Assembly (NCBI RefSeq): GCF_016863395.1
Contig: NZ_BOOU01000048.1
Location: 1 to 64,000, forward strand
Origin: Sphaerisporangium rufum
GTDB lineage: Bacteria; Actinomycetota; Actinomycetes; Streptosporangiales; Streptosporangiaceae
DNA length: 64,000 bases
Reading direction: 5' to 3'
Shown here: positions 1 to 64,000 of the stretch, piece after piece
How positions within the stretch are numbered: the first letter of the stretch is position 1
How the letters are laid out: every line of letters begins with the position of its first letter
Program-made: the position numbers and the translations under genes
The notes under the pieces: model-generated
Seen by the model: the letters and a program-made list of their open reading frames with translations, nothing else
Told to the model about the DNA's origin: nothing
The model's database searches: none

Positions 1-81
1 TGGCCGTTCTGCTCGGCCGCCGCGGTCGTGCTCGGGTCGGTCGTCTCGGTCACGACCCACACCACCAATCCTGTGCGATGA
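1..81 (+). CDS. C-terminal fragment of an unknown hydrophobic protein
   Basis: The first reading frame is open from the window edge to a TGA and encodes 26 residues: a short hydrophobic segment (Ala/Val/Leu/Gly-rich) followed by a Thr-rich tail ending in Asn-Pro-Val-Arg. It could be the last membrane helix of a transporter that begins outside the window. The piece is too short to assign to a family, and the other two plus frames are also open here, so the call is weak. Confidence 0.3.
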   Translation, partial: WPFCSAAAVVLGSVVSVTTHTTNPVR

Positions 82-698
82 ACGGGGGGACATACCGAAC
101 GCGGGGCACGCGTCCAGATGGCCCGGGCCGGTGCCGTGCGCGGTGCGGAAGGCGCGACAGGACGGTCCGAAGGCGAGCGGGGGAATGCGGAGTCATCCGA
201 AGGGGGAACGTCGGAGAGAGCCGCAGGAAAGACGTCGGGGGGTTCGTGGGTGGGCAGGGCGGAACGAGAATGTGAATCGTGCCGCTCGCCGGATGTTCCG
301 CCGGCTCGCCAGGCCGCTGCAATTATGTGGTGCCGATCTTTCCGGTGTCAATTCCGAATTCCTGTCGCCCGACTAAGAAAGTCGATTGCCTGGTATTCTT
401 CGGCATTGGTGCGATGAAAGAGATATTTCGGCAAAGCCTGCCGCTAAATGGCAATGCGCCCGCAAAAGGGGGCTTGGTAGCTCTTTTCCGGCGCGCCGTC
501 TCGCCCGATGCCGGCGGCGTCCCCGGGTGGCGCCCGCCGCCGGGCGGCCGGCCGGTCGGCGCGTAGGCTCGAAGTCAGGGCCGGCCCGCGGACGAGGGCG
601 GGGCCGCCCTCGCGGACTTCCGAGCCGCCCCGCGTGCCCGGCCGCCGTCTCCGGCCGGATGGCCGGTGGCCGATCCTCGGGAGGCATGAGGAGGCGAC
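82..698. other. Non-coding region with an AT-richer stretch
   Basis: No convincing gene is seen; the open frames here are Arg/Gly/Pro-rich shadows. Around 310-475 the base composition drops clearly below the surroundings (runs such as CAATTATGT and AAAGAGATATTTC), as expected of a promoter or regulatory region upstream of the hydrolase gene. I could not fix -35 and -10 elements with confidence. Confidence 0.4.
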
Positions 699-1367
699 AT
701 GAAGGTCGACCAGAGCATCCTGATCCCGGCGGCGGGCGTGTCCCTCGCCGCCGACGTGTCCGTGCCCGAGAACGCGCGGGGGGTGGTGCTGTTCGCGCAC
801 GGCAGCGGCAGTGGCCGGCACAGCCCGCGCAACCGCTACGTGGCGGGCCGGCTGAACGACACCGGCCTGGCCACGGTGCTGGCGGACCTGCTGACCGCCG
901 AGGAGGAGGAGATCGACGCCGTCACCGGCGCGCTGCGCTTCGACATCGGGTTGCTGGCGTCCCGGCTGGTGGCGCTGGTCGACTGGGCCGCCGGGCACCG
1001 GCCGGTGGCCGGGCTCGGCGCCGGCCTGTTCGGGGCGAGCACCGGGGCGGCCGCCGCGCTGGTCGCCGCGGCCGAACGGCCGGATCTCGTGCGGGCCGTC
1101 GTCTCCCGGGGTGGCCGGCCGGATCTGGCCGGTGATCACCTGCGCGGGGTGTACGCACCCACGCTGCTGGTCGTGGGCGAGCGCGACACGGTGGTGATCG
1201 AGTTGAACCACCGGGCGATGGAGATGCTCCCGGGGCCGACGGCCTTCGCCGTGGTCACCGGGGCCACCCACCTGTTCGAGGAGCCGGGGGCGCTGGAGCA
1301 GGTGGCGCACCTGGCCTGCGACTGGTTCGGCCGCCACCTCGGCCCGGAACCCCGCCCTGCCGCCTGA
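699..1367 (+). CDS. Alpha/beta hydrolase, dienelactone hydrolase type
   Basis: A 222-residue cytoplasmic alpha/beta hydrolase. Visible are the oxyanion-side FAHGSGSG motif near residue 33, a nucleophile elbow Gly-Ala-Ser-Thr-Gly near residue 110, an acidic Gly-Glu-Arg-Asp near 166 and a histidine in Gly-Ala-Thr-His near 193, which together give a Ser-Asp-His triad. Size and order fit dienelactone-hydrolase-family proteins of actinobacteria. The ATG follows a good GAGGAGG site. It lies just upstream of the hydrogenase locus on the same strand, but about 140 bp separate them, so membership in that operon is uncertain. The substrate is unknown. Confidence 0.75.
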   Translation: MKVDQSILIPAAGVSLAADVSVPENARGVVLFAHGSGSGRHSPRNRYVAGRLNDTGLATVLADLLTAEEEEIDAVTGALRFDIGLLASRLVALVDWAAGHRPVAGLGAGLFGASTGAAAALVAAAERPDLVRAVVSRGGRPDLAGDHLRGVYAPTLLVVGERDTVVIELNHRAMEMLPGPTAFAVVTGATHLFEEPGALEQVAHLACDWFGRHLGPEPRPAA

Positions 1368-1506
1368 GCCAGGAACCCGTCCTCGTCCCGGAATACCACG
1401 CTACGTCGCACGATCGAGGCTTTACCGCTCGTTGTCCGCCTTGGGGTGTCGGTTCTCCGCGTACGCCCCGTAGCCTAGCGACTACCGTACATAACGGAGC
1501 GTAATC

Positions 1507-2151
1507 ATGGCTGTGACATCGAGCACGCGCCACGCGGTCGCCGCGGCCTTCGGGCGGCGGCACGACGCGGGCCGCCGCCTGGCGGAGGACGCCGAGGGCA
1601 TCGCGCGCGCGTGCCGGGACATGGCGGCCAGGTTCCGCCGGGGCGGCAAGCTGATCGTCTTCGGCAACGGCGGCGCGGGCACCGACGCCTCCCACATCGC
1701 CGTCGAGTTCATGCACCCCGTGGTGGTGGGCACCCGTGCCCTCCCGGCGCTGGCGCTGAGCAACGACGCCGCCACGCTCACCGGGGTGGCCGCCGGCGCC
1801 GGGTTCGAGGAGGTCTTCGCGCACCAGGTACGGCACTGGGCCGAGCCGGACGACATGGCGCTCGGCGTGTCGCCGGACGGGGAGTGCGCCAACGTGCTGC
1901 GCGGCCTGGCGCAGGCACGCGAGCTCGGCCTGTTCACGATGGCGCTGGCGGGCGGGGACGGCGGGGCGCTCGCCCGCGGCCCGGCGGCCGACCACGTGCT
2001 CGTCGCACGCTGCGGGGACCCGGCCGTCGTCAAGGAGATCCACGTCACCGCCTACCACGTGCTGTGGGAGCTGGTGCACGTCTTCTTCGCGCGCACCGCC
2101 CCGGCCGCGCCCGCCGAGCCCGGCCTGGCCGGGCGGGGGGTGGCCGGGTGA
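1507..2151 (+). CDS. SIS-domain protein, GmhA-like, hydrogenase-associated (first copy)
   Basis: A 214-residue sugar-isomerase (SIS) protein resembling phosphoheptose isomerase GmhA. The FGNGG loop is present near residue 53, followed by DASHIAVEF, which keeps the His and Glu that in GmhA lie at the active site; EIHVTAYH near the C-terminus keeps the second histidine. However, the phosphate-binding Ser/Thr loop (usually S-T-S-G) reads S-P-D-G, and the Ser of GGS is Ala. The catalytic side therefore looks kept and the phosphate-binding side lost. It opens the hydrogenase operon and its stop overlaps the next GTG. SIS genes are known companions of group 1h hydrogenase loci; their job there is not established. 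Confidence 0.8.
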   Translation: MAVTSSTRHAVAAAFGRRHDAGRRLAEDAEGIARACRDMAARFRRGGKLIVFGNGGAGTDASHIAVEFMHPVVVGTRALPALALSNDAATLTGVAAGAGFEEVFAHQVRHWAEPDDMALGVSPDGECANVLRGLAQARELGLFTMALAGGDGGALARGPAADHVLVARCGDPAVVKEIHVTAYHVLWELVHVFFARTAPAAPAEPGLAGRGVAG

Positions 2152-2420
2152 GCGGGCCCGAGGAGGAGCTGCCCGGGGATCGCGGTCCCGCGGGCTGCCT
2201 CACCTGCTCGGACCAGGCGCTGCCCGCCGTCGTGGTCGAACGGGCGGCCGGCGGGATGGCCATCGTGGAGATCGGCGGGGTATGCGAGCCGGTCAGCGTG
2301 GCCCTGGTGGACGCCGAACCCGGTGACACCGTCCTGGTGCACGCCAAGGAGGCCATCGCGGTGACCGCCCGGCGGAACGGCGGGCCGGAGGCCGGGCCCG
2401 CCTGCCGCGGGGAGGCGTGA
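2148..2420 (+). CDS. HypC-like small protein between the two SIS genes
   Basis: A 90-residue protein starting at a GTG inside a GTGA overlap with the first SIS gene. The core, from Cys-Leu-Thr-Cys near residue 17 through the G-D-T-V-L-V-H-A segment near 60, matches the small beta-barrel of HypC/HupF hydrogenase chaperones. It differs from the canonical HypC at about 11 kb because the essential N-terminal Met-Cys is replaced by an extended N-terminus with Cys-x-x-Cys. It may bind the immature large subunit or another metal/ligand intermediate; this is inference. Its translational coupling to both SIS genes suggests a three-protein module. Confidence 0.75.
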   Translation: MSGPEEELPGDRGPAGCLTCSDQALPAVVVERAAGGMAIVEIGGVCEPVSVALVDAEPGDTVLVHAKEAIAVTARRNGGPEAGPACRGEA

Positions 2421-3154
2421 CGGGCATGACCGGAGACTCCTCGCTCGGCGGCCTGGACCGCCTGTACCCGTTCCTTGCGGCCGGGGCGGCCGTCGACGCC
2501 GCGGCCGGCGGGCACGACGCGGCGGTCCTTGCGGACGCCGCCTGGTCGGCCGGGACGAAGGCCGCCGAGATCGCCGAGCTGCGCGACCAGGTGGCCGCGC
2601 GGTACGCCGAACCGCTGGCCGCGTGCGCCGAGGCGGTGGCCGGCCGGCTGGCGGACGGGGGCCGGCTGTTCACCTTCGGCAACGGGGGCAGCAGCACCGA
2701 CGCCCAGGACCTGGCCACCGCGTTCCTGCATCCCCGCTACGGGCGGCCGCTGCCCGCACTGGCGCTGACCACCGACGTCGCGGTGGTGACCGCGCTGTCG
2801 AACGACGTCGGGTTCGAGGTGGTGTTCGCCCGCCAGCTCGCCGCGCTCGGCCGGCCGGGCGACGTCGCGGTGGGTCTGTCGACCAGCGGCGGATCGGCCA
2901 ACCTGGCCGCGGCCTTCGAGGAGGCCGGGCGGGGCGGCATGCTGACCGTCGGCCTGGCCGGGCACCAGGGCGGCCGGCTGGCCGAGCTGGCGGCCGCCGG
3001 GCTGCTGGACCACCTGTTCGTCGTGCCGTCGTCGTCGGTGCACCGCATCCAGGAGGCGCAGACGACGATCTACCACGTGCTCTGGGAGGCCGTGCAGCAC
3101 GTCCTGGCGGTACGGGCGGGTCCGCCCGGCCGTCGCCTGGCCCAGGGGCCGTGA
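2417..3154 (+). CDS. SIS-domain protein, GmhA-like, hydrogenase-associated (second copy)
   Basis: A 245-residue SIS protein. The start is a GTG overlapping the preceding stop, or an ATG nine bases later behind GGAGG. It carries an intact FGNGGSSTDAQ loop near residue 92 and an intact phosphate-binding LSTSGGSAN loop near 154. The GmhA active-site His and Glu after the first loop are replaced (AQDLATAF), and one C-terminal histidine is Gln. This is the opposite pattern of loss from the first SIS copy. A 70-residue N-terminal extension precedes the domain. It ends 61 bp before hhyS. Confidence 0.8.
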   Translation: MTGMTGDSSLGGLDRLYPFLAAGAAVDAAAGGHDAAVLADAAWSAGTKAAEIAELRDQVAARYAEPLAACAEAVAGRLADGGRLFTFGNGGSSTDAQDLATAFLHPRYGRPLPALALTTDVAVVTALSNDVGFEVVFARQLAALGRPGDVAVGLSTSGGSANLAAAFEEAGRGGMLTVGLAGHQGGRLAELAAAGLLDHLFVVPSSSVHRIQEAQTTIYHVLWEAVQHVLAVRAGPPGRRLAQGP

Positions 3155-3215
3155 GACGGCCGGGCCGGGACGAAGGACGGGGAGCGGGAGACGTCGACCA
3201 CGATCGGGGGGCGGT

Positions 3216-4301
3216 ATGGCGGCGAAGGCGAAGAAGGCGGGCGGCGCCGTGCGGGAGCAGGAGCGGCACGAGGAGCCGGTCGTCCACCTGCTGTGGCTCA
3301 ATGCCGGGCTGAGCTGCGACGGCGACTCGGTGTCGCTGACCGCCGCCACCCAGCCGAGCATCGAGGACATCGTGATGGGCGCGCTGCCCGGGCTGCCGAA
3401 GGTCGAGGTGCACTGGCCGCTGCTCGACTTCGCCGGCGGCCCGATGCAGGGGGCGGACGCGATGATCGACGCCTACTTCCTGGCGGCTGAGGGCGGGCTG
3501 GATCCGTTCGTGCTGGTCGTCGAGGGGTCGGTACCGAACGAGTCGATCAAGCAGGAGGGTTACTGGTCCGGGTTCGGCAACGACCCGGAGACCGGGCAGC
3601 CCCGGACGCTGGCGGAGTGGCTGGACCGGCTCGCGCCCCGGGCCGCCGCCGTGGTGGCGGCCGGCACCTGCGCCACCTACGGCGGCATCCACGCGATGGC
3701 CGGGAACCCGACCGGCGCGATGGGGGTGGCCGACTACCTGGGCTGGGACTGGCGGTCCAGGGCCGGGCTGCCGATCGTCAACGTGCCCGGCTGCCCGGTC
3801 CAGCCGGACAACATGTCCGAGACGCTGCTCTATCTGCTCTACCAGCTGGCCGGCCAGGCGCCGATGATCCCGCTGGACGAGGCGCTGCGGCCCACCTGGC
3901 TGTTCGGCGCGACGGTGCACGAGGGCTGCGACCGCGCCGGATACTACGAGCAGGGCCAGTTCGCGGCCGAGTACGGTTCGCCGACCTGCCTGGTCAAGAT
4001 CGGCTGCTGGGGCCCGGTCGTGAAGTGCAACGTCCCCAAGCGCGGCTGGATGAACGGGATCGGCGGCTGCCCGAACGTGGGCGGCATCTGCATCGCCTGC
4101 ACGATGCCCGGCTTCCCCGACAAGTTCATGCCCTTCATGGACGAGCCACCCGGAGCCCGGGTGTCGTCGGCGGCCAGCATGGTGTACGGCGGCGTCGTCC
4201 GGGCGCTGCGCGGCATCACGCTCGGCACGGTGGACAAGGAACCGAAGTGGCGGGCCAAGGGGCGCGCGCTGCTCACCGGACACAAGGCGCCCTGGAGCTG
4301 A
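3216..4301 (+). CDS. hhyS: [NiFe]-hydrogenase small subunit, group 1h type
   Basis: A 361-residue electron-transfer subunit carrying the iron-sulfur clusters of an uptake hydrogenase. Near residue 33 it has LSCDGD instead of the common Cys-x-x-Cys; in the characterised actinobacterial-type enzyme an Asp at this site helps bind the proximal cluster. GTCATYGG, PGCPV, HEGCDR and a cysteine-rich C-terminal half supply the remaining ligands. No twin-arginine signal is present: the N-terminus is a Lys/Ala/Glu-rich tail. This fits the group 1h enzymes, which scavenge trace atmospheric H2 and are not exported. It is directly followed by the large subunit after 5 bp. Confidence 0.95.
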   Translation: MAAKAKKAGGAVREQERHEEPVVHLLWLNAGLSCDGDSVSLTAATQPSIEDIVMGALPGLPKVEVHWPLLDFAGGPMQGADAMIDAYFLAAEGGLDPFVLVVEGSVPNESIKQEGYWSGFGNDPETGQPRTLAEWLDRLAPRAAAVVAAGTCATYGGIHAMAGNPTGAMGVADYLGWDWRSRAGLPIVNVPGCPVQPDNMSETLLYLLYQLAGQAPMIPLDEALRPTWLFGATVHEGCDRAGYYEQGQFAAEYGSPTCLVKIGCWGPVVKCNVPKRGWMNGIGGCPNVGGICIACTMPGFPDKFMPFMDEPPGARVSSAASMVYGGVVRALRGITLGTVDKEPKWRAKGRALLTGHKAPWS

Positions 4302-4306
4302 CCGAC

Positions 4307-6091
4307 ATGACGACCTCGAAGGAGCGGCCCCGCGAGCTGGTGGAGATGGCCTGGGACCCCATCACCCGGATCGTGGGCAGCCTCGGCATCTACGCCAAGA
4401 TCGATTTCGCCGCCCGGGAGGTGGCGGAGTGCTACAGCACCTCGTCGATCTTCCGCGGCTACAGCATCTTCATGAAGGGCAAGGACCCGCGGGACGCGCA
4501 CTTCATCACCAGCCGCATCTGCGGGATCTGCGGCGACAACCACGCCACCTGTTCGGTGTACGCGCAGAACATGGCCTACGGGGCGCGCCCGCCCGCGCTC
4601 GCCGAATGGATCATCAACCTCGGCGAGGCGGCCGAGTACATGTTCGACCACAACATCTACCAGGAGAACCTGGTCGGGGTGGACTTCTGCGAGAAGATGG
4701 TCGCCGCCACCAACCCCGGGGTGCTGGAGCTGGCCGAGCGCACCGAGTGCCCGCACGCGGCCGAGCACGGCTTCCGCACCATCGCCGACATCATGCGCTC
4801 GCTCAACCCGCTGGAGGGCGAGTTCTACCGCGAGGCGCTCATGATGAGCAGGCTCACCCGCGAGATGTTCTGCCTGATGGAGGGCCGGCACGTCCACCCG
4901 TCCACGCTCTACCCCGGTGGGGTGGGCACCGTGGCCACCGTGCAGCTGTTCACCGACTACCTCACCCGGCTGATGCGGTACGTGGAGTTCGTGAAGAAGG
5001 TCGTGCCGATGCACGACGACCTGTTCGACTTCTTCTACGACGCGCTGCCCGGCTACCAGCAGGTCGGACGGCGCCGGGTGCTGCTCGGCTGCTGGGGCAG
5101 CCTCAACGATCCCGAGCACTGCGACTTCACCTATCAGAACATGGACGACTGGGGCCGGCGGATGTTCGTCACCCCCGGAGTGGTGGTCGACGGGAACCTG
5201 GTGACCAACGGGCTGGTGGACATCAACCTCGGCATCCGCATCCTGCTCGGCAGCTCCTACTACGACGACTGGGCGGGCCAGGAGCCGTTCGTCACCCACG
5301 ACCCGCTGGGCAACCCGGTCGACATGCGGCACCCGTGGAACCAGCACACCATTCCCCGGCCGCAGAAGCGCGACTTCAAGGACAAGTACAGCTGGGTGAT
5401 GTCCCCCCGGTGGTTCGACGGCAAGGATCTGCTGCCGCTGGACACCGGCGGCGGGCCGATCGCCCGGCTCTGGTCGACCGCGCTGTCCGGCAAGGTGGAC
5501 ATTGGTTACGTGAAGGCCACCGGGCACAGCGTGCAGATCAACCTGCCGCGCACCGCGACCCGGCCGGAGACGACGTTCGAGTGGAAGATCCCCACCTACC
5601 AGGGCGAACCGCTGTCCAACGCGCTGGAACGCGACCGGGCGCGCTCCTACTTCCAGGCGTACGCCGCCGCGTGCGCGCTCTACTTCACCGAGCGGGCGCT
5701 GGACGAGGTCCGCCGGGGACGCACCCAGACCTGGGAGCCGTTCGAGGTACCGGAGGAGGCGGTGAGCTGCGGGTTCACCGAGGCGGTGCGCGGCGTGCTG
5801 TCCCACCACATGGTGATCAGGAACGGGCGGATCGCCAACTACCACCCCTACCCGCCCACCCCGTGGAACGCCAGCGTCCGCGACGTGTACGGCGTCCCGG
5901 GTCCGTACGAGGACGCGGTGCAGAACACCCCGATCTTCGAGGAGAACCCGCCGGACGCGTTCAAGGGCATCGACATCATGCGCGCGGTGCGCAGCTTCGA
6001 CCCGTGCCTGCCGTGCGGGGTGCACATGTACCTGGGCGGCGGCAAGGAACTGCGCAAACTGCACACGCCGCACGCGTTCGGCGCGGGCTGA
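4307..6091 (+). CDS. hhyL: [NiFe]-hydrogenase large subunit, group 1h type
   Basis: A 594-residue catalytic subunit. The L1 motif RICGICGDNH sits near residues 70-79 and the L2 motif DPCLPCGVH about 25 residues from the end; their four cysteines hold the Ni-Fe(CN)2CO site. The residues after the L2 His form a cleavable C-terminal peptide, matching the protease encoded at 9.9 kb. The surrounding sequence (for example YSTSSIFRGYSIFMKGKD) is typical of group 1h rather than of exported group 1 or group 2 enzymes. The expected role is H2 oxidation feeding electrons to the respiratory chain during starvation or sporulation. Promoter elements are not obvious; transcription probably starts upstream of the first SIS gene. 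Confidence 0.95.
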   Translation: MTTSKERPRELVEMAWDPITRIVGSLGIYAKIDFAAREVAECYSTSSIFRGYSIFMKGKDPRDAHFITSRICGICGDNHATCSVYAQNMAYGARPPALAEWIINLGEAAEYMFDHNIYQENLVGVDFCEKMVAATNPGVLELAERTECPHAAEHGFRTIADIMRSLNPLEGEFYREALMMSRLTREMFCLMEGRHVHPSTLYPGGVGTVATVQLFTDYLTRLMRYVEFVKKVVPMHDDLFDFFYDALPGYQQVGRRRVLLGCWGSLNDPEHCDFTYQNMDDWGRRMFVTPGVVVDGNLVTNGLVDINLGIRILLGSSYYDDWAGQEPFVTHDPLGNPVDMRHPWNQHTIPRPQKRDFKDKYSWVMSPRWFDGKDLLPLDTGGGPIARLWSTALSGKVDIGYVKATGHSVQINLPRTATRPETTFEWKIPTYQGEPLSNALERDRARSYFQAYAAACALYFTERALDEVRRGRTQTWEPFEVPEEAVSCGFTEAVRGVLSHHMVIRNGRIANYHPYPPTPWNASVRDVYGVPGPYEDAVQNTPIFEENPPDAFKGIDIMRAVRSFDPCLPCGVHMYLGGGKELRKLHTPHAFGAG

Positions 6092-6117
6092 CCGGCGGGC
6101 CGGGGGTGGGAAGCGCG

Positions 6118-6675
6118 ATGCGGGACGACCGGCCGGACGAGGCGGCGCACGACGTGCGGGCCGCCGGGCACCGGGTGGAGGCGCTGATCGAGGAGCTCGG
6201 CGCGCTCGCCGACCCGGTGGCCAGGGCGCGGGCCGAGGAACTGGTGCGCCTGCTGGTCGGCCTGTACGGCGCCGCGCTGGACCGCGTCATGCGCGCGGTG
6301 GTCGAGTGCGAGGCGGCCGAGGTGCTGCGCCGGCTGACCGCGGACGAGACGGTCGCGGGCCTGCTGGTGGTGCACGACCTGCACCCGCTGGGCACCGCCG
6401 ACCGGGTCCGGGCCGCGCTGCGGGACGCCGGCGAGCGGCTGAACCTGGCCGCGGGCGACCTCGAACTGCTGGAGGCGACCGAGGACGCCGTGCGGGTCCG
6501 GCTGGCCGGCGGCCACGGGTGCGCGGCCCGCGCGCTGACCGACGCGGTGCGGGAGGCGGTGCGGGCGGCGGCCCCGGAGGCGGCGGCCGTCGAGGTCGAG
6601 GCGGGTACCGCGCCGCCGCTGCTGCAGATCGGGCTCCGGGCGCCGGCCCGTACGCCGGGGGAGGCGGTCCGATGA
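6118..6675 (+). CDS. NifU-like domain protein of the hydrogenase operon
   Basis: A 185-residue protein. The N-terminal half is an acidic helical region, and the C-terminal 90 residues resemble the NifU C-terminal/NfuA fold (LAAGDLELLEATEDAVRVRL, then GGHGC, then a helix and a hydrophobic strand). The usual Cys-x-x-Cys cluster site is reduced to a single Cys in GHGC, so cluster binding, if any, would need a dimer or a partner. NifU-like proteins accompany this hydrogenase family and are assumed to help load iron-sulfur clusters into the small subunit. It starts 26 bp after hhyL, and its stop overlaps the next ATG. Confidence 0.75.
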   Translation: MRDDRPDEAAHDVRAAGHRVEALIEELGALADPVARARAEELVRLLVGLYGAALDRVMRAVVECEAAEVLRRLTADETVAGLLVVHDLHPLGTADRVRAALRDAGERLNLAAGDLELLEATEDAVRVRLAGGHGCAARALTDAVREAVRAAAPEAAAVEVEAGTAPPLLQIGLRAPARTPGEAVR

Positions 6676-7616
6676 ACGCGGGCACCGGTGACCGCCCGGA
6701 CCCCCGGGCGGCGCGGCCGGATGGCGTCCGGGCGGAGGGTGGCCGGCCGGATGGCGGCCGGGTGGACGGCGGTCGGCCGGATGGCGCCCGGCCGGATGGC
6801 GCCCGGCCGGATGGCGCCCGGGTGGACGGCGGCCCGGCGGAGCGCGGCCGGGCGGGCTCGGGTGCCGGACTGCGCCGGTTCGTGCGGCCGCCGCGGGCGG
6901 CGGGCGGCGGGACGGGCACGGACTGCGGGCTGTGCGCCGCCCCCTGCGGCGAGCGGCACGGCCACGTGGTCGACCTGACCGGCCGGGCGCTGCTGTGTGC
7001 CTGCCAGGGCTGTCACCTGCTGCTGGACCGGGCGGCGGCAGCGGCCGGCCGCTACCGGGCGGTGCCCGAGCGCCACCTCGCCCTGCCGGAGTTCCGGGTG
7101 GACCCGGCGGACTGGGAGGAGATGCAGATCCCGGTGCGCACCGCGTTCTTCTTCCACAACTCCACGCTCGGCAGGTACGTGGCCTTCTATCCCAGTCCGG
7201 GCGGCGCCACCGAGTGCCTGCTCCCGCTGCGCTCCTTCGACCGGATCCTGGCCGCCAACGCGGGCGCGGTCCCGGGCGACGTGCTGCCGGACGTGGAGGC
7301 GTTCCTCGTCGACCGCGGCCCGGGCGGCCCGCGGTGCCATCTGGTGCCGATCGACGCCTGTTACCGCCTGGCCGGCCTGGTCCGGCTGCACTGGAAGGGG
7401 TTCGACGGTGGCCCGGACGTTTGGAAGGCCATCGATGGCTTCTTCACGGACCTGGGGGACGGCGGTACCGGCGGCCCGGCCCGGCCCGGTGGCCGACCGG
7501 CCGGGGAGCCGGCCGCACAAGCCGCCCCGGCCGCAGTCGCGCCCGCCCCGGCCGCGGCCGCCCGAACCGGTCCGGCCGTGACGGCCACCTGCCGCGCAGG
7601 GGGCGGCGGTGGCTGA
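6672..7616 (+). CDS. DUF5947-type hydrogenase-associated protein with repeat N-terminus
   Basis: A 314-residue protein. The first 70 residues are a low-complexity Arg-Pro-Asp-Gly-x repeat. The conserved part starts with LRRFVRPP and carries Cys-Gly-Leu-Cys, then CACQGCH and a long core ending WKAIDGFFTDL; the paired cysteines and His could bind Zn or a cluster. Proteins of this kind (called DUF5947 from memory) sit in group 1h hydrogenase operons; their function is unknown. A Pro/Ala-rich tail of 60 residues follows the core. ATGA overlap with the NifU-like gene and an 8 bp overlap with the next gene show tight coupling. Confidence 0.7.
   Translation: MNAGTGDRPDPRAARPDGVRAEGGRPDGGRVDGGRPDGARPDGARPDGARVDGGPAERGRAGSGAGLRRFVRPPRAAGGGTGTDCGLCAAPCGERHGHVVDLTGRALLCACQGCHLLLDRAAAAAGRYRAVPERHLALPEFRVDPADWEEMQIPVRTAFFFHNSTLGRYVAFYPSPGGATECLLPLRSFDRILAANAGAVPGDVLPDVEAFLVDRGPGGPRCHLVPIDACYRLAGLVRLHWKGFDGGPDVWKAIDGFFTDLGDGGTGGPARPGGRPAGEPAAQAAPAAVAPAPAAAARTGPAVTATCRAGGGGG
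6714..6833 (+). repeat. Coding 15-bp minisatellite, eight units
   Basis: Eight consecutive 15-bp units encode Arg-Pro-Asp-Gly-x or Arg-Val-Asp-Gly-Gly variants. The three units from 6774 are almost identical (CGGCCGGATGGCGCC). The repeat is in frame, so slippage would change the length of a disordered N-terminal tail without breaking the gene. Confidence 0.85.
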
Positions 7617-8241
7617 CATCGACTTCGCGTGCACGGGCGTGCGGGCCGACCCGCACGCGGTCTTCCCGACGCTGACGTTCCGGTTGCGGGTGACCGCGCC
7701 GGACGGCGGCGCCGTGCACGCCATCGCGCTGCGCTGCCAGATCCGGGTGGAGCCGCGCCGCCGGCGCTACACGGCGGCGGAGAGCGAGCTGCTCGCCGAC
7801 CTGTTCGGCGAGCCGTCGCGGTGGGGGGAGACGGCGCGCCCGCTGCAGTTCGCCAACGTCTCGGTGATGGTGCCCCGGTTCACCGGCGAGACCGAGATCG
7901 ACCTGCCGGTGACCTGCGGATACGACCTGGAGGTGGCCGCGGGGAAGTACTTCGCCTCGCTGGACGGCGGCGAGGTGCCGCTGCTGCTGCTGTTCAGCGG
8001 CACGGTCTTCGCCCGCTCCCCGGCGGGGTTCACCGTCGGGCAGATCCCGTGGGACCGGGAGGTCCGGCACGGCCTGCCGGTCGCGGTGTGGACCGAGATG
8101 ATCGACCGCTACTTCCCCGGCACCGGCTGGCTGCGGCTGGACCGCGGCACGCTGCGCGCGCTGCAGCGCTACAAGGCGGGCCGGGCCCTGGCCACCTGGG
8201 ACGAGACCGTGGAGGCGCTGCTGAAGGAGGCGCGGTCATGA
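7609..8241 (+). CDS. DUF6084-type hydrogenase-associated protein
   Basis: A 210-residue protein with a GTG start overlapping the preceding gene by 8 bp. The sequence alternates strands: an N-terminal beta region with LRCQIRVEPRRRRY, a conserved GEPSRWGETARPLQFANVS segment near residue 65, CGYDLEVAAGKYFASL near 105, and a C-terminal helix with YFPGTGWLRL. It has no signal peptide and no cysteine pairs. It matches my recollection of the DUF6084 family, found next to DUF5947 in hydrogenase operons. The function is unknown; an assembly or membrane-docking role would be a guess. Confidence 0.7.
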   Translation: MADIDFACTGVRADPHAVFPTLTFRLRVTAPDGGAVHAIALRCQIRVEPRRRRYTAAESELLADLFGEPSRWGETARPLQFANVSVMVPRFTGETEIDLPVTCGYDLEVAAGKYFASLDGGEVPLLLLFSGTVFARSPAGFTVGQIPWDREVRHGLPVAVWTEMIDRYFPGTGWLRLDRGTLRALQRYKAGRALATWDETVEALLKEARS

Positions 8242-9875
8242 CGGCGTCGGCGGGGGCGATGCGGGCGGCGCGCCGGGTGGCCGACGCGGTGCTCTACGAG
8301 GGCTACCTGCTGTACCCCTACCGCGCCTCGGCCGCCAAGAACCGGGTGCGCTGGCAGTTCGGCGTGCTGGTGCCGCCGGGTTACCGGCGGACGGCCGAGC
8401 CGCCGGCCGCGGTGACCGAATGCCTGCTCGAAGGGGCGGCCCACGCGCTGCTGCGGGTGCGGCCGCGCTTCCTGCACGTGCGCGAGCGCCGGGTGGAGCG
8501 GCACACGGCCGGCGGGTTCGTTCCGGTCCCGGAGCTGCGCGACGGCGACCGAGTGCACCTGGCCTTCGACGACGCCGTGCCGCGCGAGGCCGAGGTGGTG
8601 CTGCCGGTGCCGAACCTGCTGCGCGGCCCGCGCACCGTCCGGTTGCGGATCCCCGGCGGCCGCCGCGAGGAGTACCTGCGCGGGGGACGCATCGTCACCG
8701 GGCACCGTCCGCTGCGGGTGACGCTCCGGGTGGCCGCCGAACGGCCGGCCGGTCCCTACGGTGTGCTGAAGCTGCGGGTGCGGCTGGAGAACGCCACCGT
8801 CTTCGCGTCGCCGGACGCGCCGCGACCGGAGGCGCTGCGCCATTCGCTGGTGGCCGCGCACCTGCTCCTCGGGATCACCGCGGGGAACTTCCTGTCGCTG
8901 ACCGACCCGCCGGAGTGGGCGCGCCGCGAGGCGGCCGGCTGCCGCAACGAGCACACCTGGCCGGTGCTGGTCGGCGCGCCCGGGGCGCGCGCGGTGGTGC
9001 TGTCGTCCCCGATCATCCTGCCCGACCACCCCGCGGTCGCCCCGGAGAGCCCGGGCGACTTCTTCGACGCCACCGAGATCGACGAGCTGCTGCACCTGCG
9101 CACGCTCACCCTCACCGAGGCGGAGAAGCGCGAGGCCCGGGCCACCGACCCGCGGGCCGCCGAGATCGTCGACCGGGCCGAGGGCCTGCCGCCGGAGATG
9201 CTGGAGCGCCTGCACGGCGCGATCCGCCGGCTCGGCGCCGCCGCCACCGGGCCGGCGCCGGCACCTGGGACCGTGCCGGCACCTGGGACCGTGCCGGCAC
9301 CTGGGACCGTGCCGGCACCTGGGACCGTGCCGGCACCTGGGGCGGTGCCGGTGTCCGGGAGCGTGCCGGTGTCCGGGGCGGGGGCGGTGACCGGGGCGGT
9401 GTCCGGCAACCCGTCCGCGCCGGAGCGGGAGGCCGCGTCCGCGGCGGTGACGGTCGCCGGGGTGTCCATCGCCCAGGGCAGCCGGGTGCGGCTCGTCCCG
9501 AGCCGCCGCGCCGACGCCCATGACATGTTCCTGACCGGCCGCGCCGCCCGGGTCGAGGCGGTGCTGGCGGACGTGGACGGTGCCCGCCACCTCGCCGTCA
9601 CGCTGGAGGACGACCCGGGCGCGGACCTGCTCCGGGCCCAGGGCCGGTTCCTGTACTTCGCCCCCGACGAGGTGGAGCCGCTGTCCGGTCCGGGGCGCGT
9701 GCCGGGCGGCGACGCGGCGAACGGCCCGGGGAGCCGTCCGGGACACGGCCCGACGAACCACCCGGTAAATGATCCGGGGAGCCGGCCGGGAAGCGGCCCG
9801 ACGAACCGCCCGGGGAATGATCCGGGAAGCCGTCCGGGAAACGGCGTGGCCGGCGGCACCGGGGGGCCGGCATGA
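8238..9875 (+). CDS. Hydrogenase-operon protein with internal and C-terminal repeats
   Basis: A 545-residue protein starting at the ATG of an ATGA overlap. Residues 1-335 form a conserved region with no recognised catalytic motif; it begins with a YEGYLLYPYRASAAKN segment, contains an IILPDHPAVAPESPGDFFDATEIDELL segment in two pieces, and reads as a large soluble protein. It then has a Pro-Ala-Pro-Gly-Thr-Val repeat (residues about 340-382), a small C-terminal domain beginning VTVAGVSIAQGSRVRL near 398 that resembles a short beta-barrel, and a Gly/Asn/Pro/Arg repeat tail. Its stop overlaps the maturation protease gene. The large domain occurs in group 1h loci; its role is unknown. Confidence 0.65.
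   Translation: MTASAGAMRAARRVADAVLYEGYLLYPYRASAAKNRVRWQFGVLVPPGYRRTAEPPAAVTECLLEGAAHALLRVRPRFLHVRERRVERHTAGGFVPVPELRDGDRVHLAFDDAVPREAEVVLPVPNLLRGPRTVRLRIPGGRREEYLRGGRIVTGHRPLRVTLRVAAERPAGPYGVLKLRVRLENATVFASPDAPRPEALRHSLVAAHLLLGITAGNFLSLTDPPEWARREAAGCRNEHTWPVLVGAPGARAVVLSSPIILPDHPAVAPESPGDFFDATEIDELLHLRTLTLTEAEKREARATDPRAAEIVDRAEGLPPEMLERLHGAIRRLGAAATGPAPAPGTVPAPGTVPAPGTVPAPGTVPAPGAVPVSGSVPVSGAGAVTGAVSGNPSAPEREAASAAVTVAGVSIAQGSRVRLVPSRRADAHDMFLTGRAARVEAVLADVDGARHLAVTLEDDPGADLLRAQGRFLYFAPDEVEPLSGPGRVPGGDAANGPGSRPGHGPTNHPVNDPGSRPGSGPTNRPGNDPGSRPGNGVAGGTGGPA
9257..9382 (+). repeat. Coding 18-bp minisatellite (PAPGTV)
   Basis: Four perfect copies of GCCGGCACCTGGGACCGT run from 9257 to 9328, followed by one variant copy and two degenerate copies to 9382. 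Each unit encodes Pro-Ala-Pro-Gly-Thr-Val or a variant. The array is in frame and forms a linker between two domains of the host protein. Confidence 0.9.
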
Positions 9876-10429
9876 GGATCCTGGTCGCGGGAGTCGGGAA
9901 CGTCTTCCTCGGTGACGACGGGTTCGGCGTCGCGGTGGCCCGGCACCTGGCCGGCCGGCCGGCGCCGGACGGCGTGGTGGTCACCGACTTCGGCATCCGC
10001 GGGGTGCACCTGGCCTACGAGCTGACCGGCGGCCGCTACGACCACACCATCCTGGTGGACGCGGTGTCGCGCGACGGCCCGCCCGGCACGCTGTACGTGC
10101 TGCGACCGGCGGCCGGGGAGATCCCCGGGACGTTCGTGGACGCGCACGACATGACCCCGGACGCCGTGTTGGCGCTGGCCGGGACGCTGGACGGCGAGGT
10201 CGGGCCGGTGCTGCTGGTCGGCTGCGAGCCCGCCGACGTCTCGCCCGGCATGGAACTGAGCCCGCCGGTGGCGGCCGCGGTCGCGCCGGCCGCCGGCCTG
10301 GTGCTGGACCTCGTCGCCGAGCTGGCCACGGCCGGCGACGGCCCGGTGGCGGCCGCCGGCGGCGCGGCCCGCGACATATCCCGGCACAAGTCCCGGGGGA
10401 AGGAGGGACGGGCATGGTCAAACGCCTGA
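9872..10429 (+). CDS. Hydrogenase maturation protease
   Basis: A 185-residue endopeptidase of the HyaD/HybD/HycI family, which trims the C-terminal peptide of the large subunit after nickel insertion. The N-terminal GVGNVFLGDDGFG motif supplies one acidic nickel ligand (Asp here, Glu in E. coli HybD), VDAVS near residue 62 the second, and DAHDM near 92 the histidine. The last 25 residues are an Arg/Lys/Gly-rich tail that overlaps the next small gene. The ATGA overlap with the upstream gene and the location fit processing of HhyL. Confidence 0.9.
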   Translation: MRILVAGVGNVFLGDDGFGVAVARHLAGRPAPDGVVVTDFGIRGVHLAYELTGGRYDHTILVDAVSRDGPPGTLYVLRPAAGEIPGTFVDAHDMTPDAVLALAGTLDGEVGPVLLVGCEPADVSPGMELSPPVAAAVAPAAGLVLDLVAELATAGDGPVAAAGGAARDISRHKSRGKEGRAWSNA

Positions 10430-10518
10430 TCAAGATCGCCGCGCTGGTCGCGGTCGGGGTTGTCGTCTACCAGTCGATCCCCGACCTGAAGCGCTATCTG
10501 AAGATCCGCCGGATGTGA
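10414..10518 (+). CDS. 34-residue membrane miniprotein of the hydrogenase locus
   Basis: An ATG behind an AGGAGGG site opens a 34-codon gene overlapping the protease gene by 16 bp. The product has basic ends (MVKRLIK at the start, KIRRM at the end) and one short hydrophobic helix with Val/Ala/Ile. It is a candidate single-pass membrane or amphipathic peptide. Actinobacterial genomes carry a family of small proteins of this type (possibly the one called DUF6893), often near hydrogenase genes. It could anchor or regulate the complex; this is inference. Confidence 0.65.
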   Translation: MVKRLIKIAALVAVGVVVYQSIPDLKRYLKIRRM

Positions 10519-10635
10519 CCACCCGGTCCGGCGAGGTCACCGGCACGGGCGGCCGGCGGACGGCCGGAGCATGCAGGACAGACCACACAAGACAGACCAC
10601 AACACAGAGGACAGAGGACAGAAGGAGGTGCGGCC

Positions 10636-11028
10636 GTGCACGAGTTCGGGATCGCCGAGTCGATCCTCGCCGCGGTCGAGGGACGGGCGGACGGCCGGCG
10701 GATACGCCGGGCGCGCGTGCAGGTGGGCGCGCTGCTGCGCGCCGCCGAGCCCTCGATCAACGACGCGTTCGCCCTGGTCGCCGCGGGGACGGTGGCCGAG
10801 GGCGCGCGCCTTGACCTGGTGACGCTGCCCGCGCGGATCAGCTGCCGGGCCTGCGCGCACACGACCACCTCGGTCGATCCCTACGCCGTCTGCCCGGCGT
10901 GCGGTTCGGCCGACGTGGACAGCGAGGGCGGCGACGACCTCGTCCTGGAATCCATCCAACTGGCGGAGGCGAGCCATGTGCCTGGGGATTCCCGGGGAGA
11001 TCGTGGAAATCCTGGCCGACCGTCCTGA
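10636..11028 (+). CDS. hypA: Hydrogenase nickel-insertion protein HypA
   Basis: A 130-residue nickel chaperone. The N-terminal Met-His-Glu (here from a GTG start) gives the Ni-binding His; CRAC near residue 73 and CPAC about 19 residues later form the zinc site. It delivers Ni with HypB, although no hypB is in the window. The GTG follows GGAGG by a normal distance. The reading frame runs unusually far into the next gene, a 53 bp overlap, so the last 17 or so residues are dictated by hypC coding constraints. Confidence 0.92.
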   Translation: MHEFGIAESILAAVEGRADGRRIRRARVQVGALLRAAEPSINDAFALVAAGTVAEGARLDLVTLPARISCRACAHTTTSVDPYAVCPACGSADVDSEGGDDLVLESIQLAEASHVPGDSRGDRGNPGRPS

Positions 11029-11254
11029 CCTGGCGAAGGTCGACGTCGGCGGGGTGCGGCGCGCGGTCAACATCGGCCTGCTGGACGAAGGGGAGGCCGG
11101 TCCGGGTGACTGGGTGCTCATCCACGTGGGCTTCGCGCTGTCGAAGATCGACGAGGCGGAGGCCCGGGCGGCGCTCGACTTCCTGACCAGCATCGGCCAG
11201 GCGTACGACGACGAGATCGCGGCACTGCGCGACTCCATGATCGAGCAGGGGTGA
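10976..11254 (+). CDS. hypC: Hydrogenase assembly chaperone HypC
   Basis: A 92-residue canonical HypC: it starts Met-Cys-Leu-Gly-Ile-Pro-Gly, whose Cys2 carries the Fe(CN)2CO unit with HypD, and has the GDWVLIHVGFAL strand near residue 42. The C-terminal helix is acidic. It overlaps hypA and is 6 bp upstream of hypD. It differs clearly from the HypC-like protein at 2.1 kb, so the locus has one canonical and one divergent copy. Confidence 0.95.
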   Translation: MCLGIPGEIVEILADRPDLAKVDVGGVRRAVNIGLLDEGEAGPGDWVLIHVGFALSKIDEAEARAALDFLTSIGQAYDDEIAALRDSMIEQG

Positions 11255-11260
11255 GGTCCG

Positions 11261-12388
11261 GTGCGTTTCGTCGACGAATACCGTGACGCCGGCACGGCGC
11301 GGGCGCTCGGCGCCCGGATCGCCGCGCTGTGCGAGCCGGGCCGCACGTACAAGTTCATGGAGGTGTGCGGCGGCCACACCCATACGATCTACAAGCACGG
11401 GCTGGAGGACCACTTGCCGGCCGGCGTCGAGCTGGTGCACGGGCCCGGCTGCCCGGTGTGCGTCATCCCGATGGGCCGGATCGACGACGCGATCCACATC
11501 GCCGAGCGGCCGGACGTCATCATGACCTCGTTCGGCGACATGATGCGGGTGCCCGGCGGCCGCGGCTCGTTCCTCGACGCGATGGCCCGCGGCGCCGACA
11601 TCCGCATGGTCTACTCGCCGCTGGACGCCCTGAAGATCGCCCGGGAGAACCCGGACCGGCGGGTGGTCTTCATGGCCATCGGCTTCGAGACCACCGCGCC
11701 GTCCACCGCGATGACCCTGCTACGGGCCCGCGCCGAGGGCCTGGCGAACTTCTCGGTCTTCTGCAACCACGTGACGATCATCCCGGCGGTGAAGGCCATC
11801 CTCGACTCGCCGGACCTGCGGCTCTCCGGGTTCATCGGCCCCGGCCACGTCTCGGCGGTGATCGGCTGCCGCCCGTACGCCTTCATCGCCCGCGACTACG
11901 GCCGGCCGCTGGTGGTCGCCGGCTTCGAGCCGCTGGACGTGCTGCACGCCGTGCTGGCGAACCTGGAGCAGCTCGCCGCCGGCCGGGCCGAGGTGGAGAA
12001 CCGGTACGCCCGCGTGGTGCCGTGGGACGGCAACCCCCGGGCGCTGGCGGTCATCGACGAGGTGATGGAGCCGCGCGCGCACTTCGAGTGGCGCGGCCTC
12101 GGCTTCATCCCGTACTCGGCACTGCGGCTGCGGGACCGGTGGGCCGCCTACGACGCCGAGCAGATCTTCGGGGTGCCGGGGGTCCGGGTGGCCGACCCCA
12201 AGGCCTGCCAGTGCGGCGAGGTGCTCAAAGGCGTGCTCAAGCCGTGGGAGTGCAAGGTGTTCGGCACCGCGTGCACTCCGGAGACCCCGATCGGGACCTG
12301 CATGGTGTCCTCGGAGGGGGCCTGCGCGGCCTACTACAACTTCGGCCGGTTCTCCCGGGACCGGGTGCGGGAGGCGACGGCCCGATGA
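11261..12388 (+). CDS. hypD: Hydrogenase formation protein HypD
   Basis: A 375-residue iron-sulfur scaffold on which the Fe(CN)2CO moiety is assembled with HypC and HypE. Diagnostic segments: EVCGGHTH near residue 36, GPGCPVC near 63, TSFGDMMRVPG near 87, GFETTAPSTA near 144, and the C-terminal cysteine cluster (CQCGEVL, WECKVFG, CTPETPIGTCM). The length is normal for the family. The start is GTG (GTGCGTTTCGTC) behind GAGG. Its stop overlaps hypE in an ATGA. Confidence 0.95.
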   Translation: MRFVDEYRDAGTARALGARIAALCEPGRTYKFMEVCGGHTHTIYKHGLEDHLPAGVELVHGPGCPVCVIPMGRIDDAIHIAERPDVIMTSFGDMMRVPGGRGSFLDAMARGADIRMVYSPLDALKIARENPDRRVVFMAIGFETTAPSTAMTLLRARAEGLANFSVFCNHVTIIPAVKAILDSPDLRLSGFIGPGHVSAVIGCRPYAFIARDYGRPLVVAGFEPLDVLHAVLANLEQLAAGRAEVENRYARVVPWDGNPRALAVIDEVMEPRAHFEWRGLGFIPYSALRLRDRWAAYDAEQIFGVPGVRVADPKACQCGEVLKGVLKPWECKVFGTACTPETPIGTCMVSSEGACAAYYNFGRFSRDRVREATAR

Positions 12389-13485
12389 GCGCGGGGACGG
12401 GAGAGCGGGCGCCGGACCGGCCGCTGAGCCGGGAGGAGCAGGTGCTGGAGCGCGTCGAGCGGGCCCGGCGCCGGCGGGCCCGGGTCCGCGACGAGCTGGT
12501 CACCCTGGCACACGGCGCCGGCGGCCGGGCCACCAGGTCGCTGGTGGAGGCGGTGTTCCTGGAGGAGTTCCGCAACCCGCTGCTGGAGCCGCTGGCCGAC
12601 GGCGCGGTGGACGGCGACGGGCTGGCCTTCACCACCGACGCGTTCGTGGTGACGCCGCTGTTCTTCCCGGGCGGCGACATCGGGGACCTGGCGGTGAACG
12701 GCACCGTCAACGACCTGGCCATGTGCGGGGCGCGCCCGCTGCACCTGTCGGCCGCCTTCGTGCTGGAGGAGGGTTTCCCGGTCGCCGACCTGCGGCGGGT
12801 CGCCGCGTCGATGGCGCGGGCGGCGCGCGCGGCCGGCGTGGAGATCGTCACCGGGGACACCAAGGTGGTGCAGCGCGGCAAGGCCGACGGCTGCTACATC
12901 ACCACCGCCGGCGTGGGGCGGATCGACCGTCCCGGCCGGCTGAGCGCGGCCGCCGCCGAGCCTGGGGACGCGGTCATCGTGTCCGGGCCGATCGGCGAGC
13001 ACGGCGTCACCATCATGCTCGCCCGCGGCGGGCTGGACGTCGAGGCCGACCTGGTCTCCGACACCGCGCCGCTGACCGGTCCGGCCACCCGGCTGCTGGA
13101 CGCCTGCGACGGGGTGCGCTGCCTTCGCGACGCCACCCGGGGCGGGGTGGCCACCGTGCTGAACGAGATCGCCGAGTCGGCCGGGGTCGCGGTCGTGCTG
13201 GACGAGGAGGCCGTGCCGGTGCGCCCGGCGGTCCGCGGGGCGTGCGAGCTGCTCGGCATCGACCCGCTCTACGTCGCCTGCGAGGGACGCATGGTCGCCG
13301 TGGTGGCCGGGTGGCAGGCCGGCGCCGCGCTCGACGCGCTGCGCGCCGGTCCGCTGGGCGAGGACGCGGCCATCGTCGGCCGGATCGGCGCGGACCCGCC
13401 GGGGACCGTGCTGCTGCGGACCGCCTTCGGCGGCACCCGGATCGTCGACGTGCTGGTCGGCGACCCGCTGCCGCGTATCTGCTGA
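12385..13485 (+). CDS. hypE: Hydrogenase expression/formation protein HypE
   Basis: A 366-residue PurM-like ATPase that dehydrates a thiocarboxamide on its C-terminal Cys to give cyanide for the active site. The protein ends Pro-Arg-Ile-Cys, exactly as required. LAHGAGGRATRSLVE (near residue 42), the VNGTVNDLAMCGA segment and GDTKVV carry the nucleotide-binding core. About 35 extra Arg-rich residues precede the usual N-terminus. HypF, which carbamoylates the Cys, is not in the window and must be encoded elsewhere. Confidence 0.95.
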   Translation: MSAGTGERAPDRPLSREEQVLERVERARRRRARVRDELVTLAHGAGGRATRSLVEAVFLEEFRNPLLEPLADGAVDGDGLAFTTDAFVVTPLFFPGGDIGDLAVNGTVNDLAMCGARPLHLSAAFVLEEGFPVADLRRVAASMARAARAAGVEIVTGDTKVVQRGKADGCYITTAGVGRIDRPGRLSAAAAEPGDAVIVSGPIGEHGVTIMLARGGLDVEADLVSDTAPLTGPATRLLDACDGVRCLRDATRGGVATVLNEIAESAGVAVVLDEEAVPVRPAVRGACELLGIDPLYVACEGRMVAVVAGWQAGAALDALRAGPLGEDAAIVGRIGADPPGTVLLRTAFGGTRIVDVLVGDPLPRIC

Positions 13486-13553
13486 GTCTCTACAGAATCT
13501 CTACCGAGGATCGGGTTGCCGGGCCCATCGGGGCCCGGCGGGAAGGGGACGAC

Positions 13554-13940
13554 ATGTCGGAGCAGCCGTCCGGCGGCCGGCCGGACCTCGCCGGACTGCG
13601 CGCCCGGGTGCGGCGGCAGGTCATCATGGCCGGCGACCGTGCCTTCGAGAGCCCGCCGCGCGGGGGCGAGCGCCCGCCGCGGGTGGTCAGCGACGCCGAG
13701 CGTGAGGGCGTGCCGCCGACCGACACCGGGGCCCGGCCGCCGCTCGGCGTCGGCCCGAGCAGCAGCGCGCGCGCCGAGCGGACCGCCCGGCGCGGCGAGC
13801 CGGGGCGGCGCCGGCACGGGCGGCACGGTCCGGCCGGCCGGCCGCACGGCACCGCCGAGCCCGGCCACGGCACCGGGGTGGGCGGCGGGACGGTCCAAGG
13901 CGAGGGACCCTACCTGCCACCCGGCGACCAGGCGGGCTGA
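13554..13940 (+). CDS. Disordered hypothetical protein at the end of the hydrogenase locus
   Basis: A 128-residue protein with a clear start (GGAAGGGG before ATG). The N-terminus (SGGRPDLAGLRARVRRQVI) may form one helix; the rest is Arg/Gly/Pro-rich and likely disordered, with no recognised domain. It lies 68 bp after hypE on the same strand, and its last 31 bp overlap the convergent glycosyltransferase. It is probably real because of the start signal and the conserved-looking N-terminal helix, but high GC makes chance frames common. Confidence 0.5.
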   Translation: MSEQPSGGRPDLAGLRARVRRQVIMAGDRAFESPPRGGERPPRVVSDAEREGVPPTDTGARPPLGVGPSSSARAERTARRGEPGRRRHGRHGPAGRPHGTAEPGHGTGVGGGTVQGEGPYLPPGDQAG

Positions 13941-15219
13941 GCACGGTCGCCGGCCTCCCGGTAGACCGCCAGTGTCAGCGCGACGGTGCGGGCCCAGGTG
14001 TAGTTCTCGCGGACGGATTCCGCGGCCCGCCGGCCGCGTTCCTCGGCCGCCGCCCGGTCACCGAGGCACTCGTCGATCGCGGCGGCGAGGGTGGCCGGAT
14101 CGTCCCGGGCGCAGCGGACCGCACCGGTCGCGACCACTTCGGGGGAGTAGCCGGGCCCTACCACGACCGGCCGGCCGAGCGCCATCGCCTCGATCGCGAC
14201 CAGCCCGAACGGCTCGTAGGTCGAGGGGAAAACGCACACGTCGGCCGCCAGGAAGAGGCCGAACAACTCGTCCGGATCCAGGAAACGGTAATCGGCCCGC
14301 ACCTGATCTGCGACGCCGAGCCCGGCGATCAGTTCGGCGACGCGGGCGTTGTCGTCGGTGCGCGGCGCTCCGGTTCCGGCCAGCACCGCCACGACCGGGC
14401 CGGCCGTCCGCAACAACGGTACGGCGCGGACCAGCGTGTCCACGCCCTTGTGCGCCGACAGCCGGCCGGCGAAGACCACCAGCGCACCGGTGCCGCCGGG
14501 AAGGTGCCGGCTCCGCACGGCCGTCCGCATCTCGTGCCGCGCGGCCGGCGGCAGCTCGGCCAGCGCCGCCAGCTCGGCCACCTCGCAGCCGTGCGGGACG
14601 ACGTGGAGCCGCCCGGCCGGCCAGCCCCGGGCCACCAGCTGATCGCGCATGGTCACGCTGGGCGCCACGATCGCGGTCGCCCGCCGGGCCATGGCGTCCT
14701 CGACCGCGGCCAGCAGCCGGGACACCGCGCCGCGCGGCCGCCCGGGGACCGCGCTCATCTCGGTGCTGTGCACGTGGAACACCACCGGCCGCCGGCCGAG
14801 CAGCCGGCACAGCAGTCCGGCCGGGCAGGCCATCCAGTCGTGCACGGCGACCACGCCGCCGGCCGGTCCGCGGCCGGCGGCCAGATGCGCGCCGCGGCGA
14901 CCACGTTGAACGCCAGCAGGCCGGCCAGCCGGAGCAGCTGCCCGACCGGGCGCGGCACCCGGGCGGCCCGCACCCCCGGGGTGCGGATGCGGCGCACGGT
15001 CACGTCCCCGATCGTGTCGACCGACCCGCGCCGGCCGGTGGCGGCGAGCACCAGAACCGGCGTGCCGGCGGCGCGCATCGCCGCGATCATCCGTTCGGCG
15101 TAGCGGCCCAGACCGCCGACGACGTCGGGTGGAAGCTCGGTGCACACCATGAAGACCCGGCCGGGCCGGGCCGCCTGGTGCCGGGTGCCCGGGTCCGGAC
15201 CGGGCGATGGCCGGATCAT
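13910..15219 (-). pseudogene. GT4-family glycosyltransferase split by a frameshift
   Basis: Two minus-strand frames together make one GT4 (GT-B fold) protein of about 435 residues. The first frame gives the N-terminal acceptor half, with MVCTELPPDVVGGLGRYAE, up to a segment reading VVAAARIWPPAAD. The second frame continues with GGVVAVHDWMACPAGLL, HVHSTEM, FAGRLSAHKGVD and the donor-site STYEPFGLVAIEAMALG. The switch falls around 14860-14885 and equals loss of one base. The start is uncertain: an ATG at 15219, or an internal one at 15150. A sequencing error or a true inactivation cannot be told apart here. Confidence 0.8.
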
Positions 15220-15656
15220 TCCCTCGGCCCGTGCCGCCACGACGGCGGTGCGCGACGATGATCCGGCTCTGCCGGCCCGCGTGGTGGCCTGGGAAGGGGA
15301 CGGGGCCGTTCCCGAGGTGAGCCGGTCGGCGGCGGGCGGGCCGCCGCGCCCGGAGCCGCCGGCGGAGCGGCGTGCCGCTCGACCCGGCCATCGGACCTGT
15401 CTGGTCACGGTCGGTGGCCTCCTCGGCCGGTGGGCGGTCGCCGCCGGTTGCGCCGGCCCGCCCTTTCGGCGACGGTGCGGATGGTATCGGTGATCATGTC
15501 GACCGGCATCGAAGATGCGAATCTGTATTTTCCGCACGCGTGACCCGCGCCGGTGACCGGGCCCGGGCGGTCGGCCCCGGCCGGCGGCGAGATCGCCGCG
15601 CGGCCCGCCCGGCCCGGTGGCCGGACTCGGCGCGCGCGGGCTGGCAGAGTTGGCGC
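15220..15656. other. Divergent intergenic region, no gene seen
   Basis: Between the minus-strand glycosyltransferase and the plus-strand LLM oxidoreductase. Frames that cross it are Arg/Pro-rich and look like shadows. It must hold the promoters of both genes, but I could not place elements. A lower-GC patch (GGTATCGGTGATCATGTCGA at 15483-15502, then GAATCTGTATTTTCC near 15520-15534) is the likeliest regulatory part. Confidence 0.35.
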
Positions 15657-16712
15657 ATGGCGGACGAGGTGCGGATCGGGGTCTTCCTGCCGGTCGCCGG
15701 GTTCCCCGGCCACGGGCACGGCGAGCTGCTGCGGGCGGCGGCGGACACCGCGGTGGCCGCCGAGCGGGCCGGGTTCGACGACGTGTGGATCGCCGAGCAC
15801 CACTTCATGAGCTACGGCCTGTGCCCCTCGGCGGTGACCATGGCCGGGCACCTGCTGGGCCGCACCGAGCGGATCACGGTCGGCACCGCGGTGAGCGTGC
15901 TGTCCACCGCGCACCCGGTCGCGCTCGCCGAGCAGGCCGTGCTGCTGGACCACCTGTCCGGCGGGCGGTTCCGGCTCGGCGTCGGCCGGGGCGGGCCGTG
16001 GGTGGACCTGGAGGTCTTCGGCACCGGGCTGGACCGCTTCGAGAACGGCTTCGAGGATGGCCTGGACCTGCTGCTCGCCGCGCTGGGCGGGGGGCGGGTG
16101 GCCGCGCGCGGCGAGACGTTCCGCTTCCGGGAGGTGGAGATCGTGCCCCGGCCCGGCCGCGTGCCGCGCCCCGCGGTGGCGGCCACCTCGGCCGGCACCG
16201 TGCGGATCGCCGCGGCCCGCGGGCTGCCGCTGCTGCTCGGGATGCACATCGGCGACCGGGAGCGGGCCGCCATGCTGGACGACTACGCTGGCGCCGCCGC
16301 CGGGCACGGTCACGATCCGGCCGGCGTGCCGCACGTCGCGGCGGGGTTGGCCTACGTCGCGGACACCACCGGCGAGGCGGTCGCGGCCATGCGCGAGTCG
16401 CTGCCCCGGTGGCTGGCGCCGGGGCTGGCCGGGTACCGTCCGGTGGACGGTCGCCGGTACGTCCCCCGGGACGCCCGCGAGTACGCCGACCTGCTGTGCC
16501 GCCTGCATCCGGTCGGCTCGGCCGAGCACTGCGCCGACACCGTGGTCGCGACCGTCGAGCGCACCGGCCTGCGCCATTTCATCTTCCTGGTGGAGGGGGC
16601 CGGCGACCCCGGCCGCACGCTGCGAAATGTCGCCCGGCTCGGCGCCGAGGTGCTGCCCCGCGTCCGTGCGGCCTGCGGCGGCGCGGAGTCAGCCGGCCAG
16701 CCGGGCGCCTGA
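15657..16712 (+). CDS. LLM-class flavin-dependent oxidoreductase
   Basis: A 351-residue luciferase-like monooxygenase with a TIM barrel expected to use reduced FMN or F420. RIGVFLPVAGFPGHG at the start, the AERAGFDDVWIAEHHF strand-helix near residue 40, TVGTAVSVLSTAHPVALAEQ near 80 and SGGRFRLGVGRG near 105 are characteristic. The start is the ATG before MADEVRIG; upstream codons of the open frame look non-coding. Its 3' end overlaps the convergent XRE gene by 24 bp. The substrate is unknown. Confidence 0.85.
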   Translation: MADEVRIGVFLPVAGFPGHGHGELLRAAADTAVAAERAGFDDVWIAEHHFMSYGLCPSAVTMAGHLLGRTERITVGTAVSVLSTAHPVALAEQAVLLDHLSGGRFRLGVGRGGPWVDLEVFGTGLDRFENGFEDGLDLLLAALGGGRVAARGETFRFREVEIVPRPGRVPRPAVAATSAGTVRIAAARGLPLLLGMHIGDRERAAMLDDYAGAAAGHGHDPAGVPHVAAGLAYVADTTGEAVAAMRESLPRWLAPGLAGYRPVDGRRYVPRDAREYADLLCRLHPVGSAEHCADTVVATVERTGLRHFIFLVEGAGDPGRTLRNVARLGAEVLPRVRAACGGAESAGQPGA

Positions 16713-16976
16713 GGACCAGCGTTCCTGCTCGGCGCACCGGGCGGCGAGCTCGTCCAGGGACAGGCCGAGCGCGCCGGCGAGTGCGGAGACGGTGAAGAAG
16801 GCGGGCGTGGCGATGCGCCCGGTCTCGATCTTGCGCAGGGTCTCGGCGGAGATGCCCGCGGCGGTGGCCACCTCGGCCATGCTCCGCGTGCCGCGGGCCT
16901 GGCGGAGTGCCGCGCCGAGCAGCTCGCCGCGGCGGCGTTCCGGTCCGGTCAAGGGGATGCGCACCATGGGATCCAT
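16689..16976 (-). CDS. XRE-family transcriptional regulator
   Basis: A 95-residue protein that is almost entirely one Cro/CI-type helix-turn-helix: LGAALRQARGTRSMAEVATAAGIS, then ETLRKIETGRIATPAFFTVSALAGALGLSLDEL. The likely start is ATG 16976, with ATG 16967 three codons in as the alternative. It is divergent from the methionine aminopeptidase gene, with only 46 bp between the starts. A perfect palindrome lies in that gap, so it probably represses itself and the aminopeptidase. Confidence 0.88.
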   Translation of the reverse strand: MDPMVRIPLTGPERRRGELLGAALRQARGTRSMAEVATAAGISAETLRKIETGRIATPAFFTVSALAGALGLSLDELAARCAEQERWSSGARLAG

Positions 16977-16990
16977 AGTAGCGTTATAAC

Positions 16991-17002
16991 AATACCGGTA
17001 TT
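16991..17002. promoter_or_regulatory. Palindromic operator between XRE gene and map
   Basis: AATACCGGTATT is a perfect 12-bp palindrome, part of a wider near-symmetry (ACAATACCGGTATTTGT), in a short AT-richer gap between divergent starts. Next to it is TTATAA, a possible -10 element for the leftward gene. It is placed as expected for an operator of the adjacent XRE protein; binding itself is inference. Confidence 0.65.
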
Positions 17003-17022
17003 TGTATTGGAGGTCCGACGCC

Positions 17023-17790
17023 ATGGTGGAGATCAAGACCGAAGGCGAGCTGCAGGCGATGCGCGAGGCCGGCCGGGTCGTGGCCCGCGCGCTGGCCGCG
17101 GCCCGCGAGCACGCGGCGCCGGGTGTCCGGCTGACCGAGCTGGACGAGGTGGCCCGCGAGGTGATCTTCGGCGCCGGGGCCACCGCGCCCTTCCTGAACT
17201 ACCGGCCCTCGTTCGCCCCCACGCCCTTCCCGGCCGTCATCTGCGCGTCGGTGAACGACGTGGTGGTGCACGGCATCCCGGACGGGTACCGGCTGCGGCC
17301 CGGCGACCTGGTCGGCATCGACTGCGGCGCGACCCTGGACGGCTGGACCGGGGACGCGGCGATCAGCTTCAGCATCGGCCCGGCCCGGCCCGGGGACGCC
17401 GCGCTGATCGAGGCGGCCGAGGAGGCGCTGCGCGCCGGCATCGCCGCGGCCGTCCCCGGCGGGCGGATCGGCGACATCGGCCACGCGGTGAGCGGAGTCG
17501 GCGCCGCGGCCGGGTACGGGATCATGGCGGACTTCGGCGGCCACGGGATCGGCCGGCGGATGCACGAGGACCCGCACATCCCCAACCGGGGTGCGCCCGG
17601 CCGCGGGATGCGGCTGCGGCCCGGCATGACCCTGGCCATCGAGCCGATGTTCCTGGCCGGCGGCGACGACGCCTACGACGTCGACCCGGACGGCTGGTCG
17701 CTGCGCACCGCCGACGGCGGCCGCGCCGCGCACGTCGAGCACACCATCGCGGTGACCGCGGACGGCCCCCGGGTGCTCACCCTGCCCTGA
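17023..17790 (+). CDS. map: Type I methionine aminopeptidase
   Basis: A 255-residue enzyme that removes the N-terminal Met from nascent proteins. All five metal ligands are visible: Asp in GIDCGATLDG, Asp in WTGDAA, His in GGHGIGRRMHEDPH, Glu in LAIEPMF and Glu in VEHTIAV. The length is that of the simple type Ia form. The ATG follows GGAGGT at good spacing. Being paired with a divergent XRE regulator is unlike a housekeeping map (normally in the ribosomal-protein/secY region), so this is probably an additional, regulated copy. Confidence 0.93.
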   Translation: MVEIKTEGELQAMREAGRVVARALAAAREHAAPGVRLTELDEVAREVIFGAGATAPFLNYRPSFAPTPFPAVICASVNDVVVHGIPDGYRLRPGDLVGIDCGATLDGWTGDAAISFSIGPARPGDAALIEAAEEALRAGIAAAVPGGRIGDIGHAVSGVGAAAGYGIMADFGGHGIGRRMHEDPHIPNRGAPGRGMRLRPGMTLAIEPMFLAGGDDAYDVDPDGWSLRTADGGRAAHVEHTIAVTADGPRVLTLP

Positions 17791-17917
17791 GCGCCGCCGC
17801 CCCGGCTGGATTCCGTCCTCGGCGAGGGCCCACCCGGGGGCGCTCACCCGGTTTTGCCGCCCGCATACTGGCACGAACGCCGATCAGCCGGGACAGCACC
17901 TCCTACACTGGTCGGCC

Positions 17918-18637
17918 ATGGACGGGCACGCGGCCGGGGGGCGCCGCATCCTGGTCGTGGACGACGATCCGGCGATCCTGCGCGCGCTGCGGCGCGGGCT
18001 GGGCGCCGAGGGCTTCGCGGTCGAGACGGCCGGATCCGGGCCGGCGGCGCTGCAGGCGGCCGCGCTCGATCCGCCGGACGCCATCGTGCTCGACGTGGCG
18101 ATGCCCGGCGTCTCGGGCATCGAGGTGTGCGCGGCGCTGCGCGACGGCGGCGCCGAGGTGCCGGTGCTCATGCTGTCGGCGATGGACGAGGTGGCCGACC
18201 GGGTCGCCGGCCTGTCCGCCGGTGCCGACGACTACCTGGTCAAACCGTTCGACCTGCGCGAGCTGGCGCTGCGGCTGCGCGCGCTGCTGCGCCGGGCGTC
18301 GCGCCCGGCCGGCGCGGACCCGGGGGAGGAGCCCGTGCTGCGGGTGGGGCCGCTCGCCGTGGACCCGGCCGCCCGGCGGGTGACCGCGGGCGGCCGGGAG
18401 GTGCCGCTGACCCGGCGCGAGTTCGACCTGCTGGAGGTCCTGGCGCTCAACGCCGGCATCGTGCTGACCCGCGAGGTGCTGCTGGAGCGGGTCTGGGGCT
18501 ACGACTTCGAGGTCACCGGCAACGCGGTGGACACCTTTGTCGGCTACGTGCGGCGCAAGCTGGACGCGGCCGGGGTGCCGCGCATGCTGCACACCGTGCG
18601 CGGCGTCGGATTCGTGCTGCGGGATCCGGGCGCGTGA
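17918..18637 (+). CDS. OmpR-family response regulator
   Basis: A 239-residue regulator. The receiver domain has the acidic pair in LVVDDDP, the phospho-acceptor Asp in IVLDVAMPG (near residue 60) and the Lys in LVKPFDLRE. The C-terminal winged helix runs from about residue 145 with PLTRREFDLLEVLALNAG and TVRGVGFVLR. The overall sequence resembles the PrrA/MprA type of actinobacteria. It is coupled to the kinase by a GTGA overlap. The signal and targets are unknown. Confidence 0.93.
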   Translation: MDGHAAGGRRILVVDDDPAILRALRRGLGAEGFAVETAGSGPAALQAAALDPPDAIVLDVAMPGVSGIEVCAALRDGGAEVPVLMLSAMDEVADRVAGLSAGADDYLVKPFDLRELALRLRALLRRASRPAGADPGEEPVLRVGPLAVDPAARRVTAGGREVPLTRREFDLLEVLALNAGIVLTREVLLERVWGYDFEVTGNAVDTFVGYVRRKLDAAGVPRMLHTVRGVGFVLRDPGA

Positions 18638-20094
18638 GGCTGTCCTCCCGGTTCGCCGTCTACTTCGCCGGGGCGTTCCCGGCACTGGTGCTGGCGGCCG
18701 GCCTGCTCATGCTGACCCTCGTCTCCGCCGACCTGCGCGCCGAGCGCGACGACCATCTGGCGACCCGGCTGCGCGCGCTGGCGCCCACCGCCGCCGCGTA
18801 CGCCTGGCGGTCCACCCGGCTGCCGCAGGTGCCGCCCGAGTACCTGCAGCGGTGGCTGGCCGCCGCCGCCGCGCAGGCCGCGGACGCGGGCGGGGTCTAC
18901 CTGGACATCCCCGGTGCCGCACCGCTGGTCGTCGGGGACGTGCCGCCCGCGCGGCCGCCCGCCCGCGCCGCCGGGCCGGCCGGCTTCACCGCGGGCGGGC
19001 GGGAGTGGCGGTACGCCGCCACCGGGCTCGGCCTGCACGGGGACACCGCGACGCTGTGGGTCTTCGAACCCGGGGAGCACCTGGACGCGCGGCTGCGAAC
19101 CCTGGGCCGCCGGGTGGCGCTCGCCACGCTGGTCGCGGTGGCGGTGGGCGCGGCGGCCGGGGCGGCCCTCGGCCGGTTCGCGACCCGGCCGCTGGCGGCG
19201 CTTCGCCGGCAGGCACGCGCCATCGGCACGCCGCCGGAATCGGGCGCCCGGCTGGGTACCGCGTCCGGGGTCACCGAACTGGACGAGCTGGCGCTGCTGC
19301 TCAACCACCTGCTCGACCGCCGGGACGCCGCCGTCGCGCGCACCGGCGAGGCCCTGGAGACCGCCCGCGCCTTCGCCGCGACGGCGGCGCACGAGCTGCG
19401 CACCCCGCTGACCAGCATGCGCACGAACATCACCCTGCTGGAGCACCCCGGACTGCCGCCCGGCGAGCGGGCCGAGGTCATGCGCGATCTGGTCGCCGAG
19501 CAGGCCCGGGTGGAGCGGCTGGTCACCATGCTGCGCCGGCTGGCCGCCGGCGAGCTGCTGGACCCGGCCGGGTTCGCCGCCACCGATGTGGCGGAGATCG
19601 CCGCGTCGGCGGCCGCCGACGCCCGGCGCCGCCATCCCGGCGCCCGGATCGCCGTCACCGGCGCGAGCACGGCGGTGGTGCGCGGCTGGGCGGAGGGCCT
19701 CCGGCTGATCGTGGACAACCTGCTGGACAACGCGGCGGTGCACGGCGCCGGCCCGGCCGGCCACGCTGAGATCACTGTGACGGTCACCGTGACGGGCACG
19801 GCGGCGGGCACGGCGACGGGCGGGACGGGCGGGACGGTGATGCTGGAGGTCGCTGACCGGGGCCGGGGGATCCTGCCGGCCGACCGGGAGGCGGTGTTCG
19901 CGCGCTTCCACCGGCATGCCGGCAGCCCCGGCTCCGGCCTCGGGCTCACCCTGGTCCGCCAGCAGGCCCGGCTGCACGGCGGCGACGCCGCCGTGGCGGG
20001 CGGCCCGGCCGGTGCCGGCACCCGCGTCCAGGTGCGGATCCCGCTGACCGGCCCGTCCGCGCCGCCGGCCGCCCCCGGCGGCTGGCTCGGCTGA
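18634..20094 (+). CDS. Sensor histidine kinase
   Basis: A 486-residue two-pass membrane kinase partner of the preceding regulator. One membrane helix lies near residues 8-30, an extracytoplasmic domain of about 130 residues follows, and a second helix with Ala/Val/Gly lies near 165-187, then a HAMP-like stretch. The H-box AAHELRTPLTSMRTN is near 255, the N-box DNLLDNAAVHG near 355, with G-boxes DRGRGILPADRE and GSGLGLTLV after it. The GTG start sits inside the regulator's stop. A Thr/Gly/Val repeat (TVTVTVTGTAAGTATGGTGG) interrupts the ATPase domain, which is unusual but in frame. Confidence 0.93.
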   Translation: MRLSSRFAVYFAGAFPALVLAAGLLMLTLVSADLRAERDDHLATRLRALAPTAAAYAWRSTRLPQVPPEYLQRWLAAAAAQAADAGGVYLDIPGAAPLVVGDVPPARPPARAAGPAGFTAGGREWRYAATGLGLHGDTATLWVFEPGEHLDARLRTLGRRVALATLVAVAVGAAAGAALGRFATRPLAALRRQARAIGTPPESGARLGTASGVTELDELALLLNHLLDRRDAAVARTGEALETARAFAATAAHELRTPLTSMRTNITLLEHPGLPPGERAEVMRDLVAEQARVERLVTMLRRLAAGELLDPAGFAATDVAEIAASAAADARRRHPGARIAVTGASTAVVRGWAEGLRLIVDNLLDNAAVHGAGPAGHAEITVTVTVTGTAAGTATGGTGGTVMLEVADRGRGILPADREAVFARFHRHAGSPGSGLGLTLVRQQARLHGGDAAVAGGPAGAGTRVQVRIPLTGPSAPPAAPGGWLG

Positions 20095-20138
20095 CGGCAC
20101 CCGCGCCGCGCCCCGGAGCCGGCAGGACGGACCGGCCT

Positions 20139-20236
20139 GCGGGATCCGGTCACACCGGAGGTCCGGCCGCGGGGCGGAGCCCGGGCGGCGGGATCCGGTC
20201 ACACCGGGGGGCCGGCCGCGGGGCGGAGCCCGGGCG
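20139..20236. repeat. Two tandem 49-bp repeats
   Basis: Two adjacent copies of a 49-bp unit (20139-20187 and 20188-20236) that share GCGGGATCCGGTCACACCGG and GGCCGCGGGGCGGAGCCCGG with few mismatches. They lie in the 346-bp gap between the histidine kinase and the serine hydrolase, which otherwise holds no gene I can support. Confidence 0.85.
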
Positions 20237-20440
20237 GCAGGCCCGAACCGGGAAGAAGGCCGGGCGGTGTGCCGGTGCGGGCCAGGTCGGGCGGCGTTCC
20301 GGACGGGGAGGAGGCCGGGCCGCGGTCCCGGGCGGGCTTTGCCAGGAATCCGCCAAGAACGACTGCCAGCATGCGTGCCGGTCGGGTCCGGTGCAGCCGG
20401 ATGCCCGGCCTGTTCCGTTCGCCCGACCTCTGGAGTTGTC

Positions 20441-21589
20441 ATGCCCGCACGTCGCAGGCTCACCGCGGCCGGCGCCGCCGGGGCGGCCGTCCTGGCGGTG
20501 GCCGCCTGGGCGGTGCCCGCGCAGGCCCGTCCGCTCGGCCCCACCCCGGCCGCCAGCCCGTCCAGCACCGCCACGACCGCCCCGGCGGGGCGGTTCGACC
20601 CCGCCGGGTACACCGTCCTGCGCCCCGCCGCCAAGCCGGTCAAGCTGACCGTCTCGCCCCGGGACCTCAAGGTCACCTACACCTTCGGGGGCACCACCCG
20701 CACGCTGGCGGACTACCTGCAGCGCTCCGGCGCCAACGGCTTCCTGGTGCTGGACCAGCAGAAGATCGTCTTCGAGAAGTACCAGGGAGCGAGCGCGAGC
20801 ACCCGCTTCCAGTCCTGGTCGATGGGCAAGTCGTTCACCTCCGCGGCGGTCGGCATCGCGCTGGCCGAGCGGCGGATCCGGTCCATCGACGACAAGGTCA
20901 CCAAGTACCTGCCGTGGCTGGCCGGCTCCGGCTACGACGGGGTGTCGATCCGCGACCTGCTGCGGATGTCCTCCGGCGTCGCCTGGAACGAGGGCAAGGA
21001 CGTGCCGAAGGCGCAGCTCGCCGCGCACGCCGGCCGCTCGCTGCGCACGATGGCCGCCCGTACCCGGCGTGCCGTCCAGCCGGGCACCGAGTTCGAGTAC
21101 ACCAGCATGAACTCGTTCGTGCTGGCGGCCCTCATCACCCAGGTCACCGGCAAGCCGTACCACGACTATGTCGAGGAGAAGCTGTGGAAGCCGGCCGGGA
21201 TGGCCGGCACCGCCCGCGTCGGCAACGACGGCACCGACGACCTCGGCTACTGCTGCTACTACGCGACCGACCGGGACTACGCCAGGTTCGGGCTGCTCTA
21301 CCTGAACAAGGGCAAGGCGCTCGACCGGCAGGTGGTGCCCAAGTCGTGGGTGGCGGCCTCCACCCGGCCGTCCGCCTCCTTCAACAAGGGCTACGGCCTG
21401 CACTGGTGGCTGGGCGGCGACGGCGGCACGGACTTCATGGCCGCCGGCTTCGGCGGCCAGTACACCTACGTGTCCCCCGAGCACGGCGTGGTCGTCGTGA
21501 AGTCCTCCATCAAGGCGGACAAGGGCGAGAAGGGCGAGGCGCTGGCCGTCTTCCGCGCCGTCGCGGCCGAGGTCGCCCGCACCCGCTGA
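20441..21589 (+). CDS. Secreted serine hydrolase, beta-lactamase class C fold
   Basis: A 382-residue exported protein. The N-terminus (MPARRRLTAAG, a hydrophobic stretch, then VPAQA) is a signal peptide, with three arginines that could suit Tat. The catalytic SxxK is Ser-Met-Gly-Lys in WSMGKSF near residue 127; the tyrosine motif YTSMNSF lies near 222; GFGGQYTY near 338 stands in for the third motif. The family includes esterases, 6-aminohexanoate-dimer hydrolases and DD-peptidase relatives, so the substrate is open. The chosen ATG excludes about 58 Arg/Gly-rich upstream codons that look non-coding. Confidence 0.85.
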   Translation: MPARRRLTAAGAAGAAVLAVAAWAVPAQARPLGPTPAASPSSTATTAPAGRFDPAGYTVLRPAAKPVKLTVSPRDLKVTYTFGGTTRTLADYLQRSGANGFLVLDQQKIVFEKYQGASASTRFQSWSMGKSFTSAAVGIALAERRIRSIDDKVTKYLPWLAGSGYDGVSIRDLLRMSSGVAWNEGKDVPKAQLAAHAGRSLRTMAARTRRAVQPGTEFEYTSMNSFVLAALITQVTGKPYHDYVEEKLWKPAGMAGTARVGNDGTDDLGYCCYYATDRDYARFGLLYLNKGKALDRQVVPKSWVAASTRPSASFNKGYGLHWWLGGDGGTDFMAAGFGGQYTYVSPEHGVVVVKSSIKADKGEKGEALAVFRAVAAEVARTR

Positions 21590-21657
21590 CCCAGCGTGCC
21601 GCGGCCACCTGACCGGACCGCGGCGCCACCGACGACGCATCAGAGGAGAGGTCTCAT

Positions 21658-22932
21658 ATGATCAGCGGTTTCACCCGTCCGGCGTTCCGGCGGCTCAAGG
21701 CCGCCGCCGTGGCGATGCTCGGCCTGCCCGCCGTGCTGCTCGCCGCCCCGCAGCCGGTCGCCGCGGCGGCGGCGACGCCGGACTGTGCCTGGGGCGTCTT
21801 CGCGTCCGCCGACACGCTGAACGTCTACTATCCCGACACCGCCGCCGCCTACTGGGTGCAGCCCTACACCGTGGCGGACGACCTGACCATCAAGCTGTCC
21901 GGGACCTATCCCGACAGCCGGTACATGTCCTTCAACGTGTACAAGGAGGGCGGCGGGTCGTTCTCCGTCAACGGCGTCGGGTCCTCGCTGCCGGACCACC
22001 TGGTGCTGCCGGACGCCGGCTCGACCAACCCGTGGCGGGAGCCCGCCGAGCCCGGCGGCCGCTACACCGTCACGGTGCGGCCGGACGTGGCGCCGGGCCA
22101 GGCCAACGTCCTGCCGCTGGCGCCCGCCGGCACCCCGGCGGGCAGCAAGGGGTACATCGTCATGCGGGTCTACCTGCCGGCCGGCGGCGACTTCTCCGCC
22201 GTCGAGCTGCCGTCGATCGTCTACGAGCGCGGCGGCGTCGCCCAGCCGGTGCCGCCGTGCGAGGGGGCGGACACGGCGGCCGCCGACCGGATGGTGACCG
22301 AGCTGGGCCTCGACCAGGTGGCGGCCCGGGAGCCGTCGACCGGGCGGTTCGCCCGCCCGTCGCTGGACGAGGTCGGGGTCTTCCCCAACGATGACGCCGC
22401 CTACCTGATGGCCGCGGTGCAGCCGCCGGCCGGCGACCGGGTCGTGGTGGTCCGCGGCAAGGCGCCGAGCCACACCCCCGGGTCGCACCCCAAGCCCTGG
22501 CCGGCCGAGGGTACGCAGGCGCGGTACTTCTCGCTGTGCAGCAACCTGCCGCTGCCGAGCCGCCCGGTCGTGGTCAACGAGCTGCCCGGCGGCGGCAAGG
22601 ACTACGGCTGCCGCAGCGACGACGAGACGGCGCTGGACGCCACCGGCCGCTACACCTACGTGATCGGCCGGGAGGCGCAGCGACCGGCCATCGGCCGGAT
22701 CGCGGGGGCCACGTTCGTGCCCTTCTCGCTGGAGAACCCGGCCATGCCGCACCGGGTGCTGCTGCGGAACATGGTGGTGGACGCCGGCTTCGCCGAGGCG
22801 GTCCAGCGGGTGCCCGAGGACGGGAACCCGGACTCGGCCGCCGCGGTGATGGGGGACTACTACCCGACGGCCAAGGTGTGCTCGCTCTCCAGCCTGGCGG
22901 CGGCCGGGCCGGACGGGTGCACGGCGGGCTGA
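21658..22932 (+). CDS. Secreted protein of unknown function
   Basis: A 424-residue protein with a strong AGAGGAGAGG site and a signal peptide (FRRLKAAAVAMLGLPAVLLA, then AAPQPVAAAAA). The mature part is beta-rich, with paired cysteines, and contains YMSFNVYKEGGGSF near residue 95, an NPWREP segment near 120, KGYIVMRVYLP near 163 and RYFSLCSNLPLPSRP near 285. It reminds me of secreted proteins annotated with DUF1214-like folds, but I cannot name the family with confidence. It follows the serine hydrolase by 68 bp and may be cotranscribed; a strong hairpin lies after it. Confidence 0.75.
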   Translation: MISGFTRPAFRRLKAAAVAMLGLPAVLLAAPQPVAAAAATPDCAWGVFASADTLNVYYPDTAAAYWVQPYTVADDLTIKLSGTYPDSRYMSFNVYKEGGGSFSVNGVGSSLPDHLVLPDAGSTNPWREPAEPGGRYTVTVRPDVAPGQANVLPLAPAGTPAGSKGYIVMRVYLPAGGDFSAVELPSIVYERGGVAQPVPPCEGADTAAADRMVTELGLDQVAAREPSTGRFARPSLDEVGVFPNDDAAYLMAAVQPPAGDRVVVVRGKAPSHTPGSHPKPWPAEGTQARYFSLCSNLPLPSRPVVVNELPGGGKDYGCRSDDETALDATGRYTYVIGREAQRPAIGRIAGATFVPFSLENPAMPHRVLLRNMVVDAGFAEAVQRVPEDGNPDSAAAVMGDYYPTAKVCSLSSLAAAGPDGCTAG

Positions 22933-22985
22933 CCGGCCCGGCCGCCCGCCGATCAGGGGCGCGGGCGGCCTGACCGGTGACCGGC

Positions 22986-23027
22986 CGGTGACCCGACCGG
23001 CGGCATGGGCCGCCGGTCGGGTCACCG
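22986..23027. terminator. Perfect 19-bp stem hairpin between convergent genes
   Basis: CGGTGACCCGACCGGCGGC at 22986-23004 is the exact reverse complement of 23009-23027, with loop ATGG. It sits between a plus-strand gene ending 54 bp earlier and a minus-strand gene ending 40 bp later. No T-run follows, as is common for actinobacterial hairpin terminators; it should work in both directions. Confidence 0.8.
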
Positions 23028-23066
23028 CGCCGGGAGGCACCCGCCGCGCCGGGGCGGACCCGCGGA

Positions 23067-23438
23067 TCAGACGTCCAGCCGCTCCTCGATGCCGCGCAGG
23101 CCGTGCCGGGCGAGTGCGAGGTTGGCGCGGCCGCGGTCCAGGGCCAGGTAGAGGAAGAGGCCCTTGCCGCCCCGCCCGGTCAGCGGGCGGATGATGTGGT
23201 ACTGCGTGCCGAGCGTGATGAGGATGTCCTCGATCCCGTCCTTGAGCTGCAGGGCCTCCATGGTGCGTAACTTCGCCTTGATCACCTCGGTGTTGCCGGC
23301 CGCGGCGACCTGGAGGTCGAGATCCTTGGAACCGCCGAGCGCGCCGAGGGCCATCCCGCTGGTGTAGTCGACCACCACGGCGCCGACCGCGCCGTCGATG
23401 GCCATCATGTCCTTGAGCGACACGTCGATGCCGGCCAT
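23067..23438 (-). CDS. Roadblock/LC7 domain protein (second in operon)
   Basis: A 123-residue protein that is one Roadblock/LC7 (MglB-like) domain: VSLKDMMAIDGAVGAVVVDYTSGMALG, a helix with NTEVIKAKLRTMEALQL, then LITLGTQYHIIRPL and FLYLALDRGRANLALARHGL. Such proteins dimerise and act on or with small GTPases. The start ATG is preceded by GGAGGAA. It is the last gene of a three-gene minus-strand operon with a DUF4388-like protein and another Roadblock protein. No MglA-type GTPase gene is present nearby. Confidence 0.88.
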   Translation of the reverse strand: MAGIDVSLKDMMAIDGAVGAVVVDYTSGMALGALGGSKDLDLQVAAAGNTEVIKAKLRTMEALQLKDGIEDILITLGTQYHIIRPLTGRGGKGLFLYLALDRGRANLALARHGLRGIEERLDV

Positions 23439-23560
23439 GTGTTCCTCCGTGGGGGCGGGCGGGCCGGTCCGTTCGGGCCGGCCCGCGTTCGGTGACGGCG
23501 GCGGGTGCCGCCGTCCGTTTCGGGGTGAGGACGGCCGCGGCGAGGTGCCGCCGGCCGTCC

Positions 23561-24418
23561 TCACAGGCGTTCCAGCGCGTCGCGCAGCCGGATGAGGACG
23601 CCGATGTCGGTGAGGTCGGCCGGGTCACCGGCCGGGGCGGGCCGCGGCCCGGTGCGGGTGCGGACGGGCAGCGGCGGCGCGTCGGGCCCCTTCTTCGCCC
23701 GGGTCGCCGCCGGGCCGCCGCGGTCGGTGCCCGGTGGCGGGTCCGGCGCCGCTTCCGGCTCGGACAGCAGGCCGGCCGCGCCGAGCTGCCGGACCGCCAG
23801 CAGCACCGCGTACACCGGCCGGCCGAGCCGCCGGGCCAGGTCGGCCGGGGTGGCCGCGCCGTCCGCGTGCCGCAGCAGCTCCCACTGGACCGCGGTCAGG
23901 ACCACCCGCTGCGCGGGGACCCGCGGGACCGGGGCGACCGGCCGGGTGTCCAGCTCGGGGGAGGGGCACACCTGGTCCAGCCGGTCCCGCCGGCGGCGGC
24001 ACTCGCGGAACAGTCCGGCGACGTCGAAGTACCACTGGTCGCCGATCCAGTGCCGGTCGTCCGGCCGGAAGCGGGTGCGGGCGCCGGCCGCGGCGAGCAC
24101 GAAGAACGCGGCGTCCAGCGTGGCGCCCAGCACGCAGAACTGCAGCTCCCCCCGGGTCAGCAGGCCCTGGCGCACCAGGCGCTCCCCGCCGTCGGCCAGC
24201 TCGCCGGCCGACTGGCGCACGCCGCGGACCGTGGCGGGCCGCAGCCGCCCGGAGGCGACGAGCATCTCCTCGACGCCCGGGGTGCCCGGGCTCTCGACAT
24301 GGCTCACCCGCCCCCGGGTCAGGTAGACGGTGCCCGCGCGGCCGACCCGCAGGGCGCCGGTCGCCCGGTCGGCGGCGAGGCCGGAGAGCACGGCCTCCAG
24401 GGACTGTGATGCGGTCAT
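23561..24418 (-). CDS. DUF4388 (PATAN-like) domain protein
   Basis: A 285-residue protein. The N-terminal 110 residues match the DUF4388/PATAN type seen in signalling proteins: RATGALRVGRAGTVYLTRGRVSHVES, then a helical part with LVRQGLLTRGELQF. A middle winged-helix-like region (TAVQWELLRHADGAATPADL) near residue 175 follows, then a Pro/Lys/Arg-rich linker and a short C-terminal helix. It lies between two Roadblock genes, three bases from the upstream one, which suggests these proteins form one complex. Confidence 0.8.
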   Translation of the reverse strand: MTASQSLEAVLSGLAADRATGALRVGRAGTVYLTRGRVSHVESPGTPGVEEMLVASGRLRPATVRGVRQSAGELADGGERLVRQGLLTRGELQFCVLGATLDAAFFVLAAAGARTRFRPDDRHWIGDQWYFDVAGLFRECRRRRDRLDQVCPSPELDTRPVAPVPRVPAQRVVLTAVQWELLRHADGAATPADLARRLGRPVYAVLLAVRQLGAAGLLSEPEAAPDPPPGTDRGGPAATRAKKGPDAPPLPVRTRTGPRPAPAGDPADLTDIGVLIRLRDALERL

Positions 24419-24421
24419 GGG

Positions 24422-24808
24422 TCACGTCGTGATCAGCCGGCCGGACAGCTCGCGCAGGCGGTGGCGCGCCAGCGCGAGGTTGGCCCGGTCGCGGTCGAGC
24501 CGCACGTAGAGCAGGACCGGGCCGGTGAGGGGGGTGTCCAGCGGGCGCACCAGGTGCAGTCCCTGGTCGGCGGTGACGATGGCGTCCTCCACCCGCACGG
24601 TGCCGTGCGGCGAGGCCGGCCCGAGGGCGTCCAGGGTGGCATGGAAGGCGCGGCACAGCCCTTGCGCGGTGGCCTGCGCGTCGAAACCCCCCGCCCCGCG
24701 CCCGGTGGCGATCGCGGCGCCGCCGATGTCCTCGACGGCGAGCGCGTCCAGCGCGCCGGGAATCGCGAGGATCTCGCGGAGGCAGTCTTCGATGTCGAGC
24801 ACGATCAC
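24422..24808 (-). CDS. Roadblock/LC7 domain protein (first in operon)
   Basis: A 128-residue Roadblock/LC7 protein with a GTG start behind GAGGAG. The core reads LREILAIPGALDALAVEDIGGAAIATG, then VRVEDAIVTADQGLHLVRPL and LLYVRLDRDRANLALARHRL. The shared C-terminal DRxRANLALARHxL motif makes it a clear paralogue of the third gene of the operon. A heterodimer of the two is plausible, as with other Roadblock pairs. Confidence 0.85.
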   Translation of the reverse strand: MIVLDIEDCLREILAIPGALDALAVEDIGGAAIATGRGAGGFDAQATAQGLCRAFHATLDALGPASPHGTVRVEDAIVTADQGLHLVRPLDTPLTGPVLLYVRLDRDRANLALARHRLRELSGRLITT

Positions 24809-24874
24809 TCCTCGCCGGCCGGCCGTCCAATGGGCGACGCCAACTCTAGAGAGCCCGCCGGGCCTGCTCGCCCT

Positions 24875-24918
24875 GGTGAAAGGTCAGGAAAAGCAACCAG
24901 ATGTAAGGATCTTTCACC
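24875..24918. promoter_or_regulatory. Inverted repeat GGTGAAAG/CTTTCACC upstream of the Roadblock operon
   Basis: Eight-base arms GGTGAAAG (24875-24882) and CTTTCACC (24911-24918) with a 28-base, AT-richer spacer, about 67 bp before the leftward operon start. The spacing of about 36 bp between arm starts suits two helical turns plus a gap, so it may be a regulator site. The remaining gap to 25054 is AT-richer with no gene seen. Confidence 0.4.
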
Positions 24919-25054
24919 GGGTAGAAGGAATGGCCGACCAAATGCTAGGGACGGGCAATGATCGCGCGATAAAGGTGTTTACGGGGGGACGAAACCGGGT
25001 TTGACGGACGGCAGCCATCCGGCCGGCCCCGGCCACGGTCACTCGATCGCCGCC

Positions 25055-25110
25055 GGGTCGCCGGCACAGGGTCGCCGGCGCAGGGTCGCCGGCACAGGGT
25101 CGCCGGCACG
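25055..25110. repeat. Four tandem 14-bp repeats
   Basis: Four exact-length units of GGGTCGCCGGCACA, with a single G change in unit two and in the last base of unit four. They lie in the intergenic region 63 bp before the DUF523 start. Too few and too short for CRISPR; a simple minisatellite. Confidence 0.9.
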
Positions 25111-25172
25111 GTGGATTCCCGCGCCACCGCTCGCGGTCACCGCGCCGCCGGGCGGGCGGCTAACGTGGAGGC

Positions 25173-25694
25173 ATGCAGCGGGTACTGGTCAGCGCGTGCC
25201 TCGCCGGTCGGCCGGTGCGCTACGACGGGCGGGCCAAGACGTCCGGCGACGCGGTACTGGTCCGGTGGCGGGCCGAGGGACGGCTGGTCCTGTTCTGCCC
25301 GGAGGTGGCCGGCGGGCTGCCGGTGCCGCGCCCGCCCGCCGAGATCGAGGGCGGCGCGGGCGGGGCGGCGGTGCTGGCCGGCCACGCCCGGGTGCTGACC
25401 GCCGCCGGCGCCGACGTCACCGCGCACTTCGTCGAGGGCGCGCACGCCGCGCTCGCGGTGGCGCGCCGGCTGGCGCTGCGGGTGGCCGTGCTCAAGGAGG
25501 GCAGCCCGTCGTGCGGCGCGCTGCGCGTGCACGACGGCACGTTCGGCGGCCGGCTCGCGCCCGGCGCGGGGGTCACCACGGCGCTGCTGCGCGCCCACGG
25601 AGTGGACGTCTTCGGCGAGGACGACCTGGCGGCGGCCGCCGTACGGGTCGCCGAGCTGGACCGGGGCGCCGCCGCGGCGGTCAGCCCTCGGTGA
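25173..25694 (+). CDS. DUF523 family protein
   Basis: A 173-residue DUF523 protein: MQRVLVSACLAGRPVRYDG at the start, LVLFCPEVAGGLPVPRPPAEI near residue 48, and AVLKEGSPSCG near 105. The conserved cysteines (SACL, FCPE, PSCG) suggest a metal or cluster site. The biochemical function is not known to me. The 3' end overlaps the convergent DUF4032 gene by 14 bp. Confidence 0.85.
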   Translation: MQRVLVSACLAGRPVRYDGRAKTSGDAVLVRWRAEGRLVLFCPEVAGGLPVPRPPAEIEGGAGGAAVLAGHARVLTAAGADVTAHFVEGAHAALAVARRLALRVAVLKEGSPSCGALRVHDGTFGGRLAPGAGVTTALLRAHGVDVFGEDDLAAAAVRVAELDRGAAAAVSPR

Positions 25695-26955
25695 CGTCCA
25701 CGGCCCGGGTCTCCGGTTCGGCGGCGGCCACGGTCTCGTCGTCCGGCTCCTCGCCGATGACGGCCGCCTCGTCCGGCTTGAAGACCAGCACGTTGTCGAT
25801 GTAGGAACGCAGCGCGGCCGCCAGTCCCACGTCGCCGCCCTCGGCCTCCGACATGAACCAGCGGTGGTCCAGCACCTCGTGGAACAGCTGGGCCGGCTCC
25901 AGCTTGCCGCGCAGCTCCGGCGGGATCGCACCGACCGTCGGCTGGAAGGTCTCGGCCAGCCACCGGTGCGCCACGATCGCCTCGTCCTCGTGGCGCAGCC
26001 CCTTGGCCACCCGGAAGGAGTCAAGGTCGTTGAGCAGGCGGCGCGCCTGGTTCTCCTCCACGTCCAGCCCGGTGAGCCGCAGCAGGCGGCGCTGGTGGTG
26101 CCCGGCGTCGACCACCTTGGGCCGGACGACCAGCCGGGCCGTGCCCGCCTTGCGGCGCACCATCATCTCGGCGACGTCGAAGCCGAGGGAGTTCAGCCGG
26201 CGGATGCGCTGGTCGATGAGATGCCACTCGACGTCCTCGACGATCTCCTCCTGGGTGAGCTCCTTCCACAGCCGGTGGTAGCGCTCGTACAGCTGGTCGG
26301 CGAAGGCCAGCGGGTCGACCGAGGCGTGCAGGAAGCCGCCCGCCGACAGGTCGAGCATCTCCCCGTAGATGTTCATGTGGGCGACGTCGATGTCGTGCAG
26401 GCGCTGGCCCTCGCTGAGCACCGGGTGCAGCTCGCCGGTCTCCGCGTCCACGAGGTAGGCCGCGAACGCGCCCGCGTCCCGGCGGAACAGGGTGTTGCTC
26501 AGCGAGCAGTCGCCCCAGTAGAAGCCCGTCAGGTGCAGCCGGACGATCAGCACCGCCAGCGCGTCCAGCAGCCGGACCAGCGTGTCCTGCCGCAGCGTGC
26601 CGGACAGCATCGCCCGGTAGGGCAGCGAGAAGCGCAGGTGGCGGGTGATCAGCGCCGCGTCGAGGGGCTCCCCGGCGGCGTCCACCCGCCCGGTGACCAC
26701 GGCCACCGGCTCCACGGCCGGGGCGTCGTGCCGGCTCAGGTCCCACAGCAGCTGGTACTCGCGCTGGGCGTACCGCTTGCTGATCTCCTTGATGGCGTAC
26801 ACGTGCCCGGACAGCCGGACGAAGCGCACGATGTGCCGGGAGATGCCGCGCGGCAGGGTGACCAGGTGGTGCTCCGGCCACTCCTCCAGGGGCAGCTGCC
26901 AGGGCAGGCGGATCAGGTCCGGGTCGCCGGGCGCGCCGGTCAGCTGGAGGGGCAC
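25681..26955 (-). CDS. DUF4032 / LPS-kinase-like fold protein
   Basis: A 424-residue cytoplasmic protein of the actinobacterial DUF4032 family. Its N-terminal half has a kinase-like fold: YAIKEISKRYAQREYQLL gives the ATP-binding Lys, and LIVRLHLTGFYWGDCSLSNTLF replaces the HRDxKxxN catalytic loop with GDCSLSN, keeping Asp and Asn; AAYLVDAETGELHP supplies a DFG-like Asp. The C-terminal DUF4032 helical part begins near residue 220. A lipopolysaccharide-kinase-like role is suggested for the fold, but the substrate is unknown. Confidence 0.82.
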   Translation of the reverse strand: MPLQLTGAPGDPDLIRLPWQLPLEEWPEHHLVTLPRGISRHIVRFVRLSGHVYAIKEISKRYAQREYQLLWDLSRHDAPAVEPVAVVTGRVDAAGEPLDAALITRHLRFSLPYRAMLSGTLRQDTLVRLLDALAVLIVRLHLTGFYWGDCSLSNTLFRRDAGAFAAYLVDAETGELHPVLSEGQRLHDIDVAHMNIYGEMLDLSAGGFLHASVDPLAFADQLYERYHRLWKELTQEEIVEDVEWHLIDQRIRRLNSLGFDVAEMMVRRKAGTARLVVRPKVVDAGHHQRRLLRLTGLDVEENQARRLLNDLDSFRVAKGLRHEDEAIVAHRWLAETFQPTVGAIPPELRGKLEPAQLFHEVLDHRWFMSEAEGGDVGLAAALRSYIDNVLVFKPDEAAVIGEEPDDETVAAAEPETRAVDVTEG

Positions 26956-27144
26956 CGCTCTGTCCTCCGATGTCGGGATCGTTGCCCTCCGACGCTAGCC
27001 GGTCGGCGCGCGGCGCGGCGGGACGGTCCGTCTTGTGGACGGCCGCCCGCGCGGCGACCGCCGGCCGGCTGCCCCTGCGGCGGGCGCGGGGCGGTCGCTC
27101 CCCGTGGCGCCGGCGACCGGACCGGCGGCGCCGCGCGGACCCGT

Positions 27145-27160
27145 ACTGGTCTAGACCGGC
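27145..27160. promoter_or_regulatory. DasR-responsive element (dre)-like site
   Basis: ACTGGTCTAGACCGGC matches the Streptomyces dre consensus A(G/C)TGGTCTAGACCA(G/C)T in the first 13 bases, with deviations only in the last three. It lies about 160 bp before the -35 of the N-acetylglucosamine transporter operon, a known DasR target in Streptomyces. GlcN-6-P control of uptake is the expected meaning. Confidence 0.75.
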
Positions 27161-27306
27161 CCGGCGGCCGCCTGCCCGCGTGCCGCTGTGTCATGATCGG
27201 CCGGTGACCTGTGCCGTTGCCGCGCCGGCCGGGCCCCTGCCGCCGGGCGAGGTCGCGGGCCGCTCGCCGCCCGGCCACAGGTAGATCACGGCTTGGCCCA
27301 TACCAC

Positions 27307-27335
27307 TTGACGGTGCGCGGGGAGGGACGTACGTT
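27307..27335 (+). promoter_or_regulatory. Sigma-70-like promoter of ngcEFG
   Basis: TTGACG at 27307, a 17-base spacer, then TACGTT at 27330-27335. Both hexamers are close to the vegetative sigma consensus, and the spacing is ideal. Transcription would start near 27342, just ahead of the palindrome at 27347. Confidence 0.7.
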
Positions 27336-27346
27336 CCTCCAAACGT

Positions 27347-27363
27347 TTAGGAAACTTTCCTAA
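27347..27363. promoter_or_regulatory. Operator palindrome downstream of the ngc start site
   Basis: TTAGGAAACTTTCCTAA: perfect 8-base arms around one central C. It overlaps the predicted start of transcription, so a bound repressor would block the polymerase. The sequence resembles operators of ROK-family sugar repressors; no such regulator gene is in the window. Confidence 0.7.
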
Positions 27364-27393
27364 TTCGGCTCATCACGCCCCCTGGAGGGTCGC

Positions 27394-28845
27394 ATGTCCT
27401 ATGCCGGCGGCACGCCCAAAGACATAACCCGGCGGCAGATGCTCCGCCGGATCGGCCTCACCGCGCTCGTCGCCGGCCCGGCCGGCGGCCTGCTGAGCGC
27501 CTGCGCCACCAGCGGCGGGGCGCCGGCCGCCTCCGCGGCGCCGTCCGCCGGCGGCGCGGCGACCTCGGCGGCCAACCCGTTCGGGGTCAAGGCGGACGCC
27601 CCGCTGGAGGTCGTCATCTTCAAGGGCGGCCTCGGCGACTCCTACGCCACCGACGTCCACGAGCCGATGTACACCAAGGAGTTCCCCAAGGCCTCCGTCA
27701 AGCACGTCGCCACCCAGCAGATCGCCCAGACCCTGCAGCCCCGGTTCGCCAGCGGTGACGTGCCGGACTTCATCGCCAACTCCGGCTCCGACCTGATGGA
27801 CAACGGCGCGCTGCAGAGCGAGGGCCAGCTGCTCGACCTGACCGCGCTGTTCGACGCGCCGTCCATCGACGACCCGGCCAAGAAGATCAGGGACACGCTG
27901 ATCCCGGGCACCGTCGAGTCCGGGCAGATAGCCGGCAAGCCCTACATCCTCAACTACGTCTCCAGCGGGTACGGGCTCTGGTACAACGGCAAGCTCTTCC
28001 AGGAGAAGGGCTGGACGCCGCCCAAGACGTTCGACGAGTTCACCGCGCTCTGCGAGACGATCAAGAAGGCGGGCATCACCCCCTACGCCTACGCCGGCAA
28101 GAACGCCGCCTACTACCAGTACTGGATGATCCTCATCACCGCCGCCAAGATCGAGGGCAACCAGCTGCTGATGGACGTCGACAACCTGGTGGACGGGGTG
28201 TGGACCCGCGACGCCATGAAGAAGTCCGCCGCGGCCTGGGCCGCCATCGGCAAGTTCATGGACAAGAGCTACGAAGGGCTCATCCACACCGAGGTACAGA
28301 CCCGGCAGAACCAGGACAAGGTCGCGCTGTACCCGTCCGGGTCGTGGCTGGAGAACGAGCAGAAGTCCAACACGCCCGAGTCCTTCGAGTACGCGATGAC
28401 GCCCACGCCGAGCCTCACCCCCGCCGACAAGATGCCGTTCGAGGCCATCCGCTCGGCGGCCGGCGAGCCCTACATCATCCCGGCCAAGGCCAAGAACACC
28501 GCCGGCGCGCTGGAGTACGCGCGGATCATGCTCTCCAAGGAGGGCGCCAAGGGCTTCACCGAGAAGTCCGGCAGCCTCACCGTCGTCACCGGCGCCGCCG
28601 ACGGGCTGCCGCTGTCCCCGGGGCTGAAGAGCGTCAACGACGCGCTGAAGGCGGCGGGCGCGAACATCGTCACCTACAGCAGCTTCGAGAACTGGTACAA
28701 GGAGCTGGAGACCGAGCTGCGCAAGCAGACCAACTCCCTGATGTTCGGCCGGATCTCCGCCGACGAGTTCTGCGCCAACATGCAGAAGAAGGCGGACTCC
28801 GTGAAGTCGGACTCCTCGATCACCAAGCAGAACCGGACGGTGTGA
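27394..28845 (+). CDS. ngcE: N-acetylglucosamine/chitobiose ABC transporter, binding lipoprotein
   Basis: A 483-residue extracellular solute-binding lipoprotein. The signal has RRQMLRR followed by a hydrophobic stretch and a lipobox Leu-Ser-Ala-Cys near residue 33; the twin arginines allow Tat export. The mature protein closely follows NgcE: NPFGVKADAPLEVVIFKGG, then TLIPGTVESG, SGSWLENEQ and AGEPYIIPAKAKN. In Streptomyces NgcEFG takes up GlcNAc and chitobiose. The ATG has a GGAGGG site. No ATPase gene is in the operon; the shared MsiK-type ATPase is presumably used. The upstream dre-like site supports the substrate call. Confidence 0.92.
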   Translation: MSYAGGTPKDITRRQMLRRIGLTALVAGPAGGLLSACATSGGAPAASAAPSAGGAATSAANPFGVKADAPLEVVIFKGGLGDSYATDVHEPMYTKEFPKASVKHVATQQIAQTLQPRFASGDVPDFIANSGSDLMDNGALQSEGQLLDLTALFDAPSIDDPAKKIRDTLIPGTVESGQIAGKPYILNYVSSGYGLWYNGKLFQEKGWTPPKTFDEFTALCETIKKAGITPYAYAGKNAAYYQYWMILITAAKIEGNQLLMDVDNLVDGVWTRDAMKKSAAAWAAIGKFMDKSYEGLIHTEVQTRQNQDKVALYPSGSWLENEQKSNTPESFEYAMTPTPSLTPADKMPFEAIRSAAGEPYIIPAKAKNTAGALEYARIMLSKEGAKGFTEKSGSLTVVTGAADGLPLSPGLKSVNDALKAAGANIVTYSSFENWYKELETELRKQTNSLMFGRISADEFCANMQKKADSVKSDSSITKQNRTV

Positions 28846-28851
28846 CCGATC

Positions 28852-29802
28852 ATGCGGTGGCGCGGCGGCGGGGGCGCGGGCGGGTTCTCCGGCGCGAAGG
28901 CGCGGACCTACGGGTTCGTCTTCTCTTTCCTGCTGGTCCCGCTGGTGCTGTACGTGGTGTTCGTGATCGGCCCGTACGCCCAGGCGTTCTACATCTCGCT
29001 GACCAACTGGAAGGGCATCTCGGCGACACCCACGTTCGTCGGCATGGAGAACTTCACCCGGCTGCTCGGTGACGAGGTGTTCTGGGCGGCGGTCCGCCAT
29101 CACGGGCTGCTGCTGCTCGCGCTGCCGCTCGTCACCATCGCCGTCGCGCTGTTCTTCGCCTTCCTCCTCAACATCGGCGGCGGCCGGCGCGGGCGGACGG
29201 CCGGCGTGCCCGGCTCGAAGTTCTACCGGGTCGTGTACTTCTTCCCGCAGGTGCTCGCGGTGGCCGTCGTGGGCGTGCTGTTCCAGGCGGTCTACCGGCC
29301 GGACGGCACCGGCGTGCTCAACGGGCTGCTCGCCCTGGCCGGCATCGATCCGGTCGGCTGGCTGATCGAGCCGGACCTGGCGCTCTGGTCGATCATGGCG
29401 GTGCTGGTCTGGCAGCTGGTCGGCTTCTACGTGGTGCTGTTCTCCGCCGGGATGTCGGCCATCCCGCAGGACGTCTTCGAGGCGGCCGCGCTGGACGGCG
29501 CCGGGCGGTTCCGCCTCTTCTTCGGCATCACGCTGCCGCTCATCTGGGACACCATCCAGGTCGGCTGGGTGTACCTCGGCATCGCGGCGTTCGACTGCTT
29601 CGCCCTGGTGCAGGTGCTGTCGGTGGACCGCGGCGGCCCGGACAACGCCACCACCGTGCTGCCGCTGGAGATCTGGCGCACCGCGTTCACTTTCTCCAAG
29701 TTCGGCTACGCCTCGGCGATGGGCGTGGCGCTGTTCTTCCTGACCATCACGTTCGCCGCGCTGAGCCTCCGGGTCACCCGGCGCGAGAGGATCGAGCTTT
29801 AG
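28852..29802 (+). CDS. ngcF: N-acetylglucosamine/chitobiose ABC transporter permease 1
   Basis: A 316-residue inner-membrane permease with about six helices, the first near residues 21-43. The EAA loop, which contacts the ATPase, is EAAALDGAGRFRLFFGITLPL near residue 207 (written in two parts: EAAALDGAG and ITLPL). Its partner domain and neighbours identify it as NgcF. It starts 6 bp after ngcE and is followed after 2 bp by ngcG. Confidence 0.9.
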   Translation: MRWRGGGGAGGFSGAKARTYGFVFSFLLVPLVLYVVFVIGPYAQAFYISLTNWKGISATPTFVGMENFTRLLGDEVFWAAVRHHGLLLLALPLVTIAVALFFAFLLNIGGGRRGRTAGVPGSKFYRVVYFFPQVLAVAVVGVLFQAVYRPDGTGVLNGLLALAGIDPVGWLIEPDLALWSIMAVLVWQLVGFYVVLFSAGMSAIPQDVFEAAALDGAGRFRLFFGITLPLIWDTIQVGWVYLGIAAFDCFALVQVLSVDRGGPDNATTVLPLEIWRTAFTFSKFGYASAMGVALFFLTITFAALSLRVTRRERIEL

Positions 29803-29804
29803 CC

Positions 29805-30716
29805 ATGGCGGACACCGCGACCACCACCGAAACCGTCCGGGTCGCCCGGCCGCCCCGCCCCGCCGGCCGCCGGCCGCGCGACACCCCCGGGGTCTTCGGC
29901 GCGCTCTCCCACGTCGCCCTGGTCGTCTGGGCGATCCTCGTCATCGGGCCCATCCTGTGGACGTTCCTCGCCTCGTTCAAGACCAACGCCGAGATCGTCG
30001 GTGACGCCCCGCTCGCCCTGCCGCAGGCCTACGACTGGGGAGCCTGGGGACGGGCGTGGGACAAGGCGCACATCGGGCGGTACATGCTCAACACCGCCCT
30101 GGTGGTGGGGGCCAGCACGTTCCTCACCATGCTGTTCGGCTCGATGGCCGCCTACGTCCTGGCCCGGTACCGCTTCTTCGGCAACCGCGCCGTCTACTAC
30201 CTGTTCGTCTCCGGGCTGGCCTTCCCGGTGTTCCTGGCCCTGGTCCCGCTGTTCTTCGTGGTGCGCAACCTCGGCCTGATCGACACCCATCTCGGGGTGA
30301 TCCTGGTGTACGTCGCCTACTCGCTGCCGTTCACCGTGTTCTTCCTGTCGGCGTTCTTCCGCACCCTGCCGACCTCGGTGGCGGAGGCGGCCATGATGGA
30401 CGGCGCCTCGCACACCCGCACGTTCTTCCAGATCATGATGCCGATGGCCCGCCCCGGCCTGGTCAGCATCACCATCTTCAACATCATCGGCCAGTGGAAC
30501 CAGTACCTGCTGCCGATCGTGCTGCTGTCCGGCGCGGTGGAGGACAAGTGGCTGCTCACCCAGGGCATCGCGAACATCAACACCAATGCCGGCTACGAGG
30601 CCGACTGGCCCGGCCTGTTCGCCGCGCTGTCCATGGCCATCCTGCCGATGCTGGTGGTCTACATCATCTTCCAGCGCCAGATCCAGTCCGGCCTCACCGC
30701 CGGCGCCGTCAAATGA
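29805..30716 (+). CDS. ngcG: N-acetylglucosamine/chitobiose ABC transporter permease 2
   Basis: A 303-residue MalG-type permease. A 30-residue Pro/Arg-rich cytoplasmic N-terminus precedes the first helix (VALVVWAILVIGPILW); the FLASFKTNAEI segment follows, and the EAA loop is EAAMMDGASH near residue 194. It completes the ngcEFG set with no ATPase. Pterin dehydratase follows after 41 bp on the same strand and may be read through. Confidence 0.9.
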   Translation: MADTATTTETVRVARPPRPAGRRPRDTPGVFGALSHVALVVWAILVIGPILWTFLASFKTNAEIVGDAPLALPQAYDWGAWGRAWDKAHIGRYMLNTALVVGASTFLTMLFGSMAAYVLARYRFFGNRAVYYLFVSGLAFPVFLALVPLFFVVRNLGLIDTHLGVILVYVAYSLPFTVFFLSAFFRTLPTSVAEAAMMDGASHTRTFFQIMMPMARPGLVSITIFNIIGQWNQYLLPIVLLSGAVEDKWLLTQGIANINTNAGYEADWPGLFAALSMAILPMLVVYIIFQRQIQSGLTAGAVK

Positions 30717-30757
30717 CCTGCCTGCCACGACGGCTGCCCCGCGTGAAAGAGTGAAGT

Positions 30758-31057
30758 ATGGAAAGGCTCGACGAGGCATCGATATCCGCCCGGCTGGCCG
30801 GGCTGCCCGGGTGGCGGCGCGAGGGTGACGAGATCCGCCGCACGGTGACCGCGCCGGACTTCCGCACCGCCATCGCCATCGTCAACGACGTGGCCGAGCA
30901 GGCCGAGCACCTGAACCACCACCCCGACATCGACATCCGCTGGCGGGAGCTGCGCCTGGCGCTGACCACCCACGACGCCGGCGGGCTCACCGAGCTCGAC
31001 TTCCGGCTGGCCGGCCGGATCGACGCCATCGCCGCCGACCACGGCGCCGCGACCTGA
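30758..31057 (+). CDS. phhB: 4a-hydroxytetrahydrobiopterin dehydratase
   Basis: A 99-residue pterin-4a-carbinolamine dehydratase. The characteristic AEHLNHHPDIDIRW strand, with the catalytic histidines, lies near residues 48-61, followed by LTTHDAGGLTELDF. The length is typical. In bacteria lacking aromatic amino acid hydroxylases it is thought to act in pterin housekeeping. Its last bases, including the stop, are duplicated in the downstream hairpin region. Confidence 0.92.
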   Translation: MERLDEASISARLAGLPGWRREGDEIRRTVTAPDFRTAIAIVNDVAEQAEHLNHHPDIDIRWRELRLALTTHDAGGLTELDFRLAGRIDAIAADHGAAT

Positions 31058-31100
31058 CGCTGCCGTCCCCCGGCCCGCCGGAACGGACCGCGACCTGACG

Positions 31101-31136
31101 CCGCCGTCCCGCCCGGCCCGCCGGACGGGACGGCGG
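31101..31136. terminator. Hairpin between phhB and the convergent phosphotransferase gene
   Basis: CCGCCGTCCCG (31101-31111) pairs perfectly with 31126-31136 across a 14-base loop. It lies between convergent genes, 8 bp before the end of the minus-strand gene. The left arm belongs to the second copy of a 41-bp duplication (31049 and 31090 starts) that includes the phhB stop codon. Confidence 0.7.
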
Positions 31137-31143
31137 CCGCCGG

Positions 31144-33705
31144 TCAGGACACCGGCGCCGCCGGCTGGGAGATGATGTCCACGGTGCCGTGCTCGCCGTC
31201 GACCCGGACCAGGTCGCCGGTGCGCAGCCGGGCGGTGGCGTCGCCGCAGCCGACCACGGCCGGGATGCCGAGCTCGCGGGCGACGATGGCGGCGTGCGAG
31301 AGCGGCGCCCCGACGTCGGTGACCACGGCGGCCGCGCGGGGGAACAGCGGGGTCCAGCCCACGTTGGTGACCGTGGTGACCAGGATCTCGCCGGGCCGCA
31401 GCGCCTCGCCCTCGTCCAGGCTGGTCACCACCCGGGCCGGTCCCTGCACGATGCCGGCCGACCCGGGGAAGCCGCGGAGGGTGCCACCCGGCGCGGCCAC
31501 CTGGTCGTGCTCGTCGAACACGTCGTGCCGGCGGTTCGGGTCGGCCGCCCACCGGAACGGATCGAACCGGCCGCGGATCAGCGTCGGGTACACCGGCAAC
31601 GCCCGGTAGCCCTCGTAGGCGGCGCGCCGGGCCGCCACCTTGGCGAGCGGGGCCTCGTCCCCGCCTAGCAGGCTGAGGATCTCTTCGACGTCCAGGAAGA
31701 ACAGGTCGTCGCCACGGCCCGTGAGCTCACCGGCCCGCAACACGAACGCCCGGCACACCCAGACCGCCCGGATCACCTCCGAGCGGGCGATCTCGCGACT
31801 CCGCAGCGCCTTGGTCATCCGCGCCACGTCGCGCCGGGTGGTCCGCACCTTGTCCGGGTGACGCTCCGCCAGGCGCCGCCAGGCCGCTTCCCGCGCCTCC
31901 TGCTGCCGGGCGAGCAGGGCGGCCACGTCGTATTCGGCGTCGCGCAGGCCGGCCAGCCGCCGCTCCACCCAGTCCGGCTGCTCGGCGGGCCGCGGGATCG
32001 ACACCTCGAACTCGCTCGGGCCCCGGTGCCCCCACTCGCGGGCGAAGGTCTCCTGATCGATCTCGCCGCGGGCGAGCCGCTCCAGCCCGACCAGCGGGCC
32101 GAGGCTGGCCAGGCCGCCGTCCGCCGCAGAGTGCAGACCGGTCGCCAGCGCGGCGGCGTCCGCCGGGCCGACCAGCCGGCTCAGCCGGTCACGCAGACCG
32201 GTCAGCGCGTTGGGGTCCTGCCGGGTCGCCGCCTCCAGCATGAAGGAGGCCTCCATCACGTACGGGCCGGCCTCGTCTCGCCAGAGTGCGGCGAGGGCGC
32301 CGGGGTCGGCGGTGCCGGCGATGCGCTCGCGCAGCTCCGTGCACCGGGCCGGTGCCGCCGCGCAGAAGGCGGGCAGCCGGGCGATGTTCCCCCGGATCTC
32401 CCGGGCGAGCCGGATCACCGATGGCAGGATCCGCCGGATGATCTTCCAGCGTGAGATCGGTACCAGCGGGATCTCCATGCCCGGCGGGATCCGTCCGAAG
32501 ACGGCCTCGGCTTCGGCGGCGAACCGCCGGCGCATCCCGAAGGTCGCGGCGAGGGTGGCGGCCATGCTGAGGTTCATGTAGAACCGGCCGCCGATGCGCC
32601 CGTACGCCTCCATGCCGGGCACCGAGGAGGTGCGCATGGCGCCCTGCATGAAGCTCCGGACGAAGGACCAGGTGGCCGGGGTCATGATGTCGGGGATGGC
32701 CTCACCGAGGTTGCCGCTGGTCCAGAGGTAGTCGCCCGCCAGGCTGTCGTTCCACGTCTCCGCCGGGCCGCGGCCGGCGCCGGTGATCGGGCGCGCCTGG
32801 AGCACGAAGAAGGCGCCGTCGTGCCAGGCCCACTCCACGTCCATCGGCCGCCCGTACAGCCGCTCCACCGCCTCGCCCAGCCCGACCAGCTCGGCGACCT
32901 GGCCGTCGTCCAGCACCTGCCGGTCGCGCCGGTCGGCCGGTACCGGTACCTCGGCGGTGCCGTCCGCGGTGCGCACGGTCATCACCGCCTTGTCGCCGGT
33001 GCGCCGCTCGACGACCCGGCCGTCCGGCCGGGCGGCGACGACGGTGTCGGCGGTGACCCCGCCGCCGACCACGGATTCGCCCAGGCCCCAGGCGGCGTCG
33101 ATCGTCATCCGGCCGGCCGCGCCGCTGACCGGGTCCACGGTGAACAGCACGCCGGCCGCGTCCGCGGGCACCAGCTCCTGCACCACCACCGCGGTGGAGA
33201 TCTCGCCGGGGTCGACGCCGTTGCGGTCCCGGTAGGCGATGGCCCGCGCCCCCCACAGCGAGGCCCAGCAGTTCTTCACCGCGGCCAGCACCGCCGCCTC
33301 GCCCTGGACGTTCAGGAAGGTCTCCTGCTGCCCGGCGAACGACAGGTCCGGCAGGTCCTCGGCGGTGGCCGAGGAGCGCACCGCGACGGCGGGCGAGCCC
33401 AGGGCGGAGTAGGCCTTGCGGACGGCCGCCGCGACCGGCTCGGGGATACCGGCGTGGTCGAACAGGTCGGCCACCGCCCGCTCGGCGGCCTCGGGTGAGG
33501 CCGCGCCGGACGCCGCGGCGACGACGGGCTCGGCCAGGCCGGCCGCGGCCAGGAAGGCCTCGTAGGCGGCGGTGGTGACATGGAAGCCCGCCGGGACGGG
33601 CAGACCGGCGGCGGCCAGCCGGGCGAGGGAGGAGCCCTTGCCACCGGCCGCGGCCAGGTCGGCCCGGTCGTCGGCGAGTGGCAGCACATAGGGGAGATCG
33701 GTCAC
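31144..33705 (-). CDS. PEP-synthase-like / rifampin-phosphotransferase-like enzyme
   Basis: An 853-residue three-domain phosphotransferase. The N-terminal ATP-grasp domain has GGKGSSLARL (near 22), VRSSATAEDLPDLSFAGQQET and ALVQ-like LVPADAAGVLFTVDPVSG. A 400-residue central domain is the acceptor-binding part. The C-terminal swivelling domain has PLSHAAIVARELGIPAVVG with the phosphoryl-accepting His. The absence of a PEP/pyruvate TIM barrel and the length (about 860) fit rifampin phosphotransferases and related enzymes rather than PpsA. The acceptor is unproven. It overlaps the TetR gene by four bases, so the two are cotranscribed. Confidence 0.82.
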   Translation of the reverse strand: MTDLPYVLPLADDRADLAAAGGKGSSLARLAAAGLPVPAGFHVTTAAYEAFLAAAGLAEPVVAAASGAASPEAAERAVADLFDHAGIPEPVAAAVRKAYSALGSPAVAVRSSATAEDLPDLSFAGQQETFLNVQGEAAVLAAVKNCWASLWGARAIAYRDRNGVDPGEISTAVVVQELVPADAAGVLFTVDPVSGAAGRMTIDAAWGLGESVVGGGVTADTVVAARPDGRVVERRTGDKAVMTVRTADGTAEVPVPADRRDRQVLDDGQVAELVGLGEAVERLYGRPMDVEWAWHDGAFFVLQARPITGAGRGPAETWNDSLAGDYLWTSGNLGEAIPDIMTPATWSFVRSFMQGAMRTSSVPGMEAYGRIGGRFYMNLSMAATLAATFGMRRRFAAEAEAVFGRIPPGMEIPLVPISRWKIIRRILPSVIRLAREIRGNIARLPAFCAAAPARCTELRERIAGTADPGALAALWRDEAGPYVMEASFMLEAATRQDPNALTGLRDRLSRLVGPADAAALATGLHSAADGGLASLGPLVGLERLARGEIDQETFAREWGHRGPSEFEVSIPRPAEQPDWVERRLAGLRDAEYDVAALLARQQEAREAAWRRLAERHPDKVRTTRRDVARMTKALRSREIARSEVIRAVWVCRAFVLRAGELTGRGDDLFFLDVEEILSLLGGDEAPLAKVAARRAAYEGYRALPVYPTLIRGRFDPFRWAADPNRRHDVFDEHDQVAAPGGTLRGFPGSAGIVQGPARVVTSLDEGEALRPGEILVTTVTNVGWTPLFPRAAAVVTDVGAPLSHAAIVARELGIPAVVGCGDATARLRTGDLVRVDGEHGTVDIISQPAAPVS

Positions 33706-34475
33706 CGGACGTAGTCTTTCTCGAGATCGGTGGTGTCGAAGGAGAGGCGGAGCCGGTCCCGGGCCACCTTGAGGGCGTGGTCAACGTAGGCCAGCGTGGC
33801 GCGGGACACCGCGGCCGCCTCGGCGGCGGACAGGGCGTGCCCCGAGTCGAGCGCGCGGTGCAGGGTGTCGGCGAGCAGGCCGGCCAGCCTTTCGTCCGAC
33901 AGCCGGTAGGGCTCGGGCACCTTGGGGCCGAACATGAAGAACCCGTAGATCGTGCCGGTGATCGTGTTCACCAGCTCGGCGGGGGACAGGTCCTCGCGCA
34001 CGGCATGGTGCTCGCGCAGCACCCGCAGGTAGGAGTCGGCCAGCCACCGCATCGCCTCGGTGGTCTGCACGGTGGGCTTGTGCCGGAGCAGCCTGCCGAG
34101 CACCTCGGTGTCGTTCAGCACGGCGGCCCGGACCAGCGGGCGGCGGAACATGGCGAGCCCCAGGTGGTGGAACATCTCCCGCGGGGTCGCCCCGCCCGGT
34201 GTCTCGCCGAGGCCGCGCCGGATCTCCTCCAGCATGCGCACCCGGTCGCGGCGCAGCAGCGCGCCGAACAGCGCCTGCCGGGACTTCCAGTGCAGGTAGA
34301 TCGTGCCCTTGGCGACGCCGGCCACCCGGGCGACGTCGCCCACCGTGGTCTTGTCGTACCCCCATCGCTCGACCAGCTCGGCGGCGGCGTCCAGGATGCG
34401 GTGCGCCCGCTCCTCGCGCGCCGAGATCTCCGGTCCGGGCGGCGCCGGGCCTTCACCGGTCGGTGCTGCCCTCAT
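33702..34475 (-). CDS. TetR-family regulator coupled to the phosphotransferase
   Basis: A 257-residue TetR-type repressor. The helix-turn-helix is ILDAAAELVERWGYDKTTV followed by DVARVAGVAKGTIYLHWKS (residues about 28-68); a helical ligand domain follows. It is longer than usual owing to a 20-residue Pro/Gly-rich start and a charged C-terminal tail. It is the first gene of the pair with the phosphotransferase and probably controls both through the inverted repeat just upstream. Confidence 0.9.
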   Translation of the reverse strand: MRAAPTGEGPAPPGPEISAREERAHRILDAAAELVERWGYDKTTVGDVARVAGVAKGTIYLHWKSRQALFGALLRRDRVRMLEEIRRGLGETPGGATPREMFHHLGLAMFRRPLVRAAVLNDTEVLGRLLRHKPTVQTTEAMRWLADSYLRVLREHHAVREDLSPAELVNTITGTIYGFFMFGPKVPEPYRLSDERLAGLLADTLHRALDSGHALSAAEAAAVSRATLAYVDHALKVARDRLRLSFDTTDLEKDYVR

Positions 34476-34499
34476 CTGGGTGCCCCCTTGGAAACGTCA

Positions 34500-34523
34500 T
34501 GACCAAATCTGCTTATCTGGTCA
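34500..34523. promoter_or_regulatory. Candidate TetR operator
   Basis: TGACCA and TGGTCA arms with a 12-base spacer (AATCTGCTTATC), 25 bp upstream of the regulator start. On the minus strand the right arm is part of TTTTGACCA, a possible -35, so binding would cover the promoter. Confidence 0.55.
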
Positions 34524-34605
34524 AAAGGTCGTCTCTACGGTAGACCCGGCCTGGACGGAGGGCAACAGCGCCCCCCACGCAGCCGTGGTAGATGGAGCGG
34601 CCGGG

Positions 34606-35457
34606 CTAGTCGAACAGGGCGGGCGGCGGGACCGGGGCCACCACCGGGTCGCCGTCGTTGATCGGCGGGGCGCCGGCCACGAATCTCGCCAGGTCGTCCT
34701 CGGCGACGCAGCGCGCCTGGGTGAGACCGCCCGCCGCCCGGCGGGTGAGCCGGGCCAGCGGCAGCGGCGCGGCCGAGGCGGCCACGATGAGGTTGCCGAA
34801 CCGGCGCCCGCGCAGCACCCCCGGCTCGGCGAGCATGGCGGCGTGCGGGAACACGCCGCGCACGGTCGCCACGAAGCGGCGCGCGAAGGCCAGGCCGCGG
34901 CCGTCGGCGATGTTGGCCAGCAGCGTCCCGCCGGGCCGCAGCACCCGGGCGACGTCGGCGAGGTACTGCGCCGTCGCCAGTTCCAAAGGCATGACCGCGC
35001 CGCCGAACGCGTCCAGCACCAGCAGGTCGGCGAAGTCGTCCGGCAGCGCGGCCACCCCGGTCCGGCCGCCGTCGATGCGGACCTTGAGCCGGGGCACCGA
35101 CTTCAGCCGCAGCCGGTCGCGGACCAGCTGGATCAGCGCGGCGTCCGGGTCGATGACGATGTGCCGGGACCCGGGGCGGGTGGCCGCGACGTACCGGGGC
35201 AGCGTGCAGGCTCCCGCGCCCACGTGCACGGCGTCCAGCGGGCCCTCCTCCAGCGAGTCGATCGCCTCGGCGATCAGCCGGACGTATTCGAACTCCAGGT
35301 AGGTCGGATCGTCCAGGTCGACGTACGACTGGGGGACCCCGTCGACGCTCAGCAGCCAGCCGCCGGGGCGGTCGAGGTCGTGCAGGAGCTCCGCCTCGCC
35401 GGCGCCGACCGGGTGCCGGCCGGGCACCGGGGCCGCACCGGGCTTACGCTTCCCCAC
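34606..35457 (-). CDS. Spermidine-synthase-like methyltransferase-fold protein
   Basis: A protein of about 283 residues with a spermidine synthase fold: LLSVDGVPQSYVDLDDPTYLEFEYV, then VHVGAGACTLPRYVAATRP as the nucleotide-binding loop, HIVIDPDAAL, LLVLDAFGGAVMP and VLRPGGTLLANI. The polyamine-binding residues are not all obvious, so it may act on another substrate. The start is chosen at a GTG (35457), because the frame further upstream runs into the divergent penicillin-binding-like gene; an upstream start is possible. Confidence 0.75.
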   Translation of the reverse strand: MGKRKPGAAPVPGRHPVGAGEAELLHDLDRPGGWLLSVDGVPQSYVDLDDPTYLEFEYVRLIAEAIDSLEEGPLDAVHVGAGACTLPRYVAATRPGSRHIVIDPDAALIQLVRDRLRLKSVPRLKVRIDGGRTGVAALPDDFADLLVLDAFGGAVMPLELATAQYLADVARVLRPGGTLLANIADGRGLAFARRFVATVRGVFPHAAMLAEPGVLRGRRFGNLIVAASAAPLPLARLTRRAAGGLTQARCVAEDDLARFVAGAPPINDGDPVVAPVPPPALFD

Positions 35458-35522
35458 CCCTGACCCCCACGTTGTCTGATATATCCGGATGTGCCGGACC
35501 GGCACTCCCTGGGAGAAACCGT

Positions 35523-37079
35523 ATGCGCCGCCGAGGACTTCTCGCACTCCTGGTGCTGAGCCTCGTCATCGTGGCCGGCGCGTTGGGCGCACTGGTCCTG
35601 GACGCGCGCAAGGTGACCGGCACCCCCGAGGAGGTCGGCCGCACCTACCTGGCGGCCTGGGCGGCGGAGAACCTGGCGGGAATGCGCGCGCTGGTGGCGG
35701 CCCCGCCCGCCGACTTCGACGAGCGGCACCGCCGGCTCACCGCCGACCTGCAGATCACCTCGCTGACGCTCACCCCCGGCCGGGTCGTCCGGCACGGTGC
35801 CACCACGGCCGACCTGCCGTTCCAGGGCATCCGGCAGATCTCCGAGCTCGGCCAGTGGCCCTTCTCCGGCGTGCTGCACCTGGCGGTGCGCGACGGCGGC
35901 TGGAAGGTCGTCTGGACGCCGGAGACCCTGCAGCCGGGGGCCGGCGCCGACCGGCTGAGCCTGGCCCGCATCCAGGTGCCGGGTACCGAGCTGCTCACCC
36001 GGCAGGGCCGGCCGCTGCCGCACGACAGCGGTGCCCAGGCCTACTTCACCGAGCTGGTGACCCGGATCGACGCGCTGGACGAGGATCCGCCGGCCGGCTG
36101 GGCCGTCCAGGCGGTGGCACCGACCGGCGCCGTCCGGCGGCTGCTGGTGTTCCGCGAGGCCACCGAGCGCAGGTACCGCACGACGCTGGACTGGTGGACG
36201 CAGGCCGCCGCGGCCCGGGCGCTGGACGGCGCCGGCCGGCGGGCCGCGCTCGTCGCGGTCCGCCCGTCCACCGGCGAGGTGCTGGCGGTGGCCGACCGGC
36301 TGCCCGGCCGCGGCGCGTTCGAGCGGAGCCGCCCGCCCGGCACCGCCTTCCGGCTGGTCACCGCGGCGGCGCTGCTGCGCGGCGGGCTCACCGCCGACAG
36401 CCCGGTGGCCTGCCCGGCGAGCTACGTTCCCCCCGGCGGGACGAGCATCTCCGGCGGCGGCGACGACGATCGCGGCACGGTGTCCCTGCGGGAGGCGTTC
36501 GCCGCGTCGTGCCCGGCCGGGTTCGCCCGGCTGGCGGCCGAGCGGCTGGACGGCGCCGCGCTGCGCCGGCAGGCGGCCGGCTTCGGGTTCGGCGGCCCGC
36601 TGAACTCCGGGCTCGGCGGCCGGTGCGGCGAGGTGGCCGAGCCGGACGGTCCCGGCGAGCTCGCCGCCATGGCGATCGGGCAACGCGGGACGCGGGCCTC
36701 GGCGCTGTGCATGGCGCTGGCCGCGGCCACCGTGCGGGACGGCACCTGGCGGCCGCCCCGGCTGATGTCGGAGCGGGCGGTGCGGCTGCTGGAGCAGCCG
36801 CGCCGGATCCCGGGGCCACGGGCGCTGCCCGGGCCGGTGGCGGCCGGGCTGCGCTCGATGATGGCCGGCGCGGTGGCCGACCAGGCGCTCGCCGGGGCGG
36901 GGCTGCCCGCCGGGACGGCCGGGGTGGCGTCCCGCGTCCCGGGAGGATCCGGCGCGGGCGATGACGCCTGGTTCGCCGGGTACCGGGGGGATCTGGCGTT
37001 CGCGATCCTGGTGGAGGGCGGCGGGGACGGTGCGGCGGTCGCGGCGCCGATCGCCGCCCGTTTCCTGGCCGCCCTGTGA
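35523..37079 (+). CDS. Penicillin-binding-like protein lacking its catalytic motifs
   Basis: A 518-residue membrane-anchored protein: one N-terminal helix (LLALLVLSLVIVAGALGAL), an NTF2-like MecA_N domain (residues about 30-150), and a transpeptidase-like domain from about 210. The layout is that of class B penicillin-binding proteins. But the three active-site motifs are gone: PPGSTFK reads PPGTAFR (Ser and Lys lost), Ser-x-Asn reads SCPAG, and Lys-Thr-Gly reads TAG in PAGTAGVAS. It should be inactive as a transpeptidase. Fold-defining parts (AWFAGYRGDLAFAILVEGG) are well kept. Start ATG 35523 is preferred over the upstream in-frame ATG. Confidence 0.85.
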   Translation: MRRRGLLALLVLSLVIVAGALGALVLDARKVTGTPEEVGRTYLAAWAAENLAGMRALVAAPPADFDERHRRLTADLQITSLTLTPGRVVRHGATTADLPFQGIRQISELGQWPFSGVLHLAVRDGGWKVVWTPETLQPGAGADRLSLARIQVPGTELLTRQGRPLPHDSGAQAYFTELVTRIDALDEDPPAGWAVQAVAPTGAVRRLLVFREATERRYRTTLDWWTQAAAARALDGAGRRAALVAVRPSTGEVLAVADRLPGRGAFERSRPPGTAFRLVTAAALLRGGLTADSPVACPASYVPPGGTSISGGGDDDRGTVSLREAFAASCPAGFARLAAERLDGAALRRQAAGFGFGGPLNSGLGGRCGEVAEPDGPGELAAMAIGQRGTRASALCMALAAATVRDGTWRPPRLMSERAVRLLEQPRRIPGPRALPGPVAAGLRSMMAGAVADQALAGAGLPAGTAGVASRVPGGSGAGDDAWFAGYRGDLAFAILVEGGGDGAAVAAPIAARFLAAL

Positions 37080-37244
37080 CGCCGGTCGTGCCGCCACGGC
37101 TCCGCTCGATCTTGACGGACTTGTAGGCAAGTAAGGGTTATTTGACTCTTCTATGGGCTGTTAGCAGGTCCTTTGCGGATAAGAACCGAAATACGGGACG
37201 AGGGGCCCGGTGGTACGCCGCCCGGGCCCATCCGGGAGGACGGC

Positions 37245-37847
37245 ATGCACGAGATCCGGCACGGCGAGGGACATGGCGAGGGACATGGCCTCGGACGGCA
37301 GTGGTGGGCGATCGCGGCGCGCGGCGCCTGCGCGATCATCTTCGGCGTCCTGGCCCTGGTGTGGCCGTTGATCACCCTGCTCACCCTGGTGGTGCTGTTC
37401 GGCGCCTTCGCGATCGTGAGCGGGGCCTTCACGCTGTTCGGCGCGCTGCGCGGCGAGCCAGGGCGCGACCCCCGCACCTGGTTGATCGTCTCGGGCGTCC
37501 TCGCCGTGCTGGCCGGGATCATCGCCTGGATCTGGCCGGGCATCACCGCGTTCGCGCTGCTGATGCTCATCGCCGCCTATGCCATCGTCATCGGGGTGGC
37601 CGAGATCGTCGCGGCGGTACGCCGCCGGGCGGGCGGGGACACCGAATGGATGTACATCGTGAGCGGCGCGCTCGCGATCATCTTCGGCATCCTGCTGTTC
37701 GCCTGGCCCGCCACCGGCGCGCTGGCGCTGACCTGGCTGATCGGGCTCTTCGCCATCGTCTACGGCATCTCGCTGCTGGTGCTGGCCTACCGGGTGCACG
37801 ACATCGGGCACCGGGGGGCCGCCGGGACCACGGCGCACGCCGTCTGA
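37245..37847 (+). CDS. HdeD-family membrane protein
   Basis: A 200-residue polytopic protein with about six helices arranged in pairs, typical of the HdeD/DUF308 family (WWAIAARGACAIIFGVLAL; LLMLIAAYAIVIGVAEIV; WMYIVSGALAIIFGILLF). A His/Gly-rich start (HEIRHGEGHGEGHG) precedes the first helix. In E. coli HdeD takes part in acid resistance; in actinobacteria the role is unproven. The ATG follows GGGAGGA. Confidence 0.88.
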   Translation: MHEIRHGEGHGEGHGLGRQWWAIAARGACAIIFGVLALVWPLITLLTLVVLFGAFAIVSGAFTLFGALRGEPGRDPRTWLIVSGVLAVLAGIIAWIWPGITAFALLMLIAAYAIVIGVAEIVAAVRRRAGGDTEWMYIVSGALAIIFGILLFAWPATGALALTWLIGLFAIVYGISLLVLAYRVHDIGHRGAAGTTAHAV

Positions 37848-37984
37848 CCGGCCACGGCCGGATGCCGGTCATCGCCTGAAATCTTCGTGTCGAACGGCCG
37901 ATGTGCCGGAAGGTATACGCATATCCGCCCGGCCGACGGGGAAAAACCTTCGAAGGTACGTGTCCGACTCGACAAGGAGGGCAC

Positions 37985-39319
37985 ATGGGCGTCCTCGACC
38001 GTCTGGCCCGCCACCTGCTCGTCGACGGCTACCGGCTGGAGCTCGACCTCGATCGCAGCCGCGGCTCGTGGCTGGTGGACGCCGGGACCGGGCGCCGCTA
38101 CCTCGACTTCTACACCTTCTTCGCCTCCGCCCCGCTCGGGGTGAACCCCTTCGACGACGACCCGGAGTTCCTCGCGCTGCTCGGCCGGGTCGCGGCCAAC
38201 AAGCCGGCCAACTCCGACCTCTACACCCACCACCTGGCCGACTTCGCCGACACGTTCGCGCGGGTGCTGGGCGATCCGGAGCTGCCGCACCTGTTCTTCG
38301 TTGAGGGCGGTGCGCTGGCGGTGGAGAACGCGTTGAAGTGCGCCTTCGACTGGAAGAGCCGCCACAACGAGGCGCACGGCCGCCCGCGCGGCCTCGGCAC
38401 CCGGGTGCTGCACCTGCGGCGCGCGTTCCACGGCCGCAGCGGCTACACGCTGTCGCTGACCAACACCGAGCCGGTCAAGACCGACCGGTTCCCGCGCTTC
38501 GACTGGCCGCGCATCGACGTGCCCGCGATCCACTTCGGCGACGTCGAGGCCGCCGAGGAGCGGTCCCTGGCCCAGGCGCGGGCCGCCTTCGACCGCCATC
38601 CGCATGACATCGCCTGCTTCATCGCCGAGCCCATCCAGGGCGAGGGCGGCGACAATCACCTGCGGCCGGAGTTCCTGCGCGCCGTCCAGGAGCTGTGCCA
38701 CCAGCACGACGCGCTGTTCGTGCTGGACGAGGTGCAGACCGGTGCCGGGCTCACCGGCACCCCGTGGGCCTACCAGCAGCTGGGCCTGGCCCCCGACATC
38801 GTGGCCTTCGCCAAGAAGGTCCAGGTCGGCGGGATCATGGCCGGCCGCCGGGTGGACGAGGTGCCCGACAACGTGTTCCAGGTCAGCGGGCGGATCAATT
38901 CCACCTGGGGCGGCGGGCTGGCCGACATGGTGCGCTCCCGCCGGATGCTGGAGATCATCGAGCGGGACGGGCTGATCGCGCGGGCCGGCACCCTCGGCGA
39001 GCTGCTGCTCGGCGGCCTGCGCCGGCTGGCCGCGGAGTTCCCCGGGCTGGTGAGCGCCCCCCGGGGGCGCGGGCTCATGTGCGCCTTCGACGTGGCCGCC
39101 GGGCGGGACCGGCTGATCGCGACGCTCCGCGAGGAGGAAGGGGTGCTCGTGCTGCCGTGCGGCGAGCGGTCGGTGCGGCTGCGCCCCGCCCTGTCGATCA
39201 CCGCGGAGGAGATCGGGTACGGCCTGGCGGCGCTCGGCCGCGCGCTCGCCACGCTCGCGCCGGCGGCGTCCGGGAAGGCGCCGGCGGAGCCCGCCGGGCG
39301 AGAGCCGGCCACCGCGTGA
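37985..39319 (+). CDS. lat: L-lysine 6-transaminase
   Basis: A 444-residue class III PLP aminotransferase. It converts L-lysine and 2-oxoglutarate to 2-aminoadipate semialdehyde and glutamate. The sequence follows Lat closely: YLDFYTFFASAPLGVNP, FVEGGALAVENALKCAFDWK, HGRSGYTLSLTNTEP, IQGEGGDNH, FVLDEVQTG and the PLP lysine in FAKKVQVGG (about residue 280). Start ATG 37985 with AAGGAGGG. Lat can feed beta-lactam precursors or lysine catabolism and is part of the mycobacterial persistence programme; no other lysine-pathway genes are nearby. Confidence 0.93.
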   Translation: MGVLDRLARHLLVDGYRLELDLDRSRGSWLVDAGTGRRYLDFYTFFASAPLGVNPFDDDPEFLALLGRVAANKPANSDLYTHHLADFADTFARVLGDPELPHLFFVEGGALAVENALKCAFDWKSRHNEAHGRPRGLGTRVLHLRRAFHGRSGYTLSLTNTEPVKTDRFPRFDWPRIDVPAIHFGDVEAAEERSLAQARAAFDRHPHDIACFIAEPIQGEGGDNHLRPEFLRAVQELCHQHDALFVLDEVQTGAGLTGTPWAYQQLGLAPDIVAFAKKVQVGGIMAGRRVDEVPDNVFQVSGRINSTWGGGLADMVRSRRMLEIIERDGLIARAGTLGELLLGGLRRLAAEFPGLVSAPRGRGLMCAFDVAAGRDRLIATLREEEGVLVLPCGERSVRLRPALSITAEEIGYGLAALGRALATLAPAASGKAPAEPAGREPATA

Positions 39320-39351
39320 CGGCCACCGCGTGACGGCCGCGGGCGGGGCGC

Positions 39352-39582
39352 TCAGCCGGGGGGCACGCCCCGCCACAGGCCGATCGCGGCACCTCGGGAA
39401 CCGGCCCCCAGCTTGGCGTAGATGCGGTTGACGTGGTTCTTGACCGTCTTCTCGCTCAGGAAGAGGCGCTGGGCGATCTCCCCGTTGGAGTGGCCGGTCG
39501 CGATCAGCTCCATCACCTCGGCCTCGCGCTTGCTCAGCGCGGCGCGCGCGTGCTCGTCACGGGTGGCGTCTTCGACACTCAT
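39352..39582 (-). CDS. Small LuxR-type helix-turn-helix protein
   Basis: A 76-residue protein made almost only of a LuxR/NarL DNA-binding domain: [23 protein letters not shown] then [21 protein letters not shown]. There is no receiver or sensor domain. The start ATG at 39582 has an AGG site. Such stand-alone domains occur widely in actinomycetes as developmental or stress regulators. It is convergent with lat, 32 bp apart. Confidence 0.85.
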
Positions 39583-39740
39583 CGGGCCTCCGGTGCCGCG
39601 AATCATTGTCAGATCGCCGAGCCCCCCGCGCTGGCGGTGTACGGATGTGTGCGAGCATAGCCCGCCGGTTCAGGCTTTGGGGTGCACGTGTGCGACAAAG
39701 GAGGATTTTGCGGGGCAACTCGGGTCACCCCGTAAAAGCG

Positions 39741-39771
39741 TGATGGCCGGTCCGCTAGGGACCGGCCATCA
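39741..39771 (-). terminator. Intrinsic terminator of tRNA-His
   Basis: TGATGGCCGGTCC and its exact complement form a 13-bp stem with a five-base loop. In the tRNA direction the stem is followed by CGCTTTTACGG, giving a short T-run. It begins 8 bases beyond the tRNA 3' end. Confidence 0.85.
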
Positions 39772-39778
39772 CCTGCCG

Positions 39779-39852
39779 GGTGAGTGATGGGACTTGAACC
39801 CACGACATCCAGGACCACAACCTGGCGCTCTGCCACCTGAGCTACACCCACC
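39779..39852 (-). tRNA. tRNA-His(GTG)
   Basis: The reverse strand folds as a full cloverleaf: acceptor GTGGGTG/CACTCAC, D-stem GCTC/GAGC, anticodon stem CCAGG/CCTGG with loop TTGTGGT (anticodon GTG) and T-arm GTGGG-TTCAAGT-CCCAT. The extra G at position -1, needed by histidyl-tRNA synthetase, is encoded opposite discriminator C. CCA is not encoded. It lies 72 bp downstream of orn on the same strand, an arrangement also known in other actinobacteria. Confidence 0.97.
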
Positions 39853-39924
39853 ATCGTCCCGCGGTCTGCACCACGGTACAGGAAAAGTGTAGCGGGCTTT
39901 TGGGAGTTCTGACGCCGCCGGCCG

Positions 39925-40521
39925 TCAAGACGCGGTGATGCCGTGCGCGACCTCGCGTGCGGTGGCCGAGTCGGGGCCGGGCTGCGGCACGAAGACGGCC
40001 GCCCGGTAGTAGCGCATCTCCTGGATGCTCTCGGTGATGTCGGCCAGCGCGCGGTGCCCGCCCTGCTTGGCGGGCGCGGCGAAGTAGACCCGCGGGTACC
40101 AGCGGCGGACCAGTTCCTTCACCGAGGAGACGTCCACCATGCGGTAGTGCAGGTGGCCGTCGACCTGCGGCATGTCGCGCGCGATGAACGCCCGGTCGGT
40201 GGAGATCGAGTTGCCGCACAGCGGCGCGCGCTTGGGCTCGGGGACGTGCCGCCGGATGTAGGCGAGGACCTCCGCCTCGGCCTCGGCGAGGGTGACGCCG
40301 TCGGCGAGCGCGTCGAGCAGCCCGGAGGTGGTGTGCATCTGGCGCACCACCTCCGACATCTGCTCCACCGCCTCGCGTGGGGGCTTGATGATGATGTCCA
40401 CGCCCTCGTCGACGCGGTTGAGCTCGCCGTCGGTCACCACGCAGGCGACCTCGACGAGCGCGTCACGGCCGAGATCGAGCCCGGTCATCTCACAGTCGAT
40501 CCAGACCAGCAGGTCACTCAT
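39925..40521 (-). CDS. orn: Oligoribonuclease
   Basis: A 198-residue DEDDh 3'-5' exonuclease that degrades two- to five-base RNA pieces and pGpG. It starts [17 protein letters not shown] with the first two acidic residues; further ones are seen in [16 protein letters not shown] and in [11 protein letters not shown] with the catalytic His. The length is standard. ATG at 40521; the longer open frame upstream is a shadow. It lies 20 bp after the DUF2510 gene stop, so the two may share a transcript. Confidence 0.97.
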
Positions 40522-40541
40522 GGACACAGCGTAGTGCCCGG

Positions 40542-42050
40542 TCAGGGCGCTTTGAGAGAGTCCTGGATGCGCTTGATCAGCGATGTGTCCAGATTGTCGG
40601 GCACGGAGGCGTACAGCAGGGCCGGGCGCTTGCCTTCGCCCTGGTCGACCAGCACCAGCAGGCCCTGCTCCTTCTTCCACTTCCAGCCGGCCTCCTTGGC
40701 CTGCTCGCCGAAGTCCATCTCGAAGCGCAGCGTCCAGGCCTTCTTGCCGCTGACCTCGATCGCCTTGTCACCCAGGATCTTGCGGGTGTGCGGCACGTCG
40801 TAGTACATCCGCTCGTAGGTGAACAGCGTGCTCGCCAGCGTGCCGCGCAGCGAGCCGGTGCCGGAGTACTCGAAGGCCGCCGGCAGCGGGCCGGCCAGCA
40901 CGGTGCCCATCCAGTCGTTGCCCTGCCCGTCGAAGTCCTTCTGCGAGACGGTCTGATATCCCGAGGTCCAGCCGACCCGCGGGTCGTTCTTGGTGCCGTT
41001 CACGGCGGCCGGGTCCGGCACCTGCCACGGCTCGCCCGGGTAGAAGTAGGTCAGGCCGCTGCCCGGATCCTTGACCGTGTCGCCCTCCGGCCGGGGCAGC
41101 GGGCCGGTGCTCGCCGAAGGCTCGGGCGCGGGCGTCTCCAGCGGCGGGGTGATCTGCGGGTCGGACGGCTCGGACGGCTCGGAGCTCGGCAGCGGCGAGT
41201 CCGCCGCGGTCGGGGTGCCCGAGCGGTTGGCGATGGTGAGGCCGATCACCAGCGCCACCACCAGCAGCACGGCGACCGCACCGCCGCCGAGCACCCACGG
41301 CAGCATCGAACGCTTCGCCGGCGCCGGCGCCCCGAACTCGGGGACCGGCATCTGGGTGGTCGAGCCCGGACCGCCCCAGCCGGCCGGCCCGGTACCGGGC
41401 GCGCCGTACGGTCCCGGTCCACCGTAGGGGCCGGGAGCCCCCTGGGCGCCCGGAGCGCCGTGCGGAGCCGGCGCGCCGTACGGATTCGGGGCACCCTGCG
41501 GGCCGGGAGCCCCTTGCGGGCCGGGAGCGCCGTGCGGCCCCGGCGGCGGCCCGCCTGGGGCGGCGAACCCGCCCTGCCGCGGGCCGGTCGGGGCGCCCGG
41601 CCCCGAGCCGCCCGCCGGCGGAACCGGTCCGCCGGGCGGCTGCCACGATCCCGATCCCGGTGCGCTTCCCGGCTCCGGCCGCGTCTCGGGCCTGGCGTCC
41701 TGCGGCCGGTCGGCGCCGGAGGCGGCCTGCGGACCCCGCCCCGGCTCGGTGGCCGGGACGGGCTGCGGACCGGTGATCGGTGCCGGCCGCGGGCCGGCGG
41801 GCGCCGGCGGGCCGGAGCCGGTCGCCCCGGCGTCCGGCGGCCGGGGACCGGACTCGCCCTCCGGGCGGGGCGGGGCGTCCTGCGGCCGCCCCTGCCCCGG
41901 CTGCGCCCACTGGCCGGTGTTGACCGGGCCGTTCCCCCCGGCCGGCGCCTCCAGCGGATGGGTGGCGTCGGTCCACTGCGAACCGTCCCACCAACGCAAT
42001 TGGGGGGTTCCGTACGGATCGGGATACCAGCCGGCGGGGGTCTGCGTCAT
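40542..42050 (-). CDS. DUF2510 membrane protein with long Pro/Gly linker
   Basis: A 502-residue protein. Residues 3-28 are the DUF2510 motif ([19 protein letters not shown] and QWT). Next are 200 residues of Gly/Pro/Ala-rich linker with Gly-Ala-Pro-x repeats, one membrane helix ([21 protein letters not shown], near 250), a Ser/Pro/Glu linker, and a C-terminal extracytoplasmic domain from about 335 ([12 protein letters not shown] through [10 protein letters not shown]) of unknown fold. The topology suggests an inside sensor coupled to an outside domain. It lies next to the pseudokinase and kinase genes. Confidence 0.82.
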
Positions 42051-42138
42051 GCCCGTCAGGATAGTGACATCCCTCTATTTGTGCATTTGCCGCACAGCAC
42101 CGGACAGCTGGGATTTCCCGGGGAGTTCCCGTCCGGCC

Positions 42139-43515
42139 TCAGCACCGATAGGTGAAGGACGCCTTGCCTTCCAGCGGCCGCCCGTCCGCGCCCGCCGGCG
42201 AGATCACCCTCAGCCGGGCGGTGAGCCGCCGGGTGCCGTCCCCGGCCACCCGCCACTTGAGACTGACCTGGTGGGTGGGCGCGCCGGAGCGCAGCTGGTC
42301 GGTCTGCCGGACCGGGCGCTCGCCGCTCGGCCGCCACTCGTAGGTGACCGGGCCCGCCGAGCCGTTCGTGGTGATCACCCCGATCACGTTCACCGTGACG
42401 TCGCACCCCTTGGCCTTCGGCGTTCGCACCTCGACCGCGGTCACCGCCAGCGGGTCGCCGCGCCGCGACCACAGGAACACCGCCGCCACCAGGATGAGCA
42501 GGAAGACCAGGATCGACCCCAGCAGCCCGCCCCGCCGTCGCCGGGTGCGGCCCCGCGGCGGCCCGGACGCGAGGGTGGACTGGTCGCGGCCGGCCCGCCA
42601 GATCTGCGCGGCCGTGGTCTCGGCGGGCACCCCGGGGCCGAACCGGAGCCCGCCGGCCGGGACGTCCGCGCCGCCCGCCGGCGGGACCGGCCCGGCCGGG
42701 CCCCGGGCACCGGCCGGGGGGTGCAGCAGGGTGACGATCTCGCCTTCGTCGACCTCGGGCCCGGCCGGGGCCGGCGTGGTGGGGGCGTCACCCGCCGCCC
42801 ACCGCTGGATGCTCGCCACCAGCGGCTCGCGGGTGGCGAACCCGGCCGGCAGCGCGTCCCGGCCGGCCAGCAGGACGTCCCGCGCGGCGCCGAGGCCGCC
42901 GGTGGTCGCGGCCGCCGCCGCCCGGTCGAAGAGCCGCGCCGCCGCCGGATCGCCGGCCGCCCACCCGGCGGCCAGGTTCCGGGCGAGCGCCGCCCAGGCG
43001 GCCGCGTCGTGCTCGGCGGTGGGCTGCACGCCGCGCAGCGCGGCCAGCAGCCCGCGCTCGGCCAGCATCGCGGTGCCGTCCTCGCCGGCGACCACGGTGC
43101 CCGCGTGCAGCGCGCCGTGCGCCAGGCCGGCCGCGTGCACGGCCAGCAGGGTCTGCGCGGTCTCCACCAGCACGGTGGCGGCGCTGCCGGCGTCCGGCGC
43201 CACCCCCGGCCCGGCCGGCAGCTCGGTCACCGCCGGCATGGCCGGCCGGGCGGTGAGCAGCCAGACCTCGGTGCGGGCGGCCACCAGATCGACGATGGGC
43301 AGCAGCCCGGTGAGCCCGCCCTGCGCCAGCCGCCGGTCGGCGGCCGCCGCGGCGACCACCCGCTCCCGCGCGCCGGGCGCCGCCAGGACCACCGGGTCCA
43401 GGCGCAGCGCGCCGGCGCGAGCGCCGTCCGGGGCGAGGGCGTCGTACCAGGTGCCGACCTCGCCCGCCCGGGCCCGGCCGGTCAGCCGGTATCCCGCGAT
43501 GCTGCCATCTGGCAT
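42139..43515 (-). CDS. Pseudokinase with one membrane helix and outer domain
   Basis: A 458-residue protein. The N-terminal 250 residues are a degenerate protein kinase fold: the catalytic loop reads [12 protein letters not shown] where HRDLKPxN is expected, no DFG or glycine-rich loop is left, and a C-lobe-like helical part follows. A Pro/Gly linker, one membrane helix ([17 protein letters not shown], near 345) and a small beta domain with [17 protein letters not shown] come next. Its ATG directly abuts the stop of the active kinase gene (TAGATG), so the two are made together. It could scaffold or regulate that kinase. Confidence 0.82.
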
Positions 43516-45144
43516 CTATGACCGCCCTCGGTGCCGTCCGGTGGTTCGCCGCGTCACGGCAAGTGTGCCGCCAATCGCGCTCAGCGTCACCAGGGCGGCC
43601 GGCGGCGGATCGCCCGGATTCGGGGACCCGCTCGCCGACGGCGACCCCGACGACGTGCGGCCCTCGCCCCGCGGCGGCGGGGACGACGGGCTCGGGGACG
43701 GCTCCGGCTCCTCAGGCGGCGCGGTGGTGGACGGCGCGGGCCGCGGCGTGGGCTCGGCGGGCGTCGGTGTCGGCCGGGGGCGCGGCCGGGTGGTCATCGG
43801 GTCGTCCACCGGGGGGCGGGCGTCGTCGGACGGGCTGCCGCTCGGCGAGGCGGCCGGCGAACGCGGCGGCCGCGGCGGCCGGGTGGCCGGCGTCGCCCGC
43901 CGGGTCGGCCGGGCCGGCGCGGTCGGCGCGGCGGTGGTGCCGGGCGGCGCGGCCGTGCCCGTGGGCGCCACCGGGCTCGGCGAGGCGGTGGGATCGGCGG
44001 GGGAGGGTTCCCCGGACGGTTCGGCGGTCTCCGGCGCGGCCGGCCCGGTGGAGCCGAGCACGTCCGGCGGCGTGGCGGACGGGGTGACCACGCTCGTCTG
44101 CGCCTGCAGCGTGCTGTCGCCCAGGGTGCCCACCAGCACCGCGCCCAGGCCGGCCAGGGCCGCGACGCCCACCGCGCCGATGGCGATCTTGGTGCTCAGC
44201 CGGCGCATGCCGCGCCGTCCGCCGAGTTCGGTGTCGGCCAGCGAGGTGGCCGAGCCGGACTCCTCCGCCAGCGGGAAGAGCAGGGCCAGCAGGCCGGCCA
44301 GCGCGGCCAGCCTGCGCCGGCCGCGCTCCTCCCAGTCCGCGCCGTAGGACTCGGCCGCGACCGCCTCGAGCTCGTCGACGAAGTCCGCGGCGGTGGCCGG
44401 CCGGTCGGCCGGGTGCTTGGCCATGCCCCGCTCGACCAGCGGCCACAACGGCGCGGGCACCTGCTCGACCGGCGGCGGCATGGTCTGGTGCTGGCGGGCC
44501 AGCGCCGCGATGTTCGGTGCCTGGAACGGCCGGGTGCCGGTGAGGCACTCGAAGAAGACGATGGTCGCCGCGTAGACGTCGGTGCCCGGCCCGGCGGGCG
44601 CGCCCGCCCACTGCTCCGGCGCCATGTACGGCGGGGTGCCGGAGCCGCTGACCCCCTCGCCGGAACGCACCGCGATGCCGAAGTCCACGACCTTGCTGGC
44701 CCCGCCGGCCTCGATCATGATGTTCTCGGGTTTGAAGTCGCGGTGCACGATGCCGCCGGCGTGCGCGGCGGCCAGGCCGAGCAGCGCCCCCTTGAGCACC
44801 AGCAGCGCCGCCTCCGCGCCGGTCGGCCCCTCCGAGCGGAGCATCGCCCGCAGCGAGACGCCGTCGACCAGCTCCATGACGATCGCGGCGCCCTCGTCGC
44901 TCTCCACGTATTCGTAGAAACGCGCGGCGTACGGGCTGTTCACCAGCTCCAGCAGCCGCGCCTCGTGCCGGAACCGGATGATGAACCCCGGGTCCGCGCA
45001 GAGGTCGCCGGACAAGTATTTGATCGCGACCGGGGTCTGGTCGGCGTCGTGCCGGGCCATGACGACCCGGCCCGACGCGCCCACACCGAGATCGCGCACC
45101 TCGGTGTATCCCGGAACCCGCCATGCACCCCTGTGGCCGTCCAT
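43516..45144 (-). CDS. PknB-type Ser/Thr protein kinase
   Basis: A 542-residue kinase with all catalytic motifs: glycine-rich loop GVGASGRV, Lys in [22 protein letters not shown] and APEQW. The kinase domain covers about 10-265; a membrane helix ([23 protein letters not shown]) lies near 315; the outer part is a 170-residue Pro/Ser/Thr-rich region ending in a second hydrophobic stretch and a basic tail ([10 protein letters not shown]). It has no PASTA repeats. The start ATG 45144 has an AGGAG site. It is the first gene of an operon with the pseudokinase. Confidence 0.93.
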
Positions 45145-45278
45145 GCGTTCTCCTAACGTGGCCGGGCCCCCACCCATGACGCGAGAACGAAGCTTAACGA
45201 CGGCGCGACCGCCGGAGTCGCTTAATAGAGATTTGGCATCCGGTCGCGGCCGCTGTCAGGACGGGCCGGGGGTGCCGG

Positions 45279-45923
45279 TCAGCGCCAGGCCACGTGCGAG
45301 GGCACCGGGACGCCGGGCGGGACCGCCGGGTCGGGCTGCGGGTCGCCCCAGCCGACGCGCAGCGGCAGCACGCCGGCCCAGACCGGCAACGCGAGATCCT
45401 CTTCCTCCTCGCGCGGCGGCCCCTGGCGCACCTTGACCGACGCCTCGGCCAGCGGCAGCGCGAGCACCGTGGTCTGGGCGAGCTCCTTGCGGTACGGCGG
45501 GCGGGCCACGTCCCACTGGCCGGGGGCCAGCTGCTCGGTGAGCGCGCGCAGCCCGGCCGTCTTCTCCTCCGGGTCGGTCACCACCCGGGCGGTGCCGTAG
45601 ATCATGGCGGACCGGTAGTTCACCGACTGGTGGAAAGCGGACCGGGCGTAGACCACGCCGTCCACGTGGGTGACGGTGACGCAGACCTCGCCGGCCGCCC
45701 GCAGCGAGGTGGCGCCGGTCGAGCCGTGCAGGTACAGCGTCTCGCCGATCCGGCCGTAGGCGGTGGGGACGACCCGCGGGCAGCCGTCGATCACCACGCC
45801 CAGGTGGCAGATCAGTCCGGCGTCCAGCACGGCGTGCAGGTCGGCCCGGTCGGTACGGGCCCGGTCCTTGGCTCGGGTCAGGGCGGTCCGCGGCGTCGTG
45901 GAGAGCGGCGTCGTAGAGAGCAT
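45279..45923 (-). CDS. Pyridoxamine 5'-phosphate oxidase family protein
   Basis: A 214-residue split-barrel flavin or F420-binding protein: DLHAVLDAGLICHLGVVIDG, PRVVPTAYGRIGETLYLHGSTG and RSAMIYGTARVV are typical. The best start is the ATG at 45923; the frame continues upstream to 45965, where it would cover the regulatory region. It is divergent from a MocR-type regulator, and pairing with such regulators is common for this family. Confidence 0.85.
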   Translation of the reverse strand: MLSTTPLSTTPRTALTRAKDRARTDRADLHAVLDAGLICHLGVVIDGCPRVVPTAYGRIGETLYLHGSTGATSLRAAGEVCVTVTHVDGVVYARSAFHQSVNYRSAMIYGTARVVTDPEEKTAGLRALTEQLAPGQWDVARPPYRKELAQTTVLALPLAEASVKVRQGPPREEEEDLALPVWAGVLPLRVGWGDPQPDPAVPPGVPVPSHVAWR

Positions 45924-45941
45924 GTGGCTACGGTAGAAAGA

Positions 45942-45974
45942 AAGTGGACCGTACTGTAGGGCCACTTACCGGTA
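45942..45974. promoter_or_regulatory. Candidate MocR operator in the divergent promoter
   Basis: AAGTGG (45942-45947) and CCACTT (45962-45967) form an inverted repeat with a 14-base spacer, and TACCGGTA (45967-45974) is a perfect palindrome overlapping its end. The 67-bp gap between the two divergent starts is AT-richer and must hold both promoters. Confidence 0.55.
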
Positions 45975-45990
45975 CTTCACGGAGACCACT

Positions 45991-47598
45991 TTGCCGGATT
46001 CATCGCCAGGTCCGCCGCGTCCGACGCGCCCGCCGGGGGCGTCGGGGGTTCCCGGGCGTGCCGACCCGCCGATCGTCCTGGACCGGGCCTCGCCGGTCCC
46101 GCTCGCCGTGCAGCTGGGCGACCGGCTGCGCGAGAGCGCCCGCCGGGGGGTGCCGGCCCCGGGGGAGCGGCTGCCCTCCAGCCGCGAGCTGGCCCGGCTG
46201 CTCGGGGTCAGCCGCACCGTCGTCACCGACGCCTTCCAGCAGCTCTACGCCGAGGGATGGCTGGTCGGCCGGCACGGGTCGGGCACCTACGTCGCCGACC
46301 TGTCCCTGCTGGCGGCCACCGGTGGCGGCGGCCGGCAGGACGGGGCCGCGCCGGGCGGGCGGGGGCGGGATCAGGGCCGTCCAGATCAGGGCCGCCTGGA
46401 TCAGGGCCGGCCGAAGCCGGGCGGTGCGCAGGCGACCGGACCAGGCGCGGGCCCGCGGATCGCCGCGGGGGAACCGGACGGGCCGGGCCGATCCGGCGGG
46501 CCGGTGCCCGCGGCGCCGCGCCGGACACCGGCCGGCCAGGGGGTCGTCGACCTGCGTCCGGGCAATCCGTGGGTCCGCGATTACGACCAGGCGGCCTGGC
46601 GGCGCGCCTGGCGGCTGGCGGCGCGGCACCCGCCGTCCGACACGATCGACCCCTACGGCCACCCGCGGCTGCGCGAGCTGCTGGCGGGACACCTGCGCCG
46701 GGCCCGGGGCGTGCCGGCCGGGCCGGAGAACGTCATGGTCACCCGGGGCACCGCGCACGGGCTTGACCTGGTGGCCGCCACCCTGCTGCGGCCCGGCGAC
46801 CCGGCCGGCGTGGAGGACCCCGGATACCGGGTGGCCAGGAACGCGTTCGCCGCGCGCGGCGGGCGGATCGTGCCCTGCCCGGTGGACGGCGACGGCGTGC
46901 TGCCGGGGCGGCTCCCGGCGGACCTGCGCCTGCTGTTCACCACCCCCGCGCACCAGTACCCGCTCGGCGGGCGGCTGCCGGTGCCGCGCCGGGAGCGGCT
47001 GCTGGACTGGGCGCGGCGGACCGGCGCCATCGTGGTGGAGGACGACTACGACGCCGAGTTCCGCTATGACGTGGCGCCGCTGCCCGCGCTGTACGGGCTG
47101 GATCCCGGCCGGGTCGTGCTGCTCGGTTCGCTGTCGAAGTCGCTGGCCCCGGACGTCGGCATCGGCTGGCTGGTGGCCGAGCCCGCTCTGCTGGCCGAGG
47201 TGGCCCGTACCCGGGACCGGCTGTCGGACCGCACCTCCGGCCCGGTCCAGGAGGCGGTGTCGGTGCTGCTGGAGCGGGGTGACCTGGACCGGCACCTGCG
47301 GCGCATGCGGCTGGAGTATGCCCGCCGCCGGGCCGCCGTCGTGGAGATCCTCGGTCGGTGGGTGAGCGGCGACTCGGCCGGCCTGCACGTCGTGCTGCGC
47401 CTGCCGGACGAGGAGGCCGCCGGCCGGCTGGTGGCCGCGGCCGCGGCGCGGGGCGTGCTGCTGGACGGCCTGGCCCGGCACCATCACGGCCCGGTCCGGG
47501 TGCCCGGGGTGGTCATCGGCTACGGTTCGGCCACCACGGCCGAGGTGCGCCGGGGGTGCGCCGTCATCGCCCGGCTGCTCGGCGGCGTCCGAGGGTGA
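45991..47598 (+). CDS. MocR/PdxR-type regulator (GntR + aminotransferase fold)
   Basis: A 535-residue regulator with a TTG start. The N-terminal GntR winged helix (SPVPLAVQLGDRLRESARRG, LPSSRELARLLGVSRTVV) is followed by an unusual 85-residue Gly/Pro/Gln/Arg-rich linker with a GRPDQGRLDQG repeat, then a class I aminotransferase domain (GNPWVRDYDQ; VEDDYDAEFRYD; PLP lysine in LGSLSKSLAP). Such proteins sense PLP. The divergent PPOX-family gene is the likely target. Confidence 0.9.
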   Translation: MPDSSPGPPRPTRPPGASGVPGRADPPIVLDRASPVPLAVQLGDRLRESARRGVPAPGERLPSSRELARLLGVSRTVVTDAFQQLYAEGWLVGRHGSGTYVADLSLLAATGGGGRQDGAAPGGRGRDQGRPDQGRLDQGRPKPGGAQATGPGAGPRIAAGEPDGPGRSGGPVPAAPRRTPAGQGVVDLRPGNPWVRDYDQAAWRRAWRLAARHPPSDTIDPYGHPRLRELLAGHLRRARGVPAGPENVMVTRGTAHGLDLVAATLLRPGDPAGVEDPGYRVARNAFAARGGRIVPCPVDGDGVLPGRLPADLRLLFTTPAHQYPLGGRLPVPRRERLLDWARRTGAIVVEDDYDAEFRYDVAPLPALYGLDPGRVVLLGSLSKSLAPDVGIGWLVAEPALLAEVARTRDRLSDRTSGPVQEAVSVLLERGDLDRHLRRMRLEYARRRAAVVEILGRWVSGDSAGLHVVLRLPDEEAAGRLVAAAAARGVLLDGLARHHHGPVRVPGVVIGYGSATTAEVRRGCAVIARLLGGVRG

Positions 47599-47601
47599 GG
47601 T

Positions 47602-48756
47602 TCAGGCGGCCCGGTCCAGGAAGTGATCGCCCGGCGGGTGCGGGGCGGGCCGCAGCTCCGCCACCACCGGCAGCGCCCGCTCGGCGTAGAGCGGGTCGAC
47701 CGGCAGCACGTGCCGGGCCCACCACCGCGCACCGCCCGGGTCCGGCGACGGTTCCACAAAGGGACCGGCGTAGTCGTCGTACGGCGGGTCGTACAGGTAG
47801 CCGGTGGGCACGCCGTGCCGCTCCAGCGCCGCGATCGCGCCGTCCCGGTCGGCCACCAGCAGCGGCACCCGGAACAGCGGCTGGTCCAGCTGGCGCAGCA
47901 CCCCCTGCGCGACGCTCGGTAGCTCGGCGAGCCGCGCCACACCGGCCAGCCGGCGGTCACGCTCGCGCGGCAACCGGGCCATGCACCGGCCCTGGTACCA
48001 CCGGGCCACCGGCCCGTGGGCGTCCCGGTAGGACCGCAGGTCCGCACGCACCCAGGAGTCGAACGACCTCAGGTCCGGCGCGCCGTGCAGCGCGGCGCCG
48101 AGCGCCGCGGGCCGCAGCGGGACGCGGTGCCCGTCGCGCGGCTCCTCCATGCCGAGCACCCTGGCCAGCCGCAGGGCCGGGCGGGCCATGTCCAGCCGCA
48201 GGGCGAGGCGGCGGGCCACCGAGATGGCGACGGAGTGCAGGTCGCGGTGCAGCGCGCCCGGCCGGAGCAGCAGGTCGCGTTCGTGTTCCAGCGCGCGCCG
48301 GTCGGCGGCGCTGTCGACCGCCAGCACCCCGCCCGACCCGGCGCCGGCGTGTTTGGACAGGCTGAAGACGCCCGCCACGCCGAACGTGCCGACCGGCCGG
48401 CCGTCCACCGAGGTCTGCGCCGCGTGCGCGACGTCCTCGATGATCACCGCCCCGGCCATGCCGAGCACGTCATCCGGCAGGCCGTACAGGTTGGTGGTGA
48501 GCACCGCGTCGACGCTCGCCAGCAGCGCGCGCAGCGGTTCGATGTTGCCGTCCAGCACGGAGATCGGCGCGATCACCGGGATCAGCCCGGCGGCGAGGAC
48601 CAGGAAGAGGATCTCGTCGGCGGAGATCGGGGACATCAGCAGGCGCTGGCCGGGGGTGCACCAGTGGCGCAGCGCCAGGTACAGGCCGAGCCGGTTGGAC
48701 GGCAGGTGGACGCACTCGCGGCCGGTGCGGGCCGCGACATGTCTTTCCGGGCTCAC
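47602..48756 (-). CDS. DegT/DnrJ/EryC1/StrS-type aminotransferase family protein
   Basis: A 384-residue PLP-fold protein of the sugar aminotransferase family. VHLPSNRLGLYLALRHW at the start, DAVLTTNLYGLP, IIEDVAHAAQTSVDGRPVG and FSLSKHAGAGSGGVLAV with the PLP lysine in SLSKHAG (near residue 135) are visible. It can make amino sugars for a polysaccharide. It is convergent with the MocR gene (3 bp apart) and lies 95 bp downstream of the CelD-like gene on the same strand. Confidence 0.78.
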   Translation of the reverse strand: MSPERHVAARTGRECVHLPSNRLGLYLALRHWCTPGQRLLMSPISADEILFLVLAAGLIPVIAPISVLDGNIEPLRALLASVDAVLTTNLYGLPDDVLGMAGAVIIEDVAHAAQTSVDGRPVGTFGVAGVFSLSKHAGAGSGGVLAVDSAADRRALEHERDLLLRPGALHRDLHSVAISVARRLALRLDMARPALRLARVLGMEEPRDGHRVPLRPAALGAALHGAPDLRSFDSWVRADLRSYRDAHGPVARWYQGRCMARLPRERDRRLAGVARLAELPSVAQGVLRQLDQPLFRVPLLVADRDGAIAALERHGVPTGYLYDPPYDDYAGPFVEPSPDPGGARWWARHVLPVDPLYAERALPVVAELRPAPHPPGDHFLDRAA

Positions 48757-48851
48757 GGTCGCTCTCTTTCACCACCTCGTCACGGCATCCGTCCGGGCGG
48801 CGGGCCGATGACCGGTGGCCAGCAGCAAGGTAGCGCATGGTGGCGCCGGCG

Positions 48852-49934
48852 TCACGATGCGATCGTGGTGCGGATCCTGCCGTAGGCCCGCAGCGCCAGG
48901 TCGGCGGTGCCGCGCAGCCGCTCGTTGGCGAGGACCGTTCCACGTGCCTTGCGCACCGGGACGCGGACCAGCCAGTGCACTCCGGCGCCCGGCGCGACCC
49001 GGGCCAGGCGGCCCTCGACGACCCACAGCTCGCCGGTCTTGAGCTTGTCCTTGTACTCCTTGTCGCCGCGTCCCATGTCGATGAGGCGGATGCCGGCCGC
49101 CGCGGCGCGCTCGGCCATCGCCAGATGGTGGACGAGCCCGGGGGAGTACCTGGCGAACTCCGGGTCGTAGGCGGGGAACCAGCCGGCCAGCGTGGTCGCG
49201 GTACGCAGCCCGAAGTGGCCGGCCACCGGGCGGTCGCCGGCGTAGACCATGTCCAGCGAGCCGCCGAAGTGCTCGGTGTCCAGCTTGAGGAGGTTGCGGA
49301 CCAGCCGGACGATCCACGGCCGGGCGAACCGGTCGGTCCGGCCGGTGCGGCGGTACTGGTCGGTCTTCCAGGACAGCAGGGTGCGCAGCACCGCGGGGTC
49401 GTGCACGCCGTAGTCGTGGCGCAGCGCGCCGGCGTCCCGCCCGAGCTTGCGCGACTTGTAGGCGGTCGACTTGTAGGTCTTGCCGGACACCCGCTTGAGA
49501 TGTTCGACGTACGCCGGGTAGCCGTCGGACAGGTCGATGACGGGGGAGGCGTGCCGGGTGTGCCGCTCGGGCACCAGCGGCTGGCCGGCGGCCAGGTGGT
49601 CGAACTCCAGCACCGCCAGCCCGCAGTCGCGCATGAGTGCGCGCGGGTCGAACTCGATGTCCTTGACGTGCACCATGCCCTGGACGTCGGTGAGTCCGGC
49701 GCCCACCGGCATCCCGATGCCCATCGGATGGCGTTCGAAGGGAAGGAAGCCCACGATCTCCCCGCCGTCGGTCAGCACGGCCACCCGGGCCTGCTCCCGC
49801 ACCCGCCCGACCTCCACGGTGAACTCCGGGGTCAGGAACGGGCTGTCCAGCGCCGGATCGCCGGTCTGGATGGCGCGCCAGCGAGCGATCTCGGCGGGGC
49901 CGAGCTCGCGGGGGTGAACCACGGTGACGCGCAT
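48852..49934 (-). CDS. CelD/BcsL-like GNAT acetyltransferase
   Basis: A 360-residue protein with two GNAT-like halves of the CelD/FemAB-like type. The conserved region HLKRVSGKTYKSTAYKSRKLGRD (residues about 147-169), an acceptor half with LVRNLLKLDTEHFGGSLDMVY and GHFGLRTATTLAGWFPAYDPEFARYSPG, and DMGRGDKEYKDKL are diagnostic of the group annotated in cellulose and exopolysaccharide loci. It may acylate a sugar precursor; this is inference from context. Confidence 0.82.
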   Translation of the reverse strand: MRVTVVHPRELGPAEIARWRAIQTGDPALDSPFLTPEFTVEVGRVREQARVAVLTDGGEIVGFLPFERHPMGIGMPVGAGLTDVQGMVHVKDIEFDPRALMRDCGLAVLEFDHLAAGQPLVPERHTRHASPVIDLSDGYPAYVEHLKRVSGKTYKSTAYKSRKLGRDAGALRHDYGVHDPAVLRTLLSWKTDQYRRTGRTDRFARPWIVRLVRNLLKLDTEHFGGSLDMVYAGDRPVAGHFGLRTATTLAGWFPAYDPEFARYSPGLVHHLAMAERAAAAGIRLIDMGRGDKEYKDKLKTGELWVVEGRLARVAPGAGVHWLVRVPVRKARGTVLANERLRGTADLALRAYGRIRTTIAS

Positions 49935-50074
49935 AAGCTCCTACTGTGACTCGGCGGGACAAGGCCCCCCGTGGTTCCCAGCTTCGCGTCCCGCCCGTAA
50001 TACCGGGATAAAGAGCGAGGCCCGGCGTCCGGGGCTCACTGATATTTTATCCGATTTGTCGGGTCACCTGCCCT

Positions 50075-50683
50075 TTAGCCGGTTTGCCGATCAAGCAGCC
50101 GGTCCCGCGCCGCCTCCTGCCGCGGGCGCGGCACCTCCACGTCCCGCGGGCCGACGATGCGATGCACGTCGATGGGGCCGGGGTCGCCCTCCCGTGATCC
50201 CGGCACCTGGGAGTTGCCGAAGTGCCCGCCGCAGGCCCACAGTCGCGGCGTGCCGCTCGCGGCCATGGCGTGCGGGTAAGGCAGCGGCGGCCCGGCCGGC
50301 CAGCGCCGCGGCACCTGCCAGGAGTCCAGCCAGCCGAGGATGTCGTCCAGCCCGTCCAGCTTGCTCTCGGTGAACGGCACGTCCACCGACCCGAGCACCC
50401 GGATCTGCACGCACACCCGCCCGTGCCGGTTGAGGTCCCCCGGCAGGCCGCACGCCGCCCGGGTCGGCGGCAGCGACTGGGCGATCTCCCCGGTGACGGG
50501 GTTCCAGGTGAGGTGGGCCGGGCGGCCGAGCTGGACCAGCCGCTGGGCCACGGACTTGGCCGAGACCCGTTGCGGATCGGTCGGCCAGATGAACCACACG
50601 GCCCGGGGAGCGCCTCCTCCCATCGGGCCGGAGTCTTCGAGAGCGGGAATTCGACTGGCGACGGGCAGCCATGCCTGGGCCAC
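50075..50683 (-). CDS. N-acetylmuramoyl-L-alanine-amidase-like protein, probably degenerate
   Basis: A 202-residue protein with a GTG start behind GAGGGGG. The C-terminal part (GGHFGNSQVPGSREGDPG, near 155) resembles the end of amidase_2/PGRP catalytic domains, where the last histidine and metal region sit, and the N-terminal region has a lectin- or ligand-binding look. No signal peptide is visible, and the usual first histidine motif is not clear. The family is therefore tentative. It is divergent from the GH39-like gene. Confidence 0.55.
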   Translation of the reverse strand: MAQAWLPVASRIPALEDSGPMGGGAPRAVWFIWPTDPQRVSAKSVAQRLVQLGRPAHLTWNPVTGEIAQSLPPTRAACGLPGDLNRHGRVCVQIRVLGSVDVPFTESKLDGLDDILGWLDSWQVPRRWPAGPPLPYPHAMAASGTPRLWACGGHFGNSQVPGSREGDPGPIDVHRIVGPRDVEVPRPRQEAARDRLLDRQTG

Positions 50684-50735
50684 TGTGCCCCCTCAAATCC
50701 TCGGTCGCCGGGTTTATACCCCTTTCACCAAGGAG

Positions 50736-50765
50736 TTGACACCTTAGGGTCGTTGATTCTTATAG
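50736..50765 (+). promoter_or_regulatory. Promoter upstream of the GH39-like gene
   Basis: TTGACA at 50736, then TTATAG at 50760-50765 after an 18-base spacer (or TATAGC after 19). The surroundings are AT-richer than average. It points right, about 155 bp before the likely start codon of the hydrolase. Confidence 0.6.
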
Positions 50766-50921
50766 CGAGGCCCGACGCTATGCTTGGCGGCTTAACAGCA
50801 CATATGGGACGGTCGGCGGACGGTATGGTCGGCGCACGCTTCGTGACAGGTAGCTTATGGCCGGTGGCCCACAGTGGGATGGTGCAAGGCCTGTGCAAGC
50901 GCGAGCGGATACGGTGACCAA

Positions 50922-52319
50922 GTGTTGGACAACAACGGCCGGCATGCCCGGCGCCGTTACATCCCCAAAGGGCCGGTCGCCCTCGGGGCCGGTCTGGTGG
51001 CCCTGCTGCTGGTGGTCGGCCTGCTCGTCGTGGCCGCCCAGCGCGAGGCCGGCCGGTCCGGCGGCGGCGCGGCCGCGACGATCCCGGCCACCCCGCAGCC
51101 GCCGCCCGCGGTGGCGGCGCCGCCGGTGACGGCCACCTGGCCGCGCTGGGGGGTGACCCACACCCAGTACAGCGGGGACAACGTGGACGGCACCGACGAG
51201 GACATCCGGCCGCGGGTCGACGACCTGTTCGCCAGGGTGCCCATGGTGCAGAACCAGCACATCATGGGCTGGGGGGCGGGCAATCCCGAGCCGATGCCCG
51301 GCAAGTACGACTTCCGGGACCTGGACCGCCGGGTCCGGCTGATGGCCGAGACCCGCGCCCAGCCCGTGCTCACCCTGTGCTGCGCGCCCGACTGGATGAA
51401 GGGCGGGGCCGAGGGCCGCACCGACTGGGGCAAGATCGAGGTCGCCCCGCGCCGCGAGCACTTCGACGACTACGCCAAGCTCGCCGCCACCGTCGCCCGC
51501 CGCTACCCCACGGTGACCCATTACATGGTGTGGAACGAGCTGAAGGGGTTCTTCGACGACGCCGGCGGGCGCTGGGACGCCGAGGCCTACACCGACCTGT
51601 ACAACCGGGTGTACACCGCCTTGAAGGCGGTCAACCCCAAGATCCAGGTGGGTGGGCCGTACGTGCCGGTCGACAGCCACGTCTCCACCCCGAACGCCTC
51701 CAGCCTGCGCGGCCCGTGGGGGGTGATCGACCAGCGGTCGCTGGACGCCGTCGAATACTGGATCCGCCACAAGAAGGGCGCCGACTTCCTGGTCATCGAC
51801 GCCTCCTCGCTCACCAACGACCAGGGCGCGGTGCCGGACGAGTTCACCGCCCTGAAGAAGTTCTCCGTGATGACCGACTGGCTGCGGCGGCAGGGCGGCG
51901 ACCTGCCGATCTGGTGGGCCGAGTGGTACACGGCCCCGCCGAACGCCGACTGGGACGAGCGGCACCGCACGGCCGTGCAGACCGTCGCCATGATGGAGAT
52001 GGCCCGCAGCGGCGTCGCCACCGCCCTTTACTGGAACCCGCAGCGCAAGAGCGGGGAAGACTGCCCCGGCTGCCTGTGGTCCCCGGCGACCGGCGAGGAG
52101 ATGCCGATGGCCGGCGTGCTCAGCGGGTTCACCCGCTGGTTCCCGGCCGGGGCCCGGCTCGACACGGTGGCCTCCTCCGACCCGCGCGTCCAGGTGCTGG
52201 CCGTCGAACAGCAGATGGTGATGGTGAACACCACCGCCGAGCCGGTCACCGCCCGGGTCGACGGCCGGGACTTCCAGCTCGCCGCCTACGACATCCGGTG
52301 GAGCGGCCGCGGCCGGTGA
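50922..52319 (+). CDS. GH39-like membrane-anchored glycoside hydrolase
   Basis: A protein of about 465 residues. A basic N-terminus (RHARRRYIPKG) and one helix (ALGAGLVALLLVVGLLVVAA) act as a membrane anchor; a Pro/Ala linker leads to a TIM-barrel from about 80. The acid/base Glu is in MVWNELKGFF and the nucleophile Glu in WWAEWYT. The domain resembles GH39/GH-A enzymes such as the exopolysaccharide hydrolase PslG. The start GTG 50922 is chosen before the anchor; a TTG next to it or an upstream ATG are options. It probably trims or cleaves a surface polysaccharide. Confidence 0.8.
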   Translation: MLDNNGRHARRRYIPKGPVALGAGLVALLLVVGLLVVAAQREAGRSGGGAAATIPATPQPPPAVAAPPVTATWPRWGVTHTQYSGDNVDGTDEDIRPRVDDLFARVPMVQNQHIMGWGAGNPEPMPGKYDFRDLDRRVRLMAETRAQPVLTLCCAPDWMKGGAEGRTDWGKIEVAPRREHFDDYAKLAATVARRYPTVTHYMVWNELKGFFDDAGGRWDAEAYTDLYNRVYTALKAVNPKIQVGGPYVPVDSHVSTPNASSLRGPWGVIDQRSLDAVEYWIRHKKGADFLVIDASSLTNDQGAVPDEFTALKKFSVMTDWLRRQGGDLPIWWAEWYTAPPNADWDERHRTAVQTVAMMEMARSGVATALYWNPQRKSGEDCPGCLWSPATGEEMPMAGVLSGFTRWFPAGARLDTVASSDPRVQVLAVEQQMVMVNTTAEPVTARVDGRDFQLAAYDIRWSGRGR

Positions 52320-52352
52320 CCCGTGCCCCGGCGCCGTCCGTCTCCCCGTGAC

Positions 52353-52370
52353 GCCCGGCTTCTGCCGGGC
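52353..52370. terminator. Short hairpin terminator
   Basis: GCCCGGC-TTCT-GCCGGGC: a 7-bp stem with a four-base loop, 33 bp after the hydrolase stop. No T-run follows. It marks the left boundary of the lower-GC island. Confidence 0.6.
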
Positions 52371-52507
52371 TCAACGGCACCTTGTGGCGCGTAAGGTGAC
52401 TCGTTGACATTGTCGGGTTCGGAGGAGATCACCGCTGTCAACGGCGAGGGCCGGTCGCCGCACGAGTGACAGAAACCGGCCTCGAATCCGATGGACGCCC
52501 CCTCCTC

Positions 52508-52876
52508 TCAGATTTCCAGTTGGACGCGCTCGAAGATGTCGGCGTCCGTCTCCTGCTGCCAGGCAGGGAGGTCGTCCCAGTCGGCGACGTAGGACGGTTT
52601 GGGATCGGCGATGTGCTTGTGGATCTGGGCGATCCAGCAGAGCGCGACGAATCGGCCTTTCTGCTCACGGGTGAGCTTGGCGGTATTCCCATCACTGACC
52701 GTTATAAAGTCCAAGATCTGCTGGTAGACGGCGGCAGCCGCTTGGCGTTCCCAGTCAGGCGTCTGATCCCACGGGGTGATATAGCCGGGCTTGGGATCAC
52801 CGGGGTAGTACTTGGTGACCCCGGCGATCCACGCCTCGCGGAAGATACGGCCGGGTTCCTCGGTCTGAGTGCTCAT
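52508..52876 (-). CDS. Small protein with two internal repeats
   Basis: A 122-residue acidic protein of unknown function. It contains two related halves: GRIFREAWIAGVTKYYPGDP-KPGYITPWDQTPDWE and GRFVALCWIAQIHKHIADP-KPSYVADWDDLPAWQ. The shared pattern (W-I-A, P-K-P-x-Y, W-D, P-x-W) suggests a duplicated module of about 50 residues; the pattern is loosely like RyR-type domains. It is coupled by an ATGA overlap to the decayed regulator upstream. Lower GC and codon use match the rest of the island. Confidence 0.7.
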   Translation of the reverse strand: MSTQTEEPGRIFREAWIAGVTKYYPGDPKPGYITPWDQTPDWERQAAAAVYQQILDFITVSDGNTAKLTREQKGRFVALCWIAQIHKHIADPKPSYVADWDDLPAWQQETDADIFERVQLEI

Positions 52877-53280
52877 CCTGATCCTCTCGGTCTCACGGGG
52901 TCCGTCAGCTGGGTGATGCGGGTGCTGAGATGGCTCACCCTGGGGTCGGCCAAGAAGGGGGTGAGCCGGGTCTGCAGGGACTGAAGCTTACGTCCGACGT
53001 ATCCCGAGGATTGGGTCTGCTCAGCGAGGGAAACGGCGGAACCTCCGCTCTCAAGGATCTGGTCCAGGTCGTTGCAATTGACGCCGATCATGGCCAGGTC
53101 GGTCAGGACGCTGCCCTTTCGGCGCAGTGAGATGGTCTTACCGAGTGCCTCGGTGAGGGCGCTCTCGGCGAGATCGGTGCGACCAAGGGCCAGGTAACAG
53201 CCACCGCGTTCTTCTGCCAGCCGTGATCCGTCGAAGCGAAGCCCGGTACGTCCCCGTTCACCAAGGTCAGCGTACGGGAC
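52873..53280 (-). pseudogene. C-terminal remnant of an XRE/TPR-type regulator
   Basis: The frame reads GERGRTGLRFDGSRLAEERGGCYLALGRTDLAES, ALGKTISLRRKGSVLTDLAMIGV and SGYVGRKLQSLQTRL. This is the usual C-terminal TPR part of actinobacterial proteins that begin with an XRE helix-turn-helix. No N-terminal domain and no start codon with a ribosome site are found; the upstream frame (to 53487) is Arg/Pro-rich and lies across the divergent gene. It looks truncated, and keeps its ATGA overlap with the next gene. Confidence 0.65.
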
Positions 53281-53402
53281 GCTCCGCGGATGCCGTGGGA
53301 ATGCGGCTAGACGCAGCAGAGATGCGGAGTTGCTGCGCTGGTTCGGTGGCGATCTCCTCGGTTGACTAAAAGTAGTTGACCGACCACCGAAACGGAGTGT
53401 CG

Positions 53403-53795
53403 ATGCTTCGTAGAACGAACCGCATGTGCCATGGTGGCGCGGACGTGCCCGTCGTTGATTTCGACCAGCCACGCGAGTGGCGGGCACCGCGCCACCTGCA
53501 CCAGCAGGTGGACGCCGCCCAACATCTGGAAAGTCTCCGGGTCGCTCTAGGCCGGCTCGACCCCGGCCTATTCGTGAGACTGGAGCGGCTGACGGGCGGC
53601 CCGCCCCAGCTCCGCATCATCTTGTACGGATTCGGGGCCTTGTCGGAAATCATCTACTATTTGCCCGGCCGGGGAGCCGGTGAAGGGGGACACTACGGCT
53701 GGGCATGGGGTGAAGTCATCACCTCGGTCCTGGAACCCAGCAAAGCGGCCACCCAAATCCTGCGCGCTCTGAACGTACGAGGGCGGCACGTATGA
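53403..53795 (+). CDS. Small hypothetical protein, first gene of the island operon
   Basis: A protein of 130 residues starting at ATG 53403 behind a GGAG site. It has an Arg-rich start, the segment HLHQQVDAAQHLESLRVALGRL and a C-terminal part with LRIILYGFGALSEIIYYLP and ITSVLEPSKAATQILRALN. I do not recognise the family. Its stop overlaps the SAH-hydrolase-like gene in an ATGA. Two GTTGAC motifs 15 bp apart (near 53362 and 53377) precede it and may be promoter or operator elements. Confidence 0.65.
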   Translation: MLRRTNRMCHGGADVPVVDFDQPREWRAPRHLHQQVDAAQHLESLRVALGRLDPGLFVRLERLTGGPPQLRIILYGFGALSEIIYYLPGRGAGEGGHYGWAWGEVITSVLEPSKAATQILRALNVRGRHV

Positions 53796-54997
53796 CCGGG
53801 GTCCAGCGCGCTCTTGCACCCCCTGTGGTCCTGTCCGGCCTCGGCGGGGCCGAGGCATTCTTCGCCGAAGTCGTCGCAGGTCTGCCGGCGAGCACGGCAG
53901 CAGCCGTGGTGGTCACCCATCTGCTGCCCGGCCAGATGGACTTTCTGGCAGCGTTCGAGCATGTCGCCCAGGTCGTAGCGGTATTGCCCAAACCCAAGTC
54001 CGCAGACCTTCGTATCCGGAAGCAGGTCGAAGCAGTCCATCGCTGTGACGTCCTGGACCGGGCCCGATTCACTGATCCGCTGTGGCTCACCGCCTACTTG
54101 GAGGATCGGGCAGCCGGACGGCGGCTCGTGCTGGCGGACATCGGCGGGTACTTCGCTCCCGCTCTCGCCGAGCTGTGCGGCACGTTCTCCGGCCAGATCG
54201 CCGGGGTCGTTGAGGACACCGAGAACGGCTTGCGGCGCTATCTGCAACTGGACCCGCTCCCATGCCCGGTCTACAGCGTCGCGCGCAGCCCGCTCAAGGA
54301 GCCGGAGGACCGTCTGGTCGGAGAGGCCATCGTGTTCTCGATCGAGTCATTGCTGCGTCGTATGGGGGAGATCCTTCCCGGCCGCCGGGCGTGTGTGCTG
54401 GGCTTCGGCAAGATCGGCTCGGGTGTGGCAGCGGCTTTGCATGCCCGGCACGTCGTGGTGACGGTGCGCGACACCGATCCGGTCCGCCAGGCGCAGGCCA
54501 TCGCAGCCGGCTTCCACTCGATGCCGCTGCCCGAGGCTCTGTCGGGCGCGGACCTTGTCGTCAGTGCTACTGGCAGACATGCCATCGGCATGGAACACCT
54601 CCCCCTGCTGCGGGAGGGCGCCTTCCTGGCGGGCGCCACCTCCGGGGACGACGAGTTCGACCTCGGCAGCCTCACCGGCGAGACCAGCGGGTTCATTCGA
54701 CAGGACGTGATCGACGGCGTGGTGCGCTATGGCCGCCAGGGGCGAGCCTTCTTCCTGCTCGGCAACGGGAACGCGGTGAACTTTCTGCACACCTCCGCGA
54801 TGGGGCCTGCCATCCACCTCGTCAAGGCCGAGATCGTCGCCGCAGCGGCGCGCCTACTGTCCGAGCCTCACGAGCCGGCCCTGTATGAGGTTCCGGCACG
54901 AACCCGGGCGCGAATCGCCGCGGCCTGGGTCGACAAGTTCCGGCGGCCGGCGGACGCTGTCCGGTCGCCCTTCGACGGACGAGAGAGGAACAAATGA
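53792..54997 (+). CDS. S-adenosylhomocysteine-hydrolase-like NAD-binding protein
   Basis: A 401-residue protein that follows the SAH hydrolase fold. VEDTENGLRRYLQ corresponds to the EETTTGVHRL region of the family, and the NAD-binding domain is ACVLGFGKIGSGVAAAL followed by VRDTDPVRQAQAIAAGFH, then DLVVSATGRHAIGMEHLPLL. Key differences: the SVTKSKFDN active-site segment reads SVARSPLKEPED, so the catalytic Lys seems lost, and the C-terminal Lys/Tyr tail of true SAH hydrolases is not found. It likely acts on another nucleoside or sugar substrate. It is coupled to both neighbours by four-base overlaps. Confidence 0.8.
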   Translation: MTGVQRALAPPVVLSGLGGAEAFFAEVVAGLPASTAAAVVVTHLLPGQMDFLAAFEHVAQVVAVLPKPKSADLRIRKQVEAVHRCDVLDRARFTDPLWLTAYLEDRAAGRRLVLADIGGYFAPALAELCGTFSGQIAGVVEDTENGLRRYLQLDPLPCPVYSVARSPLKEPEDRLVGEAIVFSIESLLRRMGEILPGRRACVLGFGKIGSGVAAALHARHVVVTVRDTDPVRQAQAIAAGFHSMPLPEALSGADLVVSATGRHAIGMEHLPLLREGAFLAGATSGDDEFDLGSLTGETSGFIRQDVIDGVVRYGRQGRAFFLLGNGNAVNFLHTSAMGPAIHLVKAEIVAAAARLLSEPHEPALYEVPARTRARIAAAWVDKFRRPADAVRSPFDGRERNK

Positions 54998-55605
54998 TCA
55001 TTGGAATAGAGGGCGTGAGCTGTACAGGAAAGACCACCCTGGCCGGCAGTCTGGCTGAACGGCTTGGCTGGGAGGTGATGGACTGCTACTTCCACGTTGC
55101 CCCGGATCCCTCCTCGCTGGGACGGCCGATCGCCACTTCCGAAGCAGAGCAACTCGCCTCCCTGGCCGCGCATTTCCCGGTGGAAGCACAGCGACACCGG
55201 CAGGCTCTGCGGGCGGCCGCCCGCGACGGCGGGGTGATTCTCGACCGCACGATCAACACCCTGCTCGCCCACGTCCGAGCCGTCGGCCGCCTTCAGGACC
55301 TGAACGCGACCGTGACGGCCCGTGCCATGGTCGCCCAGCAGATCGCCGCCGGTGCGGCCACCGTGCCCGACCTGACGTTGCTGCTGATCGGCGACGCGGC
55401 CGTCCTGGCCGACCGTGCCACACTTCGTCCGGACCTCCCGGCGATCTATTACGTGCCGGCCTTCGCCCGGCACTTCAACGCCCACTTCGAGGACCCCATC
55501 GGTCGGTGCGTCCGCCTGGACGCCACGGCCGCTCCCGGCGCGGTTGTCGACGCGGCCCTTGCCGCCATTTCCCTGGTTCAGACCACTCATGCCAGAAGGC
55601 GTTGA
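54994..55605 (+). CDS. P-loop nucleotide kinase-like protein
   Basis: A 203-residue protein with a Walker A motif GVSCTGKTTLAG at residues 6-17, a DRTINTLL segment near 85 and a Walker-B-like LTLLLIGDA near 128. Size and layout fit small kinases of the thymidylate/adenylylsulfate or sugar-kinase type. The acceptor is unknown; in this operon a nucleoside or sugar is likely. ATGA overlap with the gene before and a 17 bp overlap with the next. Confidence 0.75.
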   Translation: MIIGIEGVSCTGKTTLAGSLAERLGWEVMDCYFHVAPDPSSLGRPIATSEAEQLASLAAHFPVEAQRHRQALRAAARDGGVILDRTINTLLAHVRAVGRLQDLNATVTARAMVAQQIAAGAATVPDLTLLLIGDAAVLADRATLRPDLPAIYYVPAFARHFNAHFEDPIGRCVRLDATAAPGAVVDAALAAISLVQTTHARRR

Positions 55606-56500
55606 TGTGTACGCCTTCGGCCTGTGCGTTGACGAGCAGTACCTGCTGCCGTCCCTGGTCACCCTGGGTTCGCTCGCCGAGACCATCTCCGCCGCCGAGC
55701 GGCGCTCTGCCGCGGTACGGGTGCTGACGCTCGATCTCACCCGTCAGCACGCCGCCACCATGGCCGCGTTCGTGGACAGGATCGGATTCGGATCCTTCGG
55801 GCTGCGGTGGGCGCGCCCGTCCAGGCGGGCTCTGAAGGTCGACGACGACTACATCACCGAGACCGCCTACCTGCGGTTCAAGTTCACCCGACGATTCCTG
55901 GACCGGCCCTACCTCATCTACGTCGATGCCGACACTCTGCCCGTCGACGACATCACGGGCCCGCTCGCAGACCTGGGCACGGACCGGCTCGGCCTGGTCG
56001 CGGACGAATTCAACTCCACCATCGGCCAGCGTACGGCCCTGCCCGGTCTCGCTCAGGATCGCCCCGACCTTGCGGGCCGTCCTTACTACAACTCCGGCAT
56101 GTGGTGGACGTCCGCCGATCTTCTGGACACGATCCGTGCCGGTGTTGAGGTCGCCTTAGCGACGGGACGCCGGTACCTCTACCACAACGACCAGGACGCC
56201 CTCAACCTGTGGCTGCTCGACCACCCGCATGTCCAGCCGGTGCCAGGTCGCTACAACACCTACGAGCTGAGCCGATTTCTGGCCCGCAGCGACTGGACGC
56301 GCCGACACACCACCCGCGACCCTCACCCTACCGACCCGGCCCTCCTGCACTTCGTCGGGAGCGCCAAACCGTGGCTGACCACGACTCCATCCACCGAACA
56401 CGTGCGCCTGTACCGGACGGCGTTGGCGCGTACCAGCCGGGAGTTGCGGCGGCTCGGTGACCTCGGCATCGACGCGCAGCCGTCCAGGAGCCGGCCATGA
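55589..56500 (+). CDS. Glycosyltransferase family 8 protein
   Basis: A 303-residue GT8 enzyme, GT-A fold. DEQYLLPSLVTLGSL at the start, TETAYLRFKFTRRFLD, the metal-binding DxD in IYVDADTLP (near 113), PYYNSGMWWTSADLLD and HNDQDALNLWLLD are typical. It should transfer hexose from a nucleotide sugar with retention. It starts at an ATG inside the kinase gene. Confidence 0.88.
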   Translation: MPEGVDVYAFGLCVDEQYLLPSLVTLGSLAETISAAERRSAAVRVLTLDLTRQHAATMAAFVDRIGFGSFGLRWARPSRRALKVDDDYITETAYLRFKFTRRFLDRPYLIYVDADTLPVDDITGPLADLGTDRLGLVADEFNSTIGQRTALPGLAQDRPDLAGRPYYNSGMWWTSADLLDTIRAGVEVALATGRRYLYHNDQDALNLWLLDHPHVQPVPGRYNTYELSRFLARSDWTRRHTTRDPHPTDPALLHFVGSAKPWLTTTPSTEHVRLYRTALARTSRELRRLGDLGIDAQPSRSRP

Positions 56501-57360
56501 CCGCCTCACCCGGATGGCCGGCCGCCGAAATAGCCTGCCGCACCCTGCTCGCCCGGGGCTTCTGCCGGGCCGACCGACTGGCCAAGAGCCCCAGGGCGGC
56601 GGTTTACCGGGTCACGCTCCTCGACGGCCCCGGACCGCCCACCGCGATCATCAAGCTGTACGCCGGCTCTAACCGCTGGAAGGCCACCCGAGAACACCAG
56701 GTGCTTACGCGATTGGCGGTCATGGAGCAATTCGGTGTGCCGACCGTCCTAGGTGCTGGAGCGGTGCCAGGCGTCGACGTCACCGCCTTGGCCCTCACTG
56801 ACCTCGGTACCTCGACCCTGGGCGACGCCGTCGTGGAAGGTGTTCTCGCCCAGGCCCAGGCATTGAAGGAACTCGGCCGGCTGCTGGCCTGCTTCCACCG
56901 CTTCTCCCAGGAGCCGAACTTCGAGTCTCCTCTCGCCACTCAGGTGCTCGACCTTCAGCGGCGTCTTCCCGCAGAAATCCACGATGCCACCGCGCGAGCG
57001 TTCCGCTCGGTGATCGGCCTGTCCCACGGGCGATCAGCGGTCTGGTGCCATGGCGACCTTCACTTGAACAACGTGCTGCTTGCCCCCGACCCTCATCTCA
57101 TCGACTTCGAGCAGGTCGGTCATAACCTGCCCGAATACGACCTCGCGCAGACCGCCGTCACCACTGGTGCCCTCACCCCGGCTGAGCGGGCTCCGATCGT
57201 CGAGGGCTACCACCGGCATGTGTGTGATGAGCTTCTGAGCGGCCTGATCGTCTTCCAAGCGGTCCGGGGCTGGTGGTGGTCCGCTGTTCAGGAGCGACGC
57301 GATATCGAGCTGTGGGAGGACCGTCTCAAGCTGGTCCTCGCCCACGGCGCCCCTACCTGA
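56497..57360 (+). CDS. APH-type phosphotransferase in the island operon
   Basis: A 287-residue kinase of the aminoglycoside phosphotransferase/choline-kinase fold. The N-lobe has TAIIKLYAGSNRWKATREHQVL; the catalytic loop is VWCHGDLHLNNVLL with His-Gly-Asp and Asn (near 185), and the metal Asp is in HLIDFEQVGHNLPEYDLAQ. It could phosphorylate a pathway sugar or the product. ATGA overlap with the GT8 gene. Confidence 0.85.
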   Translation: MTASPGWPAAEIACRTLLARGFCRADRLAKSPRAAVYRVTLLDGPGPPTAIIKLYAGSNRWKATREHQVLTRLAVMEQFGVPTVLGAGAVPGVDVTALALTDLGTSTLGDAVVEGVLAQAQALKELGRLLACFHRFSQEPNFESPLATQVLDLQRRLPAEIHDATARAFRSVIGLSHGRSAVWCHGDLHLNNVLLAPDPHLIDFEQVGHNLPEYDLAQTAVTTGALTPAERAPIVEGYHRHVCDELLSGLIVFQAVRGWWWSAVQERRDIELWEDRLKLVLAHGAPT

Positions 57361-57385
57361 CACCTCTATCTGGCAGGAGTCTCGA

Positions 57386-58126
57386 ATGGAGCAGTCCGAG
57401 CCGACCCTTTCGGTCATCATCCCGGCCTTTAACGAGGAGAAGTACCTGCCGCGCTACCTACCGAGTGTCCTGGACTCCCTCAGACGCTGGGAGCACCACA
57501 GCGGACTGCGCGGCGAGGTGATCGTCGTGGACAACCGCAGTACCGACAAGACCGCGCACCTCGCGCGGGAGCTCGGCTCTCACGTCATCTACGAGCCCGT
57601 CGCTGGCATCGGGCGGGCCCGTAACACCGGAGCAGCCATAGCACGCGGTGCTTACCTATTGTTCATCGACGCGGACGTGCTCTTTCCCGCCGAGGGCATT
57701 TCGAAGATCGTCAGAGTCCTCGACACGGTGCAGTGCGTAGGAGGAGCGATCCCACCCCGGTACGAGCCGACCAAGATCGGCATCCGACTGCTCGTTGCGG
57801 CGTGGGCACTCTACCGGCGGTTCAACGGTGGAGCCCAAGGAGTCACCCAGTTCTGCACCCGGGCCGCCTTCACTGAAATAAACGGCTACCGTCCCGACCT
57901 GTTCATGAGTGAAGACGTAGAGTTCTTCGCCCGGCTCACCCGCCACGGTAAGCGGATCGGTGCTCCGGTCAGGCACCTGACCGGCTTGTGGGTCCGGCCC
58001 TCCCATCGCCGCTTCGAGCAGTGGCCGAGCTGGCGAATGATTCTTTGGGCTAATCCGCTGACCGCGCACCTGTTCCTGTCCTCCCGCCGGTTCTGGCGGA
58101 ACTGGTACGAGCACACCGTCCGCTGA
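57386..58126 (+). CDS. Glycosyltransferase family 2 protein
   Basis: A 246-residue GT2 enzyme. LSVIIPAFNEEKYLPRYLPS, the VVDNRSTDKTA nucleotide loop, GIGRARNTGA, DxD in LFIDADVLFP (near 93) and FMSEDVEFFARL with the acidic base are present. The C-terminus is basic and hydrophobic (RMILWANPLTAHLFLSSRRFW), suggesting membrane contact. It starts 25 bp after the kinase gene. Confidence 0.9.
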   Translation: MEQSEPTLSVIIPAFNEEKYLPRYLPSVLDSLRRWEHHSGLRGEVIVVDNRSTDKTAHLARELGSHVIYEPVAGIGRARNTGAAIARGAYLLFIDADVLFPAEGISKIVRVLDTVQCVGGAIPPRYEPTKIGIRLLVAAWALYRRFNGGAQGVTQFCTRAAFTEINGYRPDLFMSEDVEFFARLTRHGKRIGAPVRHLTGLWVRPSHRRFEQWPSWRMILWANPLTAHLFLSSRRFWRNWYEHTVR

Positions 58127-58136
58127 GGGAGCCCCC

Positions 58137-59024
58137 GTGAATAGGAGAACCCTCCCGCAGCCCGACGATGTCGGCATCTATACCTTTCCCCAGGATCTCG
58201 TGCAGGCTCACCTCGCCCACCAAGAAGCTCTGGCGGCCCGCCGTGACAAGGGGGAGTCATCGATCATCAAGGTCACCGCTCCTTACCTCCAGTACACCTA
58301 CCTGATCGAGGAACGCCGGCCCCAAGGTCGCCCGGTCGTAGCCATCGAACCTCACCACGACGATCTCGCCCTATCGGCGAGTGGGTCCTTTCTTGCCCGA
58401 CCCCGACCGCTCACCGTCGTGACCGTGTTCACCAACACCAACAGCGCCGACCGGACGGTACGGGCCCGACGCTTCGACCGGACCCTCATCTCCCAGTTGC
58501 GGGCGCAGGAGTCCCGTCAAGCGCTCCGACCACTGCGCGCGTGCCATCATCTTCTCGGCCACACCGACGCCGTGCCACCGTACGGTCCCTACAGCCGTGG
58601 CGATCTCGATCGGGTGACCGCCGACCTCGAAGAGATTCTGGCCGGCCGGGGCGACGCCGAGATCCTCGCCCCGGCCGCCGTGACCCGTCACCCCGACCAC
58701 CTTCTCGTTCATGAAGCCGCCAAGCGGCTGGGCTGCCGATGGTTCTGGGAGGACGTGGCGTTCTGGCAGACCTACGCCCTGTCGGTCGATGACCTGCACC
58801 TGTTCTACGAACGCACTGCCAGCGTCCTTTCCGGCGAGCTCACGGACATCAGCGACGTAGTGCTGGACAAGCTCACCCTGCTTTACCTGCACTCCTCCCA
58901 ACTCCAGCCACTGCACGCGATGTACCGGCCGATCCGGTACGCCTGGACCACCGGTTCGGGCCTGCGCGCCCAGAAGCCTTCGGCCCTGTACGCCGAACGT
59001 TTCTACCGGAGCGTGACGTCATGA
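58137..59024 (+). CDS. PIG-L family deacetylase
   Basis: A 295-residue zinc-dependent LmbE/PIG-L deacetylase. The metal motif is IEPHHDDLALSASG (near 63), and the later histidine motif is TRHPDHLLVHEA (near 183). Such enzymes remove N-acetyl groups from GlcNAc-containing glycosides, as in mycothiol, teicoplanin or GPI synthesis. Here, with three glycosyltransferases, it points to an amino-sugar-bearing product. It is preceded by a GTGAATAGGAG start region and overlaps the GT4 gene by four bases. Confidence 0.88.
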   Translation: MNRRTLPQPDDVGIYTFPQDLVQAHLAHQEALAARRDKGESSIIKVTAPYLQYTYLIEERRPQGRPVVAIEPHHDDLALSASGSFLARPRPLTVVTVFTNTNSADRTVRARRFDRTLISQLRAQESRQALRPLRACHHLLGHTDAVPPYGPYSRGDLDRVTADLEEILAGRGDAEILAPAAVTRHPDHLLVHEAAKRLGCRWFWEDVAFWQTYALSVDDLHLFYERTASVLSGELTDISDVVLDKLTLLYLHSSQLQPLHAMYRPIRYAWTTGSGLRAQKPSALYAERFYRSVTS

Positions 59025-60082
59025 CCGGTCACGGCACTGTTGTGTTCGTGTGGCGTCGTATCCCGCCGCCGTTCCTGATCGGCGGCGCGGAGGTCTCCCA
59101 GCAGTTGCTCGCCGAGCAGTTCACCGCAGCCGGCTGGACGACCATCTATCTGGCGTCCCACGAGCCCCCTTGGAGTCAGGCCTCCGAACTCTCATCAATG
59201 GTGCGGCATTTGAACGGCGCCGGGATCGCCGTCGACGTGCTCGAGAAACAGCAGAAATTCCACTACACCTGGAACGGTGTCGACATACGGGTGGTCCCGC
59301 AAGTCCACTTGCTCGCCGAATTACGCCGCGTTCTCCGTGAGGTGAATCCGGACCTGGTCGTGACCTCGCAGGAGGGATCAGCCGAACTGGCGGCCACAGC
59401 CCGCCCGTTCACAACGGTTGCGGGCTGGCTCCACTCGGTGTCCAAAACCGGGTTCCACGTCTTGGATGGTAAACCTCAGATCGCGCTTGCGACCTCTCGA
59501 TTCGTGTGCTCACGCGTTCCCCGATCCCAGGCAGCAGTGCTGTTCTATCCGCCGTTCGCCCCAGCCGCCCAGGCCGGACCTGCGGTCACCGGCGACCTTC
59601 TCATGGTCAATCCCGTCCCTGCCAAGGGATCCGCGCTGGTGCGCCGTCTCGTCGAAATCATGCCCGAACGGCGATTCACCTTGGTGGAGGGCTGGTGGGA
59701 CACCTCTGCCGAATTCGCCCAGCTTCGCAATGTCACTTGGGTGCCGCGAACCTACGATATGGCCTCCCTGTACACCGGACATCAAATACTGCTTGTTCCA
59801 TCCACGGTCGAAGACGCCTTCCCGCGCGTCGTCGTTGAAGCCGGGCTCCACGGACTCCCGTCGCTGGGATCGACGCGGGGCGGCATCCCCGAGGCGATCG
59901 GGAACGCCGACCTGCTGGCCGCACCTGATGATCTTGAGGCGTGGGTTGCCCTCATCCGCAACCTGACCGGATGTGCGTTGACGGTGGCCGCTCAGCGGGC
60001 GCGTGAAGTGGCGATACCGATGACAAGGCCCTGCATCTCCGAGCTGATCGCGATGGGAGTCATCGCGGGTCAGCCGGCCTGA
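59021..60082 (+). CDS. Glycosyltransferase family 4 protein of the island
   Basis: A 353-residue GT-B enzyme. The N-terminal half has IPPPFLIGGAEVSQQLLAEQF; the C-terminal donor half has LLMVNPVPAKGSALV (near 190), LLVPSTVEDAFPRVVVEAGLHGLP with the GT4 acidic pair (near 255) and TRGGIPEAIG. The last gene of the operon; it overlaps the convergent kinase gene by 13 bp. Local GC is about 57% in a sampled line (59221-59280), far below the host. Confidence 0.88.
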   Translation: MTGHGTVVFVWRRIPPPFLIGGAEVSQQLLAEQFTAAGWTTIYLASHEPPWSQASELSSMVRHLNGAGIAVDVLEKQQKFHYTWNGVDIRVVPQVHLLAELRRVLREVNPDLVVTSQEGSAELAATARPFTTVAGWLHSVSKTGFHVLDGKPQIALATSRFVCSRVPRSQAAVLFYPPFAPAAQAGPAVTGDLLMVNPVPAKGSALVRRLVEIMPERRFTLVEGWWDTSAEFAQLRNVTWVPRTYDMASLYTGHQILLVPSTVEDAFPRVVVEAGLHGLPSLGSTRGGIPEAIGNADLLAAPDDLEAWVALIRNLTGCALTVAAQRAREVAIPMTRPCISELIAMGVIAGQPA

Positions 60083-61119
60083 AAAGCATCCACGACTTCG
60101 TCGAGGCGTTCGCTCCACCAGTCCAGCAGCCGTTCACCCGACGCCCACAGAGCATCAGGACCATGATCGCCCTTGTCATAGTGCCACTGAAGCTGCCAGA
60201 AGTCCGTCATTCGTTTCCACCACAACCGCCGGACCGCATCCGCCAGCGCCTCGTCCGTGATCGTGACGATCGACCGGTACCCCGCGACAAAGGCCGAGAT
60301 CCGCCGTAAGTCAAGGCATCCCTCGTCATTGGTGAACTGCACCTGGGCCGTCCGAACCACCTCCTCGGCGTACGGACGAACCGCCAGACGGTCCCAGTCC
60401 AGTACCGCGGTGATCTCACCGTCATGCCAGAGCAGGTTGAACGGCTGAAGATCCCCATGCGTCCAACCTGCAGGCCCGATGGGGACCTCATCCATCGGCC
60501 GGCGTTCCGCGCGAGTGTTGATCAGAACCTTCCTGCGCTCCAGGCGATGACGAGTATCGACGTCGAACGGCCCGGCCTCGTCCAGAGACTTGATCACATC
60601 AAGGAATCGTTCGGCATCTTCAAGGGCGGCCTTCGGTGTTGTGACCTTCGCTCTAGGAGCGACCGTGGGCCGGTCCAAGCCGGTGGCCGGCGAAGCAAGC
60701 ACCAGATGGATACGGCCGACCAGCTCCCCCAGATCTCGTGTCTCGCTCAGATTCAAAGAGGTACCTTGCCGGTGCGCGCCATTCGCCCACTCCAGGAGGC
60801 AATAGCCGCGTTCGTCAATTTCTACGACCGGGTCCGTGTCGACCAAACGCGGAACACAGACCGGCAGCCCTTCAGCGCCGAGAACGCCCAGGACCTGGAG
60901 GCTTCTGCGTGCCTTCGACAACGTCACATCGACGATCTGCTTGAGCGCGAAGACACCGCGTCCTGTCTCCAGTCGCCAGTTGGGATTCATCATCCCCTCG
61001 GCGATGAAGGCCACGTGACGGATCTCGCCGAGCCCGAACCGTTCCGTGATCCTCGCGAGCTCGCTCTTGGTGATCCGGCCCCGAGCTGCTTGCTGCACGG
61101 CAGAGGTCTCATCAGTCAC
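60070..61119 (-). CDS. APH-type phosphotransferase, convergent with the island operon
   Basis: A 349-residue kinase of the APH/homoserine-kinase-II fold. The N-lobe has FALKQIVDVTLSKARRSLQVL, the catalytic loop is WTHGDLQPFNLLWHDG (near 245), and the metal Asp is in AVLDWDRL. The start is a GTG at 61119; the open frame that continues upstream beyond it is a shadow of the membrane protein gene. A separate, convergent transcript would suit a resistance or self-protection gene for the product of the neighbouring operon, but this is inference. Confidence 0.82.
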   Translation of the reverse strand: MTDETSAVQQAARGRITKSELARITERFGLGEIRHVAFIAEGMMNPNWRLETGRGVFALKQIVDVTLSKARRSLQVLGVLGAEGLPVCVPRLVDTDPVVEIDERGYCLLEWANGAHRQGTSLNLSETRDLGELVGRIHLVLASPATGLDRPTVAPRAKVTTPKAALEDAERFLDVIKSLDEAGPFDVDTRHRLERRKVLINTRAERRPMDEVPIGPAGWTHGDLQPFNLLWHDGEITAVLDWDRLAVRPYAEEVVRTAQVQFTNDEGCLDLRRISAFVAGYRSIVTITDEALADAVRRLWWKRMTDFWQLQWHYDKGDHGPDALWASGERLLDWWSERLDEVVDAFQAG

Positions 61120-61400
61120 CCTCAGGAGGCTATGCCACCGTCCCCTGCACGTCTCGCTGAACGGCGGGAAACAACTGTGCAGTAGAGACGGCACTTCCTC
61201 GGTTGGATCGTCGTGACCACGCAGACCGCGGGCAGCGGGAAGGCGCACTCGCCGAGCCCGCCGCGGGTGAGCCCGTCCAGCCCAACGGCGCGCAGCAGAT
61301 CGTTCAGGCTGCCGTCCGTGGCGTGGACACGCCGCCAGGCGACCGCCACGATCAGCTGGGGGCAGGAAGATCACGTCGCCGATGACGTTGCGCCGCCCGG
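61120..61400. other. Intergenic region at the island's right end
   Basis: No gene with a convincing start is seen. A 75-codon minus-strand frame (61122-61349) is open but has no clear ribosome site or recognisable domain. GC rises from island level to host level across this stretch, so the island boundary is here. I found no inverted or direct repeat that could be an attachment site. Confidence 0.45.
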
Positions 61401-64000
61401 TCAGCCGGTGAGGGTGAGGAAGCGCTCGACGATGACCGCCAGCGCCACCACCGTCGCCACCGACCCGGCCACCACCAGCCGGCGCCGGACCCGCGGCCCG
61501 CCCGCCCGGCCGCGCAGCCGGGACAGTTCCGCACCGAACAGCGCCGCCGCCGCGATCGCCAGCGCCGCCAGGCCGACCGGCGTCCACGGGGTCGACGGAT
61601 CGCCCACCGAGGCGCTGGCGGTCGGCGGCGGGATCTCCGACCCCCGCGGGTAGGAGCGCAGCGTGTACAGCGCGGCGTCGGCGTTGGCGTACACACGTTT
61701 GAGGGCGGTCGAGCGGTCCAGCGACGCGCGGAACCGCGGCCCCCAGTCGGCGGGGAATCCCTCGTTCAGCTCCAGGTAGGCCGCCTGGCCCCGCGTCATG
61801 ATGACGAAGGTGTTGCGGGGCTTGCCGCGCAGCGCAGTGAGCACCCCGGCCAGGTTCCGCGGATCGGCGGTCACCAGCGCCTGGTCGTAATCCACCCGGT
61901 CGATGTCGCGCTCGCGCCACGGGATGGTGGGGGTCACCTCGTCGCCCAGCCGCGGCACCAGGTACAGCACCCGGGCGCTCGGCCGGTCGTGCTCGTACAC
62001 GTAGCGCATCGCCGCGACCTCGCCGGTGGTGACCCGCTCGAACTTCTCGTTGCCGTACCGGGCGAGGATGAACGCCACCGACAGCGCCAGCGCGACGACC
62101 GCGGCCAGCACCGCCGACACCCGCCGGGTGAGGTGCGGGCCGAACCGGCGCGGCCGGATCCGGAACGGGACGGTCTCGCCCTCCCGGCCGCCGGTCGAGT
62201 GCGCGGGCAGGTTCGGGAAGAACGCGTAGGCGCCCAGAATGCACGCCGCGGGCAGCGCGAACATGTAGACCCGCAACCCGATCTCGCCGCCGTAGCTCTG
62301 CAGCGCCAGGGCCAGCGTGGGCACGCAGAGCAGCAGCACCGCCACCCGGTCGCCGACGCCGCGCCGCAGCCGGCGCAGCAACCCGACCCCGGCGAACAGC
62401 AGGATCACCCCGGTGATCCCGAGCCGTACCTTGAGCACCAGGGCGTGCGAGGGGTCGGTGCCCACCAGTCGGTCGCCGGTGTTCTCCTGCAGGTTGGCGA
62501 AGATCTTGCCGATCCCGCCGAACAGCTCGTCGATCCGGCCGCTCCAGAACGGGGTGGCCTGGTAGTTCACCCAGGCGATCACCAGCAGCCCGAGGAACAC
62601 CGGCAGCGCCAGCGACAGCGTGGTGCGCCGCAGCACGATGAGTCCCGTCAGCGCGCCGAGCATCATGAACGGGGTGATCTGGTGGGTGGCGATGGTGGCG
62701 CCGAACAGCGCGACCAGCAGGGTGAGCAGCACCACCCGATCGGTCACCGTCGTCGGCCGGGACGGCAGCTCGCCGGGGGTGAGGGCGTCCAGCCGGGCCA
62801 GCAGCCGCCGGAGCCGCCCCCGGGCGGGCGGCGGCGCCGTCCGGGGCTGCACCCGGCCGAACCAGCGCAGCAGGAACGCGACGAACACCAGGTACAGGGC
62901 GTAGGTGAAGCCCTGCGGCGAGAAGTAGTCCTGCCCGATCCACTGGGTGAGGATGAACAGCAGCGCGGCGAACCACCGGGCCCGGGTGGTCGCCACCAGC
63001 TGGCGCAGGATCAGCACGAACGGCAGCAGATAGAGCAGGTTGGACACGAACGGCGTCCACTGCAGGATGGCCGCGGTGTCCTGCACGCCGGCGGCGCGCA
63101 GCACGAACCCGAACAGCGCGAAGAACCCCGGCCAGGCGAAGCGGGCGTCCAGCCCGGGCAGCGCCTCGCCGGCGCGTCCGATGTACTCGGCGAAGCCCGC
63201 GTGGATCCACGCGGTGTGAAAACGCGGCTCGGTCTCCACCAGCGCCGCGGCGCCGTGCAGTACGAAGGTGACCGCGGTGAGTTGGAACAGCAGCACGCCG
63301 CGCCGGTCGGTGTTCTGGGTCAGCGTGACGAAGAACGACACGATGATCATCGCGATCGCGGCGAACGCCGTCACCGGCAGCGCGGAGATCAACCCGAGGC
63401 CGCCGATGCGGTCCAGGTCGACGCCGCGCATCGGCCCGTACGGCACCCGCAGCGCGAGTACGTACATGACCAGGCCCTCAAGGGTCAGCAGCGGCGGCAG
63501 CCAGGCGGCCACGCTCGCCGCCAGCCGCCCGGCCGCGGCCGCCTCGGTGGCGGCCGGCCCGGCCGGTGCGGGAGTGATCTCCGGCTCACCGGTCCGGCCG
63601 GCCGGCGGCTCGGCCGCCCGCTCCGGTCCGGCCGGTGCGGGGTCGTCGTGGACGGCGGGTATGACGGCGGTCTGCGGGTCGCCGGCCGGCTCCGCATCTG
63701 GTTCTGGTTCGTCTGGTGCGGGGTCGTCGTGGACGGCGGGTATGACGGCGGTCTGCGGGTCGCCGTCCGGTTCTGCCTCGGGTTCTGGTTCGTCTGGTTC
63801 GTGGACGGCGGGTATGACGGCGGTCTCCGGGTCGCCGGCCGGCTCCGCGTCTGGTTCCGGCTCGCCGGGTGCGGGGTCGTCGTGGACGGCGGGCTCGCCG
63901 GCCGGGGGCGCCGGCGCCGTGCGGCGCTCCTCCCGCACCGCGGCGAAATCCGCCGTCTCCGGCTCGACCGGCCCGGTGTCATGGTCGGTGGCCTGGTCCG
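61401..64000 (-). CDS. Large polytopic membrane protein, 5' end outside the window
   Basis: The frame is open from the window edge to a TGA, giving at least 866 residues. An acidic, Pro-rich repeat region comes first; then about a dozen membrane helices run from LLTLEGLVMYVLALRV through AIHQ-like ATHQITPFMMLGAL to ARYG; after them an outer domain of 200 residues (RVLYLVPRLGDEV, NTFVIMTRGQAAYLE) and a last helix near the C-terminus. The layout resembles GT-C glycosyltransferases or polysaccharide polymerases. A GTG at 63938 is a possible internal start, but no stop separates it from the edge, so the true start is probably outside. Confidence 0.75.
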   Translation of the reverse strand, partial: DQATDHDTGPVEPETADFAAVREERRTAPAPPAGEPAVHDDPAPGEPEPDAEPAGDPETAVIPAVHEPDEPEPEAEPDGDPQTAVIPAVHDDPAPDEPEPDAEPAGDPQTAVIPAVHDDPAPAGPERAAEPPAGRTGEPEITPAPAGPAATEAAAAGRLAASVAAWLPPLLTLEGLVMYVLALRVPYGPMRGVDLDRIGGLGLISALPVTAFAAIAMIIVSFFVTLTQNTDRRGVLLFQLTAVTFVLHGAAALVETEPRFHTAWIHAGFAEYIGRAGEALPGLDARFAWPGFFALFGFVLRAAGVQDTAAILQWTPFVSNLLYLLPFVLILRQLVATTRARWFAALLFILTQWIGQDYFSPQGFTYALYLVFVAFLLRWFGRVQPRTAPPPARGRLRRLLARLDALTPGELPSRPTTVTDRVVLLTLLVALFGATIATHQITPFMMLGALTGLIVLRRTTLSLALPVFLGLLVIAWVNYQATPFWSGRIDELFGGIGKIFANLQENTGDRLVGTDPSHALVLKVRLGITGVILLFAGVGLLRRLRRGVGDRVAVLLLCVPTLALALQSYGGEIGLRVYMFALPAACILGAYAFFPNLPAHSTGGREGETVPFRIRPRRFGPHLTRRVSAVLAAVVALALSVAFILARYGNEKFERVTTGEVAAMRYVYEHDRPSARVLYLVPRLGDEVTPTIPWRERDIDRVDYDQALVTADPRNLAGVLTALRGKPRNTFVIMTRGQAAYLELNEGFPADWGPRFRASLDRSTALKRVYANADAALYTLRSYPRGSEIPPPTASASVGDPSTPWTPVGLAALAIAAAALFGAELSRLRGRAGGPRVRRRLVVAGSVATVVALAVIVERFLTLTG
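63636..63890 (-). repeat. Coding 81-bp tandem repeat in the membrane protein
   Basis: About three units of 81 bp, one shortened to 72 bp, encode a 27-residue motif built on TAVIPAVHDDPAP and EPEPDAEPAGDPQ. They form the acidic cytoplasmic tail before the first helix. Repeat starts on the plus strand fall at about 63636, 63717, 63798 and 63870. Confidence 0.8.

Follow-up and report, generated by a model that had tools for sequence, protein, structure and literature searches.

The window analysed here, a 64,000-nucleotide stretch of Sphaerisporangium rufum DNA, contains a block of about 9 kb that interrupts a high-GC region and carries eight confirmed plus-strand ORFs (A to H), a convergent kinase gene (I) and, upstream on the minus strand, F31 and the remnant of an XRE/TPR regulator gene (Table 1). 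The block has 65.4% GC against 74.4% in the remaining window and is the lowest-GC 9-kb stretch of the window in a sliding scan, while GC3 is about 72–85% in its genes compared with 94–96% in both flanking genes. The sequence-only reading had described a sharp composition change from two lines of sequence, and its counts are exact (34/60 GC for 59221–59280 and 48/60 for 51001–51060). Lines with at most 34 GC amount to 15 of 872 in positions 1–52300 and 9 of 150 in the block, the right flank lying outside this count; one 60-base line is poor proof of a composition shift, but the whole-block contrast is clear.

DNA similarity to the corresponding sites of congeners stops near 52341 and restarts near 61393. 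In all ten other genomes of the genus, the GH39-like and membrane-protein flanks adjoin without the block; eight congeners have the matched flank stretches 48–208 bp apart and the other two have them farther apart (G592 about 1.1 kb, G567 2.3 kb), whereas the window places them about 9.1 kb apart. A Pfam scan of the right-flank protein returns zero matches.

Table 1. Features of the island and its flanks
Feature	Position	Strand	Basis or remark
Left flank, GH39-like protein, outside island	50874..52319	+	PF01229 30.1 bits; conserved in 10/10 congeners
Island, low-GC insertion	52342..61392	.	limits approximate; congener-site similarity, flank adjacency, GC
F31, 122-aa protein without family	52508..52876	-	ORF clustering
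NsdA-family XRE/TPR regulator remnant, last about 109 residues	52915..53241	-	58.7% identity to longer homologue
A, small protein, 139 aa, TTG start	53376..53795	+	no match in related clusters
B, SAH-hydrolase-like NAD enzyme, 401 aa, optional partner	53792..54997	+	PF00670 59.7 bits
C, P-loop kinase, thymidylate/deoxynucleoside kinase type, 203 aa	54994..55605	+	profile, AlphaFold2, Foldseek
D, GT8 glycosyltransferase, LgtC-like	55589..56500	+	PF01501 56.1 bits
E, APH-type small-molecule kinase, 287 aa	56497..57360	+	PF01636 66.8 bits
F, GT2 glycosyltransferase, 246 aa	57386..58126	+	PF00535 92.4 bits
G, PIG-L/LmbE N-deacetylase, 295 aa, GTG start	58137..59024	+	PF02585 35.5 bits, cut-off 28.2
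H, GT4-type glycosyltransferase, 353 aa	59021..60082	+	PF13692 44.6 bits
I, convergent APH-type kinase, about 349 aa, GTG start at 61119	60070..61119	-	PF01636 83.7 bits
Right flank, 845-aa protein, membrane protein by eye, outside island	61401..63938	-	conserved in 10/10 congeners

Operon layout and enzyme families

The eight ORFs overlap by 4, 4, 17, 4 and 4 bp, as the sequence-only reading had proposed, with gaps of 25 bp between E and F and 10 bp between F and G, and kinase I overlaps the 3' end of H by 13 bp. D starts at the ATG at 55589, a GTG at 55607 being possible. Seven of the eight operon proteins reach their Pfam gathering score, the P-loop kinase by a narrow margin (27.3 against 27), and active-site motifs are retained in C, D, E, G and I. 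The enzyme families assigned earlier to glycosylation, N-deacetylation and phosphorylation are supported. Two plus-strand ORFs were rejected as genes, 52466–52984 being antisense to F31 and 60424–61185 antisense to kinase I.

ORF clustering shows F31 conserved next to the regulator in the two Acrocarpospora clusters as well, and the protein has zero matches in Pfam and PHROGs. The regulator remnant aligns with residues 319–427 of a 434-aa protein (L066:715-2019) that scores 182.7 bits against NCBIfam NsdA_fam_reg (cut-off 75), and the island copy is a truncated NsdA-type regulator. The small protein A, with zero Pfam matches and no counterpart in related clusters, resembles a family with matches, most of them weak, in 23 of 60 relatives (best other genome G396, 44%), and does not belong to the conserved cluster.

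B matches PDB SAH hydrolases with E values down to 1e-19 and scores well below the NCBIfam adenosylhomocysteinase equivalogs (84.5 bits at best, cut-off 275; TIGR00936 78.8 against 497.6). By its sequence it belongs to the superfamily, with the sugar-binding/catalytic Lys/Asp pair, the DxGG Asp and the NAD fold (PF00670), and does not qualify as a true SAH hydrolase. One of the closest references is AgmF of the angustmycin pathway, an SAH-hydrolase-like dehydratase of the same superfamily for which the cited part of PMC8599513 reports D129, K184 and D188 as essential and H299 as needed. B retains equivalents of D129, K184 and D188, and among 22 relatives the Lys and the DxGG Asp are present in all and the Asp equivalent to D188 in 21. 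In contrast, the second catalytic histidine, H299 in AgmF, is a serine in B and in 22/22 relatives. Unlike the island, the angustmycin genes named in that part of the paper include no glycosyltransferase or PIG-L gene. AnmB, Her4 and HcdB are further SAH-hydrolase-like proteins, from the aureonuclemycin and herbicidin nucleoside clusters; in the portion of PMC6794829 consulted, their neighbours are radical SAM, oxidoreductase and methyltransferase genes rather than GT8, GT2, GT4, PIG-L or kinase genes.

The profile of C matches thymidylate kinases at 1.2e-6. Its AlphaFold2 model (pLDDT 94.5) retrieves TMK, deoxyadenosine kinase and AbmG in Foldseek, thymidylate kinases outranking AbmG (rank 27). 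Against the dTMP kinase equivalog TIGR00041, C scores 29.5 bits, below the cut-off of 83.25, and shares with dTMP kinases only the fold class and the P-loop. AbmG, described in the cited part of PMC12691670 as a nucleoside kinase of the albomycin cluster, also shares this fold class, at about 21% identity and with different cluster genes around it.

E and I score above the PF01636 cut-off of 23.2 and carry the invariant HxDxxxxN motif and Asp of APH-type kinases. Specifically, H185, D187, N192 and D203 of E are invariant in 20/20 rows, and its profile lies nearest corramycin phosphotransferase (1.9e-10) and hygromycin-B 7''-O-kinase (2.1e-9). The fold of I is nearest homoserine kinase, N-acetylhexosamine 1-kinase, APH(9)-Ia and AmiN, with 63.5 bits against the NCBIfam homoserine kinase equivalog (cut-off 271). 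A glucosamine kinase assignment was rejected for both, the actinobacterial signature Q-x2-RE-x2-YA-x3-LP-x-W, as given in the cited part of PMC6520443, occurring in 0/21 rows for I and 0/20 rows for E.

Among the glycosyltransferases, D resembles LgtC (profile 3.1e-12) with DxD residues D100 and D102 invariant in 14/14 rows. F is 65–66% identical to Acrocarpospora proteins and scores 107.7 bits against the arsenosugar glycosyltransferase TIGR04283, below the cut-off of 182. The C-terminal half of H has weak matches to 5ze7 (E 1.5e-4) and 3c4q/3c48 (2.5e-4, 2.7e-4). In G, the metal site H73-x-D75-D76 plus H188 is invariant in 19/19 rows, and its ligand spacing of about 111 residues lies within the 97–148 residues given between ligands 2 and 3 for the HXD1D2 plus H site of LmbE-like enzymes in the cited part of PMC4101496. 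This site is shared with BtrD, MshB and other LmbE-like deacetylases. Similarity of G to the solved members is weak and without an equivalog match, the best PDB match being Dbv21 (E 0.0013), a natural-product GlcNAc deacetylase; neither G nor H matches a mycothiol (MshA/MshB) or aminoglycoside equivalog in NCBIfam at E 0.001.

Conservation, distribution and signs of mobility

A pattern scan for the PIG-L protein over 84,980 species genomes yields 31 loci, 28 in Streptomyces, two in Acrocarpospora and one in Phytomonospora. GT8, APH kinase, GT2, PIG-L, P-loop kinase and GT4 genes co-occur with the convergent kinase I in 29/31 loci, and in 26 of these 29 complete loci the genes run D E F G C H, with I on the opposing strand, so that the genes are linked rather than scattered and their order is kept across three families. 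Homologues of C occur in 31/31 loci and kinase I in 30/31. Alignments combine the window with 22/31 loci for C (A7), 20/30 for I (A8), 19/30 for E (A9), 13/30 for D (A10) and 18/31 for PIG-L (A11); the C reading at L112 and the B reading at L103, each with two stops, were left out.

Only the window and both Acrocarpospora loci have B inside the operon. The B gene is absent beside the operon in the 28 Streptomyces loci and Phytomonospora, one Streptomyces locus having a copy about 6 kb downstream, and is an optional partner of the operon. The earlier proposal of the eight genes as one functional set is not supported, A having no match in related clusters; the foreign island, the enzyme types and the conserved order stand, and the earlier gene list had missed kinase I, which belongs to the unit, and the upstream regulator remnant and F31. 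A family-level search for B at 1e-30 finds 30/297 genomes, own included. A phylum-wide search matches 356/396 genomes and is uninformative because the identity among the matches listed, mostly 25–38%, is expected for housekeeping SAH hydrolases. Constant pairing of B with kinase C was rejected; at most stand-alone B loci, a NUDIX hydrolase gene follows (by eye). Together, the B-type proteins form a branch that is widespread and has no assigned function, within a superfamily that has itself been studied very thoroughly.

A second cluster type (L067, L068 and L069) shares B (60–64% identical), C (51–54%), I (48–55%, in 3/3) and GT8 (29–32%) with the island. Instead of GT4, PIG-L and the island GT2, it has, among others, dehydratase/epimerase, Gfo/Idh and DegT aminotransferase genes, which are amino-sugar-synthesis-like, and it is also uncharacterised. 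L068 encodes two proteins that stay below their cut-offs, one inositol/UDP-GlcNAc-dehydrogenase-like and the other a PseC-like aminotransferase.

The distribution is patchy: the cluster occurs in 1/11 genomes of the genus, in 4/297 genomes of the family (counting the own genome and one remnant) and in 1/394 of a class sample, the own genome only. One copy is plasmid-borne and surrounded by integrase and transposase genes, and a relaxase gene, named from plasmid homologues, lies near 14/31 loci, compared with 0/37 control loci (L060–L096) that come mostly from other taxa; this association could stem from a common insertion site. Patchy spread, plasmid copy and nearby relaxase together point to a mobile, self-contained pathway. 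Viral contigs give 47 pattern matches and 0 true relatives. By eye, restriction-like genes are seen in some B-family loci and one Acrocarpospora locus.

A candidate pathway and its alternatives

The operon combines known enzyme families in a new way. Neither a description of the cluster or its product nor a homologous cluster with an assigned product was found in the open-access literature, which omits most subscription papers, and the earlier statement that no described pathway has this combination holds within that literature. The best explanation, which as a whole falls somewhat short of an even chance, is a horizontally acquired compact mobile operon making a phosphorylated glycoside with at least one glucosamine-type sugar. 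In its favour are the linked core, the patchy spread and mobile setting, the retained active-site motifs, the nearest relatives of E and G, the fold of C and the second cluster type. The island, its conservation, gene order, patchiness and motifs are observed, and from the enzyme families we infer substrates, step order and product role as follows. One glycosyltransferase, most likely H, would use UDP-GlcNAc to attach an N-acetylated amino sugar, whose acetyl group G would strip; D and F would each add more sugar, and phosphorylation of acceptor or product would fall to C, E and I. E, and perhaps I, may act as self-protecting kinases, or phosphorylation may be cryptic with the phosphate later removed, a step beside which the HAD hydrolase gene upstream in the Streptomyces copies may be cited.

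The island lacks scaffold, sugar-nucleotide and exporter genes, which makes a ready-made primary metabolite the probable acceptor. As to its nature, we infer that it is possibly a nucleoside, favoured because C has a nucleoside/nucleotide-kinase fold and members of the superfamily of B are linked to nucleosides in the angustmycin and herbicidin-type clusters. This idea, which draws on fold classes, is weakened by the low dTMP kinase score of C and the higher Foldseek rank of thymidylate kinases over AbmG, by a conserved core devoid of nucleobase, nucleoside-modifying and ribosyl genes, and by the absence of B from most loci. The substrates of APH-fold kinases also include choline, homoserine and sugars; these alternatives and the missing exporter count against the best explanation.

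A fuller version of this proposal, put forward tentatively and with the balance leaning against it, sees an undescribed family of mobile natural-product operons, passed between actinomycete families and turning a ready-made nucleoside into a phosphorylated amino-glycoside with three glycosyltransferases, one deacetylase and three kinases. The second cluster type, sharing B, C, GT8 and I, would supply the amino sugar by sugar-nucleotide chemistry, and the Streptosporangiaceae would have recruited an enzyme of SAH-hydrolase fold that lacks the second catalytic histidine and may carry out new NAD-dependent sugar chemistry.

Possible, although doubtful, is an aminoglycoside-like pseudo-oligosaccharide on a cyclitol or sugar acceptor, with H transferring GlcNAc and G deacetylating it, in the manner of butirosin or mycothiol formation, while E and I serve as aminoglycoside-type resistance kinases. 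GT4 plus PIG-L follows the logic of such pathways, BtrD being the LmbE-like deacetylase of N-acetyl-paromamine in the cited part of PMC4101496, and both the nearest relatives of E and the sub-cut-off proteins of L068 are compatible with it. Pfam, however, finds no cyclitol synthase or aminotransferase among the scanned island ORFs, G and H have no matching equivalog as described above, and C and B are left unexplained. Modification of a macromolecule or the envelope (glycolipid, wall glycan or nucleotide pool) instead of synthesis of a secreted metabolite, for example as a mobile defence or surface trait, is improbable: the absent exporter and scaffold genes, the mobile setting and the restriction-like genes would fit, but PADLOC defence models match 0/10 translated ORFs (kinase I outside that set), viral contigs hold no relative, and two small-molecule-type kinases with a glycopeptide-type deacetylase suit a metabolite better. 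A resistance or detoxification cassette that glycosylates and phosphorylates an outside antibiotic would account for two APH-type kinases and the plasmid and relaxase association, yet three glycosyltransferases and a deacetylase, intact as a set in 29/31 loci, exceed what inactivation needs and make it very unlikely. Ordinary vertical low-GC genes forming no functional unit, suggested by enzyme families that are all common in actinomycetes, are already refuted by the block-free site in 10/10 congeners and the order kept across three families.

If the operon does yield a phosphorylated amino-glycoside, it would represent a compact orphan pathway of seven core genes and about 6 kb in at least 31 sequenced species, several of which are held in culture collections, so that the product would be reachable by cloning. 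Homologues of antibiotic-inactivating kinases inside such an operon would connect self-protection with mobile resistance.

Gene layout and conserved core

The core of the island's gene set consists of C, D, E, F, G, H and I, as defined by gene content and order across 31 loci, with the small-protein gene A and the SAHH-like gene B lying outside it. The sequence-only reading had described an eight-gene sugar-enzyme operon, A to H; its open reading frames and their order are present, but A and B are not part of the conserved core, to which the opposed kinase gene I belongs. The operon junctions comprise overlaps of 4–17 bp and gaps of 25 and 10 bp. The regulator preceding A corresponds to the NsdA family, which its full-length Acrocarpospora relative matches with 182.7 bits (cut-off 75); since only the last 109 residues are present in the window, this copy is truncated.

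Features of the island and its two flanking genes
Feature	Position	Strand	Description
GH39-like gene	50874–52319	+	left flank
122-aa gene		−	leftmost in island
XRE/TPR regulator remnant		−	right of 122-aa gene; last 109 residues
A			small protein, 139 aa; between regulator remnant and B
B		+	SAHH-like; follows A
C		+	P-loop kinase; follows B
D		+	GT8; follows C
E		+	APH-type kinase; follows D
F		+	GT2; follows E
G		+	PIG-L deacetylase; follows F
H		+	GT4; follows G
I		−	APH-type kinase; opposite to B–H
Right end of island	61213–61392	−	by eye resembles a decayed fragment of a sugar ABC-transporter permease
Membrane-protein gene	61401–63938	−	right flank

The gene order, sought in other genomes as that reading had proposed, proved to be kept. 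A PIG-L scan of the genome collection, queried with a three-sequence alignment and two peptide patterns and giving a lower bound, located at least 31 loci (28 Streptomyces, 2 Acrocarpospora, 1 Phytomonospora), and 26 of the 31 carry D E F G C H with I opposed. The window's order, B C D E F G H with opposed I, recurs in both Acrocarpospora loci, and one Streptomyces locus combines the D E F G C H plus I order with a B gene ~6 kb beyond I. Losses occur in single loci, one lacking I at a contig end and one lacking D and E. The place of kinase C varies: Streptomyces loci have it between G and H, Streptosporangiaceae loci ahead of D. Between these two groups the C proteins are only 25–31% identical, with the P-loop and DR motif kept. 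Upstream of the Streptomyces copies (e.g. L114:6742-7194) there are often genes for a HAD hydrolase, an XRE regulator and a 150-aa protein (ORF families F6, F5 and part of F0), the last having no match in Pfam or PHROGs and being, in our impression, resolvase-like in appearance.

Composition, origin and distribution of the island

A lower-GC island at 52.4–61.4 kb, noticed from the sequence, is indeed present, and both 60-base lines counted for it were exact. Its GC content is 65.4% versus 74.4% in the remaining window, making it the lowest 9-kb stretch, and GC3 is ~72–85% in island genes versus 94–96% in their neighbours. The GH39-like and membrane-protein flanks adjoin in all ten other genomes of the genus, spaced by 48–208 bp in eight and by 1.1 kb and 2.3 kb in two, while DNA similarity to the congeners' site ends near 52341 and resumes near 61393; the window thus holds ~9 kb of extra DNA missing at that site. 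Because the block is absent in congeners and differs in composition, gain by the window strain is favoured over loss by the congeners. The extra DNA of ~1.1 and ~2.3 kb in genomes G592 and G567 (loci L142 and L143) occupies the same intergenic site, which is perhaps an insertion hot spot.

PIG-L relatives of the cluster type occur in 1 of 11 genus genomes, in 4 of 297 family genomes (one being a remnant reduced to parts of E, F and G) and in 1 of 394 genomes sampled from the class, this one being the genome of the window itself. The tree of PIG-L proteins places the window together with Acrocarpospora (100/98), separate from Streptomyces and Phytomonospora. A Streptomyces zaomyceticus plasmid carries a cluster copy amid integrase and transposase genes; no integrase was seen inside the window's own island, and no cluster relative was confirmed on viral contigs. 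Additionally, 14 of 31 cluster loci contain a relaxase gene, partial in several, with plasmid homologues annotated as relaxase and MobC; a rough control gave none in 37 B-family loci, mostly from other taxa.

Predicted functions of the encoded enzymes

Family and fold assignments give predicted, family-level functions for C–I. The predicted model of C (pLDDT 94.5) resembles thymidylate and deoxynucleoside kinases (AbmG, the nucleoside kinase of albomycin, ranks 27th), and that of I (pLDDT 87.6) is nearest in fold to homoserine, N-acetylhexosamine, spectinomycin and amicoumacin kinases. D is LgtC-like, E is closest to the corramycin and hygromycin-B kinases, and H shows weak similarity to GT4 enzymes including MshA (3c48 and 3c4q). 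Among solved proteins, G is most similar to a deacetylase of glycopeptide GlcNAc (E 0.0013), and the metal-binding motif described for LmbE-like deacetylases in excerpts of PMC4101496 is retained in G as H73-x-D-D plus H188, in 19 of 19 aligned rows. Active-site residues of C, D, E, I and G are invariant across the alignments.

Residues 113–381 of B align with SAH hydrolases, but the protein scores far under every SAHH model. In AgmF, the SAHH-like enzyme of the angustmycin cluster, a lysine and an aspartate act on ribose and H299 is essential, according to excerpts of PMC8599513. B keeps the lysine (22/22) and aspartate (21/22) equivalents, whereas serine replaces H299 in 22/22. B is predicted to bind NAD and perhaps to oxidise a hydroxyl group of a sugar; ordinary SAH hydrolase activity is not expected of it.

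At 1e-30, 30 of 297 family genomes, its own included, contain a relative of B. Plasmids carry relatives too, among them those of Lactiplantibacillus, Streptomyces and Rhizobium, with Lactiplantibacillus supplying 40 of 64 matching plasmid records. On one Lactiplantibacillus plantarum conjugative plasmid (L062:7316-9122), phosphohydrolase and MFS transporter genes are followed by the SAHH-like gene. Stand-alone SAHH-like loci (L070–L095, e.g. L074:8641-10388) mostly have, by eye, a NUDIX hydrolase as the following gene, a widespread pair often near a GntR-like regulator. L084, L085 and L088 represent a third neighbourhood type, with methyltransferase, phosphatase, epimerase and KdsB-like genes by eye and a NodU-like carbamoyltransferase in L084. 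Elsewhere in a congener's genome (G543, without a PIG-L match), L080:7803-8681 holds a broken B and then the first 38 residues of C, and is a decayed copy.

Proposed pathway and a second cluster type

The proposed pathway would start from a ready-made acceptor, receiving a GlcNAc-type transfer followed by deacetylation, with additional glycosylation and phosphorylation. Because of the fold of C and the presence of B, we favour a nucleoside-based reading, at somewhat less than even odds; nucleoside clusters with SAHH-like proteins are on record in the excerpted PMC8599513 and PMC6794829. An aminoglycoside-type pathway is nearly as good an explanation, only a little less probable. The suggestion that no known pathway has this gene set agrees with the open-access literature searched, where no description was found: all parts belong to known families, and their combination is what has no match found there.

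Three family genomes (L067, L068 and L069) carry B, C, GT8 and I of the island kind besides other genes, which in L068 encode dehydratase/epimerase-like, Gfo/Idh-like and DegT-like proteins and in L067 an alcohol dehydrogenase (all scores below cut-offs). The sharing of B, C, GT8 and I suggests that the island type and this second type have a common chemistry and differ in sugar supply.
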